Program-made: the position numbers and the translations under genes
The notes under the pieces: model-generated
The model's database searches: none
The model's input: only the letters and a program-made list of their open reading frames with translations
What the model was told of the DNA's origin: nothing
Shown here: positions 1 through 64,000 of the stretch, piece after piece
How positions within the stretch are numbered: the first letter of the stretch is position 1
Layout of the letters: the number at the start of each line of letters is the position of its first letter
Assembly (NCBI GenBank): GCA_016787225.1
Contig: JAEUUY010000022.1
Span: 62,001-126,000 of the forward strand
Source of the DNA: Chitinophagales bacterium
Lineage (GTDB): Bacteria > Bacteroidota > Bacteroidia > Chitinophagales > JADJOU01
Direction: 5' to 3'
DNA length: 64,000 nt

Positions 1-321
1 AGTTCTACTCATAGAATGTTTGGGGAGTATAGTATTATGAATTCTAGCCTTAAATTTTTTAGATTTTTTTTAGATCTTATTTTTTGGTTGATAGAAATTG
101 TTTGTATTCTGACACCATTCTTTTATGTTAGAGTAAAGTATTGTCGAAGTTTTTTTGTATTACTGCTATCAATAATCGCTTACTTTTATATTATTCATAG
201 CCTTGTATTTAAGTCCTCAGATAATAGATATTTACTACCAGTAATGCCATTGATGGCTATGGTTTTTTCTTATTCCATTTCGCTTTTTACCTCATATCTC
301 AATTCTTTTAAACGAAATTAG
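1..321 (+). CDS. Membrane protein C-terminus, probable GT-C type glycosyltransferase (5' truncated)
   Basis: The reading frame is open to the left edge of the window, so this is only the C-terminal part of a longer gene. The visible residues form about three hydrophobic membrane segments with a short charged tail. The segment SSDNRYLLPVMPLMAMVF resembles the C-terminal end of polytopic glycosyltransferases of the GT39/ArnT type, where an R-Y-L-P-x-x-P motif is common. It lies 11 bp before a GT2 gene that begins a polysaccharide cluster, which fits a role in glycan assembly at the inner membrane. Family assignment is inferred from a short fragment only; it could be another polytopic membrane protein. 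Confidence 0.55.
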   Translation, partial: SSTHRMFGEYSIMNSSLKFFRFFLDLIFWLIEIVCILTPFFYVRVKYCRSFFVLLLSIIAYFYIIHSLVFKSSDNRYLLPVMPLMAMVFSYSISLFTSYLNSFKRN

Positions 322-332
322 ACACCTAAGTT

Positions 333-1271
333 ATGATATCAATTATTCTACCTATTTATAATGAAGCTGAGAGTATTCCTGAGTTGTTTCAGGAAATAGA
401 GAAGGCATTGAAAACTTTTGATTATGAAATCGTGGCTGTGAATGATGGCTCCAAAGATCATTCATTTCAGATAATCAAAGAGTACACAACGAAGGATAGA
501 CATATAAAATTGATCAACTTTAAATATAATTCAGGGCAAACAGCAGCTATCAATGCTGGGATTCAACATGCATCTGGAGATATCATTGTTTTTATGGATT
601 CTGATTTGGAAAATCTACCAAGTGATATTCCTGCAATGATTGATAAGTTAAATGAAGGCTACGATGTAGTCAGTGGCTGGCGGCGCGACCGGTGGCAGGG
701 TCAGTTTCTCACCCGTAAACTACCTTCACTTTTAGCAAACAAGCTAATAAGCAAAATTTCTGGGGTCAAACTTAATGATTATGGTTGTACCTTAAAAGTA
801 TATAGGAGTGATGTGATTAAAGATGTCAAATTGTATGGACAAATGCACCGTTTTATCCCAGTGTATTGCAAGTGGCAAGGAGGCAAGGTTGCAGAGCTCC
901 CCGTTCAATACCAACCTAGAAAATATGGTGCCAGTAACTACGGAATTGGAAGAACATTTAAAGTGTTATTAGATTTAATTGTCATTAAATTTTTAGATAG
1001 ATATATGCAGCGTCCGATTCATTTTTTTGGAGGTTTCGGATTCTTCTCTATGTTACTTTCGATAATTTCCTTTTTACTTGCTTTATACTTTAAACTATCA
1101 GGTCAGAAAGATTTTGTACAAACACCTTTGCCCACATTTACAGCTATGTTTTTTGTAGTTGGCTTAGTGATGATATTGATGGGTGTTCTGGCTGAAATGC
1201 TTATGCGAACTTACTATGAGAGCCAAAATAAATTTCCATTCATAATAAAAGAAAAAATAAATTTTGATTAG
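333..1271 (+). CDS. Glycosyltransferase family 2, DPM1/GtrB-like polyprenyl-phosphate sugar transferase
   Basis: The 312-aa protein starts directly with a GT2 fold (SIILPIYNEAESI), followed by the nucleotide-sugar site VNDGSKD and the metal-binding DSD motif (FMDSDLE, about residue 90). The motif NDYGCTLKVYR and the GASNYG stretch are typical of the DPM1/GtrB/ArnC branch. Two C-terminal transmembrane segments (about 230-255 and 270-295) match the GtrB architecture. Such enzymes transfer a sugar from a nucleotide donor to undecaprenyl phosphate on the cytoplasmic face; the product is then used by a GT-C transferase, possibly the truncated protein just upstream. The sugar donor cannot be read from sequence. 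The ATG at 333 gives the expected family N-terminus. Confidence 0.85.
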   Translation: MISIILPIYNEAESIPELFQEIEKALKTFDYEIVAVNDGSKDHSFQIIKEYTTKDRHIKLINFKYNSGQTAAINAGIQHASGDIIVFMDSDLENLPSDIPAMIDKLNEGYDVVSGWRRDRWQGQFLTRKLPSLLANKLISKISGVKLNDYGCTLKVYRSDVIKDVKLYGQMHRFIPVYCKWQGGKVAELPVQYQPRKYGASNYGIGRTFKVLLDLIVIKFLDRYMQRPIHFFGGFGFFSMLLSIISFLLALYFKLSGQKDFVQTPLPTFTAMFFVVGLVMILMGVLAEMLMRTYYESQNKFPFIIKEKINFD

Positions 1272-1407
1272 GTGATAAATGTTTCGTTTAAATATTTGTA
1301 AAATACGCATCCAAACAAGATAAGGTTTGTGTGATAAATCATTATCTTTTTAATATCGTGAAGACCCGAATTCATTAATTCCATTAAAATAATTTACATC
1401 ATAAAGT

Positions 1408-2220
1408 ATGGCTGAAAAAGACATAAAAACAGCAGAAGCCTTTGCAAATTCATGGAATAATTTACCGAACGGTTCTATTTATACGTTTGATCAATTCGAA
1501 GATTGGTTTCAACCCTTAGATCAAATTGATTTTGAAAACAAGGATATATTAGAATTAGGCTGCGGTAATGCAAGCCTATTAATGCATGCAATACGTTGGA
1601 ATCCAAAGTCGATAATTGGCGTGGATTTGGGAGATTCCGTATTATCAGCGAATACGAATATGCGTGAAACAGGATTCGCTAATTTTAAAATCGAACAATC
1701 GGATTTAACTTCTTTTGATTCAGCGGTTCAGTTTGATTTAGTATATTCTATAGGTGTTCTCCATCATTTGAAAGAACCTAAAAAGGGGTTCGAGTCCGTA
1801 ATTCGAAATACAAAATCAGGTGGAAATTTCCATTGCTGGGTTTATGCAAGAGAAGGAAACACTATAATTCGATATATCGTGGATCCTATTAGGAAACTAG
1901 TCTCTAAATTGCCTTGGTGGGTAACTAAATATCTTGTAGCGACACCACTTTCCTTTCTTTATTATCTCTATGCACATGCCATCACCTTCTTACATCTATC
2001 CTTTATGCCACTATATGAATATAGCATTTGGATATGTAAACGAGATTTCTTATTTTTTCGGCATGTAGCTTTCGATCAGTTAGTCACACCTCAAACTGTA
2101 TATATTGATAAGCAAACAATAGAATCTTGGTTGAAATCATATGACCAGATAAATCAAACTTCCACATATATCATATTTCGAAATGGAAATTCTTGGAAGT
2201 TTGGAGGCAAACTAAAATAA
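1408..2220 (+). CDS. Class I SAM-dependent methyltransferase
   Basis: The 270-aa protein carries the SAM-binding motif I ELGCGNAS (about residues 49-56), an acidic motif II (IIGVDLG) and YSIGVLHHL in the position of motif IV, as in Methyltransf_11/25 family proteins. A hydrophobic stretch around residues 175-200 may give membrane association. It is separated from the GT2 gene by 136 bp in which I see no gene, and it ends 5 bp before an asparagine-synthase-like gene, so it probably belongs to the same polysaccharide operon and methylates a sugar or lipid-linked glycan. The substrate is unknown. Confidence 0.8.
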   Translation: MAEKDIKTAEAFANSWNNLPNGSIYTFDQFEDWFQPLDQIDFENKDILELGCGNASLLMHAIRWNPKSIIGVDLGDSVLSANTNMRETGFANFKIEQSDLTSFDSAVQFDLVYSIGVLHHLKEPKKGFESVIRNTKSGGNFHCWVYAREGNTIIRYIVDPIRKLVSKLPWWVTKYLVATPLSFLYYLYAHAITFLHLSFMPLYEYSIWICKRDFLFFRHVAFDQLVTPQTVYIDKQTIESWLKSYDQINQTSTYIIFRNGNSWKFGGKLK

Positions 2221-2225
2221 ATGAC

Positions 2226-4091
2226 ATGTGCGGCATTGCGGGATTTACTGGAATAGGAAATCAAGATACTATAATGGCAATGATACAAGCTATACGGTAT
2301 CGGGGACCAAATGCTCAGCATACCTATATTGATAATGATATTGCTCTTGGACATGCACGCTTGGCTATCTTAGATATACGACCAGAAGGAAACTGCCCAA
2401 TGTTTACAAAAAATAGAGATCTTGTAATAACCTTTAATGGTGAAATATATAATTACCAAATACTTAAAACAGAACTTAAGAATAAATATTCATTTAACAC
2501 GAATACCGATACCGAAGTTCTTCTTTATTTATATAAAGAATACGGAGTAAAGATGTTGGAAAAAATAACAGGTATGTTTGCCTTTGCTATTTATGATTTC
2601 GAAAACAAGGAGCTATTTTTAGCCCGTGATCGCATGGGTAAGAAGCCACTATATTATACTTGTACAAATAATAGTTTTGTCTTCGGCTCAGAGTTGAAAG
2701 CTGTTTTAAAACATCCGGAAGTAAAGAATCAAATCAATCTGGAAGCGGTAAACCAATTTCTAACCTTTGATTATATACCTACACCATCTAGTATTATTCA
2801 GAATATTTATAAGCTAGAGGCTGCTCACTATTTGGTTGTAAAGAACAATACTTTAATTCAAAAAAAAGCTTATTGGCATCATAGTTTTCTGCCAAAGTTG
2901 AATATAACATGGAGTGATGCTAAAACTAGATTAGATAATTTGTTAGAAACAGCAGTTCAAAGGAGGTTGATGAGCGATGTGCCTCTTGGCATTTTTCTCA
3001 GTGGTGGTTTAGATAGCTCTACGGTGGCTTATTATGCTCAAAAAAATTCTAGTTCGAAAATTAAGACCTTCTCGATAGGCTTTGAAGATAAAAGTTATGA
3101 TGAAGCAGATTATGCAGTTCAGGTAGCACATCATTTAAATACAGAGCATCATAGTCAAATCTTAACTCCCAAGGCTACCATAGAACTCATTGAGGAAATT
3201 TATCCTATGGTAGACGAACCTTTTGCAGATGCCTCGCTCATCCCCACATATTTTTTATCGAAGTTTACGAGACAGCATGTCACCGTTGCCTTAGGTGGCG
3301 ATGGTAGCGATGAGCTTCTGGCAGGCTATCCTACCTTTATTTCAAATTATTTTACTCAGCCATTTGCCTCTTTCCCTAAATCATGGACTCGTGGATTACT
3401 CAGAATATTTCAGCATTTGCTGCCGAGTTCGGATAAAAATATTAGCCTTGATTTTAAAATCAATCAGTTTCTTAGAGGATTTCAGGGCAAAGAGAATGAG
3501 ATCCATCAGCTCTGGCTAGGAAGTTTTCTACCCGATGAAAAGGAAAAATTATTTCGAAGTGACGTCTACCAAGATTTAAAAAATAAAGACGGGTTAGAAA
3601 TTATTAATTATCATTTCGGAAATGTGGAATCTGCCTGGTCTGATTTTGACAAATTGATTTACTATTATTGCCATACCTATCTATTAGATGATATTCTTGT
3701 CAAAATAGATCGCGCTAGTATGTATAACTCGCTCGAAGTAAGAGCACCCTTTCTTGACACAGACCTAGTTCAGTTTTTACATCAACTACCTAAGAAGTTT
3801 CTGCAAAACGGCTTGACTTCGAAATATATTTTGAAAAAACTCATGGAAGATAAACTGCCTCGAAATATTGTATATAGGCCGAAGAAAGGCTTTGGCATCC
3901 CCGTATCTGACTGGATAAGAAAAGACATTAAACAACAAGTGGGAGAGATTTTATTCGAAAGAGATGAGCTGTTTAATGCACATTATATTGAAAAGCTATG
4001 GAATGAGCATCAATCGAAGAAGTTCAATCACAGAAAACTATTATGGAATTTATTTATGTTTAAGTATTGGCATCTCATCTATGCAAAGTAA
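2226..4091 (+). CDS. asnB: Asparagine synthase-like glutamine-dependent amidotransferase (copy 1)
   Basis: The start chosen is the ATG at 2226, because maturation exposes Cys2 (MCGIAGF), the N-terminal nucleophile of class II glutamine amidotransferases; longer in-frame starts would bury it. An N-terminal Ntn domain (NGEIYNY, TDTEVLLY, RDRMGKKPLYY) is followed by an ATP-pyrophosphatase synthetase domain with the PP-loop SGGLDSS near residue 260 and LGGDGSDELLAGYP. At 621 aa it is full length. In polysaccharide clusters such enzymes often amidate uronic acids rather than aspartate; the methyltransferase upstream and the C5-epimerase 8 bp downstream support that reading. A second, clearly different paralogue lies at 9.8 kb. 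Free asparagine synthesis is the alternative. Confidence 0.88.
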   Translation: MCGIAGFTGIGNQDTIMAMIQAIRYRGPNAQHTYIDNDIALGHARLAILDIRPEGNCPMFTKNRDLVITFNGEIYNYQILKTELKNKYSFNTNTDTEVLLYLYKEYGVKMLEKITGMFAFAIYDFENKELFLARDRMGKKPLYYTCTNNSFVFGSELKAVLKHPEVKNQINLEAVNQFLTFDYIPTPSSIIQNIYKLEAAHYLVVKNNTLIQKKAYWHHSFLPKLNITWSDAKTRLDNLLETAVQRRLMSDVPLGIFLSGGLDSSTVAYYAQKNSSSKIKTFSIGFEDKSYDEADYAVQVAHHLNTEHHSQILTPKATIELIEEIYPMVDEPFADASLIPTYFLSKFTRQHVTVALGGDGSDELLAGYPTFISNYFTQPFASFPKSWTRGLLRIFQHLLPSSDKNISLDFKINQFLRGFQGKENEIHQLWLGSFLPDEKEKLFRSDVYQDLKNKDGLEIINYHFGNVESAWSDFDKLIYYYCHTYLLDDILVKIDRASMYNSLEVRAPFLDTDLVQFLHQLPKKFLQNGLTSKYILKKLMEDKLPRNIVYRPKKGFGIPVSDWIRKDIKQQVGEILFERDELFNAHYIEKLWNEHQSKKFNHRKLLWNLFMFKYWHLIYAK

Positions 4092-4099
4092 ATCAATCG

Positions 4100-5032
4100 A
4101 TGAAAGAGGAGAATAAGGATATAAGACTTCATTTGGGGAATGTCTCCTTAGATGTCAATTTGGGCTCTTATTACATCGATATGCGCCCAGCCATGATTCA
4201 TTATACGGACAATATCTATAATGGCAAGTTTGATGCTCAGGGAGTTCCAATGTGTGGCTTCGAGCTAGGTGTATTTTCTTACTTCCCAATTAATATAGCC
4301 CAGTATGGCTTTATGCTGCATGCAGAATGGTTGAAGTCGAAGGACGAAAGTTTGCTTACCACCTTAAAGGCATGTATTGAGCGCTTGGAACTTCTCAAGA
4401 CTGAAACCGAAACTAGTTGCGTATGGTATCATCATCATTATGAATCTAAATACAAAATTTCTGCACCTTGGGCTTCCGCCATGGCACAGGGCGAGTGCAT
4501 TTCTTTTTATTTGCGTATGTATCAGCTATTAGGAGACGATAAATATTTAAAGACTGCTTGGAAGGCGTATCAGTTTTTAGATCTAGATGTCAAGGAAGGA
4601 GGCGTTAAGCGGATAGACCAAGATGGAAATTTATGGTATGAAGAATATCCTTCCGAACCTCCGTCTTATGTATTAAATGGATTTATATATACCATGTTTG
4701 GATTATATGATTTGTTTCGTGTTACAGGCAGTCAAGAAGTACAAACTAATATTGATAAATGTATCAAAACTTTAAAGGATAATTTGCATAAATTTGATGC
4801 AGGCTATTGGTCCTATTATGATTTATTGAAAAAAGAATTGGTCCGCTATTATTATCAGAAGAATGTACATCTACCACAATTGCAAGTGCTTCATGTTTTA
4901 ACGAAGGAGCCAATCTTTCAATACTTTGCACAACGCTGGGAGAAACAACTCACTCCTTGGAATTATTTTTTGGTAAAAATTATGTATCGGATACTTCCAC
5001 GATGGAAAGCAAAAAAATTATTTTTAAACTAA
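4100..5032 (+). CDS. D-glucuronyl C5-epimerase family protein
   Basis: The 310-aa protein matches the C-terminal catalytic domain of heparan/heparosan D-glucuronyl C5-epimerase (PF06662): it has the characteristic segment WYEEYPSEPPSYVLNGFIY followed by MFGLYDLFRVTG, and the tyrosine-rich helices of an (alpha/alpha) barrel. Family members convert D-glucuronate to L-iduronate within a polymer. There is no signal peptide or membrane segment, so it would act in the cytoplasm, for example on a lipid-linked chain. The ATG at 4100, 8 bp after the asnB stop, is preferred over an in-frame ATG at 4067 that overlaps asnB. In context it points to a uronic-acid-containing polysaccharide; no sulfotransferase is seen in the window. 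Activity on glucuronate is inferred. Confidence 0.8.
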   Translation: MKEENKDIRLHLGNVSLDVNLGSYYIDMRPAMIHYTDNIYNGKFDAQGVPMCGFELGVFSYFPINIAQYGFMLHAEWLKSKDESLLTTLKACIERLELLKTETETSCVWYHHHYESKYKISAPWASAMAQGECISFYLRMYQLLGDDKYLKTAWKAYQFLDLDVKEGGVKRIDQDGNLWYEEYPSEPPSYVLNGFIYTMFGLYDLFRVTGSQEVQTNIDKCIKTLKDNLHKFDAGYWSYYDLLKKELVRYYYQKNVHLPQLQVLHVLTKEPIFQYFAQRWEKQLTPWNYFLVKIMYRILPRWKAKKLFLN

Positions 5033-5042
5033 TAATCTTAAA

Positions 5043-6176
5043 TTGAAAATATTATTTGTTGTACAATCTTTAAAGAAAGCTGGGGCAGAGAGAATGCTCG
5101 TTAACATTTGTAACGAATTAGTTAAAGATCAAAAATTCAAAGTTGCTATTTTTTTAATGAAAATGGATAATGAATTTCAAGATGAATTAGATAATCGTGT
5201 CATTTTAGCTGGTGGAGAGTGTGAAATTAAATTCTCTTTAATAAGAAGAAATATAGTTACAAATCATAAGTATATTGAGTTCATTCATAAATTCAAACCA
5301 GATATAATTCATAGTCATTTATTTCATGCAGATATTTTTGCTCATACTTACTATTATAAGGATGCTGTTTATGTGTCACATCTACAAAATAGTATAGTAG
5401 AGGAATATAATGGTTTTTTATTTAAGAGAATATTCAAAAAGCCCATGTGGACAAATCTTTATGAGTATAGCTGGATATATTCTAAATATAAAAAATTTAA
5501 AACGAATTTTATCGCATGCTCTGCTGGAGCCTACAAACTGCATAATGATAGATTAGGAATAGGAGAAGTAAAAATAATTCCGAATGCAAGCCCATTACCA
5601 AAGAATCTAGAACCAAGAACCTCTGTGAGTAGAATCGTAAAAATGATATGGGTGGGACGATTCACAGATGTTAAAAGACCACAGTTAGCTATTCAGATAG
5701 CAAAATTACTTAGATACAAAGACATACCCTTCCATTTAAAAATGATAGGTACTGGATTAGAACTGGATAATTGTAAAGAGTTGATTCACAAAGAGGGGCT
5801 TGCAAAAAATGTACAATTGTGTGGGCTCATGAATAACATGGATTCTATTTATAAGAATGCTGATTTATTGATTCATACCTCTGTCTATGAAGGTTTACCG
5901 CTAGTTTTTGCTGAAGCAAATTCTTATGGAATACCTATTGTAACAACCAATTGTATGCCAGACAATGATTTTATAGTGCATAAGAAAAATGGTTTAATAA
6001 TCAAAACGGATAGTCCTACTGATTTTGTTGATGGAATTTGCGATATTATTGAAAATTCTGTTTTGTATGCGGAATTATCGAAAAATGCAATAGAACATTC
6101 GAAAAAATTTGGCATGGAAAATTATATTCAAAGTTTACTGGACTTTTATCATTCAATGCTTGAAAAAAAGAAATAA
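5043..6176 (+). CDS. Glycosyltransferase family 4
   Basis: The 377-aa protein has the GT-B layout: an N-terminal Rossmann domain opening with KILFVVQSLKKAGAERML, and a C-terminal domain with WVGRFTDVKRPQLAI, IGTGLELDNC, and the donor-site E-x7-E region HTSVYEGLPLVFAEANSYGIPIV. This is the standard GT4 (Glycos_transf_1) signature. The start is a TTG at 5043, placed exactly before the conserved KILFV strand, 10 bp after the epimerase stop. The 3' end overlaps the next glycosyltransferase gene by 17 bp. It probably adds one sugar of the repeat unit in the cytoplasm; donor and acceptor are unknown. Confidence 0.88.
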   Translation: MKILFVVQSLKKAGAERMLVNICNELVKDQKFKVAIFLMKMDNEFQDELDNRVILAGGECEIKFSLIRRNIVTNHKYIEFIHKFKPDIIHSHLFHADIFAHTYYYKDAVYVSHLQNSIVEEYNGFLFKRIFKKPMWTNLYEYSWIYSKYKKFKTNFIACSAGAYKLHNDRLGIGEVKIIPNASPLPKNLEPRTSVSRIVKMIWVGRFTDVKRPQLAIQIAKLLRYKDIPFHLKMIGTGLELDNCKELIHKEGLAKNVQLCGLMNNMDSIYKNADLLIHTSVYEGLPLVFAEANSYGIPIVTTNCMPDNDFIVHKKNGLIIKTDSPTDFVDGICDIIENSVLYAELSKNAIEHSKKFGMENYIQSLLDFYHSMLEKKK

Positions 6177-7392
6177 CTTAATTCTTCTTACAGACTCTTA
6201 CCCTTTTGGGATTGGTGAGTTGTTTTTGGATAAGGAAGTTGAGCTTTTAAGTCATTTATATGAGACTATCTATGTTTATTCACTAGAGGAAGATAGCGTT
6301 ATAGCAAGACCATTTCCAGCTAACCTCGTCTTGTGGAATCCGATGCACCTTAAAAGCTTGCATAGGACAATATATCTTCTCAAGGCTTTGTTGTTTAAAG
6401 AAGTTTGGAAGGATTTTTTTAGTGTACAAATGCGATTTAAGCACAAGTCAACTTTTCTTCACTTCAAGATTCTACTAGCCGATTTTATGAAAGCTGCCTG
6501 CATAGCTAGTGATATTTCTAAATATTGCAGCAACTATTCAATAGACATGAATCAGACTATTTTTTATTCCTATTGGCATGATTCGAAAGCACTAGCTCTC
6601 TGTTTGATAAAAAATAAATATAAAATAAAGGCAATAGCGAGAGGTCACGGTTGGGATCTAGACTATCCCCGGCACCAGCCAGCTTATCTTCCTTATAAGA
6701 ATTTTTTAGTTTCTACTTTAGATAAATCAATTAGTATTTCGGAATATGGTGCACGTAAGCTGCGTGAACTTACTGATTTTAGTTACCATGATAAGATAAT
6801 TGTTTCACATTTAGGAACCTTAAACACAAATACTAGTTTGTCGGCAAAGAATAACAATGCGCGCATTATTTGCAGTTGCAGTAGTTTGATACCACTAAAA
6901 AGAGTAGATCGTATTATTGAAGTATTAGCCAGTCTCCAATTACATAATTTTCATTGGGTTCATTTTGGTGACGGACCATTAAGAGCTGAACTAGAAAATT
7001 TGGCAAATGAATTTAATCTAAGTGCAGAGTTCAAAGGAAATGTGAACAATGAGGAAATTCTAAAATATTATGCTGAAAACTATGTAGATCTTTTTATAAA
7101 TCTCAGTACTTCAGAAGGGATTCCTGTAAGTATCATGGAGGCGCAGTCTGCTGGTATTCCAGTATTAGCTCTAGACGTAGGAGGTTGCTCAGAAATAGTC
7201 AATAATGAGAATGGACTTCTACTTCCTGCGGAAGCTACTAATTCTGATATTGCTAAAGCAATCACAGAATATTTAACAAGTCCCCAAGAAAGCATAGAGA
7301 GCAAAAGAAGTTACTCATATGAGAATTGGAAGAATAATTTTAGTGCAGAAGAAAATTATAAAGAGTTCGTAAAAATGCTGACTCAGATATGA
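6160..7392 (+). CDS. Glycosyltransferase family 4
   Basis: The 410-aa product starts best at a TTG (6160) giving (M)KKRNNLILLTDSYPFG; an ATG in the same frame at 6109 lies deep in the preceding gene and adds an unrelated tail. The GT-B C-terminal domain is clear: SSLIPLKRVDRIIEVL, HFGDGPLRAELE, FKGNVNNEEI, NLSTSEGIPVSIMEAQSAG and the glycine-rich GLLLPAEATNSD. It resembles the WcaL/EpsF-like branch of GT4. It overlaps the gene before it by 17 bp and the gene after it by 4 bp (ATGA), so translation of the three is probably coupled. Sugar specificity is unknown. Confidence 0.85.
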   Translation: MKKRNNLILLTDSYPFGIGELFLDKEVELLSHLYETIYVYSLEEDSVIARPFPANLVLWNPMHLKSLHRTIYLLKALLFKEVWKDFFSVQMRFKHKSTFLHFKILLADFMKAACIASDISKYCSNYSIDMNQTIFYSYWHDSKALALCLIKNKYKIKAIARGHGWDLDYPRHQPAYLPYKNFLVSTLDKSISISEYGARKLRELTDFSYHDKIIVSHLGTLNTNTSLSAKNNNARIICSCSSLIPLKRVDRIIEVLASLQLHNFHWVHFGDGPLRAELENLANEFNLSAEFKGNVNNEEILKYYAENYVDLFINLSTSEGIPVSIMEAQSAGIPVLALDVGGCSEIVNNENGLLLPAEATNSDIAKAITEYLTSPQESIESKRSYSYENWKNNFSAEENYKEFVKMLTQI

Positions 7393-9770
7393 GAAAAATA
7401 CTTTTATTATCTTACTACTACCCACCAGCCAATTTTGTAGGCGCCGAGCGCATAGCCTCTTTTGCTAGGCATTTGCATAAGTTTGGTTATTATCCTATCA
7501 TAGTCACTCGAAACTGGAATGAAAATCAAACGAATACTTACGAAGAAGTCATAGATAATACTATGAAGCACCATGTATTTGAAACGCATGAGGAATATTA
7601 TATGCCTTATCATAGATCATGGCGAGATAAATTATTTCTCAAAACTTGTTTTTTCTGCACATCCTTGCGTCGCGTACTGACATTTATAGAACTGATAGTT
7701 TCTAGTTTTTGGATATCGGCTCTACCCTATGCCAATCTTTATTCACAGGCAAGAAAACTACTGCAAGACGACAAGGATATTCAAGCTCTCATTATTTCAG
7801 GTAGTCCTTTTGAATCCTTCCATTTTGGATATAAACTGAAAAAGGAGTTTCCATACATTCATTGGATACCTTCATATAGAGACGAATGGACGGCTTTTCG
7901 GCGTTATCCCTACACTAGCCTACTAGAAAAATTTATTTTTAAGTTCAATTCATATCTTGAAAAAAAATATATTAGCAATAGTAGTTGTTTTATAAGTGTT
8001 TCTGAAGATTGGGTAAAGCGTATCGAGCACTACATATCTAAGAAGGGATATACAGTGATGAATGGTTTTGAGCCAGTTTCGATTTCTAAGCTAGACTTAC
8101 CATTAGATGGCACTAAGTTTATTTTAGCATACAGTGGTTCTATTTATCCCAATCAAGATTTTTCACCTATAGCTAGAGTATTAGATATGGTCAGAAAGGT
8201 TTTTGAAGACAAGGTGTTAATAGAATTTCAATTCTATGGAATACAAGATGATAAGTTAGCTGAAGAGGTAAAATTGTCTTTTGAGAATAACAACATTTTA
8301 TGTCGTATTTTTCCACGAATATCAGTCGAAGAATTGCATAAACAATTGCAAATAGCTGATTTTATGTATGTGACTAGATATGGAGAATTTAATAGTTTTA
8401 TTCCTGTAAAGGTCTTTGATTATTTTAATCTGGGTAAACCTATGTTACATTTTCCATCAGACAAAGGAGAAATAGAAAATTTTATTTTATCCACGCATTC
8501 AGGATGTGCGTTCGCTTATGAAGAGGACTGCTACATAAATCTTTCAGAAGCTATATCTAGGAAGTTAAATGGTGAAGCTGTATTTAACATGGATCGTCGG
8601 ACAGATGCTTGCATGTACACGAGAGAGCACCAAGCATCTATCCTTGCGACTTATTTGAATAAGATTTTAGAAAAAGACTATCAAATTTGCAACCGCTGTG
8701 TCATGGATACCACTGACCAAGATATCGTTTTTGATGAAAATGGAACCTGTAATCATTGTACCGATTTTTCAAAAATTCTACAACAGCCACGCTATCAGAA
8801 AGACCATACATCACAAAAGCTCGACAATTTCATTCAACGTGTAAAGGGAAAAGGTAAACAATATGATTGTATTGTAGGTATTAGTGGAGGTGTAGATAGT
8901 TGTTATACCGCTTATCTCTGTCATAAATGGGGCCTCAGACCCCTCCTATTGCATATGGACAATGGCTGGAATTCTGAGATAGCTGTGCGCAATATTGAAA
9001 ATATAGTAGAGAAACTCAACCTTGATTATATAAGTTATGTACTGGACTGGAATGAGTTTCGAGAGATACAGTTGGCTTTTCTTAAGTCCTCTATTGTAGA
9101 TTTGGAAATACCCACCGATATAGCTATCCCAGCTAGTCTTTATCAGACAGCATCTAAATATAATATTCCTTTTATCATCTCTGGTGGCAATTATAGTGGC
9201 GAAGGAATCTTGCCGCTGACCTGGGGTTATCATGTGATGAAAGATGCTTATTTGTATAGGCATATAGTCAAGAAATTTTCTAAACTACCATTAAAGAAGG
9301 TTCCTGTGGTGGGTCTTTTAGGTGAAATATATTATAAATTTATATGTAATATCAAAACCTTGTACCCGCTAAATATCATCGATTATAACAAAGATGAAGC
9401 AAGAAAATTTTTAAAGAAAGAATTTGACTGGAAAGATTATGGCGGGAAGCACCATGAATCCAAAATCACTGCATTTTGGCAATCGTATGTTATGCCTACC
9501 AAGTACAACATGGACTATCGCCGAGCGACATATTCCTCTCAGATTGTATCAGGACAGTTGAAGAGAAATGAGGCTTTAGAAAAATTAAAAGAGTTGCCGT
9601 ATAATTCCGAAACCATTTCTACGGACAAAGAATATATAGCCAAAAAGTTTGGGATTTCAGTAGATGAATTAGAATACTATCTGTCTCTGCCACCTATGAC
9701 TTATAAGGACTTTCCGAATCAGAAGAATTTGATACAGTGGTTTTACAAAATATATAGAAGACTTAATTAG
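7389..9770 (+). CDS. Fusion: GT4-like glycosyltransferase + WbpG/PseA-type N-acetyl-sugar amidotransferase
   Basis: This 793-aa protein joins two normally separate enzymes. Residues 1 to about 425 form a GT-B glycosyltransferase (KILLLSYYYPPANFVGAERI; SGSIYPNQDF; YFNLGKPMLHFPSDKGEIENFI). Residues from about 430 to 793 are a complete N-acetyl-sugar amidotransferase of the WbpG/PseA/LegA family: the paired CxxC motifs CNRCVMDTTDQ and CNHC, then the ATP-PPase loop GISGGVDSCYTAYLC. WbpG-type enzymes convert a sugar N-acetyl group to an acetamidino group using ammonia, usually supplied by HisH/HisF homologues, which are not in this window. No frameshift separates the halves. The start overlaps the previous stop as ATGA, and an asnB-like gene follows after 9 bp. 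Confidence 0.85.
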   Translation: MRKILLLSYYYPPANFVGAERIASFARHLHKFGYYPIIVTRNWNENQTNTYEEVIDNTMKHHVFETHEEYYMPYHRSWRDKLFLKTCFFCTSLRRVLTFIELIVSSFWISALPYANLYSQARKLLQDDKDIQALIISGSPFESFHFGYKLKKEFPYIHWIPSYRDEWTAFRRYPYTSLLEKFIFKFNSYLEKKYISNSSCFISVSEDWVKRIEHYISKKGYTVMNGFEPVSISKLDLPLDGTKFILAYSGSIYPNQDFSPIARVLDMVRKVFEDKVLIEFQFYGIQDDKLAEEVKLSFENNNILCRIFPRISVEELHKQLQIADFMYVTRYGEFNSFIPVKVFDYFNLGKPMLHFPSDKGEIENFILSTHSGCAFAYEEDCYINLSEAISRKLNGEAVFNMDRRTDACMYTREHQASILATYLNKILEKDYQICNRCVMDTTDQDIVFDENGTCNHCTDFSKILQQPRYQKDHTSQKLDNFIQRVKGKGKQYDCIVGISGGVDSCYTAYLCHKWGLRPLLLHMDNGWNSEIAVRNIENIVEKLNLDYISYVLDWNEFREIQLAFLKSSIVDLEIPTDIAIPASLYQTASKYNIPFIISGGNYSGEGILPLTWGYHVMKDAYLYRHIVKKFSKLPLKKVPVVGLLGEIYYKFICNIKTLYPLNIIDYNKDEARKFLKKEFDWKDYGGKHHESKITAFWQSYVMPTKYNMDYRRATYSSQIVSGQLKRNEALEKLKELPYNSETISTDKEYIAKKFGISVDELEYYLSLPPMTYKDFPNQKNLIQWFYKIYRRLN

Positions 9771-9779
9771 AATACCACT

Positions 9780-11693
<1,914 letters not shown>

Positions 11694-11720
11694 ATTTCCC
11701 AGCGCATTTATAGGTTATTG

Positions 11721-11816
11721 GAGCGTATAAACAACAATTGTATTATTAATTTGAGCGTAAAATTAATAATATCATTTACAACTTGAGCGTAAAATTAATG
11801 ATACGATAAATAATTA
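11721..11816 (+). repeat. Three direct repeats with exact 32-bp period upstream of the ATPase gene
   Basis: The core GAGCGTA begins at 11721, 11753 and 11785, exactly 32 bp apart. The second and third units share GAGCGTAAAATTAAT and then diverge. An inverted TACGCT occurs at 11817, again 32 bp on, touching a TATATTTG box (11822-11829) just before the ATPase gene. The spacing equals about three helical turns, so it may be an operator array; a decayed tandem duplication is the alternative. The surrounding 162-bp gap holds no gene. Confidence 0.75.
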
Positions 11817-11855
11817 TACGCTATATTTGCCTCAAAATAAATCAAGCAATCTATA

Positions 11856-13109
11856 ATGAATAGAAAATCTAGATTAGAAGGCAAATTGGTAGAGGCTCTA
11901 TCTAGTTCGCCATTGACTAGAATCTTGGTGCTCACCGGTGCACGACAAGTAGGTAAAACTACACTGCTTCGGCATCTTTTTCCACATTATTCTTATATCA
12001 ATATGGACGAACCTCTACTGAGAAAAGAGGTAACAGCTATGTCATCGGCACAGTGGCTCGCAGCTTATGACCATGTCATAGTAGATGAAGTGCAAAAATG
12101 CCCAGAAGTTGTAGAAATGATCAAAGCTGCAAATGACATGGGTCATGAGCAACGCTATATTCTCACAGGGTCGAGCCAACTCATGCTCTTGAAGAATGTG
12201 AAAGAGAGCTTGGCTGGAAGATGTATTATTGAGGAACTATATCCCCTGACACTGCCTGAATTGATGACCACAAGCTGGGAAGATAAGGTTGCATATTCTC
12301 ATTTCCAACATATAATACTTGGTCAGAATATTCCGAATTTTATACCATTTCGATTTCAAAAAAACTTTTCGCCTATAATGGAAGTGTATGATTTCTACCT
12401 TCAATTTGGTGGCTATCCAGCACTTGTAGCTAAAGGATTGAGTGCAAATGACAAAAGAAAATGGCTTAAAAACTATATTAAGACCTATCTAGAAAGAGAT
12501 ATTCGAGATTTAGCTGATTTTAAAAATTTGGAACCGTTTACCTCACTGAAAAGAGCCACCGCCATATCTACAGGTCATTTGATTAATTATTCCTCACTGG
12601 CCCGGCAGGTGGGCGTTACACCGAGCACAGCACAGCGATTTCTACACTATTTGTCTATGAGCTACCAAGTATTGATATTGCAGCCTTGGCACAAAAACGA
12701 ACTCAAACGATTATCTAAAATGCCAAAAGTCCATTATTTGGATCCAGGCATACAGCGAGTTGTGGTAGGCAATGTGAATCCTCATTTGTCTGGTAGCGAA
12801 TTTGAATCTGCTATTGTAGCTGAAATGTACAAGCAGCTGCAATACTTGCAGTTGGATACCCATATCTATCATTTGAGAACGAACGATGGCAGAGAAGTGG
12901 ATGTGCTGATAGAAACACCGCAAGGTTATTATGCTTTTGAAATAAAAATGACCGCCAATTATAACCATACTGATAATCGACACTTGAGAAATTTAGATGA
13001 AATACTAGACAAACCGCTACTACATTCATTTGTCATTACACAAGATACTATTCCAAATCAAAAAGAAAAAAATATAACGGCCATTCATGCCGCTCAATTT
13101 CTCACTTAA
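11856..13109 (+). CDS. AAA_14 / DUF4143 family ATPase
   Basis: The 417-aa protein has a Walker A loop GARQVGKTTLLRHLF (about residues 28-42), a Walker B-like segment DHVIVDEVQKCPE, the sensor-like YILTGSSQLMLL, and a C-terminal DUF4143 domain with the nuclease-like core VDVLIETPQGYYAFEIK. This AAA_14-DUF4143 family is widespread in Bacteroidota and archaea, often patchily distributed; its cellular role is not established. It is out of place in a glycan cluster, has its own upstream repeat region, and ends 3 bp before the next glycosyltransferase gene, so it is probably co-transcribed with the two genes downstream. Horizontal insertion is plausible but not proven here. Confidence 0.88.
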   Translation: MNRKSRLEGKLVEALSSSPLTRILVLTGARQVGKTTLLRHLFPHYSYINMDEPLLRKEVTAMSSAQWLAAYDHVIVDEVQKCPEVVEMIKAANDMGHEQRYILTGSSQLMLLKNVKESLAGRCIIEELYPLTLPELMTTSWEDKVAYSHFQHIILGQNIPNFIPFRFQKNFSPIMEVYDFYLQFGGYPALVAKGLSANDKRKWLKNYIKTYLERDIRDLADFKNLEPFTSLKRATAISTGHLINYSSLARQVGVTPSTAQRFLHYLSMSYQVLILQPWHKNELKRLSKMPKVHYLDPGIQRVVVGNVNPHLSGSEFESAIVAEMYKQLQYLQLDTHIYHLRTNDGREVDVLIETPQGYYAFEIKMTANYNHTDNRHLRNLDEILDKPLLHSFVITQDTIPNQKEKNITAIHAAQFLT

Positions 13110-13112
13110 ATC

Positions 13113-14345
13113 ATGACTAGACAAGTACTCTATATCTCCTATGATGGCATGACAGATACCTTAGGTCAGAGTCAAGTGCTACCTTATATATGTGGATTAT
13201 CTATGCAGGGATATTCATTCACTTTGATTAGTTGCGAAAAACCTGAAAGATTTGAGGCAAATAAAAATATCATTGAAAAAATATGTTTGGAAAATAATAT
13301 TGACTGGCATCCTCTGACTTATCATAAATCTCCACCGATAATATCTACTATTTGGGACATAAACCAAATACAAAAAAAAGCATATCAACTCCAAGAAATA
13401 AAAAACTTTTCATTGGTTCACTGTCGAGGTTATATATCGGCTTTGGTTGGCTTGGCTCTCAAACGGAGATATAGCTTGAAGTTTTTATTTGATATGCGCG
13501 GACTCTGGGCCGATGAAAAAGTGGATGCGGGTGCATGGAATCTTCAAAGTCCGATTTATCGAGTAGTGTATAATTTTTTCAAGAAAAAAGAAAGAGAGTT
13601 TTTCTTAAATGCAGACCATACCATAAGCCTTACAGAGCGGGGCAAAAAAGAAATTCAATCGTGGGATTATATGCGAGGCCTTGCAGATAATATTACGGTG
13701 ATTCCTTGCTGCGCGGATACGGATTTGTTTGATTATTCAAAATTGGATAATCAAAAATTACAAACTTGGCGAGAACAATTGCAGATTTCAGAAAAGGATT
13801 TTGTAGTATCATATTTGGGGTCTATCGGCACCTGGTATATGCTCGAAGAAATGCTCGATTTTTTTAAGGTTTTAAAAGGGAAATATGCACAAGCTAAATT
13901 TCTCTTTATCACGCATGACGAGCACGAACGAATCAAGATGGAAGCTGATAAAAGAGGCTTGACAAATGATATTATTATTCAACCAGGACAGCGAAATGAA
14001 GTGCCGAATTTGCTAGCTCTATCTTCCTTGTCCTTATTTTTTATTAGACCTACTTACTCCAAACTAGCTTCCAGTCCTACCAAGCAAGCAGAGATTATGG
14101 CTATGGGCATCCCTCTTATATGCAATTCGGGAGTGGGTGATACGGACAAATTGGTTATGAAATACCAAGCTGGCTATGTCATAGAGAATCTATGTGAAGT
14201 GAATTATAAAAAACTAGTAAGCGAAACAGATGTTACGAATTTTCAAAAACAAAAGTTGAGAGAAGGAGCTTTGGATTATGCGAGTTTGGAAAAAGGAATT
14301 AAATCCTACGAAATTGTTTATAAGAAATGTATAGCCATTGACTAA
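13113..14345 (+). CDS. Glycosyltransferase family 4
   Basis: The 410-aa protein opens with QVLYISYDGMTDTLGQSQVLPYI, a pattern common in GT4 enzymes of exopolysaccharide loci, and has LFDMRGLWADEKVDAG, then the C-terminal GT-B domain VSYLGSIGTWYMLEEMLDFF and TKQAEIMAMGIPLICNSGVGD. The central portion (VIPCCADTDLFDY) is the usual hinge sequence of the family. It sits 3 bp after the ATPase gene and overlaps the next glycosyltransferase gene by 8 bp. Its role is transfer of one sugar in polysaccharide or O-antigen repeat-unit assembly; donor and acceptor are not predictable. Confidence 0.87.
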   Translation: MTRQVLYISYDGMTDTLGQSQVLPYICGLSMQGYSFTLISCEKPERFEANKNIIEKICLENNIDWHPLTYHKSPPIISTIWDINQIQKKAYQLQEIKNFSLVHCRGYISALVGLALKRRYSLKFLFDMRGLWADEKVDAGAWNLQSPIYRVVYNFFKKKEREFFLNADHTISLTERGKKEIQSWDYMRGLADNITVIPCCADTDLFDYSKLDNQKLQTWREQLQISEKDFVVSYLGSIGTWYMLEEMLDFFKVLKGKYAQAKFLFITHDEHERIKMEADKRGLTNDIIIQPGQRNEVPNLLALSSLSLFFIRPTYSKLASSPTKQAEIMAMGIPLICNSGVGDTDKLVMKYQAGYVIENLCEVNYKKLVSETDVTNFQKQKLREGALDYASLEKGIKSYEIVYKKCIAID

Positions 14346-15426
14346 GAAATCAATACTATTTGTTTGTCCATATCCCTTTGACAAAGCGCCTTCGCAGCGT
14401 TTGAAGTTCGAGCAATACTATGACTATTTCAAAGAAAATGATTACGTGATAACACATGATAGTTTCCAGTCTATAGCTATGTGGAATGTGGTCTATAAAT
14501 CAGGTCATATTTTTTTGAAATTTATTCATACCGTATTAGGTTATTTGTCGAGAATATGGCTGTTATGTAGACTTCCGTTTTATGATGTAGTGTATATTCA
14601 TCTTTGGGTCACACCTTTCGGGCCACCATTTTTCGAGCGGCTATATAGACTATTTTCCAGAAAAATTATCTATGATATAGACGACCTTGTTTTTATGGAA
14701 AACTCAAGCGAAGCGAATGCATGGATAGCAAAATTGAAAGGCAAAAACAAACCTATTTTTCTTATGAAAAATGCAGATGCCATTATTACTACAACACCTT
14801 ATTTAGTTCATTTCAGTCAGCAATATAATCAGCATGTACATGCTATACCTCCTAGTTTAGATGAAAATATTTTTTTTCCATTTCTCAATAATGAGAAAGT
14901 AAAACTGACGATAGGTTGGGTGGGTAGCCACACGACGGAAGCTTATTTAGAGATAGTAAGGCCAGCGCTAGAGTCTTTAGCGAAGGAATTGGATTATCGA
15001 ATGATAACCATGGGGGCAAAAAATTTTAGATTGAAAGGTGTGGAACTAATCAACAAGGAATGGAATGCCTCTCAAGAAAATGAAATACTTAATGAAATAG
15101 ATATAGCCATCTATCCTTTGCCAGAAGCCATTTGGAGTCAAGGTAAATTTGGTGGAAAACTCATTCAATACTTTGCTGCAGGTCTACCTTGTATAGCTTC
15201 GGATGTCAATGAGTCTAATCGTATAGTGATAAAGAATAGCGTAAATGGGATACTTGTGAAAAATTCTGATGATGAATGGTTATTGGCTCTGAGATTATTG
15301 GCTGCTAATGAATCTTTACGACGAAAGATAGGTGAGCAAGCGAGATTGGATTTTATGAATAAATATTCTCACAAGGCTAATGAAAACAAATATTTAAATA
15401 TTTTGAATGCAGTCACAAAAAATTAG
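14338..15426 (+). CDS. Glycosyltransferase family 4-like protein
   Basis: The 362-aa protein starts at a TTG inside the last codons of the preceding gene (8-bp overlap) and reads (M)TKKSILFVCPYPFDKAPSQRLKFEQYYDYF. It contains IYDIDDLVFM, and a C-terminal GT-B half with TIGWVGSHTTEAYLEIV, NEIDIAIYPLP and the donor-site segment GKLIQYFAAGLPCIASDV. This is a divergent GT4-like branch with short glycosyltransferase homology. It is the last gene of the glycan cluster in this window; the next gene is an unrelated metallopeptidase after 31 bp. Confidence 0.83.
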   Translation: MTKKSILFVCPYPFDKAPSQRLKFEQYYDYFKENDYVITHDSFQSIAMWNVVYKSGHIFLKFIHTVLGYLSRIWLLCRLPFYDVVYIHLWVTPFGPPFFERLYRLFSRKIIYDIDDLVFMENSSEANAWIAKLKGKNKPIFLMKNADAIITTTPYLVHFSQQYNQHVHAIPPSLDENIFFPFLNNEKVKLTIGWVGSHTTEAYLEIVRPALESLAKELDYRMITMGAKNFRLKGVELINKEWNASQENEILNEIDIAIYPLPEAIWSQGKFGGKLIQYFAAGLPCIASDVNESNRIVIKNSVNGILVKNSDDEWLLALRLLAANESLRRKIGEQARLDFMNKYSHKANENKYLNILNAVTKN

Positions 15427-15457
15427 AATAAATTTGTAGTACTAAAATTATAAGTAA

Positions 15458-16309
15458 ATGGAATGGCAAGGAAATAGAGAATCCACTAATGTAGAAGACC
15501 GAAGAGGCGGTGGTGGTGGCCGAAGAATAGCAGGAGGTCTTGGCATAGGCACCATAATCATAGCTGCTGTTGTATATTTTCTAGGCGGTGACCCTACGCA
15601 AGTTTTGCAGATGGGAAGTGGCAATCAAGTGAGTGACTATCAAGAAGCACCAAGCCATGCGAATGGCGTGAAGGATGAAGGTTGGGATTTTGCTAGTACA
15701 ATTTTAGCGAGCACAGAAGATGTATGGAATACAGAATTTCAAAAAATAGGTATGCAATATCGTGAGCCCAGATTGGTGCTATTTACTGGTCAAACGGTCT
15801 CAGACTGTGGTGGTGCGCATGCTGCCTCTGGACCGTTTTACTGTCCTGCAGACAAGCAGATCTATCTCGATTTATCTTTTTTCAATGAACTCAATCGCAG
15901 GTTCGGGGTGAAAGGAAATTTCGCACCGGCTTATGTCATAGCTCATGAGGTGGGTCATCATGTGCAGGACTTGATGGGTATTACCACGAAAATACATCGC
16001 ATGCGCCAGCAAGTTTCCGAAGCAGAAGGCAATAGGTTGAGTGTAATGCTGGAATTGCAGGCAGATTTTTTAGCAGGTTATTGGGCTCGTCGTGCCGGCA
16101 ATTTAAAATTAACAGAAAACGACATTCGCTCTGCCCTAGAGGCGGCGAATGCTATCGGTGATGATAAACTTCAAAAAGAGTCTCAGGGTTATGTTGTCCC
16201 AGATGCATTTACACACGGCACCTCTGAGCAGCGTATGGAATGGTTTATGAGAGGTTTTAAGGCTCAGTCCTTAAATGAAGGAAATACCTTTCAACAGTTG
16301 GGGAGCTAG
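15458..16309 (+). CDS. ypfJ: Neutral zinc metallopeptidase (YpfJ / PF04228 family)
   Basis: The 283-aa protein has the family layout: a charged glycine-rich N-terminus (MEWQGNRESTNVEDRRGGGG), one membrane anchor (about residues 28-43), then a catalytic domain with the zincin motif HEVGHH at residues 163-168 and a downstream glutamate in ELQADFLAGYWA. CGGAHAASGPFYCP and the terminal GTSEQRMEWFMRGF are hallmark segments of PF04228. Length is normal. The substrate is unknown for the family. The stop codon shares the four bases CTAG with the stop of the convergent methyltransferase gene. Confidence 0.92.
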   Translation: MEWQGNRESTNVEDRRGGGGGRRIAGGLGIGTIIIAAVVYFLGGDPTQVLQMGSGNQVSDYQEAPSHANGVKDEGWDFASTILASTEDVWNTEFQKIGMQYREPRLVLFTGQTVSDCGGAHAASGPFYCPADKQIYLDLSFFNELNRRFGVKGNFAPAYVIAHEVGHHVQDLMGITTKIHRMRQQVSEAEGNRLSVMLELQADFLAGYWARRAGNLKLTENDIRSALEAANAIGDDKLQKESQGYVVPDAFTHGTSEQRMEWFMRGFKAQSLNEGNTFQQLGS

Positions 16310-16953
16310 AGAGCTTCTTTATGAATTATAATTAATCCTGCATAAAAGTAAAGTTGTGCATTGTCTAATTTCAAGTGTTTGAAATAGGACAGGGCATCTG
16401 GGTGACTTGCCTGAGTAAATTCTGGAAGACCCGAAACCTGCGTATCTTCCACGCAATAATATCCTCCCACATTTAATCGAGGGAATAAAGTTTCAAAACT
16501 CTTGATGATATCCGAATTAACATGACTCCCATCGTCAATGATAATGTCCAAATTTTCGAATTGAGCTAGAAATTTTTCATCAGATTGATTGCCTTTATAG
16601 GTCTTAATTTGCCTATAGTCGAGTAGTGATTTATCGTAGATGTCTATTCCTAAAATTTTACTTTTAGGAAAAAACTTCGCCCACATTTTTAGGGAATTTC
16701 CTCCATACTTCGTATTCTCTCCGCCTCCTATTCCTATTTCCAAAATGCGGAGTTTTTGCTTTCTTTTTTCATGAAAGTAGTCTTGATAAATCGAGGTATA
16801 GCCATGTTCATACTTATCTGTACCATACAACTTGGCTAGTTTAGTGAGATTATTACGATAAAAAAAAGCGGGAATAGAATAGAGCCAATAACGAATAATT
16901 TCTCGTTGTTTTTCTGAAAATAGTCCTTTCAAAAAGGTTAATACTTGAACCAT
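16306..16953 (-). CDS. Class I SAM-dependent methyltransferase (macrocin O-methyltransferase-like)
   Basis: The 215-aa protein contains YGTDKYEHGYTSIYQDYF, ILEIGIGGGENT as SAM motif I, ILGIDIYDK as motif II, and IIDDGSHVNSDIIKSFETLFPRLNVGGYYCVEDTQ. That set is typical of the family annotated from macrocin O-methyltransferases and found in many glycan loci. The C-terminal part after the VEDTQ motif is short relative to members I know, so the end may have been trimmed. It lies at the edge of the polysaccharide cluster, on the opposite strand, 5 bp downstream of the toxin gene. Substrate unknown; a sugar hydroxyl is likely. Confidence 0.75.
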   Translation of the reverse strand: MVQVLTFLKGLFSEKQREIIRYWLYSIPAFFYRNNLTKLAKLYGTDKYEHGYTSIYQDYFHEKRKQKLRILEIGIGGGENTKYGGNSLKMWAKFFPKSKILGIDIYDKSLLDYRQIKTYKGNQSDEKFLAQFENLDIIIDDGSHVNSDIIKSFETLFPRLNVGGYYCVEDTQVSGLPEFTQASHPDALSYFKHLKLDNAQLYFYAGLIIIHKEAL

Positions 16954-16958
16954 AAAGT

Positions 16959-17267
16959 TTAAACTTTTGTATGTTCAGGTATTTTACTTGGGTCTTGTGA
17001 TGTATGGAATATATCGGCTATTAGTATTACATTTTCGAATCTTTTAAATATAATTTTATAATCATAGCATAAAATAAATTTAAAATCAGGAGCATAAGGT
17101 TCGTTAATCTCTAAGTAAGGATTAACTAGCAGATCATCTATAGCGTCAAGAATTCTTGAATAGACTTGACTTGCTATTAATTCTGTTGTTGTTTCACAGT
17201 AATAATTATAAATTTCTATTAGAGAAAATTGGGCATATTGAGCAAATCTTATGCTTATTTCTTCCAT
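16959..17267 (-). CDS. RelE/ParE-family toxin
   Basis: The 102-aa protein reads as a ParE/RelE fold: an N-terminal helix pair (FAQYAQFSLIEIYNYY...), a central NPYLEINEPYAPDFKFILCYDYKIIFKRFE and a C-terminal strand VILIADIFHTSQDPSKI, matching the usual end in which a V-x-R-I-F/H-x-R-x-D/Q motif sits. Length is normal. It overlaps the upstream small gene by 13 bp, the classic antitoxin-toxin arrangement. If functional it would be an mRNA interferase or gyrase inhibitor; which of these cannot be told from the sequence. Confidence 0.75.
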   Translation of the reverse strand: MEEISIRFAQYAQFSLIEIYNYYCETTTELIASQVYSRILDAIDDLLVNPYLEINEPYAPDFKFILCYDYKIIFKRFENVILIADIFHTSQDPSKIPEHTKV

Positions 17268-17491
17268 TTTGCTAAATTTTGTCTCATCTCCTCCATAGAA
17301 ACAGTTCTTCCTTCTTCCAAGTCTCTCACTGATTGACTCAATCTATTTCTCAAGCCATCTTCGGTATGAGGATCGAGGTTTTTATTTGCATCATAGTTAT
17401 AAAGAAGACTCGAGATATATTTAATAAAATATTCATCCTGAATAGAATCAATAAATTTTTTAGCTTTCTCTTTTTCTAACACTAAATCCAT
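17255..17491 (-). CDS. Antitoxin of the adjacent ParE/RelE-like module
   Basis: The 78-aa acidic, helical protein ends in DLEEGRTVSMEEMRQNLAKWKK. This tail, with a G-[RK]-x-[VY]-x-x-E-E pattern, is typical of small antitoxins paired with ParE/RelE toxins. It precedes the toxin gene and overlaps it by 13 bp. A TATCTTTG -7 box on the same strand at 17521-17514 sits about 23 bp before the ATG, consistent with an autonomous promoter. I do not see a recognisable DNA-binding domain by eye; assignment rests mainly on size and context. Confidence 0.65.
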   Translation of the reverse strand: MDLVLEKEKAKKFIDSIQDEYFIKYISSLLYNYDANKNLDPHTEDGLRNRLSQSVRDLEEGRTVSMEEMRQNLAKWKK

Positions 17492-17513
17492 GTTCTATAG
17501 TTTTAAGTTAATA

Positions 17514-17521
17514 CAAAGATA
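17514..17521 (-). promoter_or_regulatory. Bacteroidota -7 box of the toxin-antitoxin operon
   Basis: TATCTTTG fits the TAnnTTTG consensus and lies 23 bp upstream of the antitoxin ATG. No convincing -33 element was found. Confidence 0.45.
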
Positions 17522-17554
17522 CAAAAAATAACGGATTTGAATACCCTGTTCTAT

Positions 17555-17589
17555 GTCTGTAGTCCACTGACGACCGACCACTTCTCACT
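17555..17589. repeat. Degenerate heptamer array directly after the lpdA stop
   Basis: Five consecutive 7-bp units read GTCTGTA, GTCCACT, GACGACC, GACCACT and TCTCACT on the + strand. The array ends 2 bp from the TAA stop codon of the minus-strand lpdA gene. Confidence 0.55.
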
Positions 17590-17591
17590 AT

Positions 17592-18995
17592 TTATACATG
17601 TATCGCCCGCTTGCTCGTAGCGTCCAAAGCTGCCTCTTTAAACGCCTCTGAAAATGTAGGATGGCCGAAACAAGTAATCGCTACATCTTCTGCCGATCCC
17701 CGATATGTCATAGCTATAGCTCCTTGCATAATCATATCGGCTACACGAGCACCAATCATCTGCACGCCGAGTATCTCATCCGTTTCTTGATGAGCTAGTA
17801 CTTTTACAAATCCGTCGATATCATTTGCTGCTCTGGCTTTACCGCTGGCACGGAACGGAAATTTACCGGCTTTGTATGGAGTACCTTCTTTTTTTAACTC
17901 ATCTTCAGTTTTGCCCACACCTGCTGCTTCTGGCCAAGTATAAGCTATGCCGGGTATCAAATGATGATTCAAGTGTGGTTTTTGTCCAGCTAAAAGTTCA
18001 GCTACGAATACACCCTCTTCCTCTGCCTTGTGAGCAAGCATAGGTCCAGCTACGACATCGCCAATAGCATAAATATTGGCGCAGGTAGTTTGCAAATTTT
18101 TATCTGTTGGTATTCGACCACGGTCGTCTAGGGTTATACCTATTTTTTCTAAACCTAGTCCCTCCGTATAGGGCTTGCGACCCACCGCTACGAGACAATA
18201 ATCTCCTTCATATACGACTTCCTTGTCCTGACTATCGAGGGCTTTTACCGTAACTGTTTTTCCTTTTCGCTCCACAAAATTTACTTTCATAGAGGTTTGA
18301 ATATCCATACCTTGTTTTTTCAAGACGCGCTGCAACTCCTTGCAGACCTCACTATCCATAGCTCCGCCTATTTTATCAGCATACTCGATTACAGTCACTT
18401 TAGACCCCAATCGATTATAGACCGATCCTAATTCTAATCCTATGATTCCACCACCAATGACCAATAAATTTTTAGGTGTTTCCTTCAAGCTCAAAGCCTC
18501 GGTAGAAGTAATGACACGTTCTTTATCTAATTTAATAAATGGAAGACTCGCTGGCTTAGAACCTGTCGCTATTATAGTATATTTGGTTTCTATCTGCGAG
18601 AGGTTGCCATCTTTATCTGTGATATTTATTTTATTAGCCGATTCAAAACTTCCTACTCCTCGCAAAACGGTAATATTATTTTTCTTCATCAAAAAATCTA
18701 TCCCCTTCACCGTCATATCCACCACATTCGCTTTTCGGCTGATCATTTTCGGGAAATCGAGACTGAGCTTTCCCGTCATAATGCCATGTTCTTCAAATTC
18801 TTTGCGCGCTTTGAAGTAGTGTTCGCTACTATCGAGCAAGGCCTTAGAAGGAATGCAGCCCACATTAAGGCAAGTCCCTCCAAGGGTCTCGTATTTCTCA
18901 ATCAAAGCGGTTTTAAAACCTAACTGGGCGCATCGAATAGCACCTACATAGCCGCCGGGACCAGAACCTATCACTACTACATCAAAATTGGACAT
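17592..18995 (-). CDS. lpdA: Dihydrolipoyl dehydrogenase (E3)
   Basis: The 467-aa flavoprotein oxidises dihydrolipoamide of 2-oxoacid dehydrogenase and glycine cleavage complexes, passing electrons to NAD+. Seen in sequence: FAD-binding VVIGSGPGGYVGAIRCAQLG, the redox disulfide GGTCLNVGCIPSK (Cys42 and Cys47), the NAD-binding VIGGGIIGLELGSVYNRLGS, the second FAD motif IYAIGDVVAGPMLAHKAEEEG, and the C-terminal His-Glu catalytic segment CFGHPTFSEAFKEAALD. Full length. A TAGTTTTG box at 19024-19017 on the minus strand may be its -7 element. It is a single gene here, with no E1/E2 genes adjacent. Confidence 0.96.
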   Translation of the reverse strand: MSNFDVVVIGSGPGGYVGAIRCAQLGFKTALIEKYETLGGTCLNVGCIPSKALLDSSEHYFKARKEFEEHGIMTGKLSLDFPKMISRKANVVDMTVKGIDFLMKKNNITVLRGVGSFESANKINITDKDGNLSQIETKYTIIATGSKPASLPFIKLDKERVITSTEALSLKETPKNLLVIGGGIIGLELGSVYNRLGSKVTVIEYADKIGGAMDSEVCKELQRVLKKQGMDIQTSMKVNFVERKGKTVTVKALDSQDKEVVYEGDYCLVAVGRKPYTEGLGLEKIGITLDDRGRIPTDKNLQTTCANIYAIGDVVAGPMLAHKAEEEGVFVAELLAGQKPHLNHHLIPGIAYTWPEAAGVGKTEDELKKEGTPYKAGKFPFRASGKARAANDIDGFVKVLAHQETDEILGVQMIGARVADMIMQGAIAMTYRGSAEDVAITCFGHPTFSEAFKEAALDATSKRAIHV

Positions 18996-19062
18996 ATTGT
19001 AATTTTATTTTAGTCACAAAACTAAATTTTTATTTATTAAAAAGAATTAGTTTAAGGAAATT

Positions 19063-19422
19063 TTATTTGAATCGCTGTTTAGCGGTCTTGATATTCGTAT
19101 CAATCAATTTTCTCAAGATGGTCGTTTCACGTTGAAGACTTTGAAAAGTTTCTTTGTCTATTAAATCGACCCCGAGCATTAATTCTAAATGAAACTCTGT
19201 CTGAATAGCCTTGAGATGAGCTCGCTGCAGGCAGTTGACAAAATGCTCTAGACTTTCAGAAAATTCAGCCTCACGTAGTCGGGCTCCAATCTTTGTACCC
19301 ACTTTGAATACCTCACGTGTCAATATATCCTCTTCTTTTTGAATTCGTACATCATGCACAAGTTTTACTATTTTCACCCCAAATTCCAGTGACCTTTCTA
19401 ATAATACATTTTTATTGACCAT
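19063..19422 (-). CDS. Four-helix-bundle protein (23S rRNA IVP-like, PF05635)
   Basis: The 119-aa protein is all-helical and matches the four-helix-bundle family first named from proteins encoded in 23S rRNA intervening sequences: ERSLEFGVKIVKLVHDV, LTREVFKVGTKIGARLREAE, and a long final helix pair ending TNIKTAKQRFK. Here it is not inside an rRNA gene. Such proteins are scattered in Bacteroidota genomes; the function is not established. It has its own probable promoter (TTG, 19 bp, TAAATTTG) and lies 67 bp upstream of lpdA. Confidence 0.85.
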   Translation of the reverse strand: MVNKNVLLERSLEFGVKIVKLVHDVRIQKEEDILTREVFKVGTKIGARLREAEFSESLEHFVNCLQRAHLKAIQTEFHLELMLGVDLIDKETFQSLQRETTILRKLIDTNIKTAKQRFK

Positions 19423-19450
19423 GAGTGCTTTATTTATTAATTCACAGTTA

Positions 19451-19480
19451 CAAATTTAATTGAAATTTCAATAATTTCAA
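19451..19480 (-). promoter_or_regulatory. Promoter of the four-helix-bundle gene
   Basis: On the minus strand a TTG (19480-19478) and a TAAATTTG (19458-19451) are 19 bp apart, which matches the Bacteroidota -33/-7 arrangement. The gene starts 28 bp downstream. Confidence 0.5.
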
Positions 19481-19592
19481 TTATTTAAAACTTATAAGGA
19501 CGCTCTAAGTAGCTATTCAAGGTAGTATATTGCTTTTCTTTAAGCAAATAAAGAAAGAATTTTAGCATAATATCTATATTTGCTCTAGAGAT

Positions 19593-22010
19593 ATGAAATT
19601 TTTAGAACAGCGAAAGATTCATTGGAAATGGATAGGAGGTTTTTTTCTAGCCATTATACTATTTTTTACCTTGCTCAATTTTGGATTGTTTGGAGAAATG
19701 CCATCCATTAAGGAATTGGAGAATCCAAAAAGCCACATGGCATCCGAGGTTTATGCTGCTGATGGCACTATGATAGGCAAGATATATACACACAATAGAG
19801 TTCCCTGCAATTTTAAAGAACTGCCGCCACATTTAGTCAATGCATTAATTGCCACTGAAGATTCTCGCTTTTATATACACTCAGGTATCGACCCAAAGGC
19901 CATTATGGGTGTGATAAAAGGCATGTTCACCACCGGCAATAGAGGCGGGGGAAGCACGATAACACAACAATTAGCTAAAAACTTATTCCCAAGAGGTAGG
20001 GTCAATGGTATTCAACTCGTATTTAGAAAATTTAAAGAGTGGATTATTGCCGTGAAGCTGGAGCGAAATTTCACGAAACATGAAATCATTTCTTCTTATT
20101 TCAACACTGTGGAGTTTAGTGATAATGCCTATGGTGTCAAAGCCGCAGCTAAGACATATTTTAATAAAAAAATCCAAGATATCACGGTAGATGAAGCTGC
20201 AATCCTGGTAGGTATGCTCAAGGCTACCTATACCTTTAATCCTCGTGTACATCCTGAGGCTTCTAAAGAAAGACGCAATGTAGTTTTGAGCAAGATGCAT
20301 GAATACGGATTTCTTACTGATAAAGATTATGAAAAGTATAAATCTAAGCCTATAAAACTGAATTTTAATAATGACTTCTATACTGATGATTTATCTCCAT
20401 ATTTCATAAGCTATTTGAAAAAATATCTCAAAAATTATTTTCAGCAACACCCCAAGAAAGATGGCAGTTCTTATGATATTTACAGCGATGGTCTCAAAAT
20501 TTACACTACGATAGATCTCAAAATGCAGAATTATGCAGAAGAAGCAGTGCAGGAGCATTTGAAATACTATCAAAAACTGATGTTTAGTCACTGGGCGGGC
20601 AGCAGTCCATGGTACAGTAGACCTTCGTTTTTCTTGCGCCATATAAAGAAAACACAGCGATACAAAGACCTCAAGGCTGCTGGTATGGAGGATGATTCTA
20701 TTTATGCAGAGCTTAAGAAGCCCATCAAAATGACGATTTGGACCTATGACAATCCAAATAAAGAAGTAGAAATGTCGCCATGGGACTCCGTGAAGTATTA
20801 TAACATGATATTGCAAGCTGGTTTTCTCGCGATTGACCCTGAAAATGGTTATGTCAAGGCTTGGGTAGGTGGCGCTAATTTTGACCATTTCAAATATGAT
20901 CACGTCAATCCGGGTACTAAAAGGCAAGTAGGCTCTATATTCAAGCCCTTCTTATATGCTGCTGCTGTGGACCAGAAAGGGTATTCACCCTGTCATAGAG
21001 TGCCTAATGCTCGCATCGTATTTCGTCCGGGAAATCCTAAATGGAAGTTGGCAGCGGCTTGGAGTCCTTCAAATTCTGGTGGTGGATATGGAGGTTCGCC
21101 TACATTGACTCAGGCTCTTTCAAAGTCGCTCAATACGGTGTCGGCTAGACTGATGTATGAAGTGGGACCTTACGAAGTGATTAAGTTATGCAGAAATTTA
21201 GGAATAGATACTAATACCAAATTGAAACCTTATCCTTCTATATGTCTCGGGACACCTGAAATATCCGTATTCGAAATGGTGGGAGCCTATACCGCATATG
21301 CCAATGAAGGTCTTTATAATAAACCAATTTTTATCACTCATATTGATGACATGAATGGCAACACCATTTATGAATCCTATCCGACATTTAAAGAGGCTTT
21401 TCGACCTGAAGTAGCCTACGTCATGCAGGAGATGATGAAAGGCGTGGTAGACCAAGGGACAGCCAAACGATTAAGAGGCACCTATGGATTGAAAGGGGAA
21501 ATATGCGGTAAAACAGGAACGACACAGAGCAATGCCGATGGTTGGTTTATAGGACTTACACCTAGATTGATAGCTGGTGTATGGGTGGGTTGCGACGATC
21601 GATTAGTGCGATTTAGAAGCACAGGATTGGGTCAGGGAGCCTCTATGGCTCTTCCTATTTGGGGTAAGTTTTTTGGTAAGTTAGCCAAGGACAAAGATTC
21701 CTCTTATAGAAAGCTATTAGACGCTAAGTTCGCAAAATTAGATTCTACGAAGCGAACGATCATTACAGACTGCAGTAAATATCAAGGCTGGGGTGCTGGT
21801 GCTGCTGGTCGTGCTGATTTGACTAAAATTGTAGAATCGGAAATCCCGTCGGATGTCATGGAAACAAAATATGATAATTTAGATGAAGATGATTTGGAAA
21901 ACAAAATGAATTCTGAAAAACCTGCACCATCACCGGTCAATAAATATGAGCCTTCTCCTGCTGCTATTGATGAGAAAAAAGCTCCCGCTAAAAAATTAGA
22001 AGTTAAATAG
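19593..22010 (+). CDS. mrcA: Penicillin-binding protein 1A (bifunctional transglycosylase/transpeptidase)
   Basis: The 805-aa class A PBP polymerises and cross-links peptidoglycan in the periplasm. It has a short cytoplasmic tail, one membrane anchor (about residues 16-32), a GT51 domain with ATEDSRFYIHSGID and GGSTITQQLAKNLF, then a transpeptidase domain with the catalytic S448-I-F-K (RQVGSIFKPF), the SKSLNT motif and K640-T-G (CGKTGTTQSNADG). The C-terminal tail is low-complexity and Lys/Pro/Ala-rich. A TATATTTG box at 19575 lies only 10 bp before the ATG, suggesting a very short leader. The gldC ATG follows the TAG stop with no gap. Confidence 0.95.
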   Translation: MKFLEQRKIHWKWIGGFFLAIILFFTLLNFGLFGEMPSIKELENPKSHMASEVYAADGTMIGKIYTHNRVPCNFKELPPHLVNALIATEDSRFYIHSGIDPKAIMGVIKGMFTTGNRGGGSTITQQLAKNLFPRGRVNGIQLVFRKFKEWIIAVKLERNFTKHEIISSYFNTVEFSDNAYGVKAAAKTYFNKKIQDITVDEAAILVGMLKATYTFNPRVHPEASKERRNVVLSKMHEYGFLTDKDYEKYKSKPIKLNFNNDFYTDDLSPYFISYLKKYLKNYFQQHPKKDGSSYDIYSDGLKIYTTIDLKMQNYAEEAVQEHLKYYQKLMFSHWAGSSPWYSRPSFFLRHIKKTQRYKDLKAAGMEDDSIYAELKKPIKMTIWTYDNPNKEVEMSPWDSVKYYNMILQAGFLAIDPENGYVKAWVGGANFDHFKYDHVNPGTKRQVGSIFKPFLYAAAVDQKGYSPCHRVPNARIVFRPGNPKWKLAAAWSPSNSGGGYGGSPTLTQALSKSLNTVSARLMYEVGPYEVIKLCRNLGIDTNTKLKPYPSICLGTPEISVFEMVGAYTAYANEGLYNKPIFITHIDDMNGNTIYESYPTFKEAFRPEVAYVMQEMMKGVVDQGTAKRLRGTYGLKGEICGKTGTTQSNADGWFIGLTPRLIAGVWVGCDDRLVRFRSTGLGQGASMALPIWGKFFGKLAKDKDSSYRKLLDAKFAKLDSTKRTIITDCSKYQGWGAGAAGRADLTKIVESEIPSDVMETKYDNLDEDDLENKMNSEKPAPSPVNKYEPSPAAIDEKKAPAKKLEVK

Positions 22011-22349
22011 ATGAATTATTCAGAAATAAGTATAAAGGTAGGATTGAATGATGATAAAATCCCTACGGACATCAAATGGAAAGCCACGGATAGCGAAGTG
22101 AATCAATTAACAGACGCTAAAGCTTTTGGGCTCAATATTTGGGATCCCGTAGCCTCTCAATCACTTAATTTAACGCTATGGACAGAAGATATGCAGACCC
22201 ATGAAATGCATTCTTTCTTTTTCCAATCTTTGCTCCAGCAAGTAGAAAATTATTGCAAAGCAACAGGCAATCCATTCGCAAAAGAAGATATGCTTAAATT
22301 TGTTCAGGATTTATCGAAAAAAACCTCGGACTGGGAGAATACAAAATAA
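22011..22349 (+). CDS. gldC: Gliding motility protein GldC
   Basis: The 112-aa protein matches GldC throughout: ISIKVGLNDDKIPTDIKWKATDS, LNIWDPVASQSLNLTLWTEDM and the C-terminal helix KFVQDLSKKTSDWENTK. In Bacteroidota GldC is a small cytoplasmic protein tied to gliding motility genes; its exact role is not settled. It begins immediately after the PBP1A stop, so the two are surely co-transcribed. Together with the T9SS C-terminal domains elsewhere in the window it marks a gliding/T9SS lineage. Confidence 0.92.
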   Translation: MNYSEISIKVGLNDDKIPTDIKWKATDSEVNQLTDAKAFGLNIWDPVASQSLNLTLWTEDMQTHEMHSFFFQSLLQQVENYCKATGNPFAKEDMLKFVQDLSKKTSDWENTK

Positions 22350-22391
22350 GTTGCGAGCTACTAGTTACTAGTTATAAGTTGCTAGTTAATG
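22350..22391. repeat. Degenerate heptamer array directly after the gldC stop
   Basis: Six 7-bp units (GTTGCGA, GCTACTA, GTTACTA, GTTATAA, GTTGCTA, GTTAATG) begin at the base following the TAA of gldC. The consensus GTTRCTA is shared with the array after the DUF4197 gene at 48.8 kb. Confidence 0.8.
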
Positions 22392-22430
22392 GTATGAATT
22401 CCATATCTATAATATTTTTACATTTCACTT

Positions 22431-23966
22431 TTGAATAAACTGACTAGATTTTTTAAGACAAAAAACAAGGGTGAGATTACTCTCATGTTGGCTATAGTGG
22501 TATTCGCCGCAGTATCTATTTTTTATGCAAATAAGATAGCCGAGAGAATAAAAATGCAAGAGCAAGCTCAGGTGATTTTGTGGGCTAAGGCGATAGAGGA
22601 AAAAGCCAAAATTTTAAAACTATCCAACGAAATCTTTTTAAAACTAGCAGAAGAGGAAAGAAAAAAGGTGGAAATTACCTCTAGGGCGACTCAGCTACTC
22701 GCTAATGAAAATCACAATGAAAATACAACATCACTTTTTCTAAGTATTGTTACCCTCAATAATCAGATTCCATTGATTCAAACAGATGAAAACTTGGTCA
22801 TTACGGATTTTAAAAATATAGATAAAAATGTCCAAAAGGGAATTGTATTAGATAAAGCTAAGTATCCTGATTTCTTTAAATATAAGCCCATAGAAGTCGT
22901 ATTCTCCGATAAAAAAAACTATATTTTCTACAAAGAATCTATAATCTATCAAAATATATCGACGGTGATCGATAAATCTAGTGATCAGTTTATCAGTGAA
23001 ATCACTAACAATGCTTCCTTGTTGCCCATTGTCTTATTAGATAAAAATAGAAAGCTAATTCAGTCAAGTAATATTCCAGAAGAAATCAAGGCAAATAGTC
23101 AGAAATTTAAAGATTACTTGGAAGAGCTAACCAATTCTCATGAACCTATAATTCTGGATATAGAGCCAGGCAATACAAAATTCCTCTATTATCAAAGTTC
23201 GAACCTGGCGTCTTTTGTTCAATGGTTTCCTGTAGTCTTATATTCTGTCTTAGCAGCTATTTTATTTTTGGCATTTGCTGCTATACGCAATGTCAGAAGG
23301 TATGAAAAAAACCAAATATGGGTGGGCATGTCGAAAGAAACGGCACATCAGCTAGGCACGCCTATATCCTCTCTAAGTGCTTGGCTAGAGGTACTCAATG
23401 AGAACGAAGCTCTACCACTGACACAGCGAAATGTAGTCATTGAAATGAAAAAGGATGTCAGCCGACTATCGTTAATAGCAGACAGATTTTCTAAGATAGG
23501 TTCCAAGCCCAAGCTAGATAGAATCAATCTCCACGAAATACTGACCACTTGTTTTGAATACCTCAAAAAGCGTGGGTCAAAGAAAGTGCACTTTCAGTTA
23601 AAAGATATTCCGCCTGATTTGTTTGTAGAAATTAATAAAGAACTTTTCGAATGGGTCATAGAAAATTTAGTAAAGAATGCCTTCGACTCCATTCATCATG
23701 AGGGCGAAATAGCTATTGAAACAAAACTAGAAAAAACTCAAGTCTGTATTGATGTAATCGATACCGGCAAGGGAATAGCACCCCAGGATATTGAAAAAAT
23801 CTTTGAACCTGGATTTACGACTAAAAAACGAGGCTGGGGATTGGGTCTATCGCTCTGTAAGCGTATTATCGAAGAGTATTTTAATGGCAAAATCTATGTT
23901 CTTAGTTCGAGATTAAATCATGGGACAGTGATTAGGGTAGAGTTGCCTAGGAAAGCTAAAAAATAA
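22431..23966 (+). CDS. Membrane sensor histidine kinase
   Basis: The 511-aa protein has an N-terminal membrane segment (about 17-35), a periplasmic domain of about 220 residues, a second membrane segment (about 263-285) and a cytoplasmic kinase. The H-box is SKETAHQLGTPISSLSAWLE, the N-box ENLVKNAFDSI, followed by DTGKGIAPQDIEKIFEPGFTTKKRGWGLGLSLCKRI. The HQLGTP form of the H-box is typical of a Bacteroidota histidine kinase branch. No response regulator gene is adjacent, so it is an orphan in this window. Translation appears to start at TTG (22431). Confidence 0.88.
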   Translation: MNKLTRFFKTKNKGEITLMLAIVVFAAVSIFYANKIAERIKMQEQAQVILWAKAIEEKAKILKLSNEIFLKLAEEERKKVEITSRATQLLANENHNENTTSLFLSIVTLNNQIPLIQTDENLVITDFKNIDKNVQKGIVLDKAKYPDFFKYKPIEVVFSDKKNYIFYKESIIYQNISTVIDKSSDQFISEITNNASLLPIVLLDKNRKLIQSSNIPEEIKANSQKFKDYLEELTNSHEPIILDIEPGNTKFLYYQSSNLASFVQWFPVVLYSVLAAILFLAFAAIRNVRRYEKNQIWVGMSKETAHQLGTPISSLSAWLEVLNENEALPLTQRNVVIEMKKDVSRLSLIADRFSKIGSKPKLDRINLHEILTTCFEYLKKRGSKKVHFQLKDIPPDLFVEINKELFEWVIENLVKNAFDSIHHEGEIAIETKLEKTQVCIDVIDTGKGIAPQDIEKIFEPGFTTKKRGWGLGLSLCKRIIEEYFNGKIYVLSSRLNHGTVIRVELPRKAKK

Positions 23967-24029
23967 TTTCAGCTATTTAATTTCCATTTCCTTACTTTTG
24001 CAGTCCCTTAAACGGAAGATATAGATTTT

Positions 24030-24114
24030 GCGGGTGTGGCGAAATTGGTAGACGTACCAGACTTAGGATCTGGCGCCGCGAGGCATGGGGGTTCGAGTCC
24101 CTCCACCCGCACCA
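24030..24114 (+). tRNA. tRNA-Leu (anticodon TAG)
   Basis: The acceptor stem GCGGGTG pairs with CACCCGC and is followed by an encoded ACCA (discriminator A plus CCA). The anticodon stem CCAGA/TCTGG encloses the loop CTTAGGA with anticodon TAG at 24064-24066. The long variable arm and the GGTTCGAGTCC T-arm fit a class II tRNA-Leu of 85 nt reading CUA and probably other CUN codons. Confidence 0.97.
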
Positions 24115-24123
24115 AAACTATTT

Positions 24124-24148
24124 AGAGACGTAGCCCAGCTACGTCTCT
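24124..24148 (+). terminator. Perfect 11-bp hairpin after tRNA-Leu
   Basis: AGAGACGTAGC and GCTACGTCTCT are exact reverse complements around a CCA loop, starting 9 bp after the tRNA and followed by a T/A-rich run. It could terminate the tRNA transcript. The AGAGACG arm is shared with the palindrome inside ligA, so it may belong to a dispersed palindromic repeat family. Confidence 0.65.
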
Positions 24149-24177
24149 TTAATTTTAGAGAATATAATATCAAAATT

Positions 24178-25599
24178 ATGAACGTAACACGAGAAACAAA
24201 GGCAGCTCAAAACGATATACTCAAAATCGAATTGACGAAAGAGGATTATCTGGACGGCTTTGAGAAAAAATTAAAGAAATACTCCAAAGAAGCCAATATC
24301 AAAGGATTTCGTAAAGGTGCAGCTCCGGCTGGAATGATTCGCAAAATGTATGGGGAGTCCATTCTAGCGGATGAGTTAAATCATTTAGCAGATACAGCAC
24401 TTCAGAATTTTATCAAAGAAAACAATATTCGATTGCTAGGCAGACCTATGTTAGCTGAAAATCAAGAGACATTAGACATCAAACCTAATGAGGATAAGTC
24501 TTATGTTTTAAATTTTGAAATCGGATTTGAGCCGAGTTATACGATCGCATTAGATGGTTCTTTTTCGAAATATGAAATCAATGTCACCAAAGAGATGGTG
24601 GACAAGGAGATTGAAAATGTCATGAAGCATTTCACAAAGTTGGAAGACAGCGCTGATCCAATAGCTGATGGCGATACTATTTATTTCAACTTTGATAATG
24701 GAGCTGATATAAAAGGCGAATCTTTTTGCTCTACGGATGAATTGACCGAAATGGGTCTTAAATCTTTCGTTACTAAGAAAATGGGAGATAAGATAGATGG
24801 ACTGGCTATGGAGCTGTTCAATAATGAAAAATTGGATGTAAAGCGATATATACTTCATATACAGGAGGCATCGGAAGAAGTAGAGGCGCAAGTAGCCAAG
24901 TCTATGACGTTTGAAATAACCAATGTGAAGAAGCGTGTCACTCCGGAGACCCTAACTCCAGAGCAGATAGCCCAGGTGACTAGAGATGAGTCTAAAACTA
25001 CCATGGAAGACTTGAAACAGAGCCTAGAAGAGGATATCAAAAAGCAATACGACGAGCTTTCAAAAAATTTCTTGAGAAACGATGTCTATGAATATGCTTT
25101 GGAAAATACGAAAATGGAACTTCCTGTAGCTTTTTTAAAAAAATGGATAGCTTCTGAGGAAGAGAATAAAATGAGTCTGGAGGTCGTAGAGAAAGAATTT
25201 GCGAATATTGAAAAGTCTATAAAGTGGGATTTAATTTCGGCAAAGTTCGCTATAGAAAATTCTGTAAAGGTAGAAATAGAGGAAATCAAAAATGAATATA
25301 AAGCACGTTATGTGCAGTATTTCTTGCAGTCTGGCTATAATCCACCTGCGGAGCAGTTAGACAAATTCGCAGATGAGGCCATGAAAGACCAGAAGAATGT
25401 TCGCAAAACCTATGAGCAGCTGCTCGACACAAAAGTGCTAGATGGCATGAGTGCTCAGGTTAAAACAAAGTCTGTAATATTTACTGAAGAAGAGTTTATA
25501 GCAGAGAGTAAGAAGCGTAATGAAAAGCGCAATGCCAATAATCCTGCACATGGAGAAGAAGGTCATGTTCACGACGAAAATTGTGCGCATAATCATTAG
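24178..25599 (+). CDS. tig: Trigger factor (ribosome-associated chaperone)
   Basis: The 473-aa protein binds ribosomes and shields nascent chains. The N-terminal ribosome-binding domain holds the signature region IKGFRKGAAPAGMIRKMYG (canonical GFRxGKxP, with Gly-Ala replacing Gly-Lys). The PPIase-like middle domain is weakly conserved, as in other Bacteroidota, and a long helical C-terminal chaperone domain follows. The end is His/acid-rich (HGEEGHVHDENCAHNH), a possible metal-binding tail. The ATG at 24178 is used; an in-frame ATG at 24085 lies inside the tRNA and is an artefact. The clpP and clpX genes follow, the usual order. Confidence 0.94.
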   Translation: MNVTRETKAAQNDILKIELTKEDYLDGFEKKLKKYSKEANIKGFRKGAAPAGMIRKMYGESILADELNHLADTALQNFIKENNIRLLGRPMLAENQETLDIKPNEDKSYVLNFEIGFEPSYTIALDGSFSKYEINVTKEMVDKEIENVMKHFTKLEDSADPIADGDTIYFNFDNGADIKGESFCSTDELTEMGLKSFVTKKMGDKIDGLAMELFNNEKLDVKRYILHIQEASEEVEAQVAKSMTFEITNVKKRVTPETLTPEQIAQVTRDESKTTMEDLKQSLEEDIKKQYDELSKNFLRNDVYEYALENTKMELPVAFLKKWIASEEENKMSLEVVEKEFANIEKSIKWDLISAKFAIENSVKVEIEEIKNEYKARYVQYFLQSGYNPPAEQLDKFADEAMKDQKNVRKTYEQLLDTKVLDGMSAQVKTKSVIFTEEEFIAESKKRNEKRNANNPAHGEEGHVHDENCAHNH

Positions 25600-25608
25600 T
25601 CTCTGATT

Positions 25609-25646
25609 AGCTTTTAGATTATTTTAATCTACTAAAGGCTTTTTTC
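25609..25646 (+). terminator. Intrinsic terminator after tig
   Basis: AGCTTTTAGATTA and TAATCTACTAAAGGCT form an imperfect stem followed immediately by a run of T. It separates tig from clpP. Confidence 0.6.
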
Positions 25647-25703
25647 TTGTAAATTTGTTTATCAATTTATAAACGTGTGAGCTAAATAGTTCGTAAAGGA
25701 ATT

Positions 25704-25731
25704 ATTATTCACTATTAATTATTAATTAACT
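25704..25731. repeat. Degenerate heptamer array upstream of clpP
   Basis: Four 7-bp units (ATTATTC, ACTATTA, ATTATTA, ATTAACT) end 2 bp before the clpP ATG. The ATTNTTA consensus is shared with the array at the start of the TonB receptor gene. Confidence 0.55.
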
Positions 25732-25733
25732 CG

Positions 25734-26420
25734 ATGGATCACTTAGGAAATGAATTTGTAAAATACGCAACTAAACATCATAGATTGAATGACAAGCTAG
25801 TCAATGATTTTATTTGGATGCACGGTCAGCCTTCATCCTATCTTACCCCCAATATTATAGAAGAACGCCGAATGAATGCAGTCGCTATGGACGTATTTTC
25901 GCGTCTTATGATGGATAGAATCATATTTCTCGGTGTTCCTATTTACGATGATGTGGCGAATATTATCCAAGCACAATTGCTTTTCTTAGAATCCACAGAT
26001 GCTAAGAGTGATATTCAGATTTATATCAATAGCCCTGGTGGCTCCGTTTATGCAGGACTAGGCATGTATGATACTATGCAATATATCAATCCTGATGTAG
26101 CTACTATTTGCACGGGCTTGGCGGCTTCTATGGCTGCGGTGCTCATGTGTGCTGGTAAGAAAGGTAAGCGCACAGCACTTCCTCATGCCAGAGTGATGAT
26201 ACATCAGCCGCTCGGAGGTGCTGGTGGTATGGCAAGTGATATTGAGAATACGGTGATTGAAATGAATAAACTGAAAAATGAACTCTATACTATTATAGGA
26301 AATCATTCAGGGCAAACAGTTGACAAGATAGCTGCAGACAGTGATCGAGACTATTGGATGACGGCGCATGAAGCGAAAGCCTATGGTATGATAGATGAAG
26401 TCTTGGAGCGCAAAAAATAA
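25734..26420 (+). CDS. clpP: ATP-dependent Clp protease proteolytic subunit
   Basis: The 228-aa serine peptidase forms the ClpP barrel that works with ClpX, encoded next. Catalytic residues are visible: Ser132 in GLAASMAAVLM (usually GQAASMGA), His157 in VMIHQPLGGAGG, and an aspartate in the SDRDYWMTAHEA region. INSPGGSVYAGLGMYDTMQY is the standard substrate-binding segment. The N-terminal 30 residues are longer than in E. coli ClpP, which is common for Bacteroidota and may be a propeptide. An 81-bp gap with an AT heptamer array separates it from clpX. Confidence 0.96.
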   Translation: MDHLGNEFVKYATKHHRLNDKLVNDFIWMHGQPSSYLTPNIIEERRMNAVAMDVFSRLMMDRIIFLGVPIYDDVANIIQAQLLFLESTDAKSDIQIYINSPGGSVYAGLGMYDTMQYINPDVATICTGLAASMAAVLMCAGKKGKRTALPHARVMIHQPLGGAGGMASDIENTVIEMNKLKNELYTIIGNHSGQTVDKIAADSDRDYWMTAHEAKAYGMIDEVLERKK

Positions 26421-26467
26421 AGTTATATAAATGGAAAGAATAAAAAGTTATTACTATCTGCTTTATC

Positions 26468-26492
26468 CAAAATTTAAAATTAAGAATTAAAA
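26468..26492. repeat. Degenerate AT heptamer array upstream of clpX
   Basis: Read on the minus strand, units ATTCTTA, ATTTTAA and ATTTTGG follow each other. TTAAGAATTAAAA is shared with the reverse complement of the array at the TonB receptor start. Confidence 0.4.
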
Positions 26493-26501
26493 AATATTAG
26501 G

Positions 26502-27746
26502 TTGGCTAAGAAAAAAGCATCTGAGTATTGTAGTTTTTGTGGAAATCCTAGCAATAAGGTTTCATTCCTTATTAATGGATTAGAGGCACAAATCTGTGAT
26601 AATTGTGCTGTAATGGCAGCTAAAATTGTGGAAGATACACGTCGAGAAGAAAATTCTTCGAAGTCTAGCTCTCCTACTGAATTTAGTTTTGACAAAAAGC
26701 CAAGTGATATTGTAGCTTATCTGAATGAATACATCATAGGTCAGGATTTTGCTAAGAAGGTAATCTCAGTGGCTATCTACAATCATTATAAACGTATTGC
26801 CAAACCAAATAATACAGAAGATGTAGAGATTGAAAAATCTAATATTTTACTAGTAGGCAATACCGGTACAGGAAAGACCTTGTTAGCTAAAACAGTCGCA
26901 AAACTATTAAATGTTCCTTTCGCCATTGCGGACGCTACAGCCTTTACCCAGAGTGGATATGTAGGTGAAGATATTGAGAGTGTCATTACGAGATTATTAC
27001 AGAATTGTAATTATAATATTGATTCCGCTCAGAAGGGAATTGTCTTTATTGATGAGATTGATAAGATAGCTCGTAAGGGAGAGAATCCTTCCATAACGAG
27101 AGATGTAGCAGGCGAGGGTGTTCAGCAGGGGTTATTGAAATTATTAGAAGGTTCTGAGATTTTAGTGCCACCGCAGGGTGGTAGAAAACACCCTGAGCAA
27201 CCTATGATAAAAGTAGATACTAAAAATATTTTATTTATCTGTGGAGGTGCTTTTGAAGGACTGGAGCGAATTATAGCGCAGCGAGTAAATAAGTCTTCGG
27301 TCGGTTTTAAAAAAACCAAAGAAATAGAGAGTGAAATTCAAAAAGAAAATTTACTCAAACAGGTGAATGCCCTTGACATTAAAAAATTTGGCATCATACC
27401 TGAACTATTAGGTAGACTGCCTGTGGTGGTTCACCTCAATCCATTGGATAGAAAAGCACTGCAAAAGATATTGTTAGAGCCCAAAAATTCATTGATTAAA
27501 CAGTATATTGCTCTCTTAAAACTCGATGGCAAAAAGTTGGAGTTTAGTCAAGAGGCATTGGAGTTTATCCTTGATAGAGCTATGGAATACGAACTCGGTG
27601 CACGAGGCTTGCGTTCAATATGTGAAGCTATTATGACCGACGTGATGTATGATAGCCCGAATAGCAATCTAGAAAAAATTGTAGTGACCAAGGAAATGGC
27701 AGAACGCAATTTTAACCAAAATAGTGGTTATCAAGAAGCGGGCTGA
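26502..27746 (+). CDS. clpX: ATP-dependent Clp protease ATP-binding subunit ClpX
   Basis: The 414-aa AAA+ unfoldase delivers substrates to ClpP. A C4 zinc-binding domain (Cys10, Cys13, Cys32, Cys35) is followed by Walker A GNTGTGKT (119-126), Walker B IVFIDEIDKIA, the pore loop GYVGEDIES, and the ClpP-contact region ICGGAFEGLERII where an IGF-like loop is expected. The C-terminal small domain has ELGARGLRSICEAIM. The start is TTG at 26502, which gives the normal N-terminus; there is no ATG nearby. Its 3' end overlaps the convergent M3 peptidase gene by 16 bp inside a hairpin. Confidence 0.96.
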   Translation: MAKKKASEYCSFCGNPSNKVSFLINGLEAQICDNCAVMAAKIVEDTRREENSSKSSSPTEFSFDKKPSDIVAYLNEYIIGQDFAKKVISVAIYNHYKRIAKPNNTEDVEIEKSNILLVGNTGTGKTLLAKTVAKLLNVPFAIADATAFTQSGYVGEDIESVITRLLQNCNYNIDSAQKGIVFIDEIDKIARKGENPSITRDVAGEGVQQGLLKLLEGSEILVPPQGGRKHPEQPMIKVDTKNILFICGGAFEGLERIIAQRVNKSSVGFKKTKEIESEIQKENLLKQVNALDIKKFGIIPELLGRLPVVVHLNPLDRKALQKILLEPKNSLIKQYIALLKLDGKKLEFSQEALEFILDRAMEYELGARGLRSICEAIMTDVMYDSPNSNLEKIVVTKEMAERNFNQNSGYQEAG

Positions 27747-27759
27747 GCTGCTTGATAAC
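27727..27759. terminator. Hairpin carrying both stop codons of convergent clpX and M3 peptidase genes
   Basis: A 13-bp inverted repeat (left arm GTTATCAAGAAGC, one mismatch to the right arm) encloses a 7-nt loop. The clpX TGA (27744-27746) lies in the loop and the minus-strand TGA (27733-27731) in the arm. It is a likely bidirectional terminator although no T-run follows on either strand. Confidence 0.65.
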
Positions 27760-29455
27760 TAGATAGTAATTTTACAAACTCATTTTTCGCAAAAATTGCG
27801 GTTTCTTCGATATAGTTGGAATCGAAAGGAGACCTAAGCTCTGGAACTAATTTTGTTATATTTTTATAGTTGAGATTAGCTAAGTTTTTCGCTAATGTTT
27901 CCCATATTTCTATTCCGCGTTTCGGTTTTTCTTTGAAAATTTTGTAGATATTCAGTGCATTGATTATGGCCAAAGAATAATCAATGAGGTAAAAAGGACT
28001 GCCAAAATAATGGTCAGTTTCCATCCATTTATCACCATTGATAAAGTAGTCATTTTCCGAACTATCAAAGTAATTGCCGGTATATTTTTCTTGTAAATTT
28101 CTATAAACAGCTTGAATAGACTCCATAGATAGGTCATCTAATTTATAGATGGTTTCTTGAAATTCATCCCCCAATGCGCAGGTCATAGCTTGTATCAAGT
28201 GTCCTGAATAGTTGAGGATACAATACTTTTCGGCATCATTTCCAAAGTAAAGTTCCGCATCTTTTAAGCAGAGCATTTCCATTGAATGGGAAAAAATTTC
28301 AACAGTGTCAAGGGTTCCTTCAATGAAATATTTATTTGGATTATTAAAATAGGAAAGCACAAATTGTAAGGTATGCCCAAACTCATGTGTCAATACTCTA
28401 ACATCAGTATCATTATTCTGAAACTGCGAATAAATTAATGGTGTGTCAATTTCACTGACATAGGTAGCATAGCCCATATTAACTTTATTGGGTCTATCCA
28501 TATAGTCAATGCTATTCGCGTCGAGCATAGATTGGTATATTTGGAGCCAGTCTTGTGACAATCCTCCTAAAACTTGTTTAAGTTTATCGATCGTTACATC
28601 TTCTTTTTTTTCTTCCAACTGAGGAAACCCATCGTTAAAGAAATTGTTGTCATAATATGTTATGTTCTCAAGATGTAAATTTTTCTTCTTGAATGCGAAA
28701 ATTTGTTGATATACTTCTTTAAAATTTTCGACGACGGCATCTCTATATTTTTTCAAATCCTTGTAATCATAGCCTATACGATTCCATTTTATCAAAGAAA
28801 ATTCCACATACGAATCATAGCCCAATTCTTTAGCATAAGCATTTCTAATTTTAATAAGGTCGATGAGTTTTGTATAGAAGAAGACTTTATTTTTCGTATG
28901 ATACGTTGCTAAGGCATCAAATGCTTTTTTTCTCTTCTGTCTATCCGCATCTTTCACATAGTTATATAGCTTACTGACAGGTATTTCTCCGTCTTCCCAC
29001 TTTACTTTTGACTGAGATTTAAACTCCACGAGCTCTCTTTCTAGAGTACTTTCCTTTTGCATCAGCTCTCTAGCTTTCTCGTTTATTTCATATGAGGAAT
29101 TTTTAATATCGTAATATGAATTATCGCCAAATTCTGTCTTAATTTCATCCATAAATGGGCTATCGGAAATTATTTTTTTCAATTGACTATCGCGAACAAT
29201 AATTTCTGGATAAGTTTGAGTATAAAACTCATAGTTCGATTTTAACTCAGTCTGTGTGGTATCTCCAAAGAATCGAAATTGATTGAGTTGATATTGCAAT
29301 CCAAATTCATTCTTAATCTCTTGAAACTTCTTAAATTCAGCTTTAAATTCTTCAAACCTTTTAGCGTCTTTGATATTCTTAAGTTGATTATCCAAATTGT
29401 TAAGGACTTCGGTCTTGTCTAATTTTACTAATGCGATAGTATTTATATTTTGCAT
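27731..29455 (-). CDS. M3 family oligoendopeptidase
   Basis: This 574-aa zinc peptidase resembles PepF-type oligoendopeptidases: the zincin motif THEFGHTLQF lies near residue 356, with the third-ligand region VEIFSHSMEMLCLKDAELYF, and the C-terminal DHYFGSPFYLIDYSLA segment is typical. It degrades peptides in the cytoplasm; there is no signal peptide. An upstream in-frame ATG (29479) would add eight residues, but a TACATTTG -7 box covers 29484-29477, so the ATG at 29455 is preferred. The gene faces clpX tail to tail and is divergent from rbfA. Confidence 0.9.
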   Translation of the reverse strand: MQNINTIALVKLDKTEVLNNLDNQLKNIKDAKRFEEFKAEFKKFQEIKNEFGLQYQLNQFRFFGDTTQTELKSNYEFYTQTYPEIIVRDSQLKKIISDSPFMDEIKTEFGDNSYYDIKNSSYEINEKARELMQKESTLERELVEFKSQSKVKWEDGEIPVSKLYNYVKDADRQKRKKAFDALATYHTKNKVFFYTKLIDLIKIRNAYAKELGYDSYVEFSLIKWNRIGYDYKDLKKYRDAVVENFKEVYQQIFAFKKKNLHLENITYYDNNFFNDGFPQLEEKKEDVTIDKLKQVLGGLSQDWLQIYQSMLDANSIDYMDRPNKVNMGYATYVSEIDTPLIYSQFQNNDTDVRVLTHEFGHTLQFVLSYFNNPNKYFIEGTLDTVEIFSHSMEMLCLKDAELYFGNDAEKYCILNYSGHLIQAMTCALGDEFQETIYKLDDLSMESIQAVYRNLQEKYTGNYFDSSENDYFINGDKWMETDHYFGSPFYLIDYSLAIINALNIYKIFKEKPKRGIEIWETLAKNLANLNYKNITKLVPELRSPFDSNYIEETAIFAKNEFVKLLSSYQAAQPAS

Positions 29456-29476
29456 ATTTAACGAATTATATAAATA

Positions 29477-29511
29477 CAAATGTAGCCAAATAGCTAATTT
29501 TGAATGTCAAA
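29477..29511 (-). promoter_or_regulatory. Promoter of the M3 peptidase gene
   Basis: TTTG (29511-29508) and TACATTTG (29484-29477) on the minus strand are 23 bp apart. The -7 box overlaps the upstream candidate start codon, which decides the start in favour of 29455. Confidence 0.5.
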
Positions 29512-29523
29512 ATATACCAAAAA

Positions 29524-29886
29524 ATGGACTCCAGAAGACAGCAAAGAATTGCTCAATTATTACAAGAAGAATTTAGTAAAATGCTCATGAACGATATTAA
29601 GTCCTATCTAATGGGCACTTTTGCCACTTTGACCTTCGTCAATGTTTCTTCAGATTTAGGAATCGCGCGAATTAATATCAGTATTCTAGCCAGTGATAAA
29701 AAGCAGGAAATAATAAATAATCTCAATAACCATAAAGCAGAAATTAGAAAAATTCTAGGCAATAGAATGCGCAATGATTTGAGAGTGATACCGGATATTA
29801 TTTTCCATCTTGATGAACGACTGGATTATGTAGAGAAAATAGATGATTTATTTAAGAAGATAAAGGAAGAAGACGAGAAGATTTGA
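29524..29886 (+). CDS. rbfA: 30S ribosome-binding factor A
   Basis: The 120-aa KH-like protein helps late maturation of the 30S subunit. It reads MDSRRQQRIAQLLQEEFSKML, then FVNVSSDLGIARINISIL and LRVIPDIIFHLDERLDYVEKIDDLFKKI, the standard RbfA pattern including the strand ending in D-x-x-x-x-x-x-x-I-x-x-L. The ATG at 29524 gives the conserved N-terminus; an in-frame TTG at 29500 adds eight unrelated residues. It is divergent from the M3 peptidase gene, and a small unknown gene pair follows. Confidence 0.92.
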   Translation: MDSRRQQRIAQLLQEEFSKMLMNDIKSYLMGTFATLTFVNVSSDLGIARINISILASDKKQEIINNLNNHKAEIRKILGNRMRNDLRVIPDIIFHLDERLDYVEKIDDLFKKIKEEDEKI

Positions 29887-29921
29887 TAATTTACAAGTTT
29901 TTTTCTATTTTTGCATGTAAT

Positions 29922-30083
29922 ATGAAGAAGAAAAAAGTGACACTTGCCGATATTATTAAGAGATGGAAGCATGAACGCGAGAAGCATAATAAAGATTATG
30001 CAAGGCTAGTTGGGTCTGCTGAATACAAGATTGTCATCGAAAATCTGAAACAAGAAAAGACTACTAATGTACCAGTATTATGA
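29922..30083 (+). CDS. Small basic protein of unknown function, first gene of a two-gene unit
   Basis: The 53-aa lysine-rich protein reads MKKKKVTLADIIKRWKHERE and continues as one or two helices. It has no family I recognise. The ATG at 29922 is used because a ttttTGCATG context and a basic N-terminus begin there; an in-frame ATG at 29883 adds a hydrophobic tail that overlaps rbfA. It overlaps the next gene by 17 bp, as in toxin-antitoxin or chaperone-partner pairs, and it sits between two conserved genes, rbfA and ligA, where it looks like an accessory insertion. Confidence 0.55.
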   Translation: MKKKKVTLADIIKRWKHEREKHNKDYARLVGSAEYKIVIENLKQEKTTNVPVL

Positions 30084-30552
30084 AGTAGAGCATTTAACCT
30101 TTGTCTTCGTAACAAAAAATCAAGTTGAATATTCAATCTATTTCAAATCTTCTCCTTACTTTTTAGGAGATGAATCATTACCATATGCTTCATTTATTTA
30201 TGAATTTATAATCGAATCTAAGCATTTAGACGATAAAGTCCTAATTCCACTGGATAAAAGAACAGGGGAAACAATTGCATCAATATTAGCAAATTTCTAT
30301 TTAAAATTCGATCACTCAGTAACCATTTATATTTGTGATTCATCAGATAATCGACAGTTAGCCAGAAAATTAAAATTCGACCATTGGTTTATAGATTATA
30401 ATTCCGACAAAAGTCTAGTAAAAATTTCTGAAGAATTGATAGATAGTGATGGTGTTTCCTATCCGGTGTCTCTGATTGTGAAGTATAATAATCCATATTT
30501 TCTTGACATAGTTGATCGATTTCGTAACTTAAAGGAAGATTACACAAAATAA
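30067..30552 (+). CDS. Unknown protein (possibly DUF6169-like), partner of the small gene upstream
   Basis: The 161-aa acidic protein reads as an alpha/beta domain: YYEVEHLTFVFVTKNQVEYSI, then FIYEFIIESK, DKRTGETIASILANFYLKF, VTIYICDSSDNRQLARKLKF, and ISEELIDSDGVSYPVSLIVKY. This layout resembles a Bacteroidota-restricted family I remember as DUF6169, but I am not certain. A central CDSSDNRQLARKLKF segment and its strong conservation style suggest a defined fold. It overlaps the small basic protein gene by 17 bp and ends 1 bp before ligA. Function unknown; a toxin or regulator role is only inferred from gene pairing. Confidence 0.6.
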   Translation: MYQYYEVEHLTFVFVTKNQVEYSIYFKSSPYFLGDESLPYASFIYEFIIESKHLDDKVLIPLDKRTGETIASILANFYLKFDHSVTIYICDSSDNRQLARKLKFDHWFIDYNSDKSLVKISEELIDSDGVSYPVSLIVKYNNPYFLDIVDRFRNLKEDYTK

Positions 30553-30553
30553 T

Positions 30554-32614
30554 ATGTTGTTAGTTGATATTTTAAATTTTTTGAATTTAGAAATTAGTTC
30601 AACAAACTACACTAATTTCTGTAAAGCGCTCGAATATCTCAATCACAAATACTATATCGATGCCGAGCAAGTTATATCAGACTATGACTATGATATTTTG
30701 TTTAAGAAAATTGAAAAATTTGAAGAAGAACATCCTGAAATAGATAGCAAAAACTCTCCGACAAAACAGGTAGCCAAAGGTGCTCAAGCTAGTTTTGAAA
30801 CGGTGGCACACTCAGTGCCTATGCTTTCTTTGTCTAATTCATACGATGCGGAAGACTTGAAAGATTTTGATGATTCCATTAAGAAAGAATTAGGCAAAGC
30901 TAGTTATGAATACTATGTAGAACCTAAATTTGATGGTAGTAGTATTGCACTTTTGTATCAAAACAACAAACTAGTAAGGGCTGCTACTAGAGGAGATGGT
31001 ACCCGAGGCGAAGATATTACTGCAAATGCTCGTATGGTCAAACATATTTTGCAAGTGGTAGATTTTAAAAAATTGGGATATGATACAGTGGAGCTAAGAG
31101 GTGAGGTCGTTATCAACAAATCTGTTTTTGAGAAAATGAATGAAGCGAGAGAGGCACAAGGGCTCGCTACATTTCAAAATACAAGGAATACAGCTAGTGG
31201 CTCACTGCGAATGAAAGACAATGCTGAGGTTAAGAATAGGAATTTAGAAGCGTTTATTTATAATGTAGGTTTTGTGAGTCCCGAAGCTGGCAATGGAAGT
31301 TTAGAGCAGTCACAAGCTTTGAACATCGAACAATTGAGCAAGCTGGGATTTCAGTCTGCCCAGGGTCTCGGCAAATCATGCAAGACTATAGAGGAAGTTA
31401 TTTCCTTCTGTAATGAGTGGGAAGAAAAAAGAGCTCATTTTGACTATGACATCGATGGCATGGTCATTAAACTCAATTCTATTTCACAACAAATGAATTT
31501 AGGATCGACATCACACCACCCGAAATGGGCGATTGCCTATAAATTTAAGGCTATAGAAAAACCAACCAAACTTCTTAATATTGAATATCAAGTGGGGCGC
31601 ACGGGGATTGTGACTCCTGTCGCCAAGGTAGAACCAGTAAGTGTCGGGGGAGTGACTGTGAGAAGTATTTCTCTGCACAATGAGGATAATATCCGATCCA
31701 AGGATATCCGAATAGGGGATATTGTCTATATCGAACGAGCAGGAGATGTTATACCACAAATAACACGCGTTGCGGTTGTTGTAGAGACGCATTGCAATGC
31801 GTCTCTACAACGACCCGATTTTGAATATATCAAAACCTGCCCCTCTTGTTCATCTGAATTGATACGGAGAGATGGAGAGGCGGCGTGGAGGTGCATCAAT
31901 ACGGCTCATTGCCCCGCTCAGAATCTTGAAAAAATTATCTATTTTGCATCGAAGGATGCTATGAATATTAATGGATTGGGCAAGGATATTATCAAGCGAT
32001 TTATGGACCAAGGTTTTATAAAAGACATCCCTTCTATTTATGAATTGAATTATGAAGAAATAGTAAAACTGGATGGTTGGAAGGAAAAGTCGGTGGATAA
32101 TTTGAAGCAAGGAATCGAAGAGTCGAAGTCTAATGAAATGTATCGACTCCTAATAGCCATGGGTATAGACGGCGTAGGAAATACGATGGCAAAATCACTG
32201 GCGAAGAAGGTGAGTTATCTGTTCGACTTTCAAAACTATACCATCGAACAGTGGGTGGCGATAGATGATGTTGGCCCCAAGTTAGCACAATCACTTTATG
32301 ATTTTTTTCACAATGAAAATAATTTAGCCCTATTACACAAACTGGAGTTATTGGGAGTCAATCTCAAGGGATCTGAAATCAATACTTCAGGAGCACTTTA
32401 CGGCAAACAAATTGTATTCACTGGATTTCGAAATCCAGAATTGGAAAAAAAGATAGAAGCACTAGGAGGTGAGGTAGGCAATAGCCTGTCAAAGAAAACT
32501 TCTATCCTCGTCATGAAAGAAAAAGGAAGCGGAAGCTCGAAGGAAAAGAAGGCTTTGGACTATGGAGTAGAGGTGATGACGGTGGAGGAGTTTGAAAACT
32601 TTCTCAAGGTATAA
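30554..32614 (+). CDS. ligA: NAD-dependent DNA ligase LigA
   Basis: The 686-aa ligase seals nicks during replication and repair. Domains: Ia NMN-binding (DAEQVISDYDYDILF), adenylation with K125 in EPKFDG, RGDGTRGEDIT, ELRGEV, DGMVIKLN, then the OB fold (YQVGRTGIVTPVAKVEPV, ISLHNEDNI, IERAGDVIPQI), a Cys4 zinc finger (CPSC...CINTAHC), HhH repeats and a C-terminal BRCT domain (GKQIVFTGFRNPELEKKIEALGG). A perfect 34-bp palindrome is read through between the OB fold and the zinc finger (codons 409-420), apparently replacing a variable linker. It starts 1 bp after the unknown gene pair. Confidence 0.96.
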   Translation: MLLVDILNFLNLEISSTNYTNFCKALEYLNHKYYIDAEQVISDYDYDILFKKIEKFEEEHPEIDSKNSPTKQVAKGAQASFETVAHSVPMLSLSNSYDAEDLKDFDDSIKKELGKASYEYYVEPKFDGSSIALLYQNNKLVRAATRGDGTRGEDITANARMVKHILQVVDFKKLGYDTVELRGEVVINKSVFEKMNEAREAQGLATFQNTRNTASGSLRMKDNAEVKNRNLEAFIYNVGFVSPEAGNGSLEQSQALNIEQLSKLGFQSAQGLGKSCKTIEEVISFCNEWEEKRAHFDYDIDGMVIKLNSISQQMNLGSTSHHPKWAIAYKFKAIEKPTKLLNIEYQVGRTGIVTPVAKVEPVSVGGVTVRSISLHNEDNIRSKDIRIGDIVYIERAGDVIPQITRVAVVVETHCNASLQRPDFEYIKTCPSCSSELIRRDGEAAWRCINTAHCPAQNLEKIIYFASKDAMNINGLGKDIIKRFMDQGFIKDIPSIYELNYEEIVKLDGWKEKSVDNLKQGIEESKSNEMYRLLIAMGIDGVGNTMAKSLAKKVSYLFDFQNYTIEQWVAIDDVGPKLAQSLYDFFHNENNLALLHKLELLGVNLKGSEINTSGALYGKQIVFTGFRNPELEKKIEALGGEVGNSLSKKTSILVMKEKGSGSSKEKKALDYGVEVMTVEEFENFLKV
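31778..31811. repeat. Perfect 34-bp palindrome inside ligA
   Basis: The 17-nt arm GTTGTAGAGACGCATTG is followed directly by its exact reverse complement. It is translated in frame as VVETHCNASLQ with flanking residues. The AGAGACG core also occurs in the hairpin after tRNA-Leu. Confidence 0.85.
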
Positions 32615-32742
32615 AGTTGCTCCTTTTTCCACAAAAAATCCATTTTTCCACACTGCAACATTTTTTAATCAAACTACTACTTTTTTGTTAAACAAATGTA
32701 CTAATATTGACGTCATAATCTTGAACCTTAAAACTACAGATT

Positions 32743-32862
32743 ATGAAAAAGGAAATTTCAAAATTTAGAGTTGTATCCAAAACAGATACAAGTGTTAAAC
32801 CTGGACCAGATTCAGGAATCGGTGCAGGGACGGGCTCAAATAAACCCAAACCACAAAGCTAA
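32743..32862 (+). CDS. Small 39-aa Gly/Pro/Ser-rich ORF, unknown
   Basis: The ORF begins MKKEISKFRVVSKTDTSVKP and ends in a glycine/asparagine/proline-rich tail (GTGSNKPKPQS). It lies in the 291-bp gap between ligA and the DoxX gene. A TTTTTTG and a TAATATTG upstream resemble Bacteroidota -33/-7 elements about 17-18 bp apart, so transcription is plausible. The basic leader followed by a flexible tail resembles short precursor peptides, but there is no cysteine and no modification enzyme is next to it. No family recognised. Confidence 0.4.
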   Translation: MKKEISKFRVVSKTDTSVKPGPDSGIGAGTGSNKPKPQS

Positions 32863-32905
32863 ATCTAGCTTTTATGAAAATTAATGCTGTGCAGTTACCT
32901 GCATA

Positions 32906-33277
32906 CTAGTCTTCTTCATCCATACTATTGGCTATAAAAATAGCTGCAAAAGCCATAGCAATATCTTTGAGCATAAGAGGCAGTGCCATTGGGTTCGTAT
33001 TCATTGAAGGCATATGAACCAGTATGACAAATAAGAAAAACATTACTGCCAGTAAATATCCTGCAATTTTTTGATATTTGTGATTAATCAAAACGGCCAC
33101 GCCATAGGCTATCAATGCGCCTCCAGTAATATAAACCCATACGATAGGAGACATTGGAAGCCAACTCGGCACCATCGTAGTCATGCCTTGACCATATCTG
33201 AAGTGCAGAATCCCAAATGTAATCATAACAGCCGCGAATACATACTTGGCTATGCGAGAGGTAACAAAAGTGCTCAT
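32906..33277 (-). CDS. DoxX-like small membrane protein
   Basis: The 123-aa protein has four predicted transmembrane helices (about 8-24, 45-65, 72-90, 98-117) and the DoxX/DoxD-like pattern FGILHFRYGQGMTTMVPSWLP, then ITGGALIAYGVAVLI. DoxX proteins are small inner-membrane proteins with mostly unclear roles, some linked to redox or quinone functions. It is a single gene, convergent with the 39-aa ORF and divergent from asd; a TATATTTG box on its strand lies at 33309-33302. Confidence 0.8.
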   Translation of the reverse strand: MSTFVTSRIAKYVFAAVMITFGILHFRYGQGMTTMVPSWLPMSPIVWVYITGGALIAYGVAVLINHKYQKIAGYLLAVMFFLFVILVHMPSMNTNPMALPLMLKDIAMAFAAIFIANSMDEED

Positions 33278-33380
33278 ATATTATTGGGTTTTGGTTATGT
33301 ACAAATATAATACAATCGGCAAGACTTTTTTAATTTATATAAATTTGTACTTGTTTTTCATAATTTAATAGTATAAAAGT

Positions 33381-34370
33381 ATGCGTATTGCGGTCGTAGG
33401 TGCCACAGGTTTAGTAGGACAAAAAATGCTTCAGGTGTTAGCAGAAAGAAATTTTCCTGTTACAGAATTGATACCAGTAGCCTCTGAGAGAAGTGTAGGT
33501 AAGGAAATTGAGTACCAATCCAAGAAATACAAAATAGTTTCCATGCAGGATGCTATTGCCATGAAACCGAAAATCGCCTTGTTTTCTGCAGGTGGATCTA
33601 CTTCCTTAGAGTGGGCACCTAAGTTTGCCGAAGTAGGTACGACAGTGATAGATAACAGTTCGGCTTGGCGCATGCACCCAGATAAAAAATTAGTCGTTCC
33701 AGAGGTTAATGCAGAAGTTTTGACCAAAGAAGATAAAATTGTAGCGAATCCGAATTGCTCCACCATACAGCTGGTGGTAGCCCTTAAACCCCTAAATGAT
33801 ATAAATCCCATGAGGAGAGTGGTAGTGAGTACCTATCAATCTGTTACGGGTACAGGAGTTAAAGCCGTCGCTCAAATGCAAAACGAGCGCAAAGGAGTTC
33901 AAGGCGATATGGCATACAAATATCAGATAGATATGAATTTGATTCCTCAAATCGATGTATTTCTGGAGAATGGATATACTAAAGAGGAACAGAAAATAAT
34001 GGATGAGACAAAAAAAATTATGGGATTGCCTGATCTAAAAATAACAACTACAACTGTCAGAGTGCCAGTTATGGGCGGACATAGCGAGTCTGTCAATGTA
34101 CAATTTAAAAATCCTATTGACCTAGCACAAGTGGCAACATCGTTGGTTAATTTTAATGGAATAAAGCTTTTAGACAATCCCAGTGAGGCGCAATATCCTA
34201 TGCCTATTACTGCCCACGATAATGATTATGTATGGGTAGGTAGAATCCGTAAAGATGATAGTGCAGATAATGCTATCAATCTATGGATTGTTTCAGATAA
34301 CTTGCGAAAAGGAGCCGCTACCAATGCTGTGCAGATTGCAGAGTATCTCGTATCAAATGAATTAGTTTAA
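33381..34370 (+). CDS. asd: Aspartate-semialdehyde dehydrogenase
   Basis: The 329-aa enzyme converts aspartyl phosphate to aspartate semialdehyde with NADPH, feeding lysine/diaminopimelate, threonine and methionine synthesis. Seen: the Rossmann motif VVGATGLVGQKMLQVL, the active-site Cys126 in VANPNCSTIQ, the GTGVKAVAQM region, and the histidine in VMGGHSESV that acts as the acid/base. Length is normal. A TAAATTTG box at 33340 lies 33 bp before the ATG. The stop codon is immediately followed by a degenerate AAAGYGA heptamer array and a hairpin. Confidence 0.96.
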   Translation: MRIAVVGATGLVGQKMLQVLAERNFPVTELIPVASERSVGKEIEYQSKKYKIVSMQDAIAMKPKIALFSAGGSTSLEWAPKFAEVGTTVIDNSSAWRMHPDKKLVVPEVNAEVLTKEDKIVANPNCSTIQLVVALKPLNDINPMRRVVVSTYQSVTGTGVKAVAQMQNERKGVQGDMAYKYQIDMNLIPQIDVFLENGYTKEEQKIMDETKKIMGLPDLKITTTTVRVPVMGGHSESVNVQFKNPIDLAQVATSLVNFNGIKLLDNPSEAQYPMPITAHDNDYVWVGRIRKDDSADNAINLWIVSDNLRKGAATNAVQIAEYLVSNELV

Positions 34371-34410
34371 AGTGTAAAGTTGAAAGCGAAAAGTTAAAAG
34401 AAAAGTTGAA
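34369..34410. repeat. Degenerate heptamer array beginning in the asd stop codon
   Basis: Consecutive 7-bp units AAAGTGT, AAAGTTG, AAAGCGA, AAAGTTA, AAAGAAA, AGTTGAA start with the last two bases of the TAA. The same AAAGTGA-type unit occurs inside the DUF4159 signal-peptide region at 60.3 kb. Confidence 0.75.
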
Positions 34411-34443
34411 AGGAAATATTAAAACTTTTCACTTTCAACTTTT
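34401..34443 (+). terminator. Hairpin after asd
   Basis: AAAAGTTGAAAG (34401-34412) is exactly reverse complementary to CTTTCAACTTTT (34432-34443), a 12-bp stem with a 19-nt loop. It partly reuses the heptamer array and probably terminates asd. Confidence 0.6.
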
Positions 34444-34487
34444 AGCTGATTCCTATATTATCTTATTGTAAAATCTAGCTTAAATGA

Positions 34488-34519
34488 TTGTAAAAACCGA
34501 CAATCTTCATCTACCTTTG
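34488..34519 (+). promoter_or_regulatory. Promoter of the two-component operon
   Basis: TTG (34488-34490) and TACCTTTG (34512-34519) are 21 bp apart; the response regulator ATG follows 16 bp later. Confidence 0.5.
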
Positions 34520-34535
34520 TGGTAAAATTGAAAAG

Positions 34536-35225
34536 ATGGAACTAGAAGGCGCAAAAATCTTATTGGTAGATGATGAGGAAGATATTCTGGAATTTCTAGA
34601 ACATGTATTGAGCAAAGCAGGTGCGAAAGTCATAATTGGAGTCAACGGACAAGATGCTATCACCTTAGCTCAAAAGCATACTCCCGATATTATTATTTTA
34701 GATAAGATGATGCCTGTCATGGATGGAGTAACTGCCTGTCGGGAATTGCGAAAAATAGATACACTCAAAAAAACCAAAATTGTGATGCTTTCTGCTATTT
34801 CAGATACAGAAAGTCAAATAGAAGGATTAGAGTTGGGAGCAGATGATTATTTAGTCAAACCTATAAAGTCCAATTTATTGATTTCCAAAATTAAATCACA
34901 ATTACGCCAATTTAAAAGTCTGAAGCAGGACAAGCCAGAAGTCATTGAGTATAAACATATCAAAATAGATAGATCCAGATTCATAGTTCATATTTCTGGA
35001 AATGATATTACGCTGCCTAAAAAGGAATTTGAACTTCTATACTTACTTATGTCTCAGCCAGACCATGTATTTCGAAGAGAGGAAATTCTGGAAACCGTTT
35101 GGGGGAAAGATGTCTATATTGGAGATAGAACCATCGATGTACATATTCGAAAAATACGCGAAAAAATAGGCGATGATTATTTTAAGACCATAAAAGGAAT
35201 CGGCTATAAATTTGTAGCGTTTTGA
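34536..35225 (+). CDS. OmpR/PhoB-family response regulator
   Basis: The 229-aa protein has a receiver domain (ILLVDDEEDILEF acidic pocket, phospho-acceptor Asp56 in IIILDKMMPVMDG, LVKPI with the conserved Lys) and a C-terminal winged-helix DNA-binding domain (LPKKEFELLYLLMSQP, VFRREEILETVWG, RTIDVHIRKIREKIGDD, TIKGIGYKF). It would be phosphorylated by the kinase encoded immediately downstream, whose TTG start overlaps this stop (TTGA). The pair resembles PhoB/PhoR; the signal is unknown. Confidence 0.93.
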   Translation: MELEGAKILLVDDEEDILEFLEHVLSKAGAKVIIGVNGQDAITLAQKHTPDIIILDKMMPVMDGVTACRELRKIDTLKKTKIVMLSAISDTESQIEGLELGADDYLVKPIKSNLLISKIKSQLRQFKSLKQDKPEVIEYKHIKIDRSRFIVHISGNDITLPKKEFELLYLLMSQPDHVFRREEILETVWGKDVYIGDRTIDVHIRKIREKIGDDYFKTIKGIGYKFVAF

Positions 35226-36253
35226 ATGGACTCACTCAAGGAAAAATAGCTCTTATTATAGCACTGACAGTATTATTTAGTCAGTGGGTGGGCATGGTTT
35301 ACATCTACTATGCTATCGGTGCATTTCAAAAGTATCTATTTATACTTCCATTATTGGCTTCTTTGTTAGTTTATTTTTTAATTCTAGCTCTCATTGAGTA
35401 TTTCATTCTACGAAAAGTCAAAATTCTTTATAGAACTATTGGAGGTATAGGTAGGAAAATAGATAAACCTTCGCTCAAGGACCCTGAGTTGTTTGAAAAT
35501 TTAAGAACCCAAGTGGAAATTTTTCAAAAAGAAAAAACGACGGAAATAGAAGTCCTCAAAGAAAATGAAAAATTTAGACGTGAGTTTATAGGCAATGTTT
35601 CGCATGAACTGAAAACACCTCTAACTTCTATTCAGGGATTTGTAGAGATTCTGCTCGAGGAGGCCCAGTCTGGGAAACCTGCCGAAGTGAAGTACCTTCA
35701 GAAAATAGCGAATAATTCAGACCGATTGATAGATATCGTGCAAGATCTGACTATGATCTCTCAAGCAGAATCGAATGAGCTAATATTGAATTTAGAAAAA
35801 TTCCATATATATGAATTAGTGCTTACTGTTATGGATTCTTTAGAAGAAATGGCTAAAGAAAAACGCACGATTATAGAAGTAAAGGATCTCAATCATATCT
35901 CTTATCAAGTATACGCGGATAAACAAAAAATATATCAGGTACTCTATAATTTGATAGAGAATGCTATCTTTTATTGTCCACCGCAGTCTAAAATTGCTAT
36001 TCGTTTTTTTGATTTAGAGAGCAATATCATGGTAGAAGTAGCTGATAATGGGGAAGGCATTACATTAGAGCACCTTCCGAGAATTTTTGAGCGATTTTAC
36101 CGAGTAGATCCAAATCGCAGCCGTGCCAAAGGTGGTTCTGGTCTAGGACTCAGTATCGTCAAAAAAATCATCGAAGCCCATGGCTATACCATACAGGTAG
36201 ATAGTCAGGTGAATAAAGGTACTCGATTCCGATTTGGATTGAAAAAGGGTTAG
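35222..36253 (+). CDS. PhoR-like membrane sensor histidine kinase
   Basis: The 343-aa protein has two membrane helices (about 8-32 and 39-62) with almost no periplasmic loop, then a coiled linker and the kinase core: H-box GNVSHELKTPLTSIQGF with His128, N-box LYNLIENAIFYC, DNGEGITLEHLPRIFERFYRVD and the G2 box GGSGLGLSIVKKII. The lack of an outer domain suggests membrane-internal or cytoplasmic sensing, or partner-driven input. The start is TTG, overlapping the response regulator stop by four bases, so the two are translationally coupled. Confidence 0.92.
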   Translation: MNGLTQGKIALIIALTVLFSQWVGMVYIYYAIGAFQKYLFILPLLASLLVYFLILALIEYFILRKVKILYRTIGGIGRKIDKPSLKDPELFENLRTQVEIFQKEKTTEIEVLKENEKFRREFIGNVSHELKTPLTSIQGFVEILLEEAQSGKPAEVKYLQKIANNSDRLIDIVQDLTMISQAESNELILNLEKFHIYELVLTVMDSLEEMAKEKRTIIEVKDLNHISYQVYADKQKIYQVLYNLIENAIFYCPPQSKIAIRFFDLESNIMVEVADNGEGITLEHLPRIFERFYRVDPNRSRAKGGSGLGLSIVKKIIEAHGYTIQVDSQVNKGTRFRFGLKKG

Positions 36254-36258
36254 AGATT

Positions 36259-37032
36259 TCATTCATCTTGAAATTTATGAACACCCATACTAAACAAAGC
36301 TAAATCATATTTAACAGGGTCGTTTTTGTCCATTTTTCTCAGTTTCTCTGTAAGCTTAAGTGCCGTTTTCCAGTTAGGCTTGTCAGCTTCACCTATGAGC
36401 TTTAGATTATTGGTTAGTCGAATGACATGTACGTCAAGAGGCATAATCAATTGAGAAGGTTTAATCGTTTTCCATAGACCAAAATCCACTTCATCCTTTC
36501 TCACCATCCATCTCAGATACATACAGAGGCGTTTACATGCAGCGCCACTGACGGGAGTAGAAATATGTTTTAAATTGCGCTTTTCATGCGGCACTAATTC
36601 TGATAGATATAGATAGAAATGGGACAGGTGTGATTCTATGGTTTTATGAGATGCATTATTTTTTATAGCAAATGCTTCTTCTAATGAATGGTATGTCGCA
36701 TAGTGTTTCTGAAAAGCCCGTATGTAAAAATCCAAATCAGAGGCGTTGAAGGTGCGGTGTTTGAATTTCGATATTCTTGTAAAGTCTTTATTAGAATAGT
36801 TTCGCACAAACTCATAGGGATTATATTTCATGAGTTCCATCAATTCCTTAGATTTTGAAATAATGATATCTCTTCGACCCCATGAAAATATAGCAGCAAA
36901 AAATCCTGCTATCTCTATGTCTTGTAACATGGAAAAACTATGAGGAATCGAGATGGGATCATTGGCTATAAAACTTGACTGGGCATAGTTTTCATAGGCT
37001 AGGTCTAATCGTAGTTTTAGACTAGTAGGCAT
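36259..37032 (-). CDS. TIGR02757 / DUF2400 family protein
   Basis: The 257-aa protein matches a conserved bacterial family of unknown function (TIGR02757): IANDPISIPHSFSMLQDIEIAGFFAAIFSWGRRDIII, then CKRLCMYLRWMVRKDEVDFGLWKTI and PLDVHVIRLTNNL. The arrangement of helices and the LDVHVIR motif recall HhH-GPD DNA glycosylase-like proteins, but activity has not been shown. It begins 2 bp after a small unknown gene on the same strand and is convergent with the histidine kinase gene. Confidence 0.88.
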   Translation of the reverse strand: MPTSLKLRLDLAYENYAQSSFIANDPISIPHSFSMLQDIEIAGFFAAIFSWGRRDIIISKSKELMELMKYNPYEFVRNYSNKDFTRISKFKHRTFNASDLDFYIRAFQKHYATYHSLEEAFAIKNNASHKTIESHLSHFYLYLSELVPHEKRNLKHISTPVSGAACKRLCMYLRWMVRKDEVDFGLWKTIKPSQLIMPLDVHVIRLTNNLKLIGEADKPNWKTALKLTEKLRKMDKNDPVKYDLALFSMGVHKFQDE

Positions 37033-37034
37033 TT

Positions 37035-37409
37035 CTATTCTAAACTATGTCCTTCCATATCCAGAATCGGAATCAAACTAGGTTTGGTTAATTCTGAAGC
37101 TCTGAAACTAAATTCTTTTTCATAAATATCTAGCCCCACATAATAGGTCACAGAAATAAGATTGCTAAGCGCAGCTACTTCACCATATACCGTTTCAAAT
37201 TTTATAAAGGAAATAGGAGGAATGGATTCCAAGAAATAGCGGAGCTTAGAAGATATTTTCTCCTCGCCACTGGCTTCGGTCACTATTAATATATTTTGAA
37301 GCGAATGCTCATTCTTATTTATGATGTAGAGATCCCAGGCTTGATTCTGTTGGGGGATGATAGCGAGCTGAAATCCTGTAGGAGTAGGGATATGAATGTC
37401 TTTTTTCAA
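37035..37409 (-). CDS. Conserved hypothetical protein (beta-rich, 124 aa)
   Basis: The 124-aa cytoplasmic protein has alternating beta-strand-like segments (FQLAIIPQQNQAWDLYIINKNE, VTYYVGLDIYEKEFSF) and no signal peptide or membrane helix. I recognise no named family, though the layout is common in a Bacteroidota protein found next to TIGR02757 genes. Its stop is followed after 2 bp by the TIGR02757 gene, so the two are likely one operon and may work together. Confidence 0.65.
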   Translation of the reverse strand: MKKDIHIPTPTGFQLAIIPQQNQAWDLYIINKNEHSLQNILIVTEASGEEKISSKLRYFLESIPPISFIKFETVYGEVAALSNLISVTYYVGLDIYEKEFSFRASELTKPSLIPILDMEGHSLE

Positions 37410-37456
37410 TGTGAATTTTTAAAACTATCGCAAATCTAATAGAAAATATTTATTTA

Positions 37457-37486
37457 GTAAGAACGCGCCTCAAGGCGCATTCCTAC
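37457..37486. repeat. 30-bp imperfect palindrome
   Basis: GTAAGAACGCGCC and GGCGCATTCCTAC pair with two mismatches around TCAA. On the minus-strand RNA both mismatches become G-U pairs. It lies in the gap between the 124-aa hypothetical gene and the secreted repeat protein. Confidence 0.65.
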
Positions 37487-37565
37487 ATAATCTAACAAAT
37501 GACTTTATTTCTTGTTTTTATGTGCGAAAATAGGCCGCATCTTTGCATTATAAAAAAACAAGAAT

Positions 37566-37679
37566 ATGATAGAAAAAACCAAAATAGTAATCAGACTTTG
37601 TTTTAATTTCTTTCAAAACTGGAAGTCTGATTTAGAAGAAATCAAACGTCTCGAACAAATATTAAAAAAGACCAATTAA
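37566..37679 (+). CDS. Small 37-aa ORF, unknown
   Basis: The ORF reads MIEKTKIVIRLCFNFFQNWK and ends with a charged helix (DLEEIKRLEQILKKTN). It lies 21 bp before the large secreted protein gene and 20 bp after a CATCTTTG element with an upstream TTG (23 bp apart) that may be the promoter for both. It could be a leader peptide or a chance ORF. No family recognised. Confidence 0.35.
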   Translation: MIEKTKIVIRLCFNFFQNWKSDLEEIKRLEQILKKTN

Positions 37680-37700
37680 TAACCATTTAAATTATTCAAA

Positions 37701-40307
37701 ATGAAATCAATTCAAAAAGTTTTATGGCTATTCGCTCTGTGCACGAATATGCTGTTTTTCTCAAAAAACGTAAATGCACAGTGTAGTAGTTTTAATGTGA
37801 CCGCTTCTAAAACAGCTGATGGCTCCAGCCTTGGAGACGTGACACTAACCGCTAGTGTTACTGGTAGTTCAGGATGGACCGTATATCGCTGGGTTACATC
37901 AAGCTATTCACACCTTGGCTGGGGAGCAGTTATCAATAACCGGAACGCGGGATCATACTGTGTGATTGCTACTGATTCAAGTAGTTCAGGGGTTTGTATT
38001 GATACCTTCTGTCTGACGGTAACAGATACAGGTAGTTTTAATTGTGCCAATTTGCAATCTTCATTATACGAAGCAGACTCTTGCCAAATAGGAGATGTCA
38101 ATCTATACACAAATGTTTGGGGAGGATCTGGCAGCTATTCTTATAGCTGGAATACAGGCGCTACTAGTCAAAATCTTTTGAATAGAACGAATGGTACATT
38201 TACTGTCATTATCACGGATATTCTTTATGGCTGTAAGGATACGTTACAAATAACTGTAGTCGATGACACTTGCAATCCTTGTATAAATTTCAAAAGTAAC
38301 AGCATTATCAATGAATCCGACTATTGTCAGAAAAATGATGTTACCCTGACAGCCATTAAATGGACTGGAAGTCAAAAATTTAAATATTTATGGAATACAG
38401 GAGCCACTACACAGTCTATCTATAATAAGGGAGCTGGTTCTTATTGGGTTAAAATTACTGATTCTGTTTATGGTTGTATAGATACCTTATTTATTACCGT
38501 CACGGATGATACTTGCTCTCCTTGCCAATATTTCAATGCATGGATATACGAAAATGATTCTTGTCAGAAAAATGATATTCGCTTGACCGCATATCCTCAA
38601 GATAGTCTTGGTAATACTAGATACAAATATTTGTGGAATACAGGTACAATAACAAATACGCTGAGTAACAGAGGTGCAGGGAGTTACTGGGTGAGAGTGA
38701 CAGATAGTATTTTAGGATGCATCGATACTGCTTTTATTACAGTGGCAGATGACACATGTAATCCATGTCAGAATTTCGGTGGATATATGTATAAGTATGA
38801 TAGCTGCCAATCTAATGATATAAAAGTATATGCCTACGCCTGGGGTGGTTCTGGAAATTACTCATATAACTGGAGCACAGGTTCTACGGCTAGTTTCTTG
38901 ACAAATCGAGGAACAGGATGGTATAAAGTAACTATTACGGATGTGGTCAATGGTTGTGTCTATAAAGATTCAATTTATGCTATTGATTCTAATTTTAAAT
39001 GCTGTCGTGCTTGGTTTTATACCTCTGATAGTGCTGTAGCGTCGACCAAGACCTTCTATGGCTATTCAAATATAAAAGATTCCACAAGTGGAGGAAGTAC
39101 AAGCTATTCATGGAACTTTGGCGATGGCACTACAGGTACAGGTCAGTCCAAGAGTCATACCTACACCCGTGCTGGGAATAAAACCGTTTGTCTCTATATA
39201 AGTACGGCTTCTGGCTGCAAGGATACGTTCTGCTCTGTAGTTAATTCTCCTGCTCCTGGCAAAAACTTGAAAGTTTCCCATTACGGCATACCATATATCA
39301 AAGATACCCATCGCTACACCTATATTACCTATCAGAATATTGGTACAACTACTGAAAATGGAATTGTAGAGTATAAATATCCTGCAGGCATGACTTTGAT
39401 TTCGAGTACGATTAGTCCTTTGACCCATATCGGCAATAAAATAACATTCAGTGTGGGTAGTCTAGCACCTGGTGCGAGTGGTACGATTTATGTTGTAATG
39501 AAAACACCAATGAGCTTCACGCTCGGTTCTATTAAATGTGATACCGCTATCATACTGCCAGTATCTGGAGACATAGCGCCCACCAATAATGCGTCCTATG
39601 AATGTGATAGTGTAGTAGCTTCTTGGGATCCGAATGATAAAACACCAAACCCTAAAGGAATAGGCCTCGATGGAAACATTCCGCCTACCACGAACGAGAT
39701 AGGTTATTTGATTCGATTTGAAAATGAAGGAAACTGGAGAACCTATCGTGTACGGGTAGATGATGAAATCGATGCATCGTTTGATATCAACTCGCTTATG
39801 ATAGGTGATGCTAGCCATGCCTATAGACTAGTGAGAAAGGACAACAAACTGACTTGGTATTTTGATAATATCGAACTTACTCCGAAGTCGGTAGATCCGA
39901 ATAGAAGTCATGGCTATATTCAATATACCTTGCAGTTGAAACCAGGCTTATCACTCGGCACGCAGATAAAGAATACAGCTTATATTTACTTTGATGCGAA
40001 TCCTGCTATTATCACCAATACAACCAAGAATACGCTGAAAAATACAGATGGTTCTTCAGCGGTACGCAGTATAGAGTATTCTGATTTGCTCGACTTTAAC
40101 CTAACTAAGCATGGAGATAAATTGATGATAAGTTCACCTTCAAAAATGGAACACATCAAAATCTTCGATATGTCAGGTAAGTTGTTGTTGGATTCTCAAG
40201 TTGGTTCAGATAGATTTGAATCGAATCAAGCTATCATAACAAGCGGTATTTATATTATTCATGTAGAAATCGATAAACAAACCGTCATTAAGAAGTTTCA
40301 ATTCTGA
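37701..40307 (+). CDS. Secreted repeat protein with SprB-like repeats, PKD domain and T9SS sorting signal
   Basis: The 868-aa protein has a signal peptide (1-26, ending VNA-QC). Five units of about 80 residues (about 27-435) follow the pattern SCQ-x-x-D-V-x-L-x-A ... YLWNTGATTQ ... GAGSYWVKITDS ... GCIDT ... DDTCNPC, like SprB repeats with extra cysteine pairs. A PKD domain (YSWNFGDGTTGTG) covers about 436-515, then a DUF11/DUF7619-type beta region (WDPNDKTPNPKG; YIYFDANPAIITN). The C-terminal 75 residues form a type A T9SS sorting domain (IKIFDMSGKLLLDSQV ... TSGIYIIHVEIDKQTVIKKFQF). It is a likely cell-surface adhesin or matrix protein. A strong terminator follows. Confidence 0.88.
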   Translation: MKSIQKVLWLFALCTNMLFFSKNVNAQCSSFNVTASKTADGSSLGDVTLTASVTGSSGWTVYRWVTSSYSHLGWGAVINNRNAGSYCVIATDSSSSGVCIDTFCLTVTDTGSFNCANLQSSLYEADSCQIGDVNLYTNVWGGSGSYSYSWNTGATSQNLLNRTNGTFTVIITDILYGCKDTLQITVVDDTCNPCINFKSNSIINESDYCQKNDVTLTAIKWTGSQKFKYLWNTGATTQSIYNKGAGSYWVKITDSVYGCIDTLFITVTDDTCSPCQYFNAWIYENDSCQKNDIRLTAYPQDSLGNTRYKYLWNTGTITNTLSNRGAGSYWVRVTDSILGCIDTAFITVADDTCNPCQNFGGYMYKYDSCQSNDIKVYAYAWGGSGNYSYNWSTGSTASFLTNRGTGWYKVTITDVVNGCVYKDSIYAIDSNFKCCRAWFYTSDSAVASTKTFYGYSNIKDSTSGGSTSYSWNFGDGTTGTGQSKSHTYTRAGNKTVCLYISTASGCKDTFCSVVNSPAPGKNLKVSHYGIPYIKDTHRYTYITYQNIGTTTENGIVEYKYPAGMTLISSTISPLTHIGNKITFSVGSLAPGASGTIYVVMKTPMSFTLGSIKCDTAIILPVSGDIAPTNNASYECDSVVASWDPNDKTPNPKGIGLDGNIPPTTNEIGYLIRFENEGNWRTYRVRVDDEIDASFDINSLMIGDASHAYRLVRKDNKLTWYFDNIELTPKSVDPNRSHGYIQYTLQLKPGLSLGTQIKNTAYIYFDANPAIITNTTKNTLKNTDGSSAVRSIEYSDLLDFNLTKHGDKLMISSPSKMEHIKIFDMSGKLLLDSQVGSDRFESNQAIITSGIYIIHVEIDKQTVIKKFQF

Positions 40308-40336
40308 TTTTGTTTTTCTTTTTGGATTCATTCCGA

Positions 40337-40374
40337 GAGGCTGTCAATTTTTGACAGCCTCTTTTGTTTTTTTT
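40337..40374 (+). terminator. Intrinsic terminator
   Basis: GAGGCTGTCAA and TTGACAGCCTC form a perfect 11-bp stem with a TTT loop, followed by a T-rich tract. It ends the transcript of the secreted repeat protein. Confidence 0.9.
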
Positions 40375-40424
40375 ACCATGATTAAATATTAAATAGACAA
40401 TACCTTTGCTTCAAACAATAATTC

Positions 40425-41948
40425 ATGACACGTGTTCGAACCAGATTTGCCCCATCTCCTACAGGCCCGCTGCATATTGGTGGCGTACGAACAGCTTTGT
40501 ACTCATACTTGTTTGCTAAAAAGCACGGCGGTGATTTCTTATTGCGGATAGAGGATACAGATACTGCAAGAACGGTACCAGGTTCAGAAGATGTCATCAA
40601 CGAATCACTCAACTGGTGTGGCATTATCCCCGACGAAGGCATAACCCAAGGTGGTCCTCATGCTCCTTATCGTCAGTCAGAGCGCAAACCTATGTATCTC
40701 CAATACGCTGAACAGCTTGTGAATAGTGGCAAGGCCTATTATGCTTTCGATACTGAGGAGGAAATAAAAGTTTGGAGGGAAAAAACAGCCACGGAAAATA
40801 ACGGAATTTCTGCAGCTTATAATTTTTCGACAAGAGGTCAGATGCGAAATTCCTTATCCTTATCGGCAGATGAAGTAGCTGGATTGATTGCAACTGGAAC
40901 TCCAAAAGTCGTGAGACTCAAAGTAGATGCAGAAGACCATGTGGAGTTTGAAGATTTGATTCGTGAAAAAGTGCGATTCGATAGTAGTCAACTCGATGAT
41001 AGAGTTTTATTAAAGTCGGACGGCATGCCTACTTATCACCTTGCCAATGTAGTCGATGACCACCTTATGGAAATATCACATGTCATTCGTGGGGAAGAAT
41101 GGTTAGCATCTACCCCTCATCATATCTTATTATATAAGGCCTTTGGTTGGGAAGAGCCAAAGTTTGCCCATTTACCATTGTTCCTAAAACCAGACGGCAA
41201 AGGAAAGTTGAGTAAACGTGATGGTGACCGATTGGGCTTTCCTGTATTTTGTACACGTTTTATCAATCCAGACACTAAGGAAATTACAGAAGGTTTTCGT
41301 GAAAAAGGTTTTGAGCGCGATGCCTTTGTCAATTTTATTGCCATGCTAGGATGGAATGATGGAAGCGAAAGAGAACTTTTTGATATGCCAGCTTTGATAG
41401 CAAATTTCAGTTTAGATAGAGTCCATAAAGCGGGTGCTAAGTTTAATTATGAAAAAGCAGTATGGTTCAACCAACAATATGTACGTAATCTTTCTAATGA
41501 AGCGTTGGTTTCAGCTTGTGAAACAGATATAAAATCACTAAATCCTAATGTAAATAAAGAGTTTGTATCAAAATATGTAGAGCTTTTTCGTGACAGAATA
41601 GATTTTAAATATCAACTAGTGAGTGTAGGAAAATATATGTATTCGGCTATTGAAGAGTATGATATTGATACTTTGAAAAAGAAATGGAAGCCCGAGATAG
41701 AAGGATTTATATCTTCATATCTAGATTTTCTATCTAAGACAGAAATTCATTCGTCTAGTGTACTTGAGTCTGAGACAAAGTCACTTATAGAAAGTCATCA
41801 TTTAGGTCTAGGGAATATTTTACCAGTTTTGAGAATATTGCTGACAGGTACCATGAAAGGTCCATCAATATTTGATACCATTCTACTTTTAGGAATAGAA
41901 GAGACTAAGAAAAGATTATTGAAATTATCCTATCTTTTGAATAACTGA
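40425..41948 (+). CDS. gltX: Glutamate--tRNA ligase
   Basis: The 507-aa class I synthetase charges tRNA-Glu. It starts MTRVRTRFAPSPTGPLHIGG with the HIGH-type motif PLHIGG, has LRIEDTDTART, HVIRGEEWLASTPHHILLYKAFGW and the KMSKS-type loop KGKLSKRDGD (about residue 260), then the anticodon-binding helical domain. A TACCTTTG box at 40401 lies 16 bp before the ATG. The gene is convergent with the SPOR-domain gene and their 3' ends overlap by 19 bp. Confidence 0.95.
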   Translation: MTRVRTRFAPSPTGPLHIGGVRTALYSYLFAKKHGGDFLLRIEDTDTARTVPGSEDVINESLNWCGIIPDEGITQGGPHAPYRQSERKPMYLQYAEQLVNSGKAYYAFDTEEEIKVWREKTATENNGISAAYNFSTRGQMRNSLSLSADEVAGLIATGTPKVVRLKVDAEDHVEFEDLIREKVRFDSSQLDDRVLLKSDGMPTYHLANVVDDHLMEISHVIRGEEWLASTPHHILLYKAFGWEEPKFAHLPLFLKPDGKGKLSKRDGDRLGFPVFCTRFINPDTKEITEGFREKGFERDAFVNFIAMLGWNDGSERELFDMPALIANFSLDRVHKAGAKFNYEKAVWFNQQYVRNLSNEALVSACETDIKSLNPNVNKEFVSKYVELFRDRIDFKYQLVSVGKYMYSAIEEYDIDTLKKKWKPEIEGFISSYLDFLSKTEIHSSSVLESETKSLIESHHLGLGNILPVLRILLTGTMKGPSIFDTILLLGIEETKKRLLKLSYLLNN

Positions 41949-43054
41949 TCAAAGGCTGCGTCCAGTTGATCTCTCGAATTTTTATTGACAGGAGGGGGTG
42001 TCGTCGTATTTGATTTTGTGGCAGGAGGGGTAGTTGCTGGCTTTGTAGCAGACTCTGTAGGATTAGCTACTGGAGCTGCACTAGCTATTGCCTTTGGTCT
42101 TTGTGTTGTAGGTGCAGGTGAGTTAGCTGGTGGAGTAGATGATATTATGGCATCTCTTTGAATATTTGGAGCCTTTAATTGAACTGGCTCAGAACTCTTT
42201 GCCTTTGGGGTATTCGCGGGAGGAGTTGCAGGTGTGGTAGGAGTTACAGGAGCTTTAACCACTGCTGGATCAGAGTTCTTTTTAAGGTGCTCCTTATATC
42301 CTATTGGTATATAGTCTGGATATTGAACATTTTTATTTGTTTTTGGAGCTGCTGGCACTGCACTGCTGCCAGTAGAAGTCGGAGTTTCTGAAGCTAAAAA
42401 TTTACTATCTGTTTTATATCCTTCCTGTCTTTCACCATTTGCATCATATTTAGTCACAAATGCACCTGGAAAGCCTAATTTCTGAATTTTTTGTGAAAAC
42501 TCTAAAGCTTCCGCCTCATCTTTAAAGCCTTGTACCTCTATCACATTTCTATTGTTCAATTTTTGAATGCCTAGAGTTTTATTAAAACTACCAAAGAATT
42601 TTTCAAAATCCTCTCTAAAATAAGCTGCGAGTTGAACCCTAAAAGGTGTATGCTCAGTTTTCCCCTGAACTTTAGTAACAATTGTAGTTGTTTGTTGTGC
42701 TGGCTTTGCAGGTGAACCTGCACTTACTACAGTTGATGAAGGATTGGCTGGCGCGCTTTGAGGAGCCATACGGCTAGCTATGGTGGCTTTATTTTTATAG
42801 ATTTTAATGAGACTATCTTTCTTATCTAGTAGAGATAAGTATTCCTCTGAAACCTTCATCGTATTCTCATTAGCCTTGTCTGCTCTTTCATTGAGTGCTT
42901 TGATTTTTTCGTAATACAATTTAGGGTTTTCGATATACTTGTCGAGTAATTTTCGAACTTCTTCTTCATTATAATCCTTGCCTTGTGCATTCATGGGATG
43001 CACAGAGAATAATAATACCACTATATTGAAAATGAGTATTGTCGTTTTGAACAT
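41930..43054 (-). CDS. Secreted SPOR-domain protein with Pro/Ala/Thr-rich tail
   Basis: The 374-aa protein has a signal peptide (MFKTTILIFNIVVLLFSVHPMNAQG), a charged helical stretch (about 25-100) and a SPOR domain (FRVQLAAYFREDFEKFFGSF ... EVQGFKDEAEALEFSQKIQKLGF, about 135-205) that would bind denuded peptidoglycan glycan strands in the periplasm. The remaining 160 residues are low-complexity Pro/Ala/Thr/Ser. It probably links the envelope to cell-wall turnover or division sites. Its leader is unusually long (about 105 nt) with an inverted repeat, and a good promoter lies at 43198-43168. Confidence 0.83.
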   Translation of the reverse strand: MFKTTILIFNIVVLLFSVHPMNAQGKDYNEEEVRKLLDKYIENPKLYYEKIKALNERADKANENTMKVSEEYLSLLDKKDSLIKIYKNKATIASRMAPQSAPANPSSTVVSAGSPAKPAQQTTTIVTKVQGKTEHTPFRVQLAAYFREDFEKFFGSFNKTLGIQKLNNRNVIEVQGFKDEAEALEFSQKIQKLGFPGAFVTKYDANGERQEGYKTDSKFLASETPTSTGSSAVPAAPKTNKNVQYPDYIPIGYKEHLKKNSDPAVVKAPVTPTTPATPPANTPKAKSSEPVQLKAPNIQRDAIISSTPPANSPAPTTQRPKAIASAAPVANPTESATKPATTPPATKSNTTTPPPVNKNSRDQLDAAFDQLFKR

Positions 43055-43085
43055 AACTTCTTTTTAATTTATTTCAAGAATGTGG

Positions 43086-43133
43086 TTAGATAATAACACA
43101 CTGTAATTTTTCTTACTTTGTTCGTTATCTAAA
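43086..43133 (-). promoter_or_regulatory. Inverted repeat in the 5' leader of the SPOR gene
   Basis: GTTAGATAA... and TTATCTAAAC arms form a stem of about nine pairs around a 30-nt AT-rich loop, between the probable promoter and the SPOR gene start. It sits in the 342-bp gap 43055-43396, which otherwise holds two divergent promoters and no gene that I can see. Confidence 0.35.
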
Positions 43134-43167
43134 CAATGTATTTGTAAATTTATTTTATACCTTTCTG

Positions 43168-43198
43168 CAAAGATAGCTCAAATATTGTTTTATTCAAA
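43168..43198 (-). promoter_or_regulatory. Promoter of the SPOR-domain gene
   Basis: TTTG (43198-43195), a 19-bp spacer and TATCTTTG (43175-43168) match the Bacteroidota housekeeping promoter closely on the minus strand. Confidence 0.65.
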
Positions 43199-43339
43199 TT
43201 AGCTTAGACAATAAAATGTAAAAAATAAATAAAAATTAACAAAAATATTATTTATTCCACATTTTTTTAAACTTGTCTTGATTAGTGTTCAATCAATGAC
43301 TTTTTTATGTAGAATATAGTCTCTAATCGGAATTTTAAA

Positions 43340-43367
43340 TTGCAATTTAAATAATTAGTTAAATTTG
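43340..43367 (+). promoter_or_regulatory. Promoter of the TPR membrane protein gene
   Basis: TTG (43340-43342) and TAAATTTG (43360-43367) are 17 bp apart, 29 bp before the GTG start. Confidence 0.5.
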
Positions 43368-43396
43368 TAAAGCTATCCATTTGTTAAATAAAAAAG

Positions 43397-45628
43397 GTGA
43401 ACAAAAGCTATATGGCAAAAACAAAAAAGGAGATAAAGGTTCAAGAAGCAACTTTGGATCAAACTCATACCCGATCTAACAGCTATTTTGATAGAATAAA
43501 AAGTCATATTGTCCCATTGGGCATTCTTTTTTTTATAGCTATCCTAGCATACTCCAATACCGCTGGACATGAATACGCCTCCGATGATCAAATGGTTATT
43601 TATGACAATAAATTTGTTACGGCAGGCACAGATAGCCTTGCACGAATATTAACTAGTGATGCATTTGAAGGTTTTTTTGGTGAGCGAGGCAGTCAACTCA
43701 TATCAGGTGGTCGTTATCGACCGCTTACCTTTATTACTTTTGCGCTAGAGTGGGAGTTTTTTGGACGCAATCCTACCATCAGTCATATCATCAATATAAT
43801 TTCTTATGCAATACTATGTATGCTTATTTATATTTTTCTAACTTGGCTTTTTCCTACTAGAAGAGATCAGGCTTTTGAGCAATGGTCAAAACTACTTAAT
43901 TTACCGTTTATTGCTAGTTTGCTTTATACTTTACATCCTATTCATACAGAAGTAGTTGCTAATATTAAAGGAAGAGATGAGTTGTATGGATTTCTATTTG
44001 GTATTATGACATTGATTTATTTCTTTATAATTTTTAGAGGCAGATGGTGGGAATATATTGCAATTTTTTTCTCTTTCCTATTTGCATTATTGAGTAAAGA
44101 AAATGCTATCACCTTTTTAGCAGTTATTCCATTGGTAGCTTTTATAAAAAGAATCTCGATTTTTTCAACTCAGTTTATGAAACCATATTCAGTTGTAATT
44201 TTACCCACGATTGCTTATCTGGTTTTTCGTGCTATAAGCACAGAAGCTTCATTGAATGCCCATACAGAGGAAATTCTGAATAATCCATTTGTACGAGCAA
44301 ATGGATCAGAAAAATGGGGAACAATATTGTTTTCTTACAACGAATACTTCAAATTACTAGTTTTCCCGTCGAAGCTTACTCATGATTATTACTTTAATCA
44401 AATTCCTTATCGCAAACTATCTGACCCAATTGCGCTAATCTCATTGTTATCCATATTAGCTCTTCTATTTTGGCTAGCGAATAATTACAAGAAAAGAAAT
44501 GAATTGGTATTCGCGATATTGTTTTTTATAATTACTTTCTCAATTGTATCAAATGCTCTATTTACAGTAGGCATTATTATGAATGAACGATTTATATTCG
44601 TACCTTCACTTGGGTTTTCCATAATCTGTGCTTGGGTCTTTTTAAAAATGGTTAAGCAGAGGGCTTTACTGTTAATTGTTTTAGTTGTAACTCTTGGGTT
44701 ATACTTTATCAAGACCTATTCTAGAAATTTCGCTTGGAAGAATAATTATACGTTGTTTAGTACAGATTATTATAATAGCAATAATAGTGCAAAAGTAGCA
44801 ACAGCCTTCGGCGGGACACTCCTAGAGAAATCGAATGATTATATTAAATCAGATAGCGTTAAAGCAAAAATCTTTATTGATTCGAGCATTAAGGTGCTAG
44901 AGCATTCTATTAGAATTTATCCCGAGAATAGTCAAGCATGGTTATTATATGGAAATGCGTTGTATGCCAAAACAAGAGATGCGCTTCAGGCAATACCAAT
45001 TTACAGGACCTGTCTTGGATTAAGACAGAACTACTTCGATGCCTTATATAATATAGGTATACTGCATCTCAATATGAAGCAAGAAGACTCTGCAGAAGTA
45101 TACCTAAGAGCAGCATTGAATGCGAGTCCTACTCATAAAGAAGTTCGAGAAACTCTTGGTAAGATATATGCTAAATCTGGTCGAACACAAGAAGCACTAT
45201 CCCTCACTAGTGGCAATGTTAGTAGTCTTGGTGAGTTAGCTTTAGAGGCGAAAGAAGGGGGCAATTACCAAGAGGCAGTATCATTAGCACAGCAGGCGCT
45301 TGCTCAAAATCCAAGTGATGCAAATGCTAATTTTGTTATGGGAATTTGCTATGGGCGATTCATGAATAGGCTCCCAGAAGCAATACCATATTTGGAAAAG
45401 GCAGTAAAACTAAGCCCTGAAAATGGATATTGGTTAGAAGATTTAGCTGTAGCATACGGAATGACCGGTCAAACACAAAAAACAATCCCAATATTAGAGC
45501 AAGTAATCCAACTACGACCGAATGATCCTGCAGGTTATCAAAACCTAGCAACTTCTTACAATCTGCTTGGGGACAAGAAGAAGGCAAGTTATTATTTGGA
45601 GTTAGCGCGACAGAAAAGCCAACCTTAA
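43397..45628 (+). CDS. TMTC-like polytopic membrane protein with C-terminal TPR repeats
   Basis: The 743-aa protein has about ten membrane helices (residues 35-430) and then TPR repeats (about 470-740; for example AWLLYGNALYAKTRDALQAIPIYRTCL and NYQEAVSLAQQALAQNPSDANANFVMG). The first outer loop has AGHEYASDDQMVIYDN, and HTEVVANIKGRDELYG is the motif of TMTC-type proteins; eukaryotic TMTCs are protein O-mannosyltransferases (GT-C fold) with the same GT-C plus TPR layout. A role as an envelope O-glycosyltransferase is therefore likely but inferred. The start is GTG at 43397; an in-frame ATG at 43412 is an alternative. It is convergent with the DUF6029 gene (4-bp overlap). Confidence 0.78.
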   Translation: MNKSYMAKTKKEIKVQEATLDQTHTRSNSYFDRIKSHIVPLGILFFIAILAYSNTAGHEYASDDQMVIYDNKFVTAGTDSLARILTSDAFEGFFGERGSQLISGGRYRPLTFITFALEWEFFGRNPTISHIINIISYAILCMLIYIFLTWLFPTRRDQAFEQWSKLLNLPFIASLLYTLHPIHTEVVANIKGRDELYGFLFGIMTLIYFFIIFRGRWWEYIAIFFSFLFALLSKENAITFLAVIPLVAFIKRISIFSTQFMKPYSVVILPTIAYLVFRAISTEASLNAHTEEILNNPFVRANGSEKWGTILFSYNEYFKLLVFPSKLTHDYYFNQIPYRKLSDPIALISLLSILALLFWLANNYKKRNELVFAILFFIITFSIVSNALFTVGIIMNERFIFVPSLGFSIICAWVFLKMVKQRALLLIVLVVTLGLYFIKTYSRNFAWKNNYTLFSTDYYNSNNSAKVATAFGGTLLEKSNDYIKSDSVKAKIFIDSSIKVLEHSIRIYPENSQAWLLYGNALYAKTRDALQAIPIYRTCLGLRQNYFDALYNIGILHLNMKQEDSAEVYLRAALNASPTHKEVRETLGKIYAKSGRTQEALSLTSGNVSSLGELALEAKEGGNYQEAVSLAQQALAQNPSDANANFVMGICYGRFMNRLPEAIPYLEKAVKLSPENGYWLEDLAVAYGMTGQTQKTIPILEQVIQLRPNDPAGYQNLATSYNLLGDKKKASYYLELARQKSQP

Positions 45629-47286
45629 AAACTAGAGGTAATCTGCATTCTCAGACCACTGAATGCAGGTTCAAAACGGCATACTCCACCAGTACATATA
45701 ATACCTGCCAGCTGTCTGGAATAGGACAAGGTAAATCTCGTAGCTCCTTTAGTGTATGAGGTGAAAATAGAATAAAAATGGTGTGGTTGTTGGTATTCTT
45801 TGACTACTTCATAGTTTTTATTTGGAGAAAAATTATAAAGGTCTGATACGGAGATTGACCAGTTCGGAGCGGCATTGTATTCAATAAGTGCAAATAAAGA
45901 TTGCCCTAACTCTTTAGCAGCATGCTGATATTGAAATTCGAAACGAAGAGAATGCTTTCTATTGATTCTATAAGTCGGCTCTAGAAAAAAAGTATAGGAT
46001 TGTATATCCGTAGGTTCATTACCTGCTAGATATTTTTGTTGATTATAAAAAACGTACTGAAACCCTCCATGTAAATCCATTTTACCATTTAGAAATTTCT
46101 TTCGCTCGATATCTAAGTAGAACTCTTTGTAATATGGCGTTTTAAATACTAAAGCAGAATCAATTACACTGATATTCAAATTTATATGTGTTTTCTTTGA
46201 TGGTGAATATGTTATATCTAACGATGAAGCTACTTCACTAATTTCTATCGGTGCTATTTGGAATCTAGCCGGTAATCTCAGTGAATTTTGCCTATTGATG
46301 GGTGCTAAAAAAGATAATCTTCGATTATTGTTCAGGTTAAAATCTGCAACTGCGCCCTGGGCTGTCGATTGAAATTGAAAATTATTGACTATTCTATTTT
46401 GGAATGTTAATCCTAAGCCTTTTTGACTATAAGAGAGCGAGTTCATTATGGAATAACCATCTCTATATTGATAGGTATTTATAAATTGATTGAATACAGC
46501 GTCTTTGGTCTTATATGCCAAATCGGTTCCCCACGTAATTTTACCTATTTGAAGAGTATGATAATAGTTGAAAACATACGTATTATATGGTGCTTGAAAA
46601 TAATCAGCGGCTCTTGTCCGATTCGTATCTCTTAATTGATAGGTAGATATTGTATTATTGATTATCTCTCTATCTTTTTCTATAAGGGTTCTGGATACAA
46701 CTGCTGCACCAAAGTTAAGATTGGTTTTTCTATTTTTCCCTAACTCAATATTTCCTTCAAAATTTAAACCTTTCACAAAGGAACCAAAATAATCCATGCG
46801 GTACTTTTGAGTTCCAGCTATACCTCTTAGCATGAATTTATCGTTGAAATAATACTTAGCCCTAATACCAAATATAGCATTATCTATACCTAAGTTTCGT
46901 TCTTCAAATGTTCGAAGAGCCACACCGCTTCCATATTGCTCATAAATAAACCCACCAGTTAGCTCTAGATTTTCAATTTTCTTTTTGAGATACCAGTTAC
47001 CAATACCATAAAATGACAATGGTATGGGTGGAGTTTGAAGAATAGAATTATAGTTTCCATCAAAGCGAATACCTCCTTCAAAACCTTTATTAATATCGCT
47101 ATAAATCATTTGAAACCAAGCATTTGCAGAGTTTTTGTTTACTTCATAATTTGGTCCCACAGCAGCTATGGCACTATCTCTAACATACATATCTACATTT
47201 AAGCGAAAATTCCCTGTGAGGGTAGCTTGTGAATATAAAAAATTGTTAAACAACACGAGCACAGTAAACCAAAGCGACTTTTCCAT
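45625..47286 (-). CDS. DUF6029-like outer-membrane beta-barrel protein
   Basis: The 553-aa protein has a signal peptide (FTVLVLFNNFLYSQA) and is then almost entirely amphipathic beta-strands rich in Tyr/Phe/Asn, ending SFxL-type (FSGLRMQITSSF), as expected for an outer-membrane beta-barrel. The N-terminal region (LTGNFRLNVDMYVRDSAI) and YEQYGSGVALRTFEERNLGIDNAIFG match a Bacteroidota family I know as DUF6029. Function is unknown. It is divergent from the tlpA gene; a TAACTTTG box lies on its strand at 47317-47310. Confidence 0.78.
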   Translation of the reverse strand: MEKSLWFTVLVLFNNFLYSQATLTGNFRLNVDMYVRDSAIAAVGPNYEVNKNSANAWFQMIYSDINKGFEGGIRFDGNYNSILQTPPIPLSFYGIGNWYLKKKIENLELTGGFIYEQYGSGVALRTFEERNLGIDNAIFGIRAKYYFNDKFMLRGIAGTQKYRMDYFGSFVKGLNFEGNIELGKNRKTNLNFGAAVVSRTLIEKDREIINNTISTYQLRDTNRTRAADYFQAPYNTYVFNYYHTLQIGKITWGTDLAYKTKDAVFNQFINTYQYRDGYSIMNSLSYSQKGLGLTFQNRIVNNFQFQSTAQGAVADFNLNNNRRLSFLAPINRQNSLRLPARFQIAPIEISEVASSLDITYSPSKKTHINLNISVIDSALVFKTPYYKEFYLDIERKKFLNGKMDLHGGFQYVFYNQQKYLAGNEPTDIQSYTFFLEPTYRINRKHSLRFEFQYQHAAKELGQSLFALIEYNAAPNWSISVSDLYNFSPNKNYEVVKEYQQPHHFYSIFTSYTKGATRFTLSYSRQLAGIICTGGVCRFEPAFSGLRMQITSSF

Positions 47287-47374
47287 TATCTTATTATTGA
47301 ATTTTGTGGCAAAGTTAAATTTAATCAGAAAATTAAGCGGATTAAATTAAATTTGTAAAACATAAAAACAAAAA

Positions 47375-47884
47375 ATGAAAAAAATTTTAGTTGTTCTACT
47401 TGTATCTAGTTTTATATTTCATTCTAAAGTGAGAGCCGGTGGTGGTGAAGGGAAGGATTTGCCTACAGCCATGGTAGAAGATTTAAACGGACAAAAGCTA
47501 GATTTTAAATCTATACTTAAACCTGGCAAGTTCTATGTAATATCCTTTTGGGCTACATGGTGTGTGCCATGTAAAAAAGAATTGGGCAATATGGTCGATT
47601 TGGCACCTAAGTGGAAGGAAAAACTCAACACAGAAATAATAGCTGTTTCTACAGATGATAGCCGAGCAAAATCTAAGGTTAAAACCTATGTCACGGGTGA
47701 AGACTGGCCTTTTACTGTGTTATTAGATATGAACCAGGATTTGATGCGCTCACTCGGAATTCAACAAATTCCATTTACTCTTATTGTTAATGGGGATGGA
47801 AAAATCGTTTATACCCACAATTCCTATGTAGAGGGAGATGAATTTGAGATTGAGAACAAGTTAAATAACATGGTAAACAAGTAG
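47375..47884 (+). CDS. TlpA-family periplasmic thiol-disulfide oxidoreductase
   Basis: The 169-aa protein has a signal peptide (about 1-21) and a thioredoxin fold with the redox motif W-C63-V-P-C66 in ISFWATWCVPCKKEL, plus cis-proline IQQIPFTLIVNGDG. It would act in the periplasm in disulfide reduction or redox partnering. It is divergent from the DUF6029 barrel gene and 36 bp upstream of DUF4197, an arrangement that suggests a shared envelope role. TAAATTTG at 47348 is a likely -7 box. Confidence 0.9.
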   Translation: MKKILVVLLVSSFIFHSKVRAGGGEGKDLPTAMVEDLNGQKLDFKSILKPGKFYVISFWATWCVPCKKELGNMVDLAPKWKEKLNTEIIAVSTDDSRAKSKVKTYVTGEDWPFTVLLDMNQDLMRSLGIQQIPFTLIVNGDGKIVYTHNSYVEGDEFEIENKLNNMVNK

Positions 47885-47920
47885 ATCAATTCTTATCTCT
47901 TTATTTTTAAGTTCATTATT

Positions 47921-48775
47921 ATGATTCAATTACGAATAGTGCTAATGGTTGTTGCCATCTTATTCATTAACAGTGCAGATGCCCAGTCCCGGAAAAAATC
48001 GAAAAAGACAACTAGATCGAAATCTACAACCATCAACACCGGAAGTCCAGCAACTAATGATGGTACAGCTACAGTAAACTCTGGTTCAAGTTCACCTATA
48101 GATAACGTAGTAGGGGCAATTGGAGGTTTGATTGGTGCATCTGGTTCTGGCTCAATGTCAAATGATTTAGCAGCTAATGGATTGAAGGAGGCCTTGAATG
48201 TAGGAACTGAATTAGCAGCAAATAATTTAGGAAGAGTGGACGGATTTTTAGCCAATGCCGCTGTGAAGATATTGTTTCCACCCGAAGCAAGAAAGGTCGA
48301 ATCTACACTTCGTTCTTTAGGAATGAATTCAGTTTGCGATCAAGTCATAACTTCTGTCAATCGAGCTGCAGAAGCCGCTGTGGTAGAGGCTAAGCCAATT
48401 TTCGTAGAGGCTATTAAACAAATGACAATAACTGATGCTATTAATATATTGACTGGTGAGAAAGACGCAGCAACTCAGTACCTTATGAGAACAAGCGGAC
48501 AGGCTTTAATGGCGAAGTTTGAACCAATCATTCAATCCAATCTGCAAAAAACAAATGCCACAAAATATTGGTCTGATGCCGTGAACGCATATAATGCAGT
48601 TCCATTTGTACAAAAGCTTAATCCGAATTTGTCTCAGTATGTCACGCAAAAAGCTTCTGACGGGATTTTCTTAATGGTAGCACAAGAGGAGGCTAAAATT
48701 AGAGAAAATCCTACGCAACGCATTGGCACTTTACTGCAGGATGTTTTTGGATGGGCAGATAAGAATAGAAATTAG
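47921..48775 (+). CDS. DUF4197 domain-containing protein
   Basis: The 284-aa protein has a signal peptide (IVLMVVAILFINSADAQ), a Lys/Ser/Thr-rich spacer (about 24-70), then the helical DUF4197 domain: GLKEALNVGTELAANNLGRVDGF, VKILFPPEARKVESTLRSLGM, ITDAINILTGEKDAATQYLM and the C-terminal KASDGIFLMVAQEEAKIRENP. The family is periplasmic and of unknown function. The stop codon TAG is shared with the first base of a GTTGCTA-type heptamer array. Confidence 0.88.
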   Translation: MIQLRIVLMVVAILFINSADAQSRKKSKKTTRSKSTTINTGSPATNDGTATVNSGSSSPIDNVVGAIGGLIGASGSGSMSNDLAANGLKEALNVGTELAANNLGRVDGFLANAAVKILFPPEARKVESTLRSLGMNSVCDQVITSVNRAAEAAVVEAKPIFVEAIKQMTITDAINILTGEKDAATQYLMRTSGQALMAKFEPIIQSNLQKTNATKYWSDAVNAYNAVPFVQKLNPNLSQYVTQKASDGIFLMVAQEEAKIRENPTQRIGTLLQDVFGWADKNRN

Positions 48776-48802
48776 TTTCAAGTTGTCAGTTGCTAGTAAA
48801 AA
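48775..48802. repeat. Degenerate heptamer array at the DUF4197 stop
   Basis: Units GTTTCAA, GTTGTCA, GTTGCTA and GTAAAAA start at the last base of the stop codon. The consensus matches the array after gldC. The 168-bp gap to the TonB gene holds nothing else recognisable. Confidence 0.55.
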
Positions 48803-48943
48803 ATTTAAAAGCCTAAAGCGAAAAGATTCATTTGATGCTCTCTATTTCGCCGACAAGATGCTAAGAAAACAAATTCAAATTAATCATTTTTTATTCAATC
48901 GGGGACTATCGGGATTAATTGGAAAATTTTCAAATTACACTCA

Positions 48944-51145
48944 TCATATCTTCCATCCTAGCCCAACTAGAAAATTAAACCTAGCTTGTGGGAAGAAAAA
49001 GTTATAATCACGACCTCTAGTTATATGCCCTGAACTGCTTACTGTGTTTCCGCTATGATAGGTATAGCCTCTCGAGATATAATCTGTATTAAATATATTG
49101 TTGAGTAAGAGATTGAAGCTCCATTCCCCAATTTTTCGATTTGATTTTAGTATATGGGAAATAGAAACATTGGAGACATTGTATAGTGGTATGGATTTTT
49201 CAGTTGTTGAGGTATTGTCTAGAAATTGCTGACTTACCGTTTTATTCATAAATCGAATATCTGTACCTTTCCATGGAGTCCATTGAAGTTCGGCATAGGA
49301 AATCCAAGCAGGCGAAAATGCAATATTAGTAGAACTATAAAAGATTTTTTCTGTCTCCGTGTTATTGATACTGTAGTCTACTTCATTATAAGCGATTGTA
49401 TAATTCGTATAATCTAGAATTTTATTGAGTGCTAGATATTGATTCGTATAGAAATTTAAATTTTTAGCTAGGCGATAACTAAATTCTAGCTCAGCACCTG
49501 TTCGGTAACTCTTAGCTACATTTTCTCGAATAGGAGCACCCGTGGTATTGATGTTTCCAGTAGGTACGAGTTGGTCTATAAAATACATTACGAATACATT
49601 GGCCTTGAATAAACTTGTCTTCATTTTTCGCTCGAAGCCTAACTCTAGATTATAAACCATTTCAGGTCTGGGTTGACTGAGCATATCTTCGTCTAGAAAA
49701 TCACTTCTTACGGGTTCTCTATGACTCAATCCTGCGAAAATAAATAGTTTATTTTTTGGATTAATTTCATGGGTCCAGCCAATTTTTGGATTGAAAAATA
49801 AAAAGTTTTTATCAAAGGAAATAAAGGATTGATTTCTCAGACTACCTACCGTAGAATAATTTACCTGGCGCAGTTGTAGGTCAGCTATGAAATGAGACTT
49901 TTTCCAATGATACGTAAATTTATTAAATGCAGTCAAGTCTGTTTTCCTTGCTTCGTTATTATAAAATCTATCAATGGCATTACCATGAACGGTATTGAAA
50001 AATATAGGAACACGTCCGAAATGATCTCCTTGATAACTCGAAAATGAAATGGCAGATATATTATTGAATTTTTCTTTTTCTATTTGATGTGAAGCATTGA
50101 CACCTAGGAGATAATTGTCTAACCATAACTGTCGAACCAAATCACCGTTTCCAGATAAACCGGAGCCAAAGTTGGAATAATCTTGATCTACTTTATAATC
50201 TTCATAGTAGCCAAGTCCTCTGGTAAAAAATCCAGTTAAAGAGGATTGATGACCATTTTTCCAGAGAAAGTTTTGTATCCATTGCACGTGCGTTTGATGG
50301 TAATTGTCGATTTGGTTTGAATAGGGATCTCCTGCTTTAGATTCATAGTCTGTACCCGCTATATTTTTTGTTCTTTCACCATTGTTATATTCCTCTTGAC
50401 TTAGTCCAAACCATGACTGATAAGTTTTCTCACGGCCGTGAGAGGCGATGATGTGCGAAGTATATTTGTCGCCATACTTTGATACATCGAGATAAAAAGA
50501 TCCTAACCTCGACCATGCTCTATCAATATAACCATCGCTCTGTATGTGTGATCCACGTGCGGTGATTTGCCAACCATCCGACATCACTCCTGTTGAAGCT
50601 TGAATCATATTTCGAAAGGTATTGAAGCTACCTAAGCTCGTTTGAAATTGAATGAATGGTTTGAGGTGTTTCTTTGTCGTCTTTATAGAAATAGAACCAC
50701 CGAGACCTGTACCTCCCATGGTCGAAAAACCTATCCCTCGCTGTACCTGAATATCATCAGCACTGCTAAAAAGATCAGGAATATTGACCCAATACACCTC
50801 TTGTGACTCGGCATCATTATATGGTACACCATTGATATTGACTTGAATACGCTGTGCATCCATACCTCTTATATATAAATAGGAATAACCAATGCCATTA
50901 CCTGCATCTGTTGACAACTGTAACGATGGCAGTTGTTGGATTAGGGTAGGAATATCCTGACCCAAATTTAAGTGCTGGAGTTCAGAGGTTTTTATTGTGT
51001 TGGATGACGTCGTTGATTTTGTATTCGTTCGTATGGCCTTGATATAGACTTCTCCCAGTGTTTTGGTGCTATCATTTTGTGCATAATTAGATAATGCCAA
51101 ATGAATGAAGAAAAGAGTTCCTAATGTGCGTTTACAATTATTCAT
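48944..51145 (-). CDS. TonB-dependent outer-membrane receptor, probable thiamine transporter
   Basis: The 733-aa protein has a signal peptide (ending NYAQN), a TonB-box/plug start (TLGEVYIKAIRTNTKS), a plug domain (LIQQLPSLQLSTDAGNGIGYSYLYIRGMDAQRIQVNINGVPYND ... GGTGLGGSISIKTTK) and a 22-strand-type barrel ending in FNFLVGLGWKI. No carboxypeptidase-like N-terminal domain is present. A TPP riboswitch lies in its leader, which in Bacteroidota is known to mark outer-membrane thiamine uptake receptors (called omr1 in comparative work). No inner-membrane thiamine permease or kinase is next to it. Substrate (thiamine or a precursor) is inferred from the riboswitch. Confidence 0.9.
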   Translation of the reverse strand: MNNCKRTLGTLFFIHLALSNYAQNDSTKTLGEVYIKAIRTNTKSTTSSNTIKTSELQHLNLGQDIPTLIQQLPSLQLSTDAGNGIGYSYLYIRGMDAQRIQVNINGVPYNDAESQEVYWVNIPDLFSSADDIQVQRGIGFSTMGGTGLGGSISIKTTKKHLKPFIQFQTSLGSFNTFRNMIQASTGVMSDGWQITARGSHIQSDGYIDRAWSRLGSFYLDVSKYGDKYTSHIIASHGREKTYQSWFGLSQEEYNNGERTKNIAGTDYESKAGDPYSNQIDNYHQTHVQWIQNFLWKNGHQSSLTGFFTRGLGYYEDYKVDQDYSNFGSGLSGNGDLVRQLWLDNYLLGVNASHQIEKEKFNNISAISFSSYQGDHFGRVPIFFNTVHGNAIDRFYNNEARKTDLTAFNKFTYHWKKSHFIADLQLRQVNYSTVGSLRNQSFISFDKNFLFFNPKIGWTHEINPKNKLFIFAGLSHREPVRSDFLDEDMLSQPRPEMVYNLELGFERKMKTSLFKANVFVMYFIDQLVPTGNINTTGAPIRENVAKSYRTGAELEFSYRLAKNLNFYTNQYLALNKILDYTNYTIAYNEVDYSINNTETEKIFYSSTNIAFSPAWISYAELQWTPWKGTDIRFMNKTVSQQFLDNTSTTEKSIPLYNVSNVSISHILKSNRKIGEWSFNLLLNNIFNTDYISRGYTYHSGNTVSSSGHITRGRDYNFFFPQARFNFLVGLGWKI

Positions 51146-51178
51146 TACTAATTATTAATTTTTAATTCTTAATTAAAT
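51144..51178. repeat. Degenerate AT heptamer array at the TonB receptor start codon
   Basis: Five 7-bp units on the + strand (ATTACTA, ATTATTA, ATTTTTA, ATTCTTA, ATTAAAT) begin inside the start codon and fill the sequence just upstream of the gene. Confidence 0.6.
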
Positions 51179-51235
51179 ATGCAAACTAAGGGGAGAATTG
51201 AAACGAAAGAGGTTATTTAAACTCGACTTCATTTC

Positions 51236-51321
51236 GGCTTCCTTTCCTACGCCAGTATTATCTGGATCAGGTTATTAGGGTATTATCTCAGTCTCGTCAT
51301 TGACAAGACACCCCTAGCAAG
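51236..51321 (-). promoter_or_regulatory. TPP (thiamine pyrophosphate) riboswitch
   Basis: Reading the minus strand, the conserved THI-box elements appear in order: GGGGTG, CTGAGA, ACCC, AACCTGATC, the ATAATACTGGCGTAGGAAA stretch. These are the TPP-binding core sequences of the family. A TATATTTG -7 box (51338-51331) lies just upstream. About 90 nt separate it from the TonB receptor ATG; I see no clear terminator, so control of translation is likely. Confidence 0.95.
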
Positions 51322-51330
51322 CTAGTGCTG

Positions 51331-51338
51331 CAAATATA
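51331..51338 (-). promoter_or_regulatory. -7 box in front of the TPP riboswitch
   Basis: TATATTTG on the minus strand fits the Bacteroidota -7 consensus and puts the transcript start close to the 5' edge of the riboswitch. Confidence 0.5.
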
Positions 51339-51367
51339 AGGATTAAATTAATTCATTATGGGAGAAA

Positions 51368-54300
51368 TTATCTTATTAATGTGACATCACCTGTTTTAAA
51401 AGCTTTTTTACCGTTTAGGTAGGTGATTTCAGCATAGTAAATATAAACCGCCATAGGAGCAGGTTGACCATGATACTTTCCATTCCAGCCGATTCTATGT
51501 GCTTCATTACTCTCGAATACTTTCTCTCCCCACCTATTAAATATGACGAGTTTAGCCGAAAAAACATTATTTGAGTATATACGAACTTGATTGTTGTTAG
51601 GGTCTTGTGAGGCAGGAGTAAAAGCATTTGGAATATAAAAAATTTCATCCTTGTATTTAATATGAACTTTATCTCGCGCTATGCAATTTTCATTATATAC
51701 AGCTTCTAAGGTATAGTTTTCCGAAACGTAAGAATTTACAATTGGGTTAGGACAATCCGAACAACTCAATCCATTTGTTGGACTCCATTTAATACTTTCA
51801 ATTCTATTTGAATCACCTTTGATAATCTTGAATTTGAGTAAAATAGTTTCATTTAATTTGACAACTGTATCATCTGGTATAACATCAATATCCATGATTT
51901 CAACTCCTTCTATTGCGACTAGTTTACTCGCCTGACAATGGTTTTTGTCTTTAACTTTTACGGTGTATTCCCCTGCTTTATAAACTTGTTGTTTTTGAAG
52001 TCTTTTGTAATTGAAGCCAGAATCTGCACTGTATAAATAGTTGGGAGTTCCTCCACTACATCTTATATCTAAAGTTGCATAGTTTCCACAATTCAATTTT
52101 GTTCTATAAACCGTATCAATTGTTAATAGAGGGGGGTCTTTTAGTTGAAAATAAAAAGTATCCTTGCAAGCATTTTTATCAGTGATGATAAGCCAATATT
52201 TTCCTTCCTTGAGATAACTTATTTTGTTGGCACTGGCTCCATTGGACCATAGATAATTATAAGGTAAAACCCCTCCATCTGCTACAATTAATATTTGGGC
52301 AAGACTATCTTTAAAACACGGGTTAGAAATGGTATCAATTTTTAATAAGCTTAATATTTTTGGTTCAAATATGAAAATAGTTTTGGAATTCGAACATTGA
52401 TTTGTGTCAGTGACGGTGATGGTGTAGTTGCCACCTCTGAGTTTTGTAATGTAATTATTGTAATTATTATTTAGATTCCATATGTATTTATATGGCATCG
52501 TTCCGCCTGTTGGATTTATTTCGATTTCACCTGTAGAATCGTTAAAACATAGTAGATCTCGTGATTTGGTGGTTTGAATAGTAATTGGATCTGGTTGACT
52601 TAAACTAAAAGTATCACTATAAATGCATCCTTTCGAATCCCTAGTGTAGTAAGATGCAATCTTAGCAGCTTTTAAGTTTGTAATTATATTGGCATTTTGA
52701 TAAATAATATTGTTTATGGAATACATATAAGGTAAATATCCATTATTCGCATTTATCGCAAGTATACCACTGCTGTCATTAAAGCATTTAAGGTTTTGGG
52801 TAGTTTTTGTCGCTATCAAAGTACTATTAAGAATCGCGATATTGACAGAGTCCTTGTTGAGACAACCTGTAGCCGAGTTAATGACTGTTAGTATAAATTT
52901 TTGGGTAGAATTAACCTTACACCAAGGCATAGCTGAAGCAGGATTATCTAGTCCATTTATTGGTAGCCAAGAATATACAATACCCGCCTGAGATGCTGTA
53001 CCAAGGCGAACAGAATCTCCCGAACAATTCACTCTGGTTTTATCTAATCCTGCATCTACTATTGGCAGAGGGTGAACAGTAAGATTTAAGACAACAAAAC
53101 TATCGCAGCCTCTTTTGCTTTTCAGGGTATCGTAGTACACTCCTGTTGCATTTATATTTTCACCTTTAAACGTATAGGTTTTACCTTGACAGATGTTTAT
53201 AGTTAAATTTCTTACTATCTCAGGAACTACAACCAGATGTAAATAGACAAAACTATCGCAATTGCTCTGGTTCAACAAGGTATCTATATAAAGACCGCTA
53301 CTTGTTCGGAAAGAACCATTAAAAAACACAGGAGCGTTTTGGCATGTAGTGTCATAAAGTTGAATTGAACTCGTATCTAGAAAAGTCAAATTGAGATAGT
53401 CAAAACTATCACAACCATAGCGATTTTTTAAAGTATCTCGATAGAACCCTGTACTGGTGATATTTTGATTGTTATAACTAACTATACTACCTTTACATTG
53501 AATCAATATTCGCGTAGATGAGCTTGAATCATTTACTGTTAAGTGCAGGTATAGATAGTGGTCGCAACCAAATGAATTTTGTAAAGTATCCTTGTATATT
53601 CCTGTTTTCCTTAATATTTTATCATTAAATAAGATAGAATCATTGTAACAAATTGTAATAAAGCTGTCTTTTCTGGTGGTATCAGCAACAAATAAATGCA
53701 GATAAATTAAGCTATCACATCCTTTAACAGAATAAAGGGTATCTTTATATATACCATTCGCTATTCTATTTGCCCCATTGAAAAATTTTGATTTCGACCT
53801 GCAAATTGTGTCATATAGTCTGGTAACGAATGAGTCGACGACTTTTAAATTTAAATATATAATACTATCACAGTTGTATTGCGTTTTTAGGGTGTCTGAG
53901 TAGAGTTTTTCTAATTTCCTCCAGCTGCCTCTCCACAAGGTAGAATCTCCAGTGCAAATATCCAAAGCATTTTTATAATAATAATTTCCCTTAAAAACAT
54001 GGGTGTCACGAATATTTAAATTTAAATCACAAAAGTATTTGGTTGAAACTAGTCTTGTTATTTGTATTATTGTATTTGTGTTAGGATTTTTAATTGTTAG
54101 TATTGAGGAATCACCTATTCCAATAATTATACTGTCTACACTTCCATTATTTATTCTATAAAATATTTTATTTCCTTCTCTATTCTTTATGACAAATTGT
54201 ATCGAAGTATCTCGACATATCATTGGTTTTTTAGATATTCTAGGTGTATCACATAAAGTACCACAAATGCTAATTACAGGGGGTGTTATGAAATCTACAC

Positions 54301-55576
54301 TTGATAGCATGTTATCATTAGAAGAGCCATTTCCGACAGAACCATTTACTAGATGACCCACATAACCGTATCTTGGAGTTCTGATTTTAATAAATGCGGT
54401 TGTATGACCTCCTACCTCACAGTGCAGAATAGTATCAGATGCGCTAATTCCTGCCGGAATCCCTAAAAAATTTGTCCCCTCATTGAAATTTCTTCCAACC
54501 ATATATTTACTATTATACCCACATGTATAAATCTGAGCACTTTTATTTATAATGGCTAAAGATGCATAGTATGGGTCATGCTCATTAGAGGAAATCCAGG
54601 CCGCATCTGTTATATCCGAATTGTTTGGATACTTACAATTTACCCACACCAGTTTATCTATTGTAGTTCTATCGCCGAGTTGGCCAAAATTGTTTTTCCC
54701 CAAGGAATATACTCTTTGATTAGTGCCAAGTAGGTAGTAAGAAACGAAATTATTAGTAGTCATTCGTGTAGACTGAATCATTTTTACACCTGTTACACCG
54801 CTAGGCAATGTCATTTGTATGGCGGAGTCTGATGAGAAAAATCCACTACCATCTCCTCTTAAAATGCCTTCACCCCATGTCCAAATGGTTGAGTCATTTT
54901 TTAATGCATAAGCTACTCTAGGGCATCCTCTTACAGCGATTACATTCGTTAAGGGTTTGCCTACTGATTGCATTACCTGACTCCAGGTAGTATTAGATCC
55001 ACCGCCTCTACCTCCACGAATGAATGAATGAATAGATAGGACAAAGACATGTCCGCCACAAGTTGTTATTATAATTGACCCTTGCGTTACGAACATCATT
55101 TTTACACTATCAGGAGTAATTCCCGTAGGGAGCCCATCTAATTTTCCATTAACTGAAATTTTGCTAAAGGAATTTGTTCCTAGAATCTGGGAACTAATAA
55201 CACATTGAACTGTTCCGCCTACAAATAGTCCTGTGGAAGTTAAAACTACATATTGAACATCACTAATACTATTAGATCCGATACCTATATGATAAATCTT
55301 TCCTGTCAAGACTGGGTAATTTGTTGGATTAATAAATTGAGGAGTCAATAAATTAGAGATTCCATCCGATTGCATTTGTTCCCCCCAAAATCGATTACCA
55401 ATTTCCTCAACTGAATAGGTTGAATGGAATGCAGAACCCATATTATCATAAGCTATGGTGGATGCATTATTAGTAGAAAAAATACCCACATTAGAGTTGC
55501 AAGGGATGATACATTGGGTGAAAATAAGTTTTGTACTTAAGAGAAAAACAACAAGCATGAATAGTATTCTACTCAT
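51368..55576 (-). CDS. Giant secreted protein: RCC1-like, Cys-Asp repeats, SprB repeats, CHU_C end
   Basis: The product is 1402 residues from the ATG at 55576, chosen because it overlaps the upstream stop as ATGA. Signal peptide: about 1-21. Residues about 22-430 resemble an RCC1 propeller (SLGKNNFGQLGDRT; IWTWGEGILRGDGSG). Residues about 530-840 hold six repeats of about 47 residues ending CDS-x-x-Y-L-x-L-x-V (for example GIYKDTLYSVKGCDSLIYLHL). Then three to four SprB repeats (LLCFNDSTGEIEINPTGGTM). The last 90 residues are a gliding-motility-associated C-terminal domain (FYIPNAFTPASQDPNNN; VFESNEAHRIGWNGK), a type B T9SS signal. It is probably a surface-exposed adhesin or matrix protein, coupled to the gene before it. 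Confidence 0.88.
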   Translation of the reverse strand: MSRILFMLVVFLLSTKLIFTQCIIPCNSNVGIFSTNNASTIAYDNMGSAFHSTYSVEEIGNRFWGEQMQSDGISNLLTPQFINPTNYPVLTGKIYHIGIGSNSISDVQYVVLTSTGLFVGGTVQCVISSQILGTNSFSKISVNGKLDGLPTGITPDSVKMMFVTQGSIIITTCGGHVFVLSIHSFIRGGRGGGSNTTWSQVMQSVGKPLTNVIAVRGCPRVAYALKNDSTIWTWGEGILRGDGSGFFSSDSAIQMTLPSGVTGVKMIQSTRMTTNNFVSYYLLGTNQRVYSLGKNNFGQLGDRTTIDKLVWVNCKYPNNSDITDAAWISSNEHDPYYASLAIINKSAQIYTCGYNSKYMVGRNFNEGTNFLGIPAGISASDTILHCEVGGHTTAFIKIRTPRYGYVGHLVNGSVGNGSSNDNMLSSVDFITPPVISICGTLCDTPRISKKPMICRDTSIQFVIKNREGNKIFYRINNGSVDSIIIGIGDSSILTIKNPNTNTIIQITRLVSTKYFCDLNLNIRDTHVFKGNYYYKNALDICTGDSTLWRGSWRKLEKLYSDTLKTQYNCDSIIYLNLKVVDSFVTRLYDTICRSKSKFFNGANRIANGIYKDTLYSVKGCDSLIYLHLFVADTTRKDSFITICYNDSILFNDKILRKTGIYKDTLQNSFGCDHYLYLHLTVNDSSSSTRILIQCKGSIVSYNNQNITSTGFYRDTLKNRYGCDSFDYLNLTFLDTSSIQLYDTTCQNAPVFFNGSFRTSSGLYIDTLLNQSNCDSFVYLHLVVVPEIVRNLTINICQGKTYTFKGENINATGVYYDTLKSKRGCDSFVVLNLTVHPLPIVDAGLDKTRVNCSGDSVRLGTASQAGIVYSWLPINGLDNPASAMPWCKVNSTQKFILTVINSATGCLNKDSVNIAILNSTLIATKTTQNLKCFNDSSGILAINANNGYLPYMYSINNIIYQNANIITNLKAAKIASYYTRDSKGCIYSDTFSLSQPDPITIQTTKSRDLLCFNDSTGEIEINPTGGTMPYKYIWNLNNNYNNYITKLRGGNYTITVTDTNQCSNSKTIFIFEPKILSLLKIDTISNPCFKDSLAQILIVADGGVLPYNYLWSNGASANKISYLKEGKYWLIITDKNACKDTFYFQLKDPPLLTIDTVYRTKLNCGNYATLDIRCSGGTPNYLYSADSGFNYKRLQKQQVYKAGEYTVKVKDKNHCQASKLVAIEGVEIMDIDVIPDDTVVKLNETILLKFKIIKGDSNRIESIKWSPTNGLSCSDCPNPIVNSYVSENYTLEAVYNENCIARDKVHIKYKDEIFYIPNAFTPASQDPNNNQVRIYSNNVFSAKLVIFNRWGEKVFESNEAHRIGWNGKYHGQPAPMAVYIYYAEITYLNGKKAFKTGDVTLIR
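53055..53980 (-). repeat. Six Cys-Asp repeats of about 47 codons in the giant secreted protein
   Basis: Each unit encodes a [FN]NG-type strand, a [ST]G-x-Y-x-D-T-L segment and C-D-S-x-x-Y-L-x-L. The units are diverged at DNA level, so the array is old and probably stable. Confidence 0.7.
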
Positions 55577-56238
55577 TTCGAACAATCTTTTATTTTCTCT
55601 TTTAAGCCAATTGGAGTATAACCACCTATATTATCAAAATTGAACTGTATATGAGAGGCAAAAATAGCCAAGCCCTTCAAATTATATTTTATGCGGTGAT
55701 TACCAGGTAGTAATTTTATATATTCAGAATCAAGATTTGCAATAATTTCTGTGCCTATTCCTGAAGATTGTATTGGTAGTTGAGGCATTAAAATCGCAGT
55801 CTTATTATAATTTTGTATCGAAACATTGATATACATAGAAATGTCATCGCAGGGTTTATTTACACAGATAGACTTCGTTGTTTCTATACTTTCTGGCTGA
55901 TAAACAATTCTTAATGAATCCACATAGACAAAGAAAAATTCTGAAAAAGCAATCTCACTGCAATCTGCGGTAATATTTTTGTTGTCTAATTTTGAAAAAT
56001 ATTTAGCTTTCTGATTTATTTTTTGTGTTGTAATACGGTACAATCCTGGAGTTTTAAACACATAATTATTTATATCTTGACCCTTTATATTCAAATCCTT
56101 TCCGTTATCTTGAAAGTGGAATAAGTAATTTAGTTCCTTAGCATCAAAATTTAGTTTTGAATCAAAAGAAATTCTTATCGTATCTTGACAATTGGAAAAA
56201 AAAGGGTAAATCAAAAAAAGAGTTAGGTAGGTTTTCAC
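55573..56238 (-). CDS. Secreted protein of unknown function (221 aa)
   Basis: The protein has a hydrophobic N-terminus (MKTYLTLFLIYPFFSNCQDT) that looks like a signal peptide, perhaps a poor lipobox ending FSNC. The rest is beta-rich, with DNGKDLNIKGQDINNYVFKTPGLYRI and GIGTEIIANLDSEYIKLLPGNHRIKYNL. I recognise no family. Its stop overlaps the giant repeat protein start as ATGA, so the two are translated together; it could be a partner, chaperone or anchor for the giant protein. A 68-bp gap separates it from recJ on the same strand. Confidence 0.65.
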   Translation of the reverse strand: MKTYLTLFLIYPFFSNCQDTIRISFDSKLNFDAKELNYLFHFQDNGKDLNIKGQDINNYVFKTPGLYRITTQKINQKAKYFSKLDNKNITADCSEIAFSEFFFVYVDSLRIVYQPESIETTKSICVNKPCDDISMYINVSIQNYNKTAILMPQLPIQSSGIGTEIIANLDSEYIKLLPGNHRIKYNLKGLAIFASHIQFNFDNIGGYTPIGLKEKIKDCSK

Positions 56239-56306
56239 GTCATCTAATTTCTAGACAACAAAAATACTATCAATTTTATTAAAAAAAATATTTTTTTTTA
56301 ATTGTG

Positions 56307-58022
56307 TTATTCAGAGACTAATTTTATGTCTTTCACAATCATATCCAGCGATATTTTACCATTGAATTCATTGGCTTGAATCGTATAGCAGATATCGAAA
56401 GTGGAAGATTTTAGTTTTTCTATATCTATAAAATCACCAAGTCCAAAAGCAATACCATTCATACGAACACCATTTTGGTCTATCATTTCCATACGAACAT
56501 GATTTAGTGTTTTCCCAACCTTGCGCGTATTGCCCGCATCTCTTAGATTTTTAGTAGCGAAAACTGGCTGCATGTTATCAGGTCCAAAAGGAGCCATCTG
56601 CTCTAAGATGTTGTAGAACTTAAAATCAATATCCTTAAGACTTAAGTCATGGTCTATTTCTATCACAGGACTTTGCATATCCTGCGTTATTTCCTGTACG
56701 GCTATTTCTTCAAATTTAGCTTTGAAAGCTTCTAATTTTCCCTTTTCTATACTTAAGCCTGCCGCAAAGTCATGTCCTCCGAACTGTATGACATTTTCAG
56801 CGCATTTGCTAATACCATCATAAATTGAAAACCCTCTTATAGATCGAGCGGAGCCTGTAAGTATGCCATCTTTTTCTGAAAATATAATGGTAGGTTTATA
56901 GTAGCGCTCGACCATCCGCGAAGCCACGATACCTATCACACCCTTGCTCCATGATTCATTGGCTAGGACTATGGTACGCTGATTAGAAAAATCATCTACA
57001 TTGCTTATCTCGAAAATAGCTTCACTCGTTATTTGTTCGTCCGTTTCACGACGAGCGCTATTATGAATAGACAAACTTTCTGCAAATTTCAACCCTTCTT
57101 CTTCATTGGTGCATGTGAGGATGTCCACGGAGGCACGAGCATGCGCCATTCTGCCGGGTGCATTGATTCTAGGACCTAGAGAAAACACAATATCCGAAAT
57201 CGACATATCCTTAAGTTCTATTCCAGCAATTTTCTTTAATATTTTGAGTCCTAATACCGGATTTTTATTCAATTTTTCTAAGCCATAAAAAGCTAACACA
57301 CGATTTTCTCCTGTGATAGATACTATATCAGAAGCGATGGATACAGCTACTAAATCGATATACTGCATATAGGTCTCCGAGGGCATATCTAGTTGACTAG
57401 CTATGGCACTGCATAGTTTGAAACCTACTCCACAGCCGCTTAATTCTTTGAATGGATAAGCGCAATCTTTTCGCTTAGCATCTAAAACCGCTACTGCCTT
57501 GGGTAAAATATCGCTAGGTAAGTGATGGTCGCAAATGATAAAATCGATATTATTTTCCTTGGCATATTCTACTGCTTTAAACGCTGTGATACCGCAGTCG
57601 AGCGAGACAATAAGTCCTACACCCGATTCGATAGCATAATCCATACCTTTCATCGAGACGCCATATCCTTCGGCATATCTATCGGGGATATAATAATCTA
57701 CATTGGAATAGATATCATGTATAAACTGATAAAACAAAGCGACAGAAGTCGTCCCATCGACATCGTAGTCTCCATATACGAGAATACGCTCCTTGTTTTC
57801 AATAGCCGATTTAATGCGAGTCACCGCTTTGTCCATATCCTTCATAAGAAATGGATCATGGAGCATATCGAGCTGGGGTCTAAAAAAATCTTTGGCTTCT
57901 TGGTAGGTAGTTATCCCTCGCTGTATCAAGAGCTCCAAAAGAATTGGATTTATCTTAAGCGATTCTTGAAGGTCAGCTAATTTTTCACGATCTATAGGTT
58001 TATAAACCCAACTTTTCTCCAT
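56307..58022 (-). CDS. recJ: Single-stranded-DNA-specific exonuclease RecJ
   Basis: The 571-aa exonuclease degrades single-stranded DNA 5' to 3' in repair and recombination. It has the DHH phosphoesterase motifs ILVYGDYDVDGTTSVAL, VSLDCGITAFKAVEYA and FIICDHHLPSDILPKAVAVLDAKRKDCAYPF, the DHHA1 region with GGHDFAAGLSIEKG, and the C-terminal OB-like domain. Length is typical. The ATG overlaps the subtilase stop by one base (TAATG), so it is translationally coupled to the secreted subtilase gene, an odd functional pairing. Confidence 0.95.
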   Translation of the reverse strand: MEKSWVYKPIDREKLADLQESLKINPILLELLIQRGITTYQEAKDFFRPQLDMLHDPFLMKDMDKAVTRIKSAIENKERILVYGDYDVDGTTSVALFYQFIHDIYSNVDYYIPDRYAEGYGVSMKGMDYAIESGVGLIVSLDCGITAFKAVEYAKENNIDFIICDHHLPSDILPKAVAVLDAKRKDCAYPFKELSGCGVGFKLCSAIASQLDMPSETYMQYIDLVAVSIASDIVSITGENRVLAFYGLEKLNKNPVLGLKILKKIAGIELKDMSISDIVFSLGPRINAPGRMAHARASVDILTCTNEEEGLKFAESLSIHNSARRETDEQITSEAIFEISNVDDFSNQRTIVLANESWSKGVIGIVASRMVERYYKPTIIFSEKDGILTGSARSIRGFSIYDGISKCAENVIQFGGHDFAAGLSIEKGKLEAFKAKFEEIAVQEITQDMQSPVIEIDHDLSLKDIDFKFYNILEQMAPFGPDNMQPVFATKNLRDAGNTRKVGKTLNHVRMEMIDQNGVRMNGIAFGLGDFIDIEKLKSSTFDICYTIQANEFNGKISLDMIVKDIKLVSE

Positions 58023-59656
58023 TAATCCAGAACTATTTTTTCAGTAAAATATTGCTGGTCATAGCTATAGTTAAGTATATAAAAGCCCGAAGGTAAATGT
58101 TGAACATCTATTTTTTCTTCTATTTGATCTACACGATAGTCCATAACACGTTGTCCTAGCATATTATGCAAGGAAAGGGACAAAGGTAGGTTATTTGTTT
58201 TTTTGATGTAAATGAATTTTGCAGAATGGTACACTTGAATATATTCCTTCGTTCGTGAGGTTATAGAGGTATAAATAGAATCTTTCTTACAAAAACTATC
58301 TTTGAGTTGATCAATTTTTTGAATGGTTTTGAAAACATTTAGTTTTCCATTACTCACTACTTTATTGGTTAATCCCGGAGTGACATCTACATTGGCAAGA
58401 ATAATATCTTTAATTATTTTCGTGTAAAACTCTGGTCTTGTATGCAGAGAATCTAAAAATTTATCACACATATTAGAGTACATAAGAGCGATAGTACTCG
58501 CAACTATGGGTGCTGAGAAACTGGCTCCAAAGCCGCTGTTTCCATAGGAGTTGTTAGCCATCGTCGTATGATATTTATTGGGTGCAGCTATATGTACGTA
58601 TTTTTTACTAAATGCACTTCCGTCTGTTTGCAATGAAGTGTAATTATAATTTGTAACATTGATTTGATATGGGCTATTTAACAATACAGGTAAATCTTGG
58701 TAGGATTCTACATCACTATCTTTATTATCAACCGCTATGCTCATTAATATTCCCTCCTTGCCTAATGAATCAATGGCAGCCTTCCACAATGTATCTTCTG
58801 CAGGATCACCGGTAGTGCCAAAAGAAAAATTGATGGCAACGATATAAGCACCTTTTTGTTTATTTGTTTGTCTATAAAGGCGTTTCATATTTAGACAATA
58901 ATTGTATGCTTTTATCGAATTGTCTATCGATACTACGCCATTAAAGTTAATTGGGAGAATTTTACAATTCCAAGCTACGCCAGAGATTCCTTTTGAATTA
59001 TTCCCACGAGCAAAAGCTCCGCAAACCCTAGTTGAATGCGAAATGCCGCCTCCTTTCAAAGAATAATCATTATTGGCAATATCCCAACCTCTATAGTCAT
59101 TTTTTGCTCCATTGCCATCGTTGTCTATGGTGTCATTCGGATTTTCTTGATAATTGATAAAATAGTCGAGATCTTGGTGTAAGGAGTCAAATCCATCTTC
59201 ACAAACTGCAACCACTATCGTATCACCTTTGGCTGTTACCCCTGATTTATTATAATCCCATGCTCCAATAGAATTTATGCCATAAGTAACTGATTGTCCT
59301 GGATTGAAATTATTGAGATGAAAGGTTTGTTGCGAAAAAAAGCTATCATTAGGGGTTGTTGCTCGCGGCTCTATACGTCTATTTCGCATGTATAGATTGA
59401 TTTTCCCTTCTCTTTTGAGTTGGGATATATAGTCCATAGGGGGTATAGCAGGAAATTCTATTCGCCAAATCTGAAAGTCTGATGCTGTGAGTTCAATGCT
59501 CGCTGCTGGAAATAGCTTCTCTAGATATACTTTGTAAGAGTTTTCTGGCTTAACTTGGACTAAAACCTGACGTTGAATCTTGTCATCAACACGGGCAGCC
59601 AAATATTGAATACTTGAGGCCAAGACAATAAATAGCAAGAATTTTAAGATCTTCAT
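58022..59656 (-). CDS. Secreted S8 subtilase with T9SS signal, divergent catalytic site
   Basis: The 544-aa protein has a signal peptide (1-21), a propeptide-like region (to about 105), and an S8 domain with His207 (GISHSTRVCGAFA; canonical HGT), oxyanion Asn311 (SIAVDN) and Ser379 (GFGASFSAP). The position of the catalytic Asp (VAVxDxG or kexin-type DDG) is VAVCEDGFD: the first acidic residue is Glu153 with Asp154 after it, so the triad Asp is apparently replaced. Insertion of DNDGNGAKNDYRGWD is typical of Bacteroidota subtilases. The C-terminal 80 residues form a T9SS type A signal (LSLHNMLGQRVMDYRVD ... FYILNYSYDQQYFTEKIVLD). A TATTTTTG box ends 5 bp before the ATG, suggesting an almost leaderless mRNA. 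Confidence 0.86.
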   Translation of the reverse strand: MKILKFLLFIVLASSIQYLAARVDDKIQRQVLVQVKPENSYKVYLEKLFPAASIELTASDFQIWRIEFPAIPPMDYISQLKREGKINLYMRNRRIEPRATTPNDSFFSQQTFHLNNFNPGQSVTYGINSIGAWDYNKSGVTAKGDTIVVAVCEDGFDSLHQDLDYFINYQENPNDTIDNDGNGAKNDYRGWDIANNDYSLKGGGISHSTRVCGAFARGNNSKGISGVAWNCKILPINFNGVVSIDNSIKAYNYCLNMKRLYRQTNKQKGAYIVAINFSFGTTGDPAEDTLWKAAIDSLGKEGILMSIAVDNKDSDVESYQDLPVLLNSPYQINVTNYNYTSLQTDGSAFSKKYVHIAAPNKYHTTMANNSYGNSGFGASFSAPIVASTIALMYSNMCDKFLDSLHTRPEFYTKIIKDIILANVDVTPGLTNKVVSNGKLNVFKTIQKIDQLKDSFCKKDSIYTSITSRTKEYIQVYHSAKFIYIKKTNNLPLSLSLHNMLGQRVMDYRVDQIEEKIDVQHLPSGFYILNYSYDQQYFTEKIVLD

Positions 59657-59744
59657 ATATGCAAAAATAGTCGATTTTCAATCGTAACCCTTTCAATTTT
59701 GTTGTAATTGAGACAAATTTCGTTACATAATAACTTCGAGAAAA

Positions 59745-60395
59745 TTATTGTGTAAAGACAAATTGAACAATATTGGCACCCATTTCTAAGGCTTTGCGGT
59801 GCAGTTCGGGAGTATTGCCATGAACCTCAATATTTTCCCAACCATCGCCCAAGTCACATTCTATACTGAAAAATGAGACCATGCGTCCTTTGTGAAACAA
59901 GCCCCATCCTTCTGGAGCTTTCCCGTCGTGGGCATGTATTTTAGGTAAGCCTTGTGGAAATTTATATTTCTGATGAAAAATAGGATGACTAAAGGGTACT
60001 TTCTCCCATTTCAGTTCTGGAAAGACTTTGGTCATGGCTTTGAAGAAATATTCTTTCAAACCATAATTATCGTCGGCATGAAGGAAACCTCCAGCCTCGA
60101 GATAGTTGCGGAGATTTTTTGCTTCGAGATCACTGAAAATAATATTGCCATGACCCGTTAAATGAATCATAGGATATTGATAAAGTTCTACGCTACCTAC
60201 TTCTACTGTGGGGATATCCGTTTTAAGATTGGTTTTGAGATTTTGATTGCAGAATTTTACCAAATTGGGAAGCGAGGTAGGATTGGCATACCAGTCTCCA
60301 CCACCGCCATATTTGAGAAGGGCTATGGAGTTTTGAGCACTACTAAAGTGAAAAGTGAAAAGCGAAAGAAGAAAAGTAAGGAATAGTCGTATCAA
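59745..60395 (-). CDS. DUF4159 domain-containing secreted protein
   Basis: The 216-aa protein has a signal peptide (MIRLFLTFLLSLFTFHFSSAQ) followed by the DUF4159 core: ALLKYGGGGDWYANPTSLPNL, YPMIHLTGHGNIIFSDLEAKNLRNYLEAGGFLHADDNYG, FKAMTKVFPELKWEKVPFSHPIF and GRMVSFFSIECDLGDGW. DUF4159 proteins resemble type 1 glutamine amidotransferase folds and often sit beside metalloprotease or MoxR operons; none is next to this copy. Function unknown. Its signal-peptide codons are built from a degenerate 7-bp repeat. Confidence 0.87.
   Translation of the reverse strand: MIRLFLTFLLSLFTFHFSSAQNSIALLKYGGGGDWYANPTSLPNLVKFCNQNLKTNLKTDIPTVEVGSVELYQYPMIHLTGHGNIIFSDLEAKNLRNYLEAGGFLHADDNYGLKEYFFKAMTKVFPELKWEKVPFSHPIFHQKYKFPQGLPKIHAHDGKAPEGWGLFHKGRMVSFFSIECDLGDGWENIEVHGNTPELHRKALEMGANIVQFVFTQ
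60345..60379. repeat. Heptamer array inside the DUF4159 signal-peptide codons
   Basis: Units AAAGTGA, AAAGTGA, AAAGCGA, AAGAAGA and AAAGTAA follow on the + strand. Read on the gene strand they encode LLSLFTFHF of the signal peptide. The unit matches the array at the asd stop. Confidence 0.65.
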
Positions 60396-60430
60396 AGTCG
60401 TAAGTCTTGAATAACAAATTTACTATATTG

Positions 60431-60518
60431 ACAACGAAGGGCACGAAGTTTTTTTACAAGGTGCACAAGGATTAGTATTTTTGGCTTTTCGTGTTCTTAG
60501 TGTGTATCCTTGTGTTTA
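60431..60518. repeat. Nonamer repeats in inverted arrangement between DUF4159 and GT2 genes
   Basis: On the + strand ACGAAGGGC/ACGAAGTTT and ACAAGGTGC/ACAAGGATT repeat with a 9-bp period; on the minus strand AACACAAGG, ATACACACT and AAGAACACG do the same. The 136-bp gap holds no gene. Confidence 0.5.
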
Positions 60519-60531
60519 AGAATAAACGCAC

Positions 60532-61605
60532 TTAACCTTCCCTGAGCCTATAAAAGATGACTGCCAAAACATAAAATGGATAACAGAAACTTTGAACTAT
60601 TAAATTCAAAATAGTGCATTGATTGCCATAATATCTATTTATTTTTCTAGCATAGAAAACATCCGATAAGACTTTAATCATAATAACTAAAGGTAAGAAC
60701 GGAATAGAAATAATGGATAAAACACTGGCGGCAAGTATTATTCCCCCTTGCACATTGACCCAATTATTCTCATAATGAGTTGTTTTACTTATCCATCGAC
60801 TGCGTTGATTGAATAGCTCAGTTATAGATTTTGGTGCTGAAGAATAAACTGTTGCTTTCAGATTTTTTATATACAACGTTTCTTGTGGAAATTTTTTATA
60901 AATACGATGGTAGAGAAATAAATCATCCCCTCCATTCACATGATAGAGCCCTTCATAGCCATTGACTTCGACGAAGGCTTGTTTTGAAAACAGCATATTG
61001 GCTCCATTGCACATCGTCGGTATGCGCAGTTGCAGTGCTGCGATAGACGAAGCCGTCAGTATGTCTTGTTCCAATACTAAAAAGTCATTGAGCCAATTGT
61101 TTTCTTTTTTATACCGATGAAGACCTGCTGCAAATTTTGGTTTTTTATCATGTATAAAATTTGATATGACTAGCCACCAATTTTCAGAGAGTGATACATC
61201 GCTGTCAAGGCAAATTATGTATTCATGGCTGGCTAAAGAGACCCCTAAAGCTATTGCTTCTTTCTTATTGTTTTTGTTTTGGGATAATTGAGGTTGATGG
61301 TTTTTGAGTTGAATAAGCTTGCAATTTTCTTGCGCCTCTATATTGATTTCATTGTTTGAAAAATCGTCTATGACTAGAATCTCGCAGGTATGATTATCTG
61401 ATAGTTGATGTTTTAATTGTTGAAACAATATATGTAATTGCTCGCTAGGATTTCGACACGGAATCAAAATTGTAGCAGAGATGTGACTAGGATTCTGGTT
61501 AGAAGGAGTATAACTTGGACAATTTTCAAAGCCTCTGCTATACGCATATATTAGCAAGCAATAAAGGAAAATAATTGCAACTGCTATAAAAATAATTGGC
61601 AGCAC
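60532..61605 (-). CDS. Membrane glycosyltransferase family 2
   Basis: The 357-aa protein has an N-terminal membrane helix (PIIFIAVAIIFLYCLLIYAY), a GT2 domain with ISATILIPCRNPSEQLHILF, EILVIDDFSNN, the DSD-type motif ICLDSDVSLSENW and the acceptor-side NGANMLFSKQAFVEVNGYEGL ... GGDDLFLYHRI and QRSRW (the QxxRW motif), then two C-terminal membrane helices. QxxRW is typical of processive GT2 enzymes. It probably transfers a sugar to a lipid or glycan at the inner membrane. It stands apart from the first glycan cluster; 3 bp separate it from the DUF1801 gene. Confidence 0.87.
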   Translation of the reverse strand: MLPIIFIAVAIIFLYCLLIYAYSRGFENCPSYTPSNQNPSHISATILIPCRNPSEQLHILFQQLKHQLSDNHTCEILVIDDFSNNEINIEAQENCKLIQLKNHQPQLSQNKNNKKEAIALGVSLASHEYIICLDSDVSLSENWWLVISNFIHDKKPKFAAGLHRYKKENNWLNDFLVLEQDILTASSIAALQLRIPTMCNGANMLFSKQAFVEVNGYEGLYHVNGGDDLFLYHRIYKKFPQETLYIKNLKATVYSSAPKSITELFNQRSRWISKTTHYENNWVNVQGGIILAASVLSIISIPFLPLVIMIKVLSDVFYARKINRYYGNQCTILNLIVQSFCYPFYVLAVIFYRLREG

Positions 61606-61608
61606 GAG

Positions 61609-62067
61609 CTATTTTTTTAGCTTGGTCTCATAGAGTTTTATCCAATCATTCGCCGACATTTTAGAAAATAATTCTTCAATCAATGTATAGGGGATATCTT
61701 CATATTTTTTGAATCGTATACAAGATTTACCCATGTCTAATTTATATTTACATCGTTTGGCATATTCGTCTTGAAACCAATTTAGGAGTTTATCATCTGC
61801 GTAAATACCCATATGATAGAGGTTGATAGAACTTTTCTGAGCAGCTAGACCAGCAAAGGGGAGAGGCAGTTTGGGATCACAATGATAGCCTTCAGGATAA
61901 ATAGTTTTAGGTATGACATATCCTAGCATACCATAGTTGATGCACTCTTCAAATTTTTTATCTAGATTTTTCTTAATGGCATTTCTTACCTTGTCTAAAA
62001 ATGGCTTTTGTTCTTCAGGTACTGCATTTAGATATTCCGAGACAGACATTGTTGAGCTACTGGGCAT
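61609..62067 (-). CDS. DUF1801 domain-containing protein
   Basis: The 152-aa protein matches the DUF1801/YdhG-like fold: SVSEYLNAVPEEQKPFLDKVRNAIKKNLDK, FEECINYGMLGYVIP, PLPFAGLAAQKSSINLYHMGIY and MGKSCIRFKKYEDIPYTLIEELF. The family includes iron-chaperone-like proteins in Gram-positives, but function in Bacteroidota is unknown. The upstream ATG at 62067 follows a stop by 2 bp; an in-frame ATG at 62049 is also possible. It lies in an operon with the GT2 gene and the DUF4476-like gene. Confidence 0.88.
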   Translation of the reverse strand: MPSSSTMSVSEYLNAVPEEQKPFLDKVRNAIKKNLDKKFEECINYGMLGYVIPKTIYPEGYHCDPKLPLPFAGLAAQKSSINLYHMGIYADDKLLNWFQDEYAKRCKYKLDMGKSCIRFKKYEDIPYTLIEELFSKMSANDWIKLYETKLKK

Positions 62068-62069
62068 AA

Positions 62070-62777
62070 TTAGAGTTTTTGATTGTTAAACCAATCGATA
62101 AATTTATTAGCATAGAGTTGCGATTGGAAAGAATTTGTGAGGTCTTGAAATTTATTTCTATCTAAGGCTGGTTGGAATAAAATTTTATAGAGTTCTAATC
62201 TTTGTTCGTCATCATCTATTCTATAGCCAATACTCTTTATTTGATGGGTATAGAGACATTTTCTTCGCATATAATTGACAGCATAATCCTTCCTAGATTT
62301 AGCATCTTTTAGACTCGACATGTCTGTTATAAATTTATTTAAGATGGAATCTCTCACGTGACATGATTGATTATTTTTAGAATTTGTATCCTTCACAGCA
62401 GGTTTAGGTTTTGGCATATAACTACCTCTCGCATAATAAGTTTTATCTTCTTTAATTCCTTCCGGATTAGACTTTATGACATATTTGTCTCCTATTTGTT
62501 CTACTTTGTAATATTCTTCTTTATTCCCAGACTTCCCGATAACTATAGTTGGTTGCTGATTGCTGGGGGTCATGATGCGCAACTTCAATTTTTTCTCCCC
62601 ACTAGGTACATTCGAAATTTTAACTCTTGAGCATTCAGCATAAATTTGTAACTCATCTTCAATATAAGTTCTGAATGTTATTGGCAGTTTCGTGCTAATA
62701 TAGATGGTCAATTTTTGCTGCGCAAAATTAGATAATGCAATAAGGCAGTTTAGTAAAATAAAGGCTGTTTTTTTCAT
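62070..62777 (-). CDS. Secreted DUF4476-like protein
   Basis: The 235-aa protein has a signal peptide (MKKTAFILLNCLIALSNFAQQ), a small beta domain (KLTIYISTKLPITFRTYIEDE), a Lys/Pro-rich linker (about 115-135) and a helical C-terminal domain (LNKFITDMSSLKDAKSRKDYAVNYMRRKCLYTHQI ... RLELYKILFQPALDRNKFQDL). That end resembles DUF4476, which usually carries the C-x-x-x-Q and D-x-x-x-F patterns seen here. It probably acts in the periplasm or at the surface; role unknown. Confidence 0.72.
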   Translation of the reverse strand: MKKTAFILLNCLIALSNFAQQKLTIYISTKLPITFRTYIEDELQIYAECSRVKISNVPSGEKKLKLRIMTPSNQQPTIVIGKSGNKEEYYKVEQIGDKYVIKSNPEGIKEDKTYYARGSYMPKPKPAVKDTNSKNNQSCHVRDSILNKFITDMSSLKDAKSRKDYAVNYMRRKCLYTHQIKSIGYRIDDDEQRLELYKILFQPALDRNKFQDLTNSFQSQLYANKFIDWFNNQKL

Positions 62778-62899
62778 TGGTAATATTTATCTCATTTATA
62801 GGTCAAAGTCATACAGAGAATTTTTAAATTCTCATTTTATACCTACAAAGATAGCGAAACTATAGTGTTTTTTTTACTTAAGTTTTACTTTTTCTTAGA

Positions 62900-63478
62900 T
62901 TATTTAGGCAATCTTACATCAGGCATTTCCTTCTTGCCTAATTCTTGTATAAATTCTAATTTATAGGTCTGAATATTTTTTAACATGTCAACGGCTTCTT
63001 CATCGTAGGTTCTCCATGAATAGGTGTAAATCAATAAATAGGAGCCATTATCGTGATCAGTCAACCATTTTACTCGGCTGATATTAAATTCAGCTTCGCT
63101 TAATTTTTTGTTGTTGGTTTCCGTTTGAACATATTCTACTAGTACATCTTTTCCTTCTACGATATCTTGAGTCGAGTAATTACAATTGAAATCTAATTTC
63201 TTCCTTGTGGCTAGGTCGTTAAGTTTAGCTTTTACCACACCATCGACATCCTTTTTAGTGTTGAGTACAATTAAGCTGAGTTTCTGATTGTAATTATCAA
63301 GATCCTCACCTTTTGGTAGGTAGACATGAAGTGCCATATTTTTTTCAGGTTGACCACTTAATGATAAATGAAACTCTGTTTTATTAAATTGGAGAGGACC
63401 TTTTACTCCTATCAAATCATCAATATTTGATTGGAAACCAAGACATTTTATTAAGAAACTTAAAATCGTAAGTAGCAT
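62900..63478 (-). CDS. Hypothetical protein (192 aa)
   Basis: The protein begins with a short hydrophobic segment (MLLTILSFLIKCLGF) that could be a signal or anchor, then beta-strand-like segments (FNKTEFHLSLSGQPEKNMALHVYLP, KLSLIVLNTKKDVDGVVKAKL, SYLLIYTYSWRTYDEEAVDMLKN). I recognise no family. The layout resembles a secreted beta-sandwich. It is flanked by 122 bp before the DUF4476-like gene, where no feature is visible, and 51 bp after the transporter gene on the same strand. Confidence 0.6.
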   Translation of the reverse strand: MLLTILSFLIKCLGFQSNIDDLIGVKGPLQFNKTEFHLSLSGQPEKNMALHVYLPKGEDLDNYNQKLSLIVLNTKKDVDGVVKAKLNDLATRKKLDFNCNYSTQDIVEGKDVLVEYVQTETNNKKLSEAEFNISRVKWLTDHDNGSYLLIYTYSWRTYDEEAVDMLKNIQTYKLEFIQELGKKEMPDVRLPK

Positions 63479-63529
63479 TTATTTATTCTTTAGTTGTGCA
63501 AATTTAAGATGAAAAAAAGATAAATTGGT

Positions 63530-64000
63530 TTAATTTTCAAGTGCCTTTATATCATCTGAATAGATATAAATCACGAAGCCACTAAGAAGTATGAAAAAGA
63601 ATAAAACCCACATAACTGCTATCATTCCGTTTACATCCGTAAATATGGATAAGGAAAAAATAAATCCCCAGAATGCCCTAAAAAGATAAGAAGAAATATT
63701 GAGTACAGAAGACACTCGCCCCATGAGGTGATTTGGTACTAATTTCCAAAAATAAGATACCCTGTTGAATCGAATAGAGGCATTGGAGAAGCCAAATAGA
63801 ATATTTGCGAAATAAAAAATCCCCAAATGCCTATTAAAAATAAAAATAGCAAACACCACCAAGGCTAGGAAAAACAAGACGAGAATACGAGTAACCTCAT
63901 GTTGACTCTTTAGTAGGTGCCTAGCATAAAAACCAGCTAAGAGGGCTCCCAGTGCGAAATAAAGCTCTGATGAGGCAAATACATGGCTAGATGCTCCTAG
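63530..64000 (-). CDS. MFS transporter, C-terminal part (5' end outside the window)
   Basis: The minus-strand frame stays open to the right edge of the window; visible residues number about 156. They include LFGFSNASIRFNRVSYFWKLVPNHLMGRVSS, the MFS-type signature in which V-P-x-x-x-x-G-R is the conserved cytoplasmic loop, and about five membrane helices with a short tail. The substrate cannot be deduced. The TTG at 63877 is internal, not a start, because the upstream codons up to the window edge read GFYARHLLKSQHEV without a stop. Confidence 0.75.
   Translation of the reverse strand, partial: LGASSHVFASSELYFALGALLAGFYARHLLKSQHEVTRILVLFFLALVVFAIFIFNRHLGIFYFANILFGFSNASIRFNRVSYFWKLVPNHLMGRVSSVLNISSYLFRAFWGFIFSLSIFTDVNGMIAVMWVLFFFILLSGFVIYIYSDDIKALEN

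What the first reader, a model, noticed from the sequence alone, without database searches (positions are those of the whole stretch)
11721..11829. Four GAGCGTA elements phased every 32 bp in front of an AAA_14 ATPase gene
Three direct copies at 11721, 11753, 11785 and an inverted TACGCT at 11817 keep an exact 32-bp step, three helical turns, so all would face one side of the DNA. The last touches a TATATTTG promoter box. That is the layout of an operator for a cooperative binder, perhaps the DUF4143 ATPase itself (its C-terminus looks nuclease-like and may bind DNA).
Basis: partly seen in the sequence, partly recalled or inferred. Interest (0 to 1): 0.52.

Follow-up and report, generated by a model that had tools for sequence, protein, structure and literature searches.

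The report
Phased self-operator of an ATPase-nuclease gene
A widespread candidate anti-phage gene (an ATPase fused to a nuclease domain) often carries a small row of DNA sites, spaced by whole turns of the helix, at its own promoter; the site letters change with the gene but the spacing does not, which suggests that the protein binds and controls its own gene.

Summary
The array is real. GAGCGTA stands at 11721, 11753 and 11785 (32-bp step), just upstream of a TATATTTG box and of an AAA_14/DUF4143 gene (11856-13109). The inverted fourth element is present but not conserved. All five close relatives (45-58% identity) carry three copies of GGCGTAAA at exactly 32 bp (one copy in one of them reads GACGTAAA; in another the whole array is inverted). 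More widely, arrays at 22/23 or 32/33 bp lie upstream of 55 of 204 family genes against 4 of 624 neighbour genes; at other periods 1 against 14. Motif letters follow the protein across genomes, paralogs in one genome differ (1 of 20 pairs alike), and the two-turn/three-turn class needs only 3 changes on the protein tree. Arrays sit 5' of the gene, rarely 3', and in the genomes searched occur nowhere else. Best reading: a self-specific, cooperatively bound operator, probably read by the ATPase's own winged helix and probably repressing it. The protein matches PADLOC's untested defence candidate PDC-S01. Binding, repression and defence are inferred, not shown. I found no description of such arrays in the papers searched.

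The parts
11717..11738 (+). array copy 1 (core GAGCGTA 11721-11727)
11749..11770 (+). array copy 2 (core GAGCGTA 11753-11759)
11781..11802 (+). array copy 3 (core GAGCGTA 11785-11791); core starts 37 bp upstream of the TAnnTTTG box
11817..11822 (-). inverted TACGCT at the fourth 32-bp step; not conserved in the five close relatives, probably incidental
11822..11829 (+). TATATTTG, fits the Bacteroidota -7 consensus TAnnTTTG (consensus recalled, not from a call); 34 bp from box start to the ATG
11856..13109 (+). AAA_14/DUF4143 ATPase gene, 417 aa; PADLOC PDC-S01
11856..12275 (+). AAA+ ATPase domain (residues 1-140; Walker A G28-T36, Walker B D77 E78)
12531..12755 (+). winged-helix region (residues 226-300), net charge +6, likely DNA reader (inferred)
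12756..13106 (+). PD-(D/E)XK nuclease domain (residues 301-417; E317, D349, E362-x-K364)

Best explanation
The three phased copies are the gene's own operator. The encoded AAA+ ATPase-winged helix-PD-(D/E)XK protein binds each copy, probably through its winged helix, and neighbouring protomers on nearly one face of the DNA touch each other, so that binding is cooperative and the spacing (two or three helical turns) is set by the shape of the oligomer. The copy nearest the gene covers or abuts the -33 region, so binding keeps the promoter off or self-limited; release would allow rapid induction of a potentially harmful ATPase-nuclease. Shown: the array, its conservation, its place, its co-variation with the protein, its absence elsewhere in the searched genomes. 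Inferred: self-binding, cooperativity, repression, release on infection.
For: Window clade: 6 of 6 members have three copies at 32 bp; the last core starts 33-37 bp upstream of TAnnTTTG in 5 of 6 (23 in L017). Family: periods 22/23/32/33 in 55 of 204 family upstreams and 4 of 624 controls, other periods 1 and 14; set A and set B each show it alone. Motif similarity rises with protein identity: pairs at 40% or more score 11.46 against a permuted mean of 8.29 (sd 0.20), 0 of 2000 permutations as high; period class agrees in 98.3% of 302 pairs at 35% identity or more, permuted mean 50%, maximum 67%; 3 changes of class among the 62 array genes of the tree. Within one genome, 1 of 20 array pairs scores over 14; between genomes at 40% identity or more, 29 of 129. 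G003 carries at one place two arrays: GAGCGTATA type before a truncated copy whose remaining C-terminal part is 81% identical to the window protein, and GGCGTAAA type before the 59% paralog. GGCGTAA pairs at 32 bp in 60 relatives: 4 matches, all at the orthologs; GAGCGTA pairs: only here in 99 genomes. The array is orientation-independent (L105 inverted). Fold: AAA+ and winged helix like PABY2304 (2qen, Z 16.4, rmsd 3.6, 255 aligned) and SSO1545 (2fna, Z 15.7, rmsd 3.7, 255 aligned).
Against: No binding or expression data. About three quarters of family genes have no array that my detector sees, and whole clades lack it, so the array is not essential to the family. The T. thermophilus member TT_P0211, whose RNA rose 6.6-fold in the wild type (Ago present) with plasmid (PMC4406477, section 7 read), has no array. 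Motif co-variation is also expected from common descent with slow drift, and my permutations do not remove phylogeny. No protein domain stands out in the correlation (rho 0.18-0.24 for all), so the winged helix is not singled out by it. Activation instead of repression is not excluded.
Confidence: 0.7

Rival explanations
1. A separate host regulator reads the array, and the ATPase is merely its target gene.
For: Nothing here measures binding; repressors of defence islands that bind direct repeats are known, e.g. RptR (PMC12255303, abstract and passages read), which is a separate gene.
Against: A host regulator would give paralogs of one genome one motif; they differ (1 of 20 pairs over 14), while relatives in other genomes share motifs (29 of 129). 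The array occurs only at its own gene in the genomes tested.
Confidence: 0.12
2. The array is the recognition site of a selfish, homing-like or transposition-like module: array plus gene move together and the nuclease acts on array DNA.
For: L027 has the same 23-bp array on both sides of the gene. In G003 a second array-plus-gene follows the remains of an older one. A p32 array in L119 lies on the same contig 3' of two other family genes.
Against: 3' arrays are rare: of 199 3' flanks only L015's fragment (whose 3' flank is the next gene's promoter) and L027 show a clear array at these steps (the period-46 row of L027 is the 23-bp array). No array without the gene in 60 relatives. Three genomes share the place between asnB and a glycosyltransferase gene, i.e. 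vertical descent.
Confidence: 0.1
3. Minisatellite or chance repeat without function.
For: Tandem repeats arise by slippage; some units (e.g. L027) are near-identical.
Against: Periods are restricted to 22/23 and 32/33 and placed 5' of one gene family; in the window clade mainly the core is conserved, between diverged spacers, in species at 45-58% protein identity; no shuffle matched it.
Confidence: 0.03
4. The array acts as RNA (leader, guide or attenuator).
For: Some units are palindromic and could fold.
Against: It lies upstream of the probable start site in the window clade; L105 has it in the opposite orientation; window-clade units score low for palindromes.
Confidence: 0.04

Closest known systems
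RptR autorepression of a defence island (PMC12255303; abstract and passages read)
   Same: A short row of direct repeats at a defence promoter, bound cooperatively (Hill 3.4 reported there), autorepression.
   Different: RptR is a small separate repressor with 9-bp repeats; here the step is 22/23 or 32/33 bp and the likely binder is the ATPase-nuclease itself.
Plasmid replication iterons bound by Rep initiators (from general knowledge)
   Same: Phased direct repeats of about two helical turns near the gene of the protein that binds them, often autoregulated.
   Different: No replication gene or origin evidence was looked for here; the three-turn class is the commonest in set A.
PDC-S01, PADLOC candidate single-gene defence (PMC12988326 passages read)
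   Same: Same protein family: ATPase fused to a PD-(D/E)XK domain.
   Different: The passages I read describe no promoter array ('promoter' occurs 0 times in that paper's main text); defence is untested.
SSO1545 / PABY2304 archaeal ATPases and STAND/Orc-Cdc6 proteins
   Same: AAA+ domain followed by a winged helix in the model.
   Different: DNA binding of this family is not shown; this protein adds a PD-(D/E)XK domain.

Membership tests
AAA_14 + DUF4143 ATPase | Pfam PF13173 and PF13635 above curated cut-offs | tested here: met
   96.5 and 108.9 bits against cut-offs 27 and 28.1
AAA_14 + DUF4143 ATPase | Walker A and B intact | tested here: met
   G28, G33, K34, D77, E78 invariant in 52 sequences
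PD-(D/E)XK nuclease domain | E...D...E-x-K set | tested here: met
   E317, D349, E362, K364 present in 16 of 16; E317 and D349 at 90% or more, E362 and K364 invariant, in 52
PD-(D/E)XK nuclease domain | alpha-beta-beta-beta-alpha-beta fold | tested here: met
   model pLDDT 88.7; best matches Can2 8q41 Z 9.6 rmsd 4.1 over 119, McrC 6hz4 Z 8.4 rmsd 3.3 over 106; Foldseek E only 2.8e-3 at best
PD-(D/E)XK nuclease domain | nuclease activity | not testable with these tools
   needs protein
PDC-S01 | match to PADLOC models | tested here: met
   7 models, best E 4.4e-82 over residues 10-410
PDC-S01 | protection against phage | not testable with these tools
   PMC12988326 calls PDCs unvalidated (passages)
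self-operator (autoregulation) | site adjacent to the promoter of the binder's own gene | tested here: met
self-operator (autoregulation) | encoded protein binds it and changes transcription | not testable with these tools
   indirect support only
RptR-type operator | 9-bp direct repeats with TAGCTA | tested here: not met
   window core is GAGCGTA at 32 bp; other arrays (L034, L080, L098) contain TTTAGCTAAAT-like sites but at 32 bp
replication iterons | origin function with a Rep gene | not tested
   no origin assay, no search for Rep genes
CRISPR array | near-identical repeats of about 25-40 bp with unrelated spacers | tested here: not met
   only about 7 bp fully conserved, partly conserved over 22 bp, three copies

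The most novel reading that the evidence does not exclude
A very common, unexplained STAND-like ATPase-nuclease of bacteria uses a gene-specific, helically phased array at its own promoter as an assembly address: the oligomer is stored on its private array, shut off and ready, and is released onto invader DNA when a trigger or competing DNA appears. Many copies can coexist in one cell because each array has private letters; four of five strong family genes in the window's genome carry a different array.
Probability: 0.2. Interest if true: 0.87.

Novelty: new variant of a known kind. Interest (0 to 1): 0.7.

Why it matters
PDC-S01 is reported as the fourth commonest defence entry in prokaryotes and is untested (PMC12988326, passages). 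A private, phased operator gives each gene a ready binding assay, predicts self-recognition and oligomer geometry from sequence alone, and makes the regulation and trigger of this large family directly testable. It would also explain how a genome can hold many paralogs without cross-talk.

Tried and rejected
Exact-motif scans alone would have looked like a refutation: GAGCGTA-32-GAGCGTA occurs in 1 of 99 genomes, the window's own, triple GCGTAA at 32 bp in 0 of 395 phylum genomes, and triple GGCGTAA in 0 IMG/VR contigs. Only looking upstream of orthologs showed the letter change. One search read the wrong strand for loci whose gene is on the minus strand; its rows for those loci are void and were replaced. 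The first motif-similarity measure was poorly built and gave a weak result (rho 0.181, highest of 300 permutations 0.193); I rewrote it as a log-odds profile comparison and report. No array was found upstream of T. thermophilus TT_P0211, although its RNA rises with plasmid in the wild type (Ago present). DNA similarity search of the intergenic stretch against plasmids gave one irrelevant match. NCBIfam gave no family. The correlation does not pick out the winged helix as the reader of the motif. Residual periodicity in genes without a clear array is weak: lag 32, z 3.3 in set A; lag 22, z 3.3 in set B; but controls reach similar z at other lags.

Rows dropped: family hits with under 150 bp (set A) or 180 bp (set B) of upstream sequence, with N, overlapping a better call, or duplicates: 94 hits to 88 in set A, 125 hits to 118 in set B; 14 set A controls that share an upstream with a family gene (the same exclusion was made inside); for one search also L015's fragment and L104 (same gene as L016). 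In set A I took the places given loci plus further places from its printed list, by hand, before looking at their upstreams; the list itself was cut. The 63 arrays were chosen at periods 22/23/32/33, so its period counts are conditional; searches are the unconditional periodograms. Four controls of 624 had phased arrays; the set B rows printed are L113, L119 and L134. L119's lies on a contig with two other family genes close by.

Full report
What is there. Three GAGCGTA copies at 11721, 11753 and 11785 on the + strand and TACGCT at 11817. They lie between an asparagine synthase gene (9780-11693) and a 417-aa AAA_14/DUF4143 ATPase gene (11856-13109). The 7-mer is not rare in the window (4 found, 3.0 expected), but three copies at one equal step are unique in 64 kb and absent from 60 shuffles. 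Each repeat is partly conserved over 22 bp. TATATTTG (11822-11829) follows.

Close relatives. Protein search in 99 genomes gave three strong relatives, in G003, G005 and G001 (best-segment identities 59, 54 and 55%); the genome scan added L105 (Candidatus Colimorpha) and L106 (a Bacteroidales MAG), while its L104 is the same gene as L016. All five have three copies of GGCGTAAA at exactly 32 bp (the middle copy of L016 reads GACGTAAA), one of them with the whole array inverted. The last core starts 33-37 bp upstream of TAnnTTTG in 5 of the 6 clade members and 23 bp in L017. The fourth, inverted element of the window is not seen in the others. In G003 an older array of the window's type (GAGCGTATA, TAGCGTATA, GGCGTAAAA) precedes a truncated copy that keeps only the C-terminal part, 81% identical to the window protein, and is followed by a GGCGTAAA array and the intact 59% paralog. 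Window, G003 and G001 share the place between asnB and a glycosyltransferase gene. GGCGTAA pairs at 32 bp in 60 relatives: 4 matches, all at these genes.

Family survey. Set A: AAA_14/DUF4143 genes in order-level relatives; set B: the best 80 genome-contig loci over many phyla and 35 viral-contig loci. Upstream stretches of 260 bp (set B plus the first 30 of the frame) were scored for three equally spaced similar segments, and compared with upstreams of neighbouring genes. Set A: period 32 in 23 of 88 against 0 of 269, periods 22 and 23 in 7 against 0. Set B: period 22, 10 of 118 against 1 of 355; 23, 7 against 0; 32, 3 against 2; 33, 5 against 0. Together, after removing two redundant rows, 55 of 204 against 4 of 624 at the four periods (one-sided Fisher p 1.4e-31), and 1 against 14 at other periods. 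In IMG/VR loci alone 8 of 29, in genome contigs 16 of 88. Of 199 3' flanks, only L015's fragment (the next gene's promoter) and L027 showed a clear array at these steps (L027's is listed there at its double period, 46).

Who reads the array. Among 62 array genes, motif similarity rises with protein identity (rho 0.221, 0 of 500 permutations; pairs at 40% or more: 11.46 against 8.29, 0 of 2000), and the two-turn/three-turn class agrees in 98.3% of 302 pairs at 35% identity or more. On a FastTree tree of 201 proteins the class needs 3 changes among the array genes, and array presence is clustered but patchy (29 changes, shuffled mean 53.1, 0 of 500). In one genome, paralogs have different motifs: 1 of 20 pairs over 14, against 29 of 129 for between-genome pairs at 40% identity or more. 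Of five strong family genes in the window's genome four score over 20, with different units and steps of 32, 23, 32 and 33 bp; L101 is weak (21.9). These facts fit self-recognition better than a host regulator, but common descent contributes and no binding was measured. The correlation does not single out one protein domain.

The protein. The model (pLDDT 93.6, pTM 0.93) has an AAA+ domain and winged helix like PABY2304 and SSO1545, with STAND and Orc/Cdc6 proteins next, and a PD-(D/E)XK domain like Can2, Cdn1 and McrC. Catalytic residues are intact. Residues 226-300 carry net charge +6, residues 301-417 net -5, so I take the winged helix as the likelier DNA reader. PADLOC names it PDC-S01, described as very common and unvalidated in PMC12988326 (passages) and as common in rumen genomes in PMC13356809 (passages).

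Mechanism. Most likely a self-operator: several protomers bind side by side on nearly one face of the DNA, the step being fixed by the oligomer, and cover the -33 region. Repression is inferred from the position; activation cannot be excluded. A homing-like reading is kept as a rival because L027 has arrays on both sides of the gene.

Known or new. Searches for DUF4143, COG1373, PDC-S01, PF13173/PF13635/AAA_14/DUF234, 'phage defence candidate' with PADLOC, 'guilt-by-embedding', and three combinations with repeat terms (listings and abstract starts seen) showed no description of such arrays; this covers only the held open-licence library, and the PDC preprint (10.1101/2024.01.29.577857) is not in it (reference seen). 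RptR (PMC12255303, passages) is the nearest worked-out analogue that I saw.

Noticed in passing
L027 899-1031 and 2240-2370: The 23-bp ACCTTGAAAANTGAACACTATA array stands on both the 5' and 3' side of one family gene, about six copies each, and nowhere else in that genome.
   Followed up: partly
L015 877-1337: Relict of an ortholog of the window gene: array kept, all but the C-terminal part of the protein gone, directly before a paralog with its own array.
   Followed up: partly
L103 6795-6885, minus strand (window's own genome): A second clear array in the same genome, a TTACCCC-ACT-TGTGT unit at a 33-bp step, before another family gene.
   Followed up: partly
L034, L080, L098 upstream arrays: Units carry TTTAGCTAAAT-like palindromes resembling the reported RptR site but at 32-bp spacing; whether RptR is encoded there was not checked.
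   Followed up: no
window 10416-10456: About six copies of a CTCTCAA heptamer inside the asparagine synthase reading frame.
   Followed up: no
L227 19854-21074 (T. thermophilus pTT27): Family gene reported 6.6-fold up with plasmid in the wild type, where Ago is present (PMC4406477); it has no phased array upstream.
   Followed up: partly
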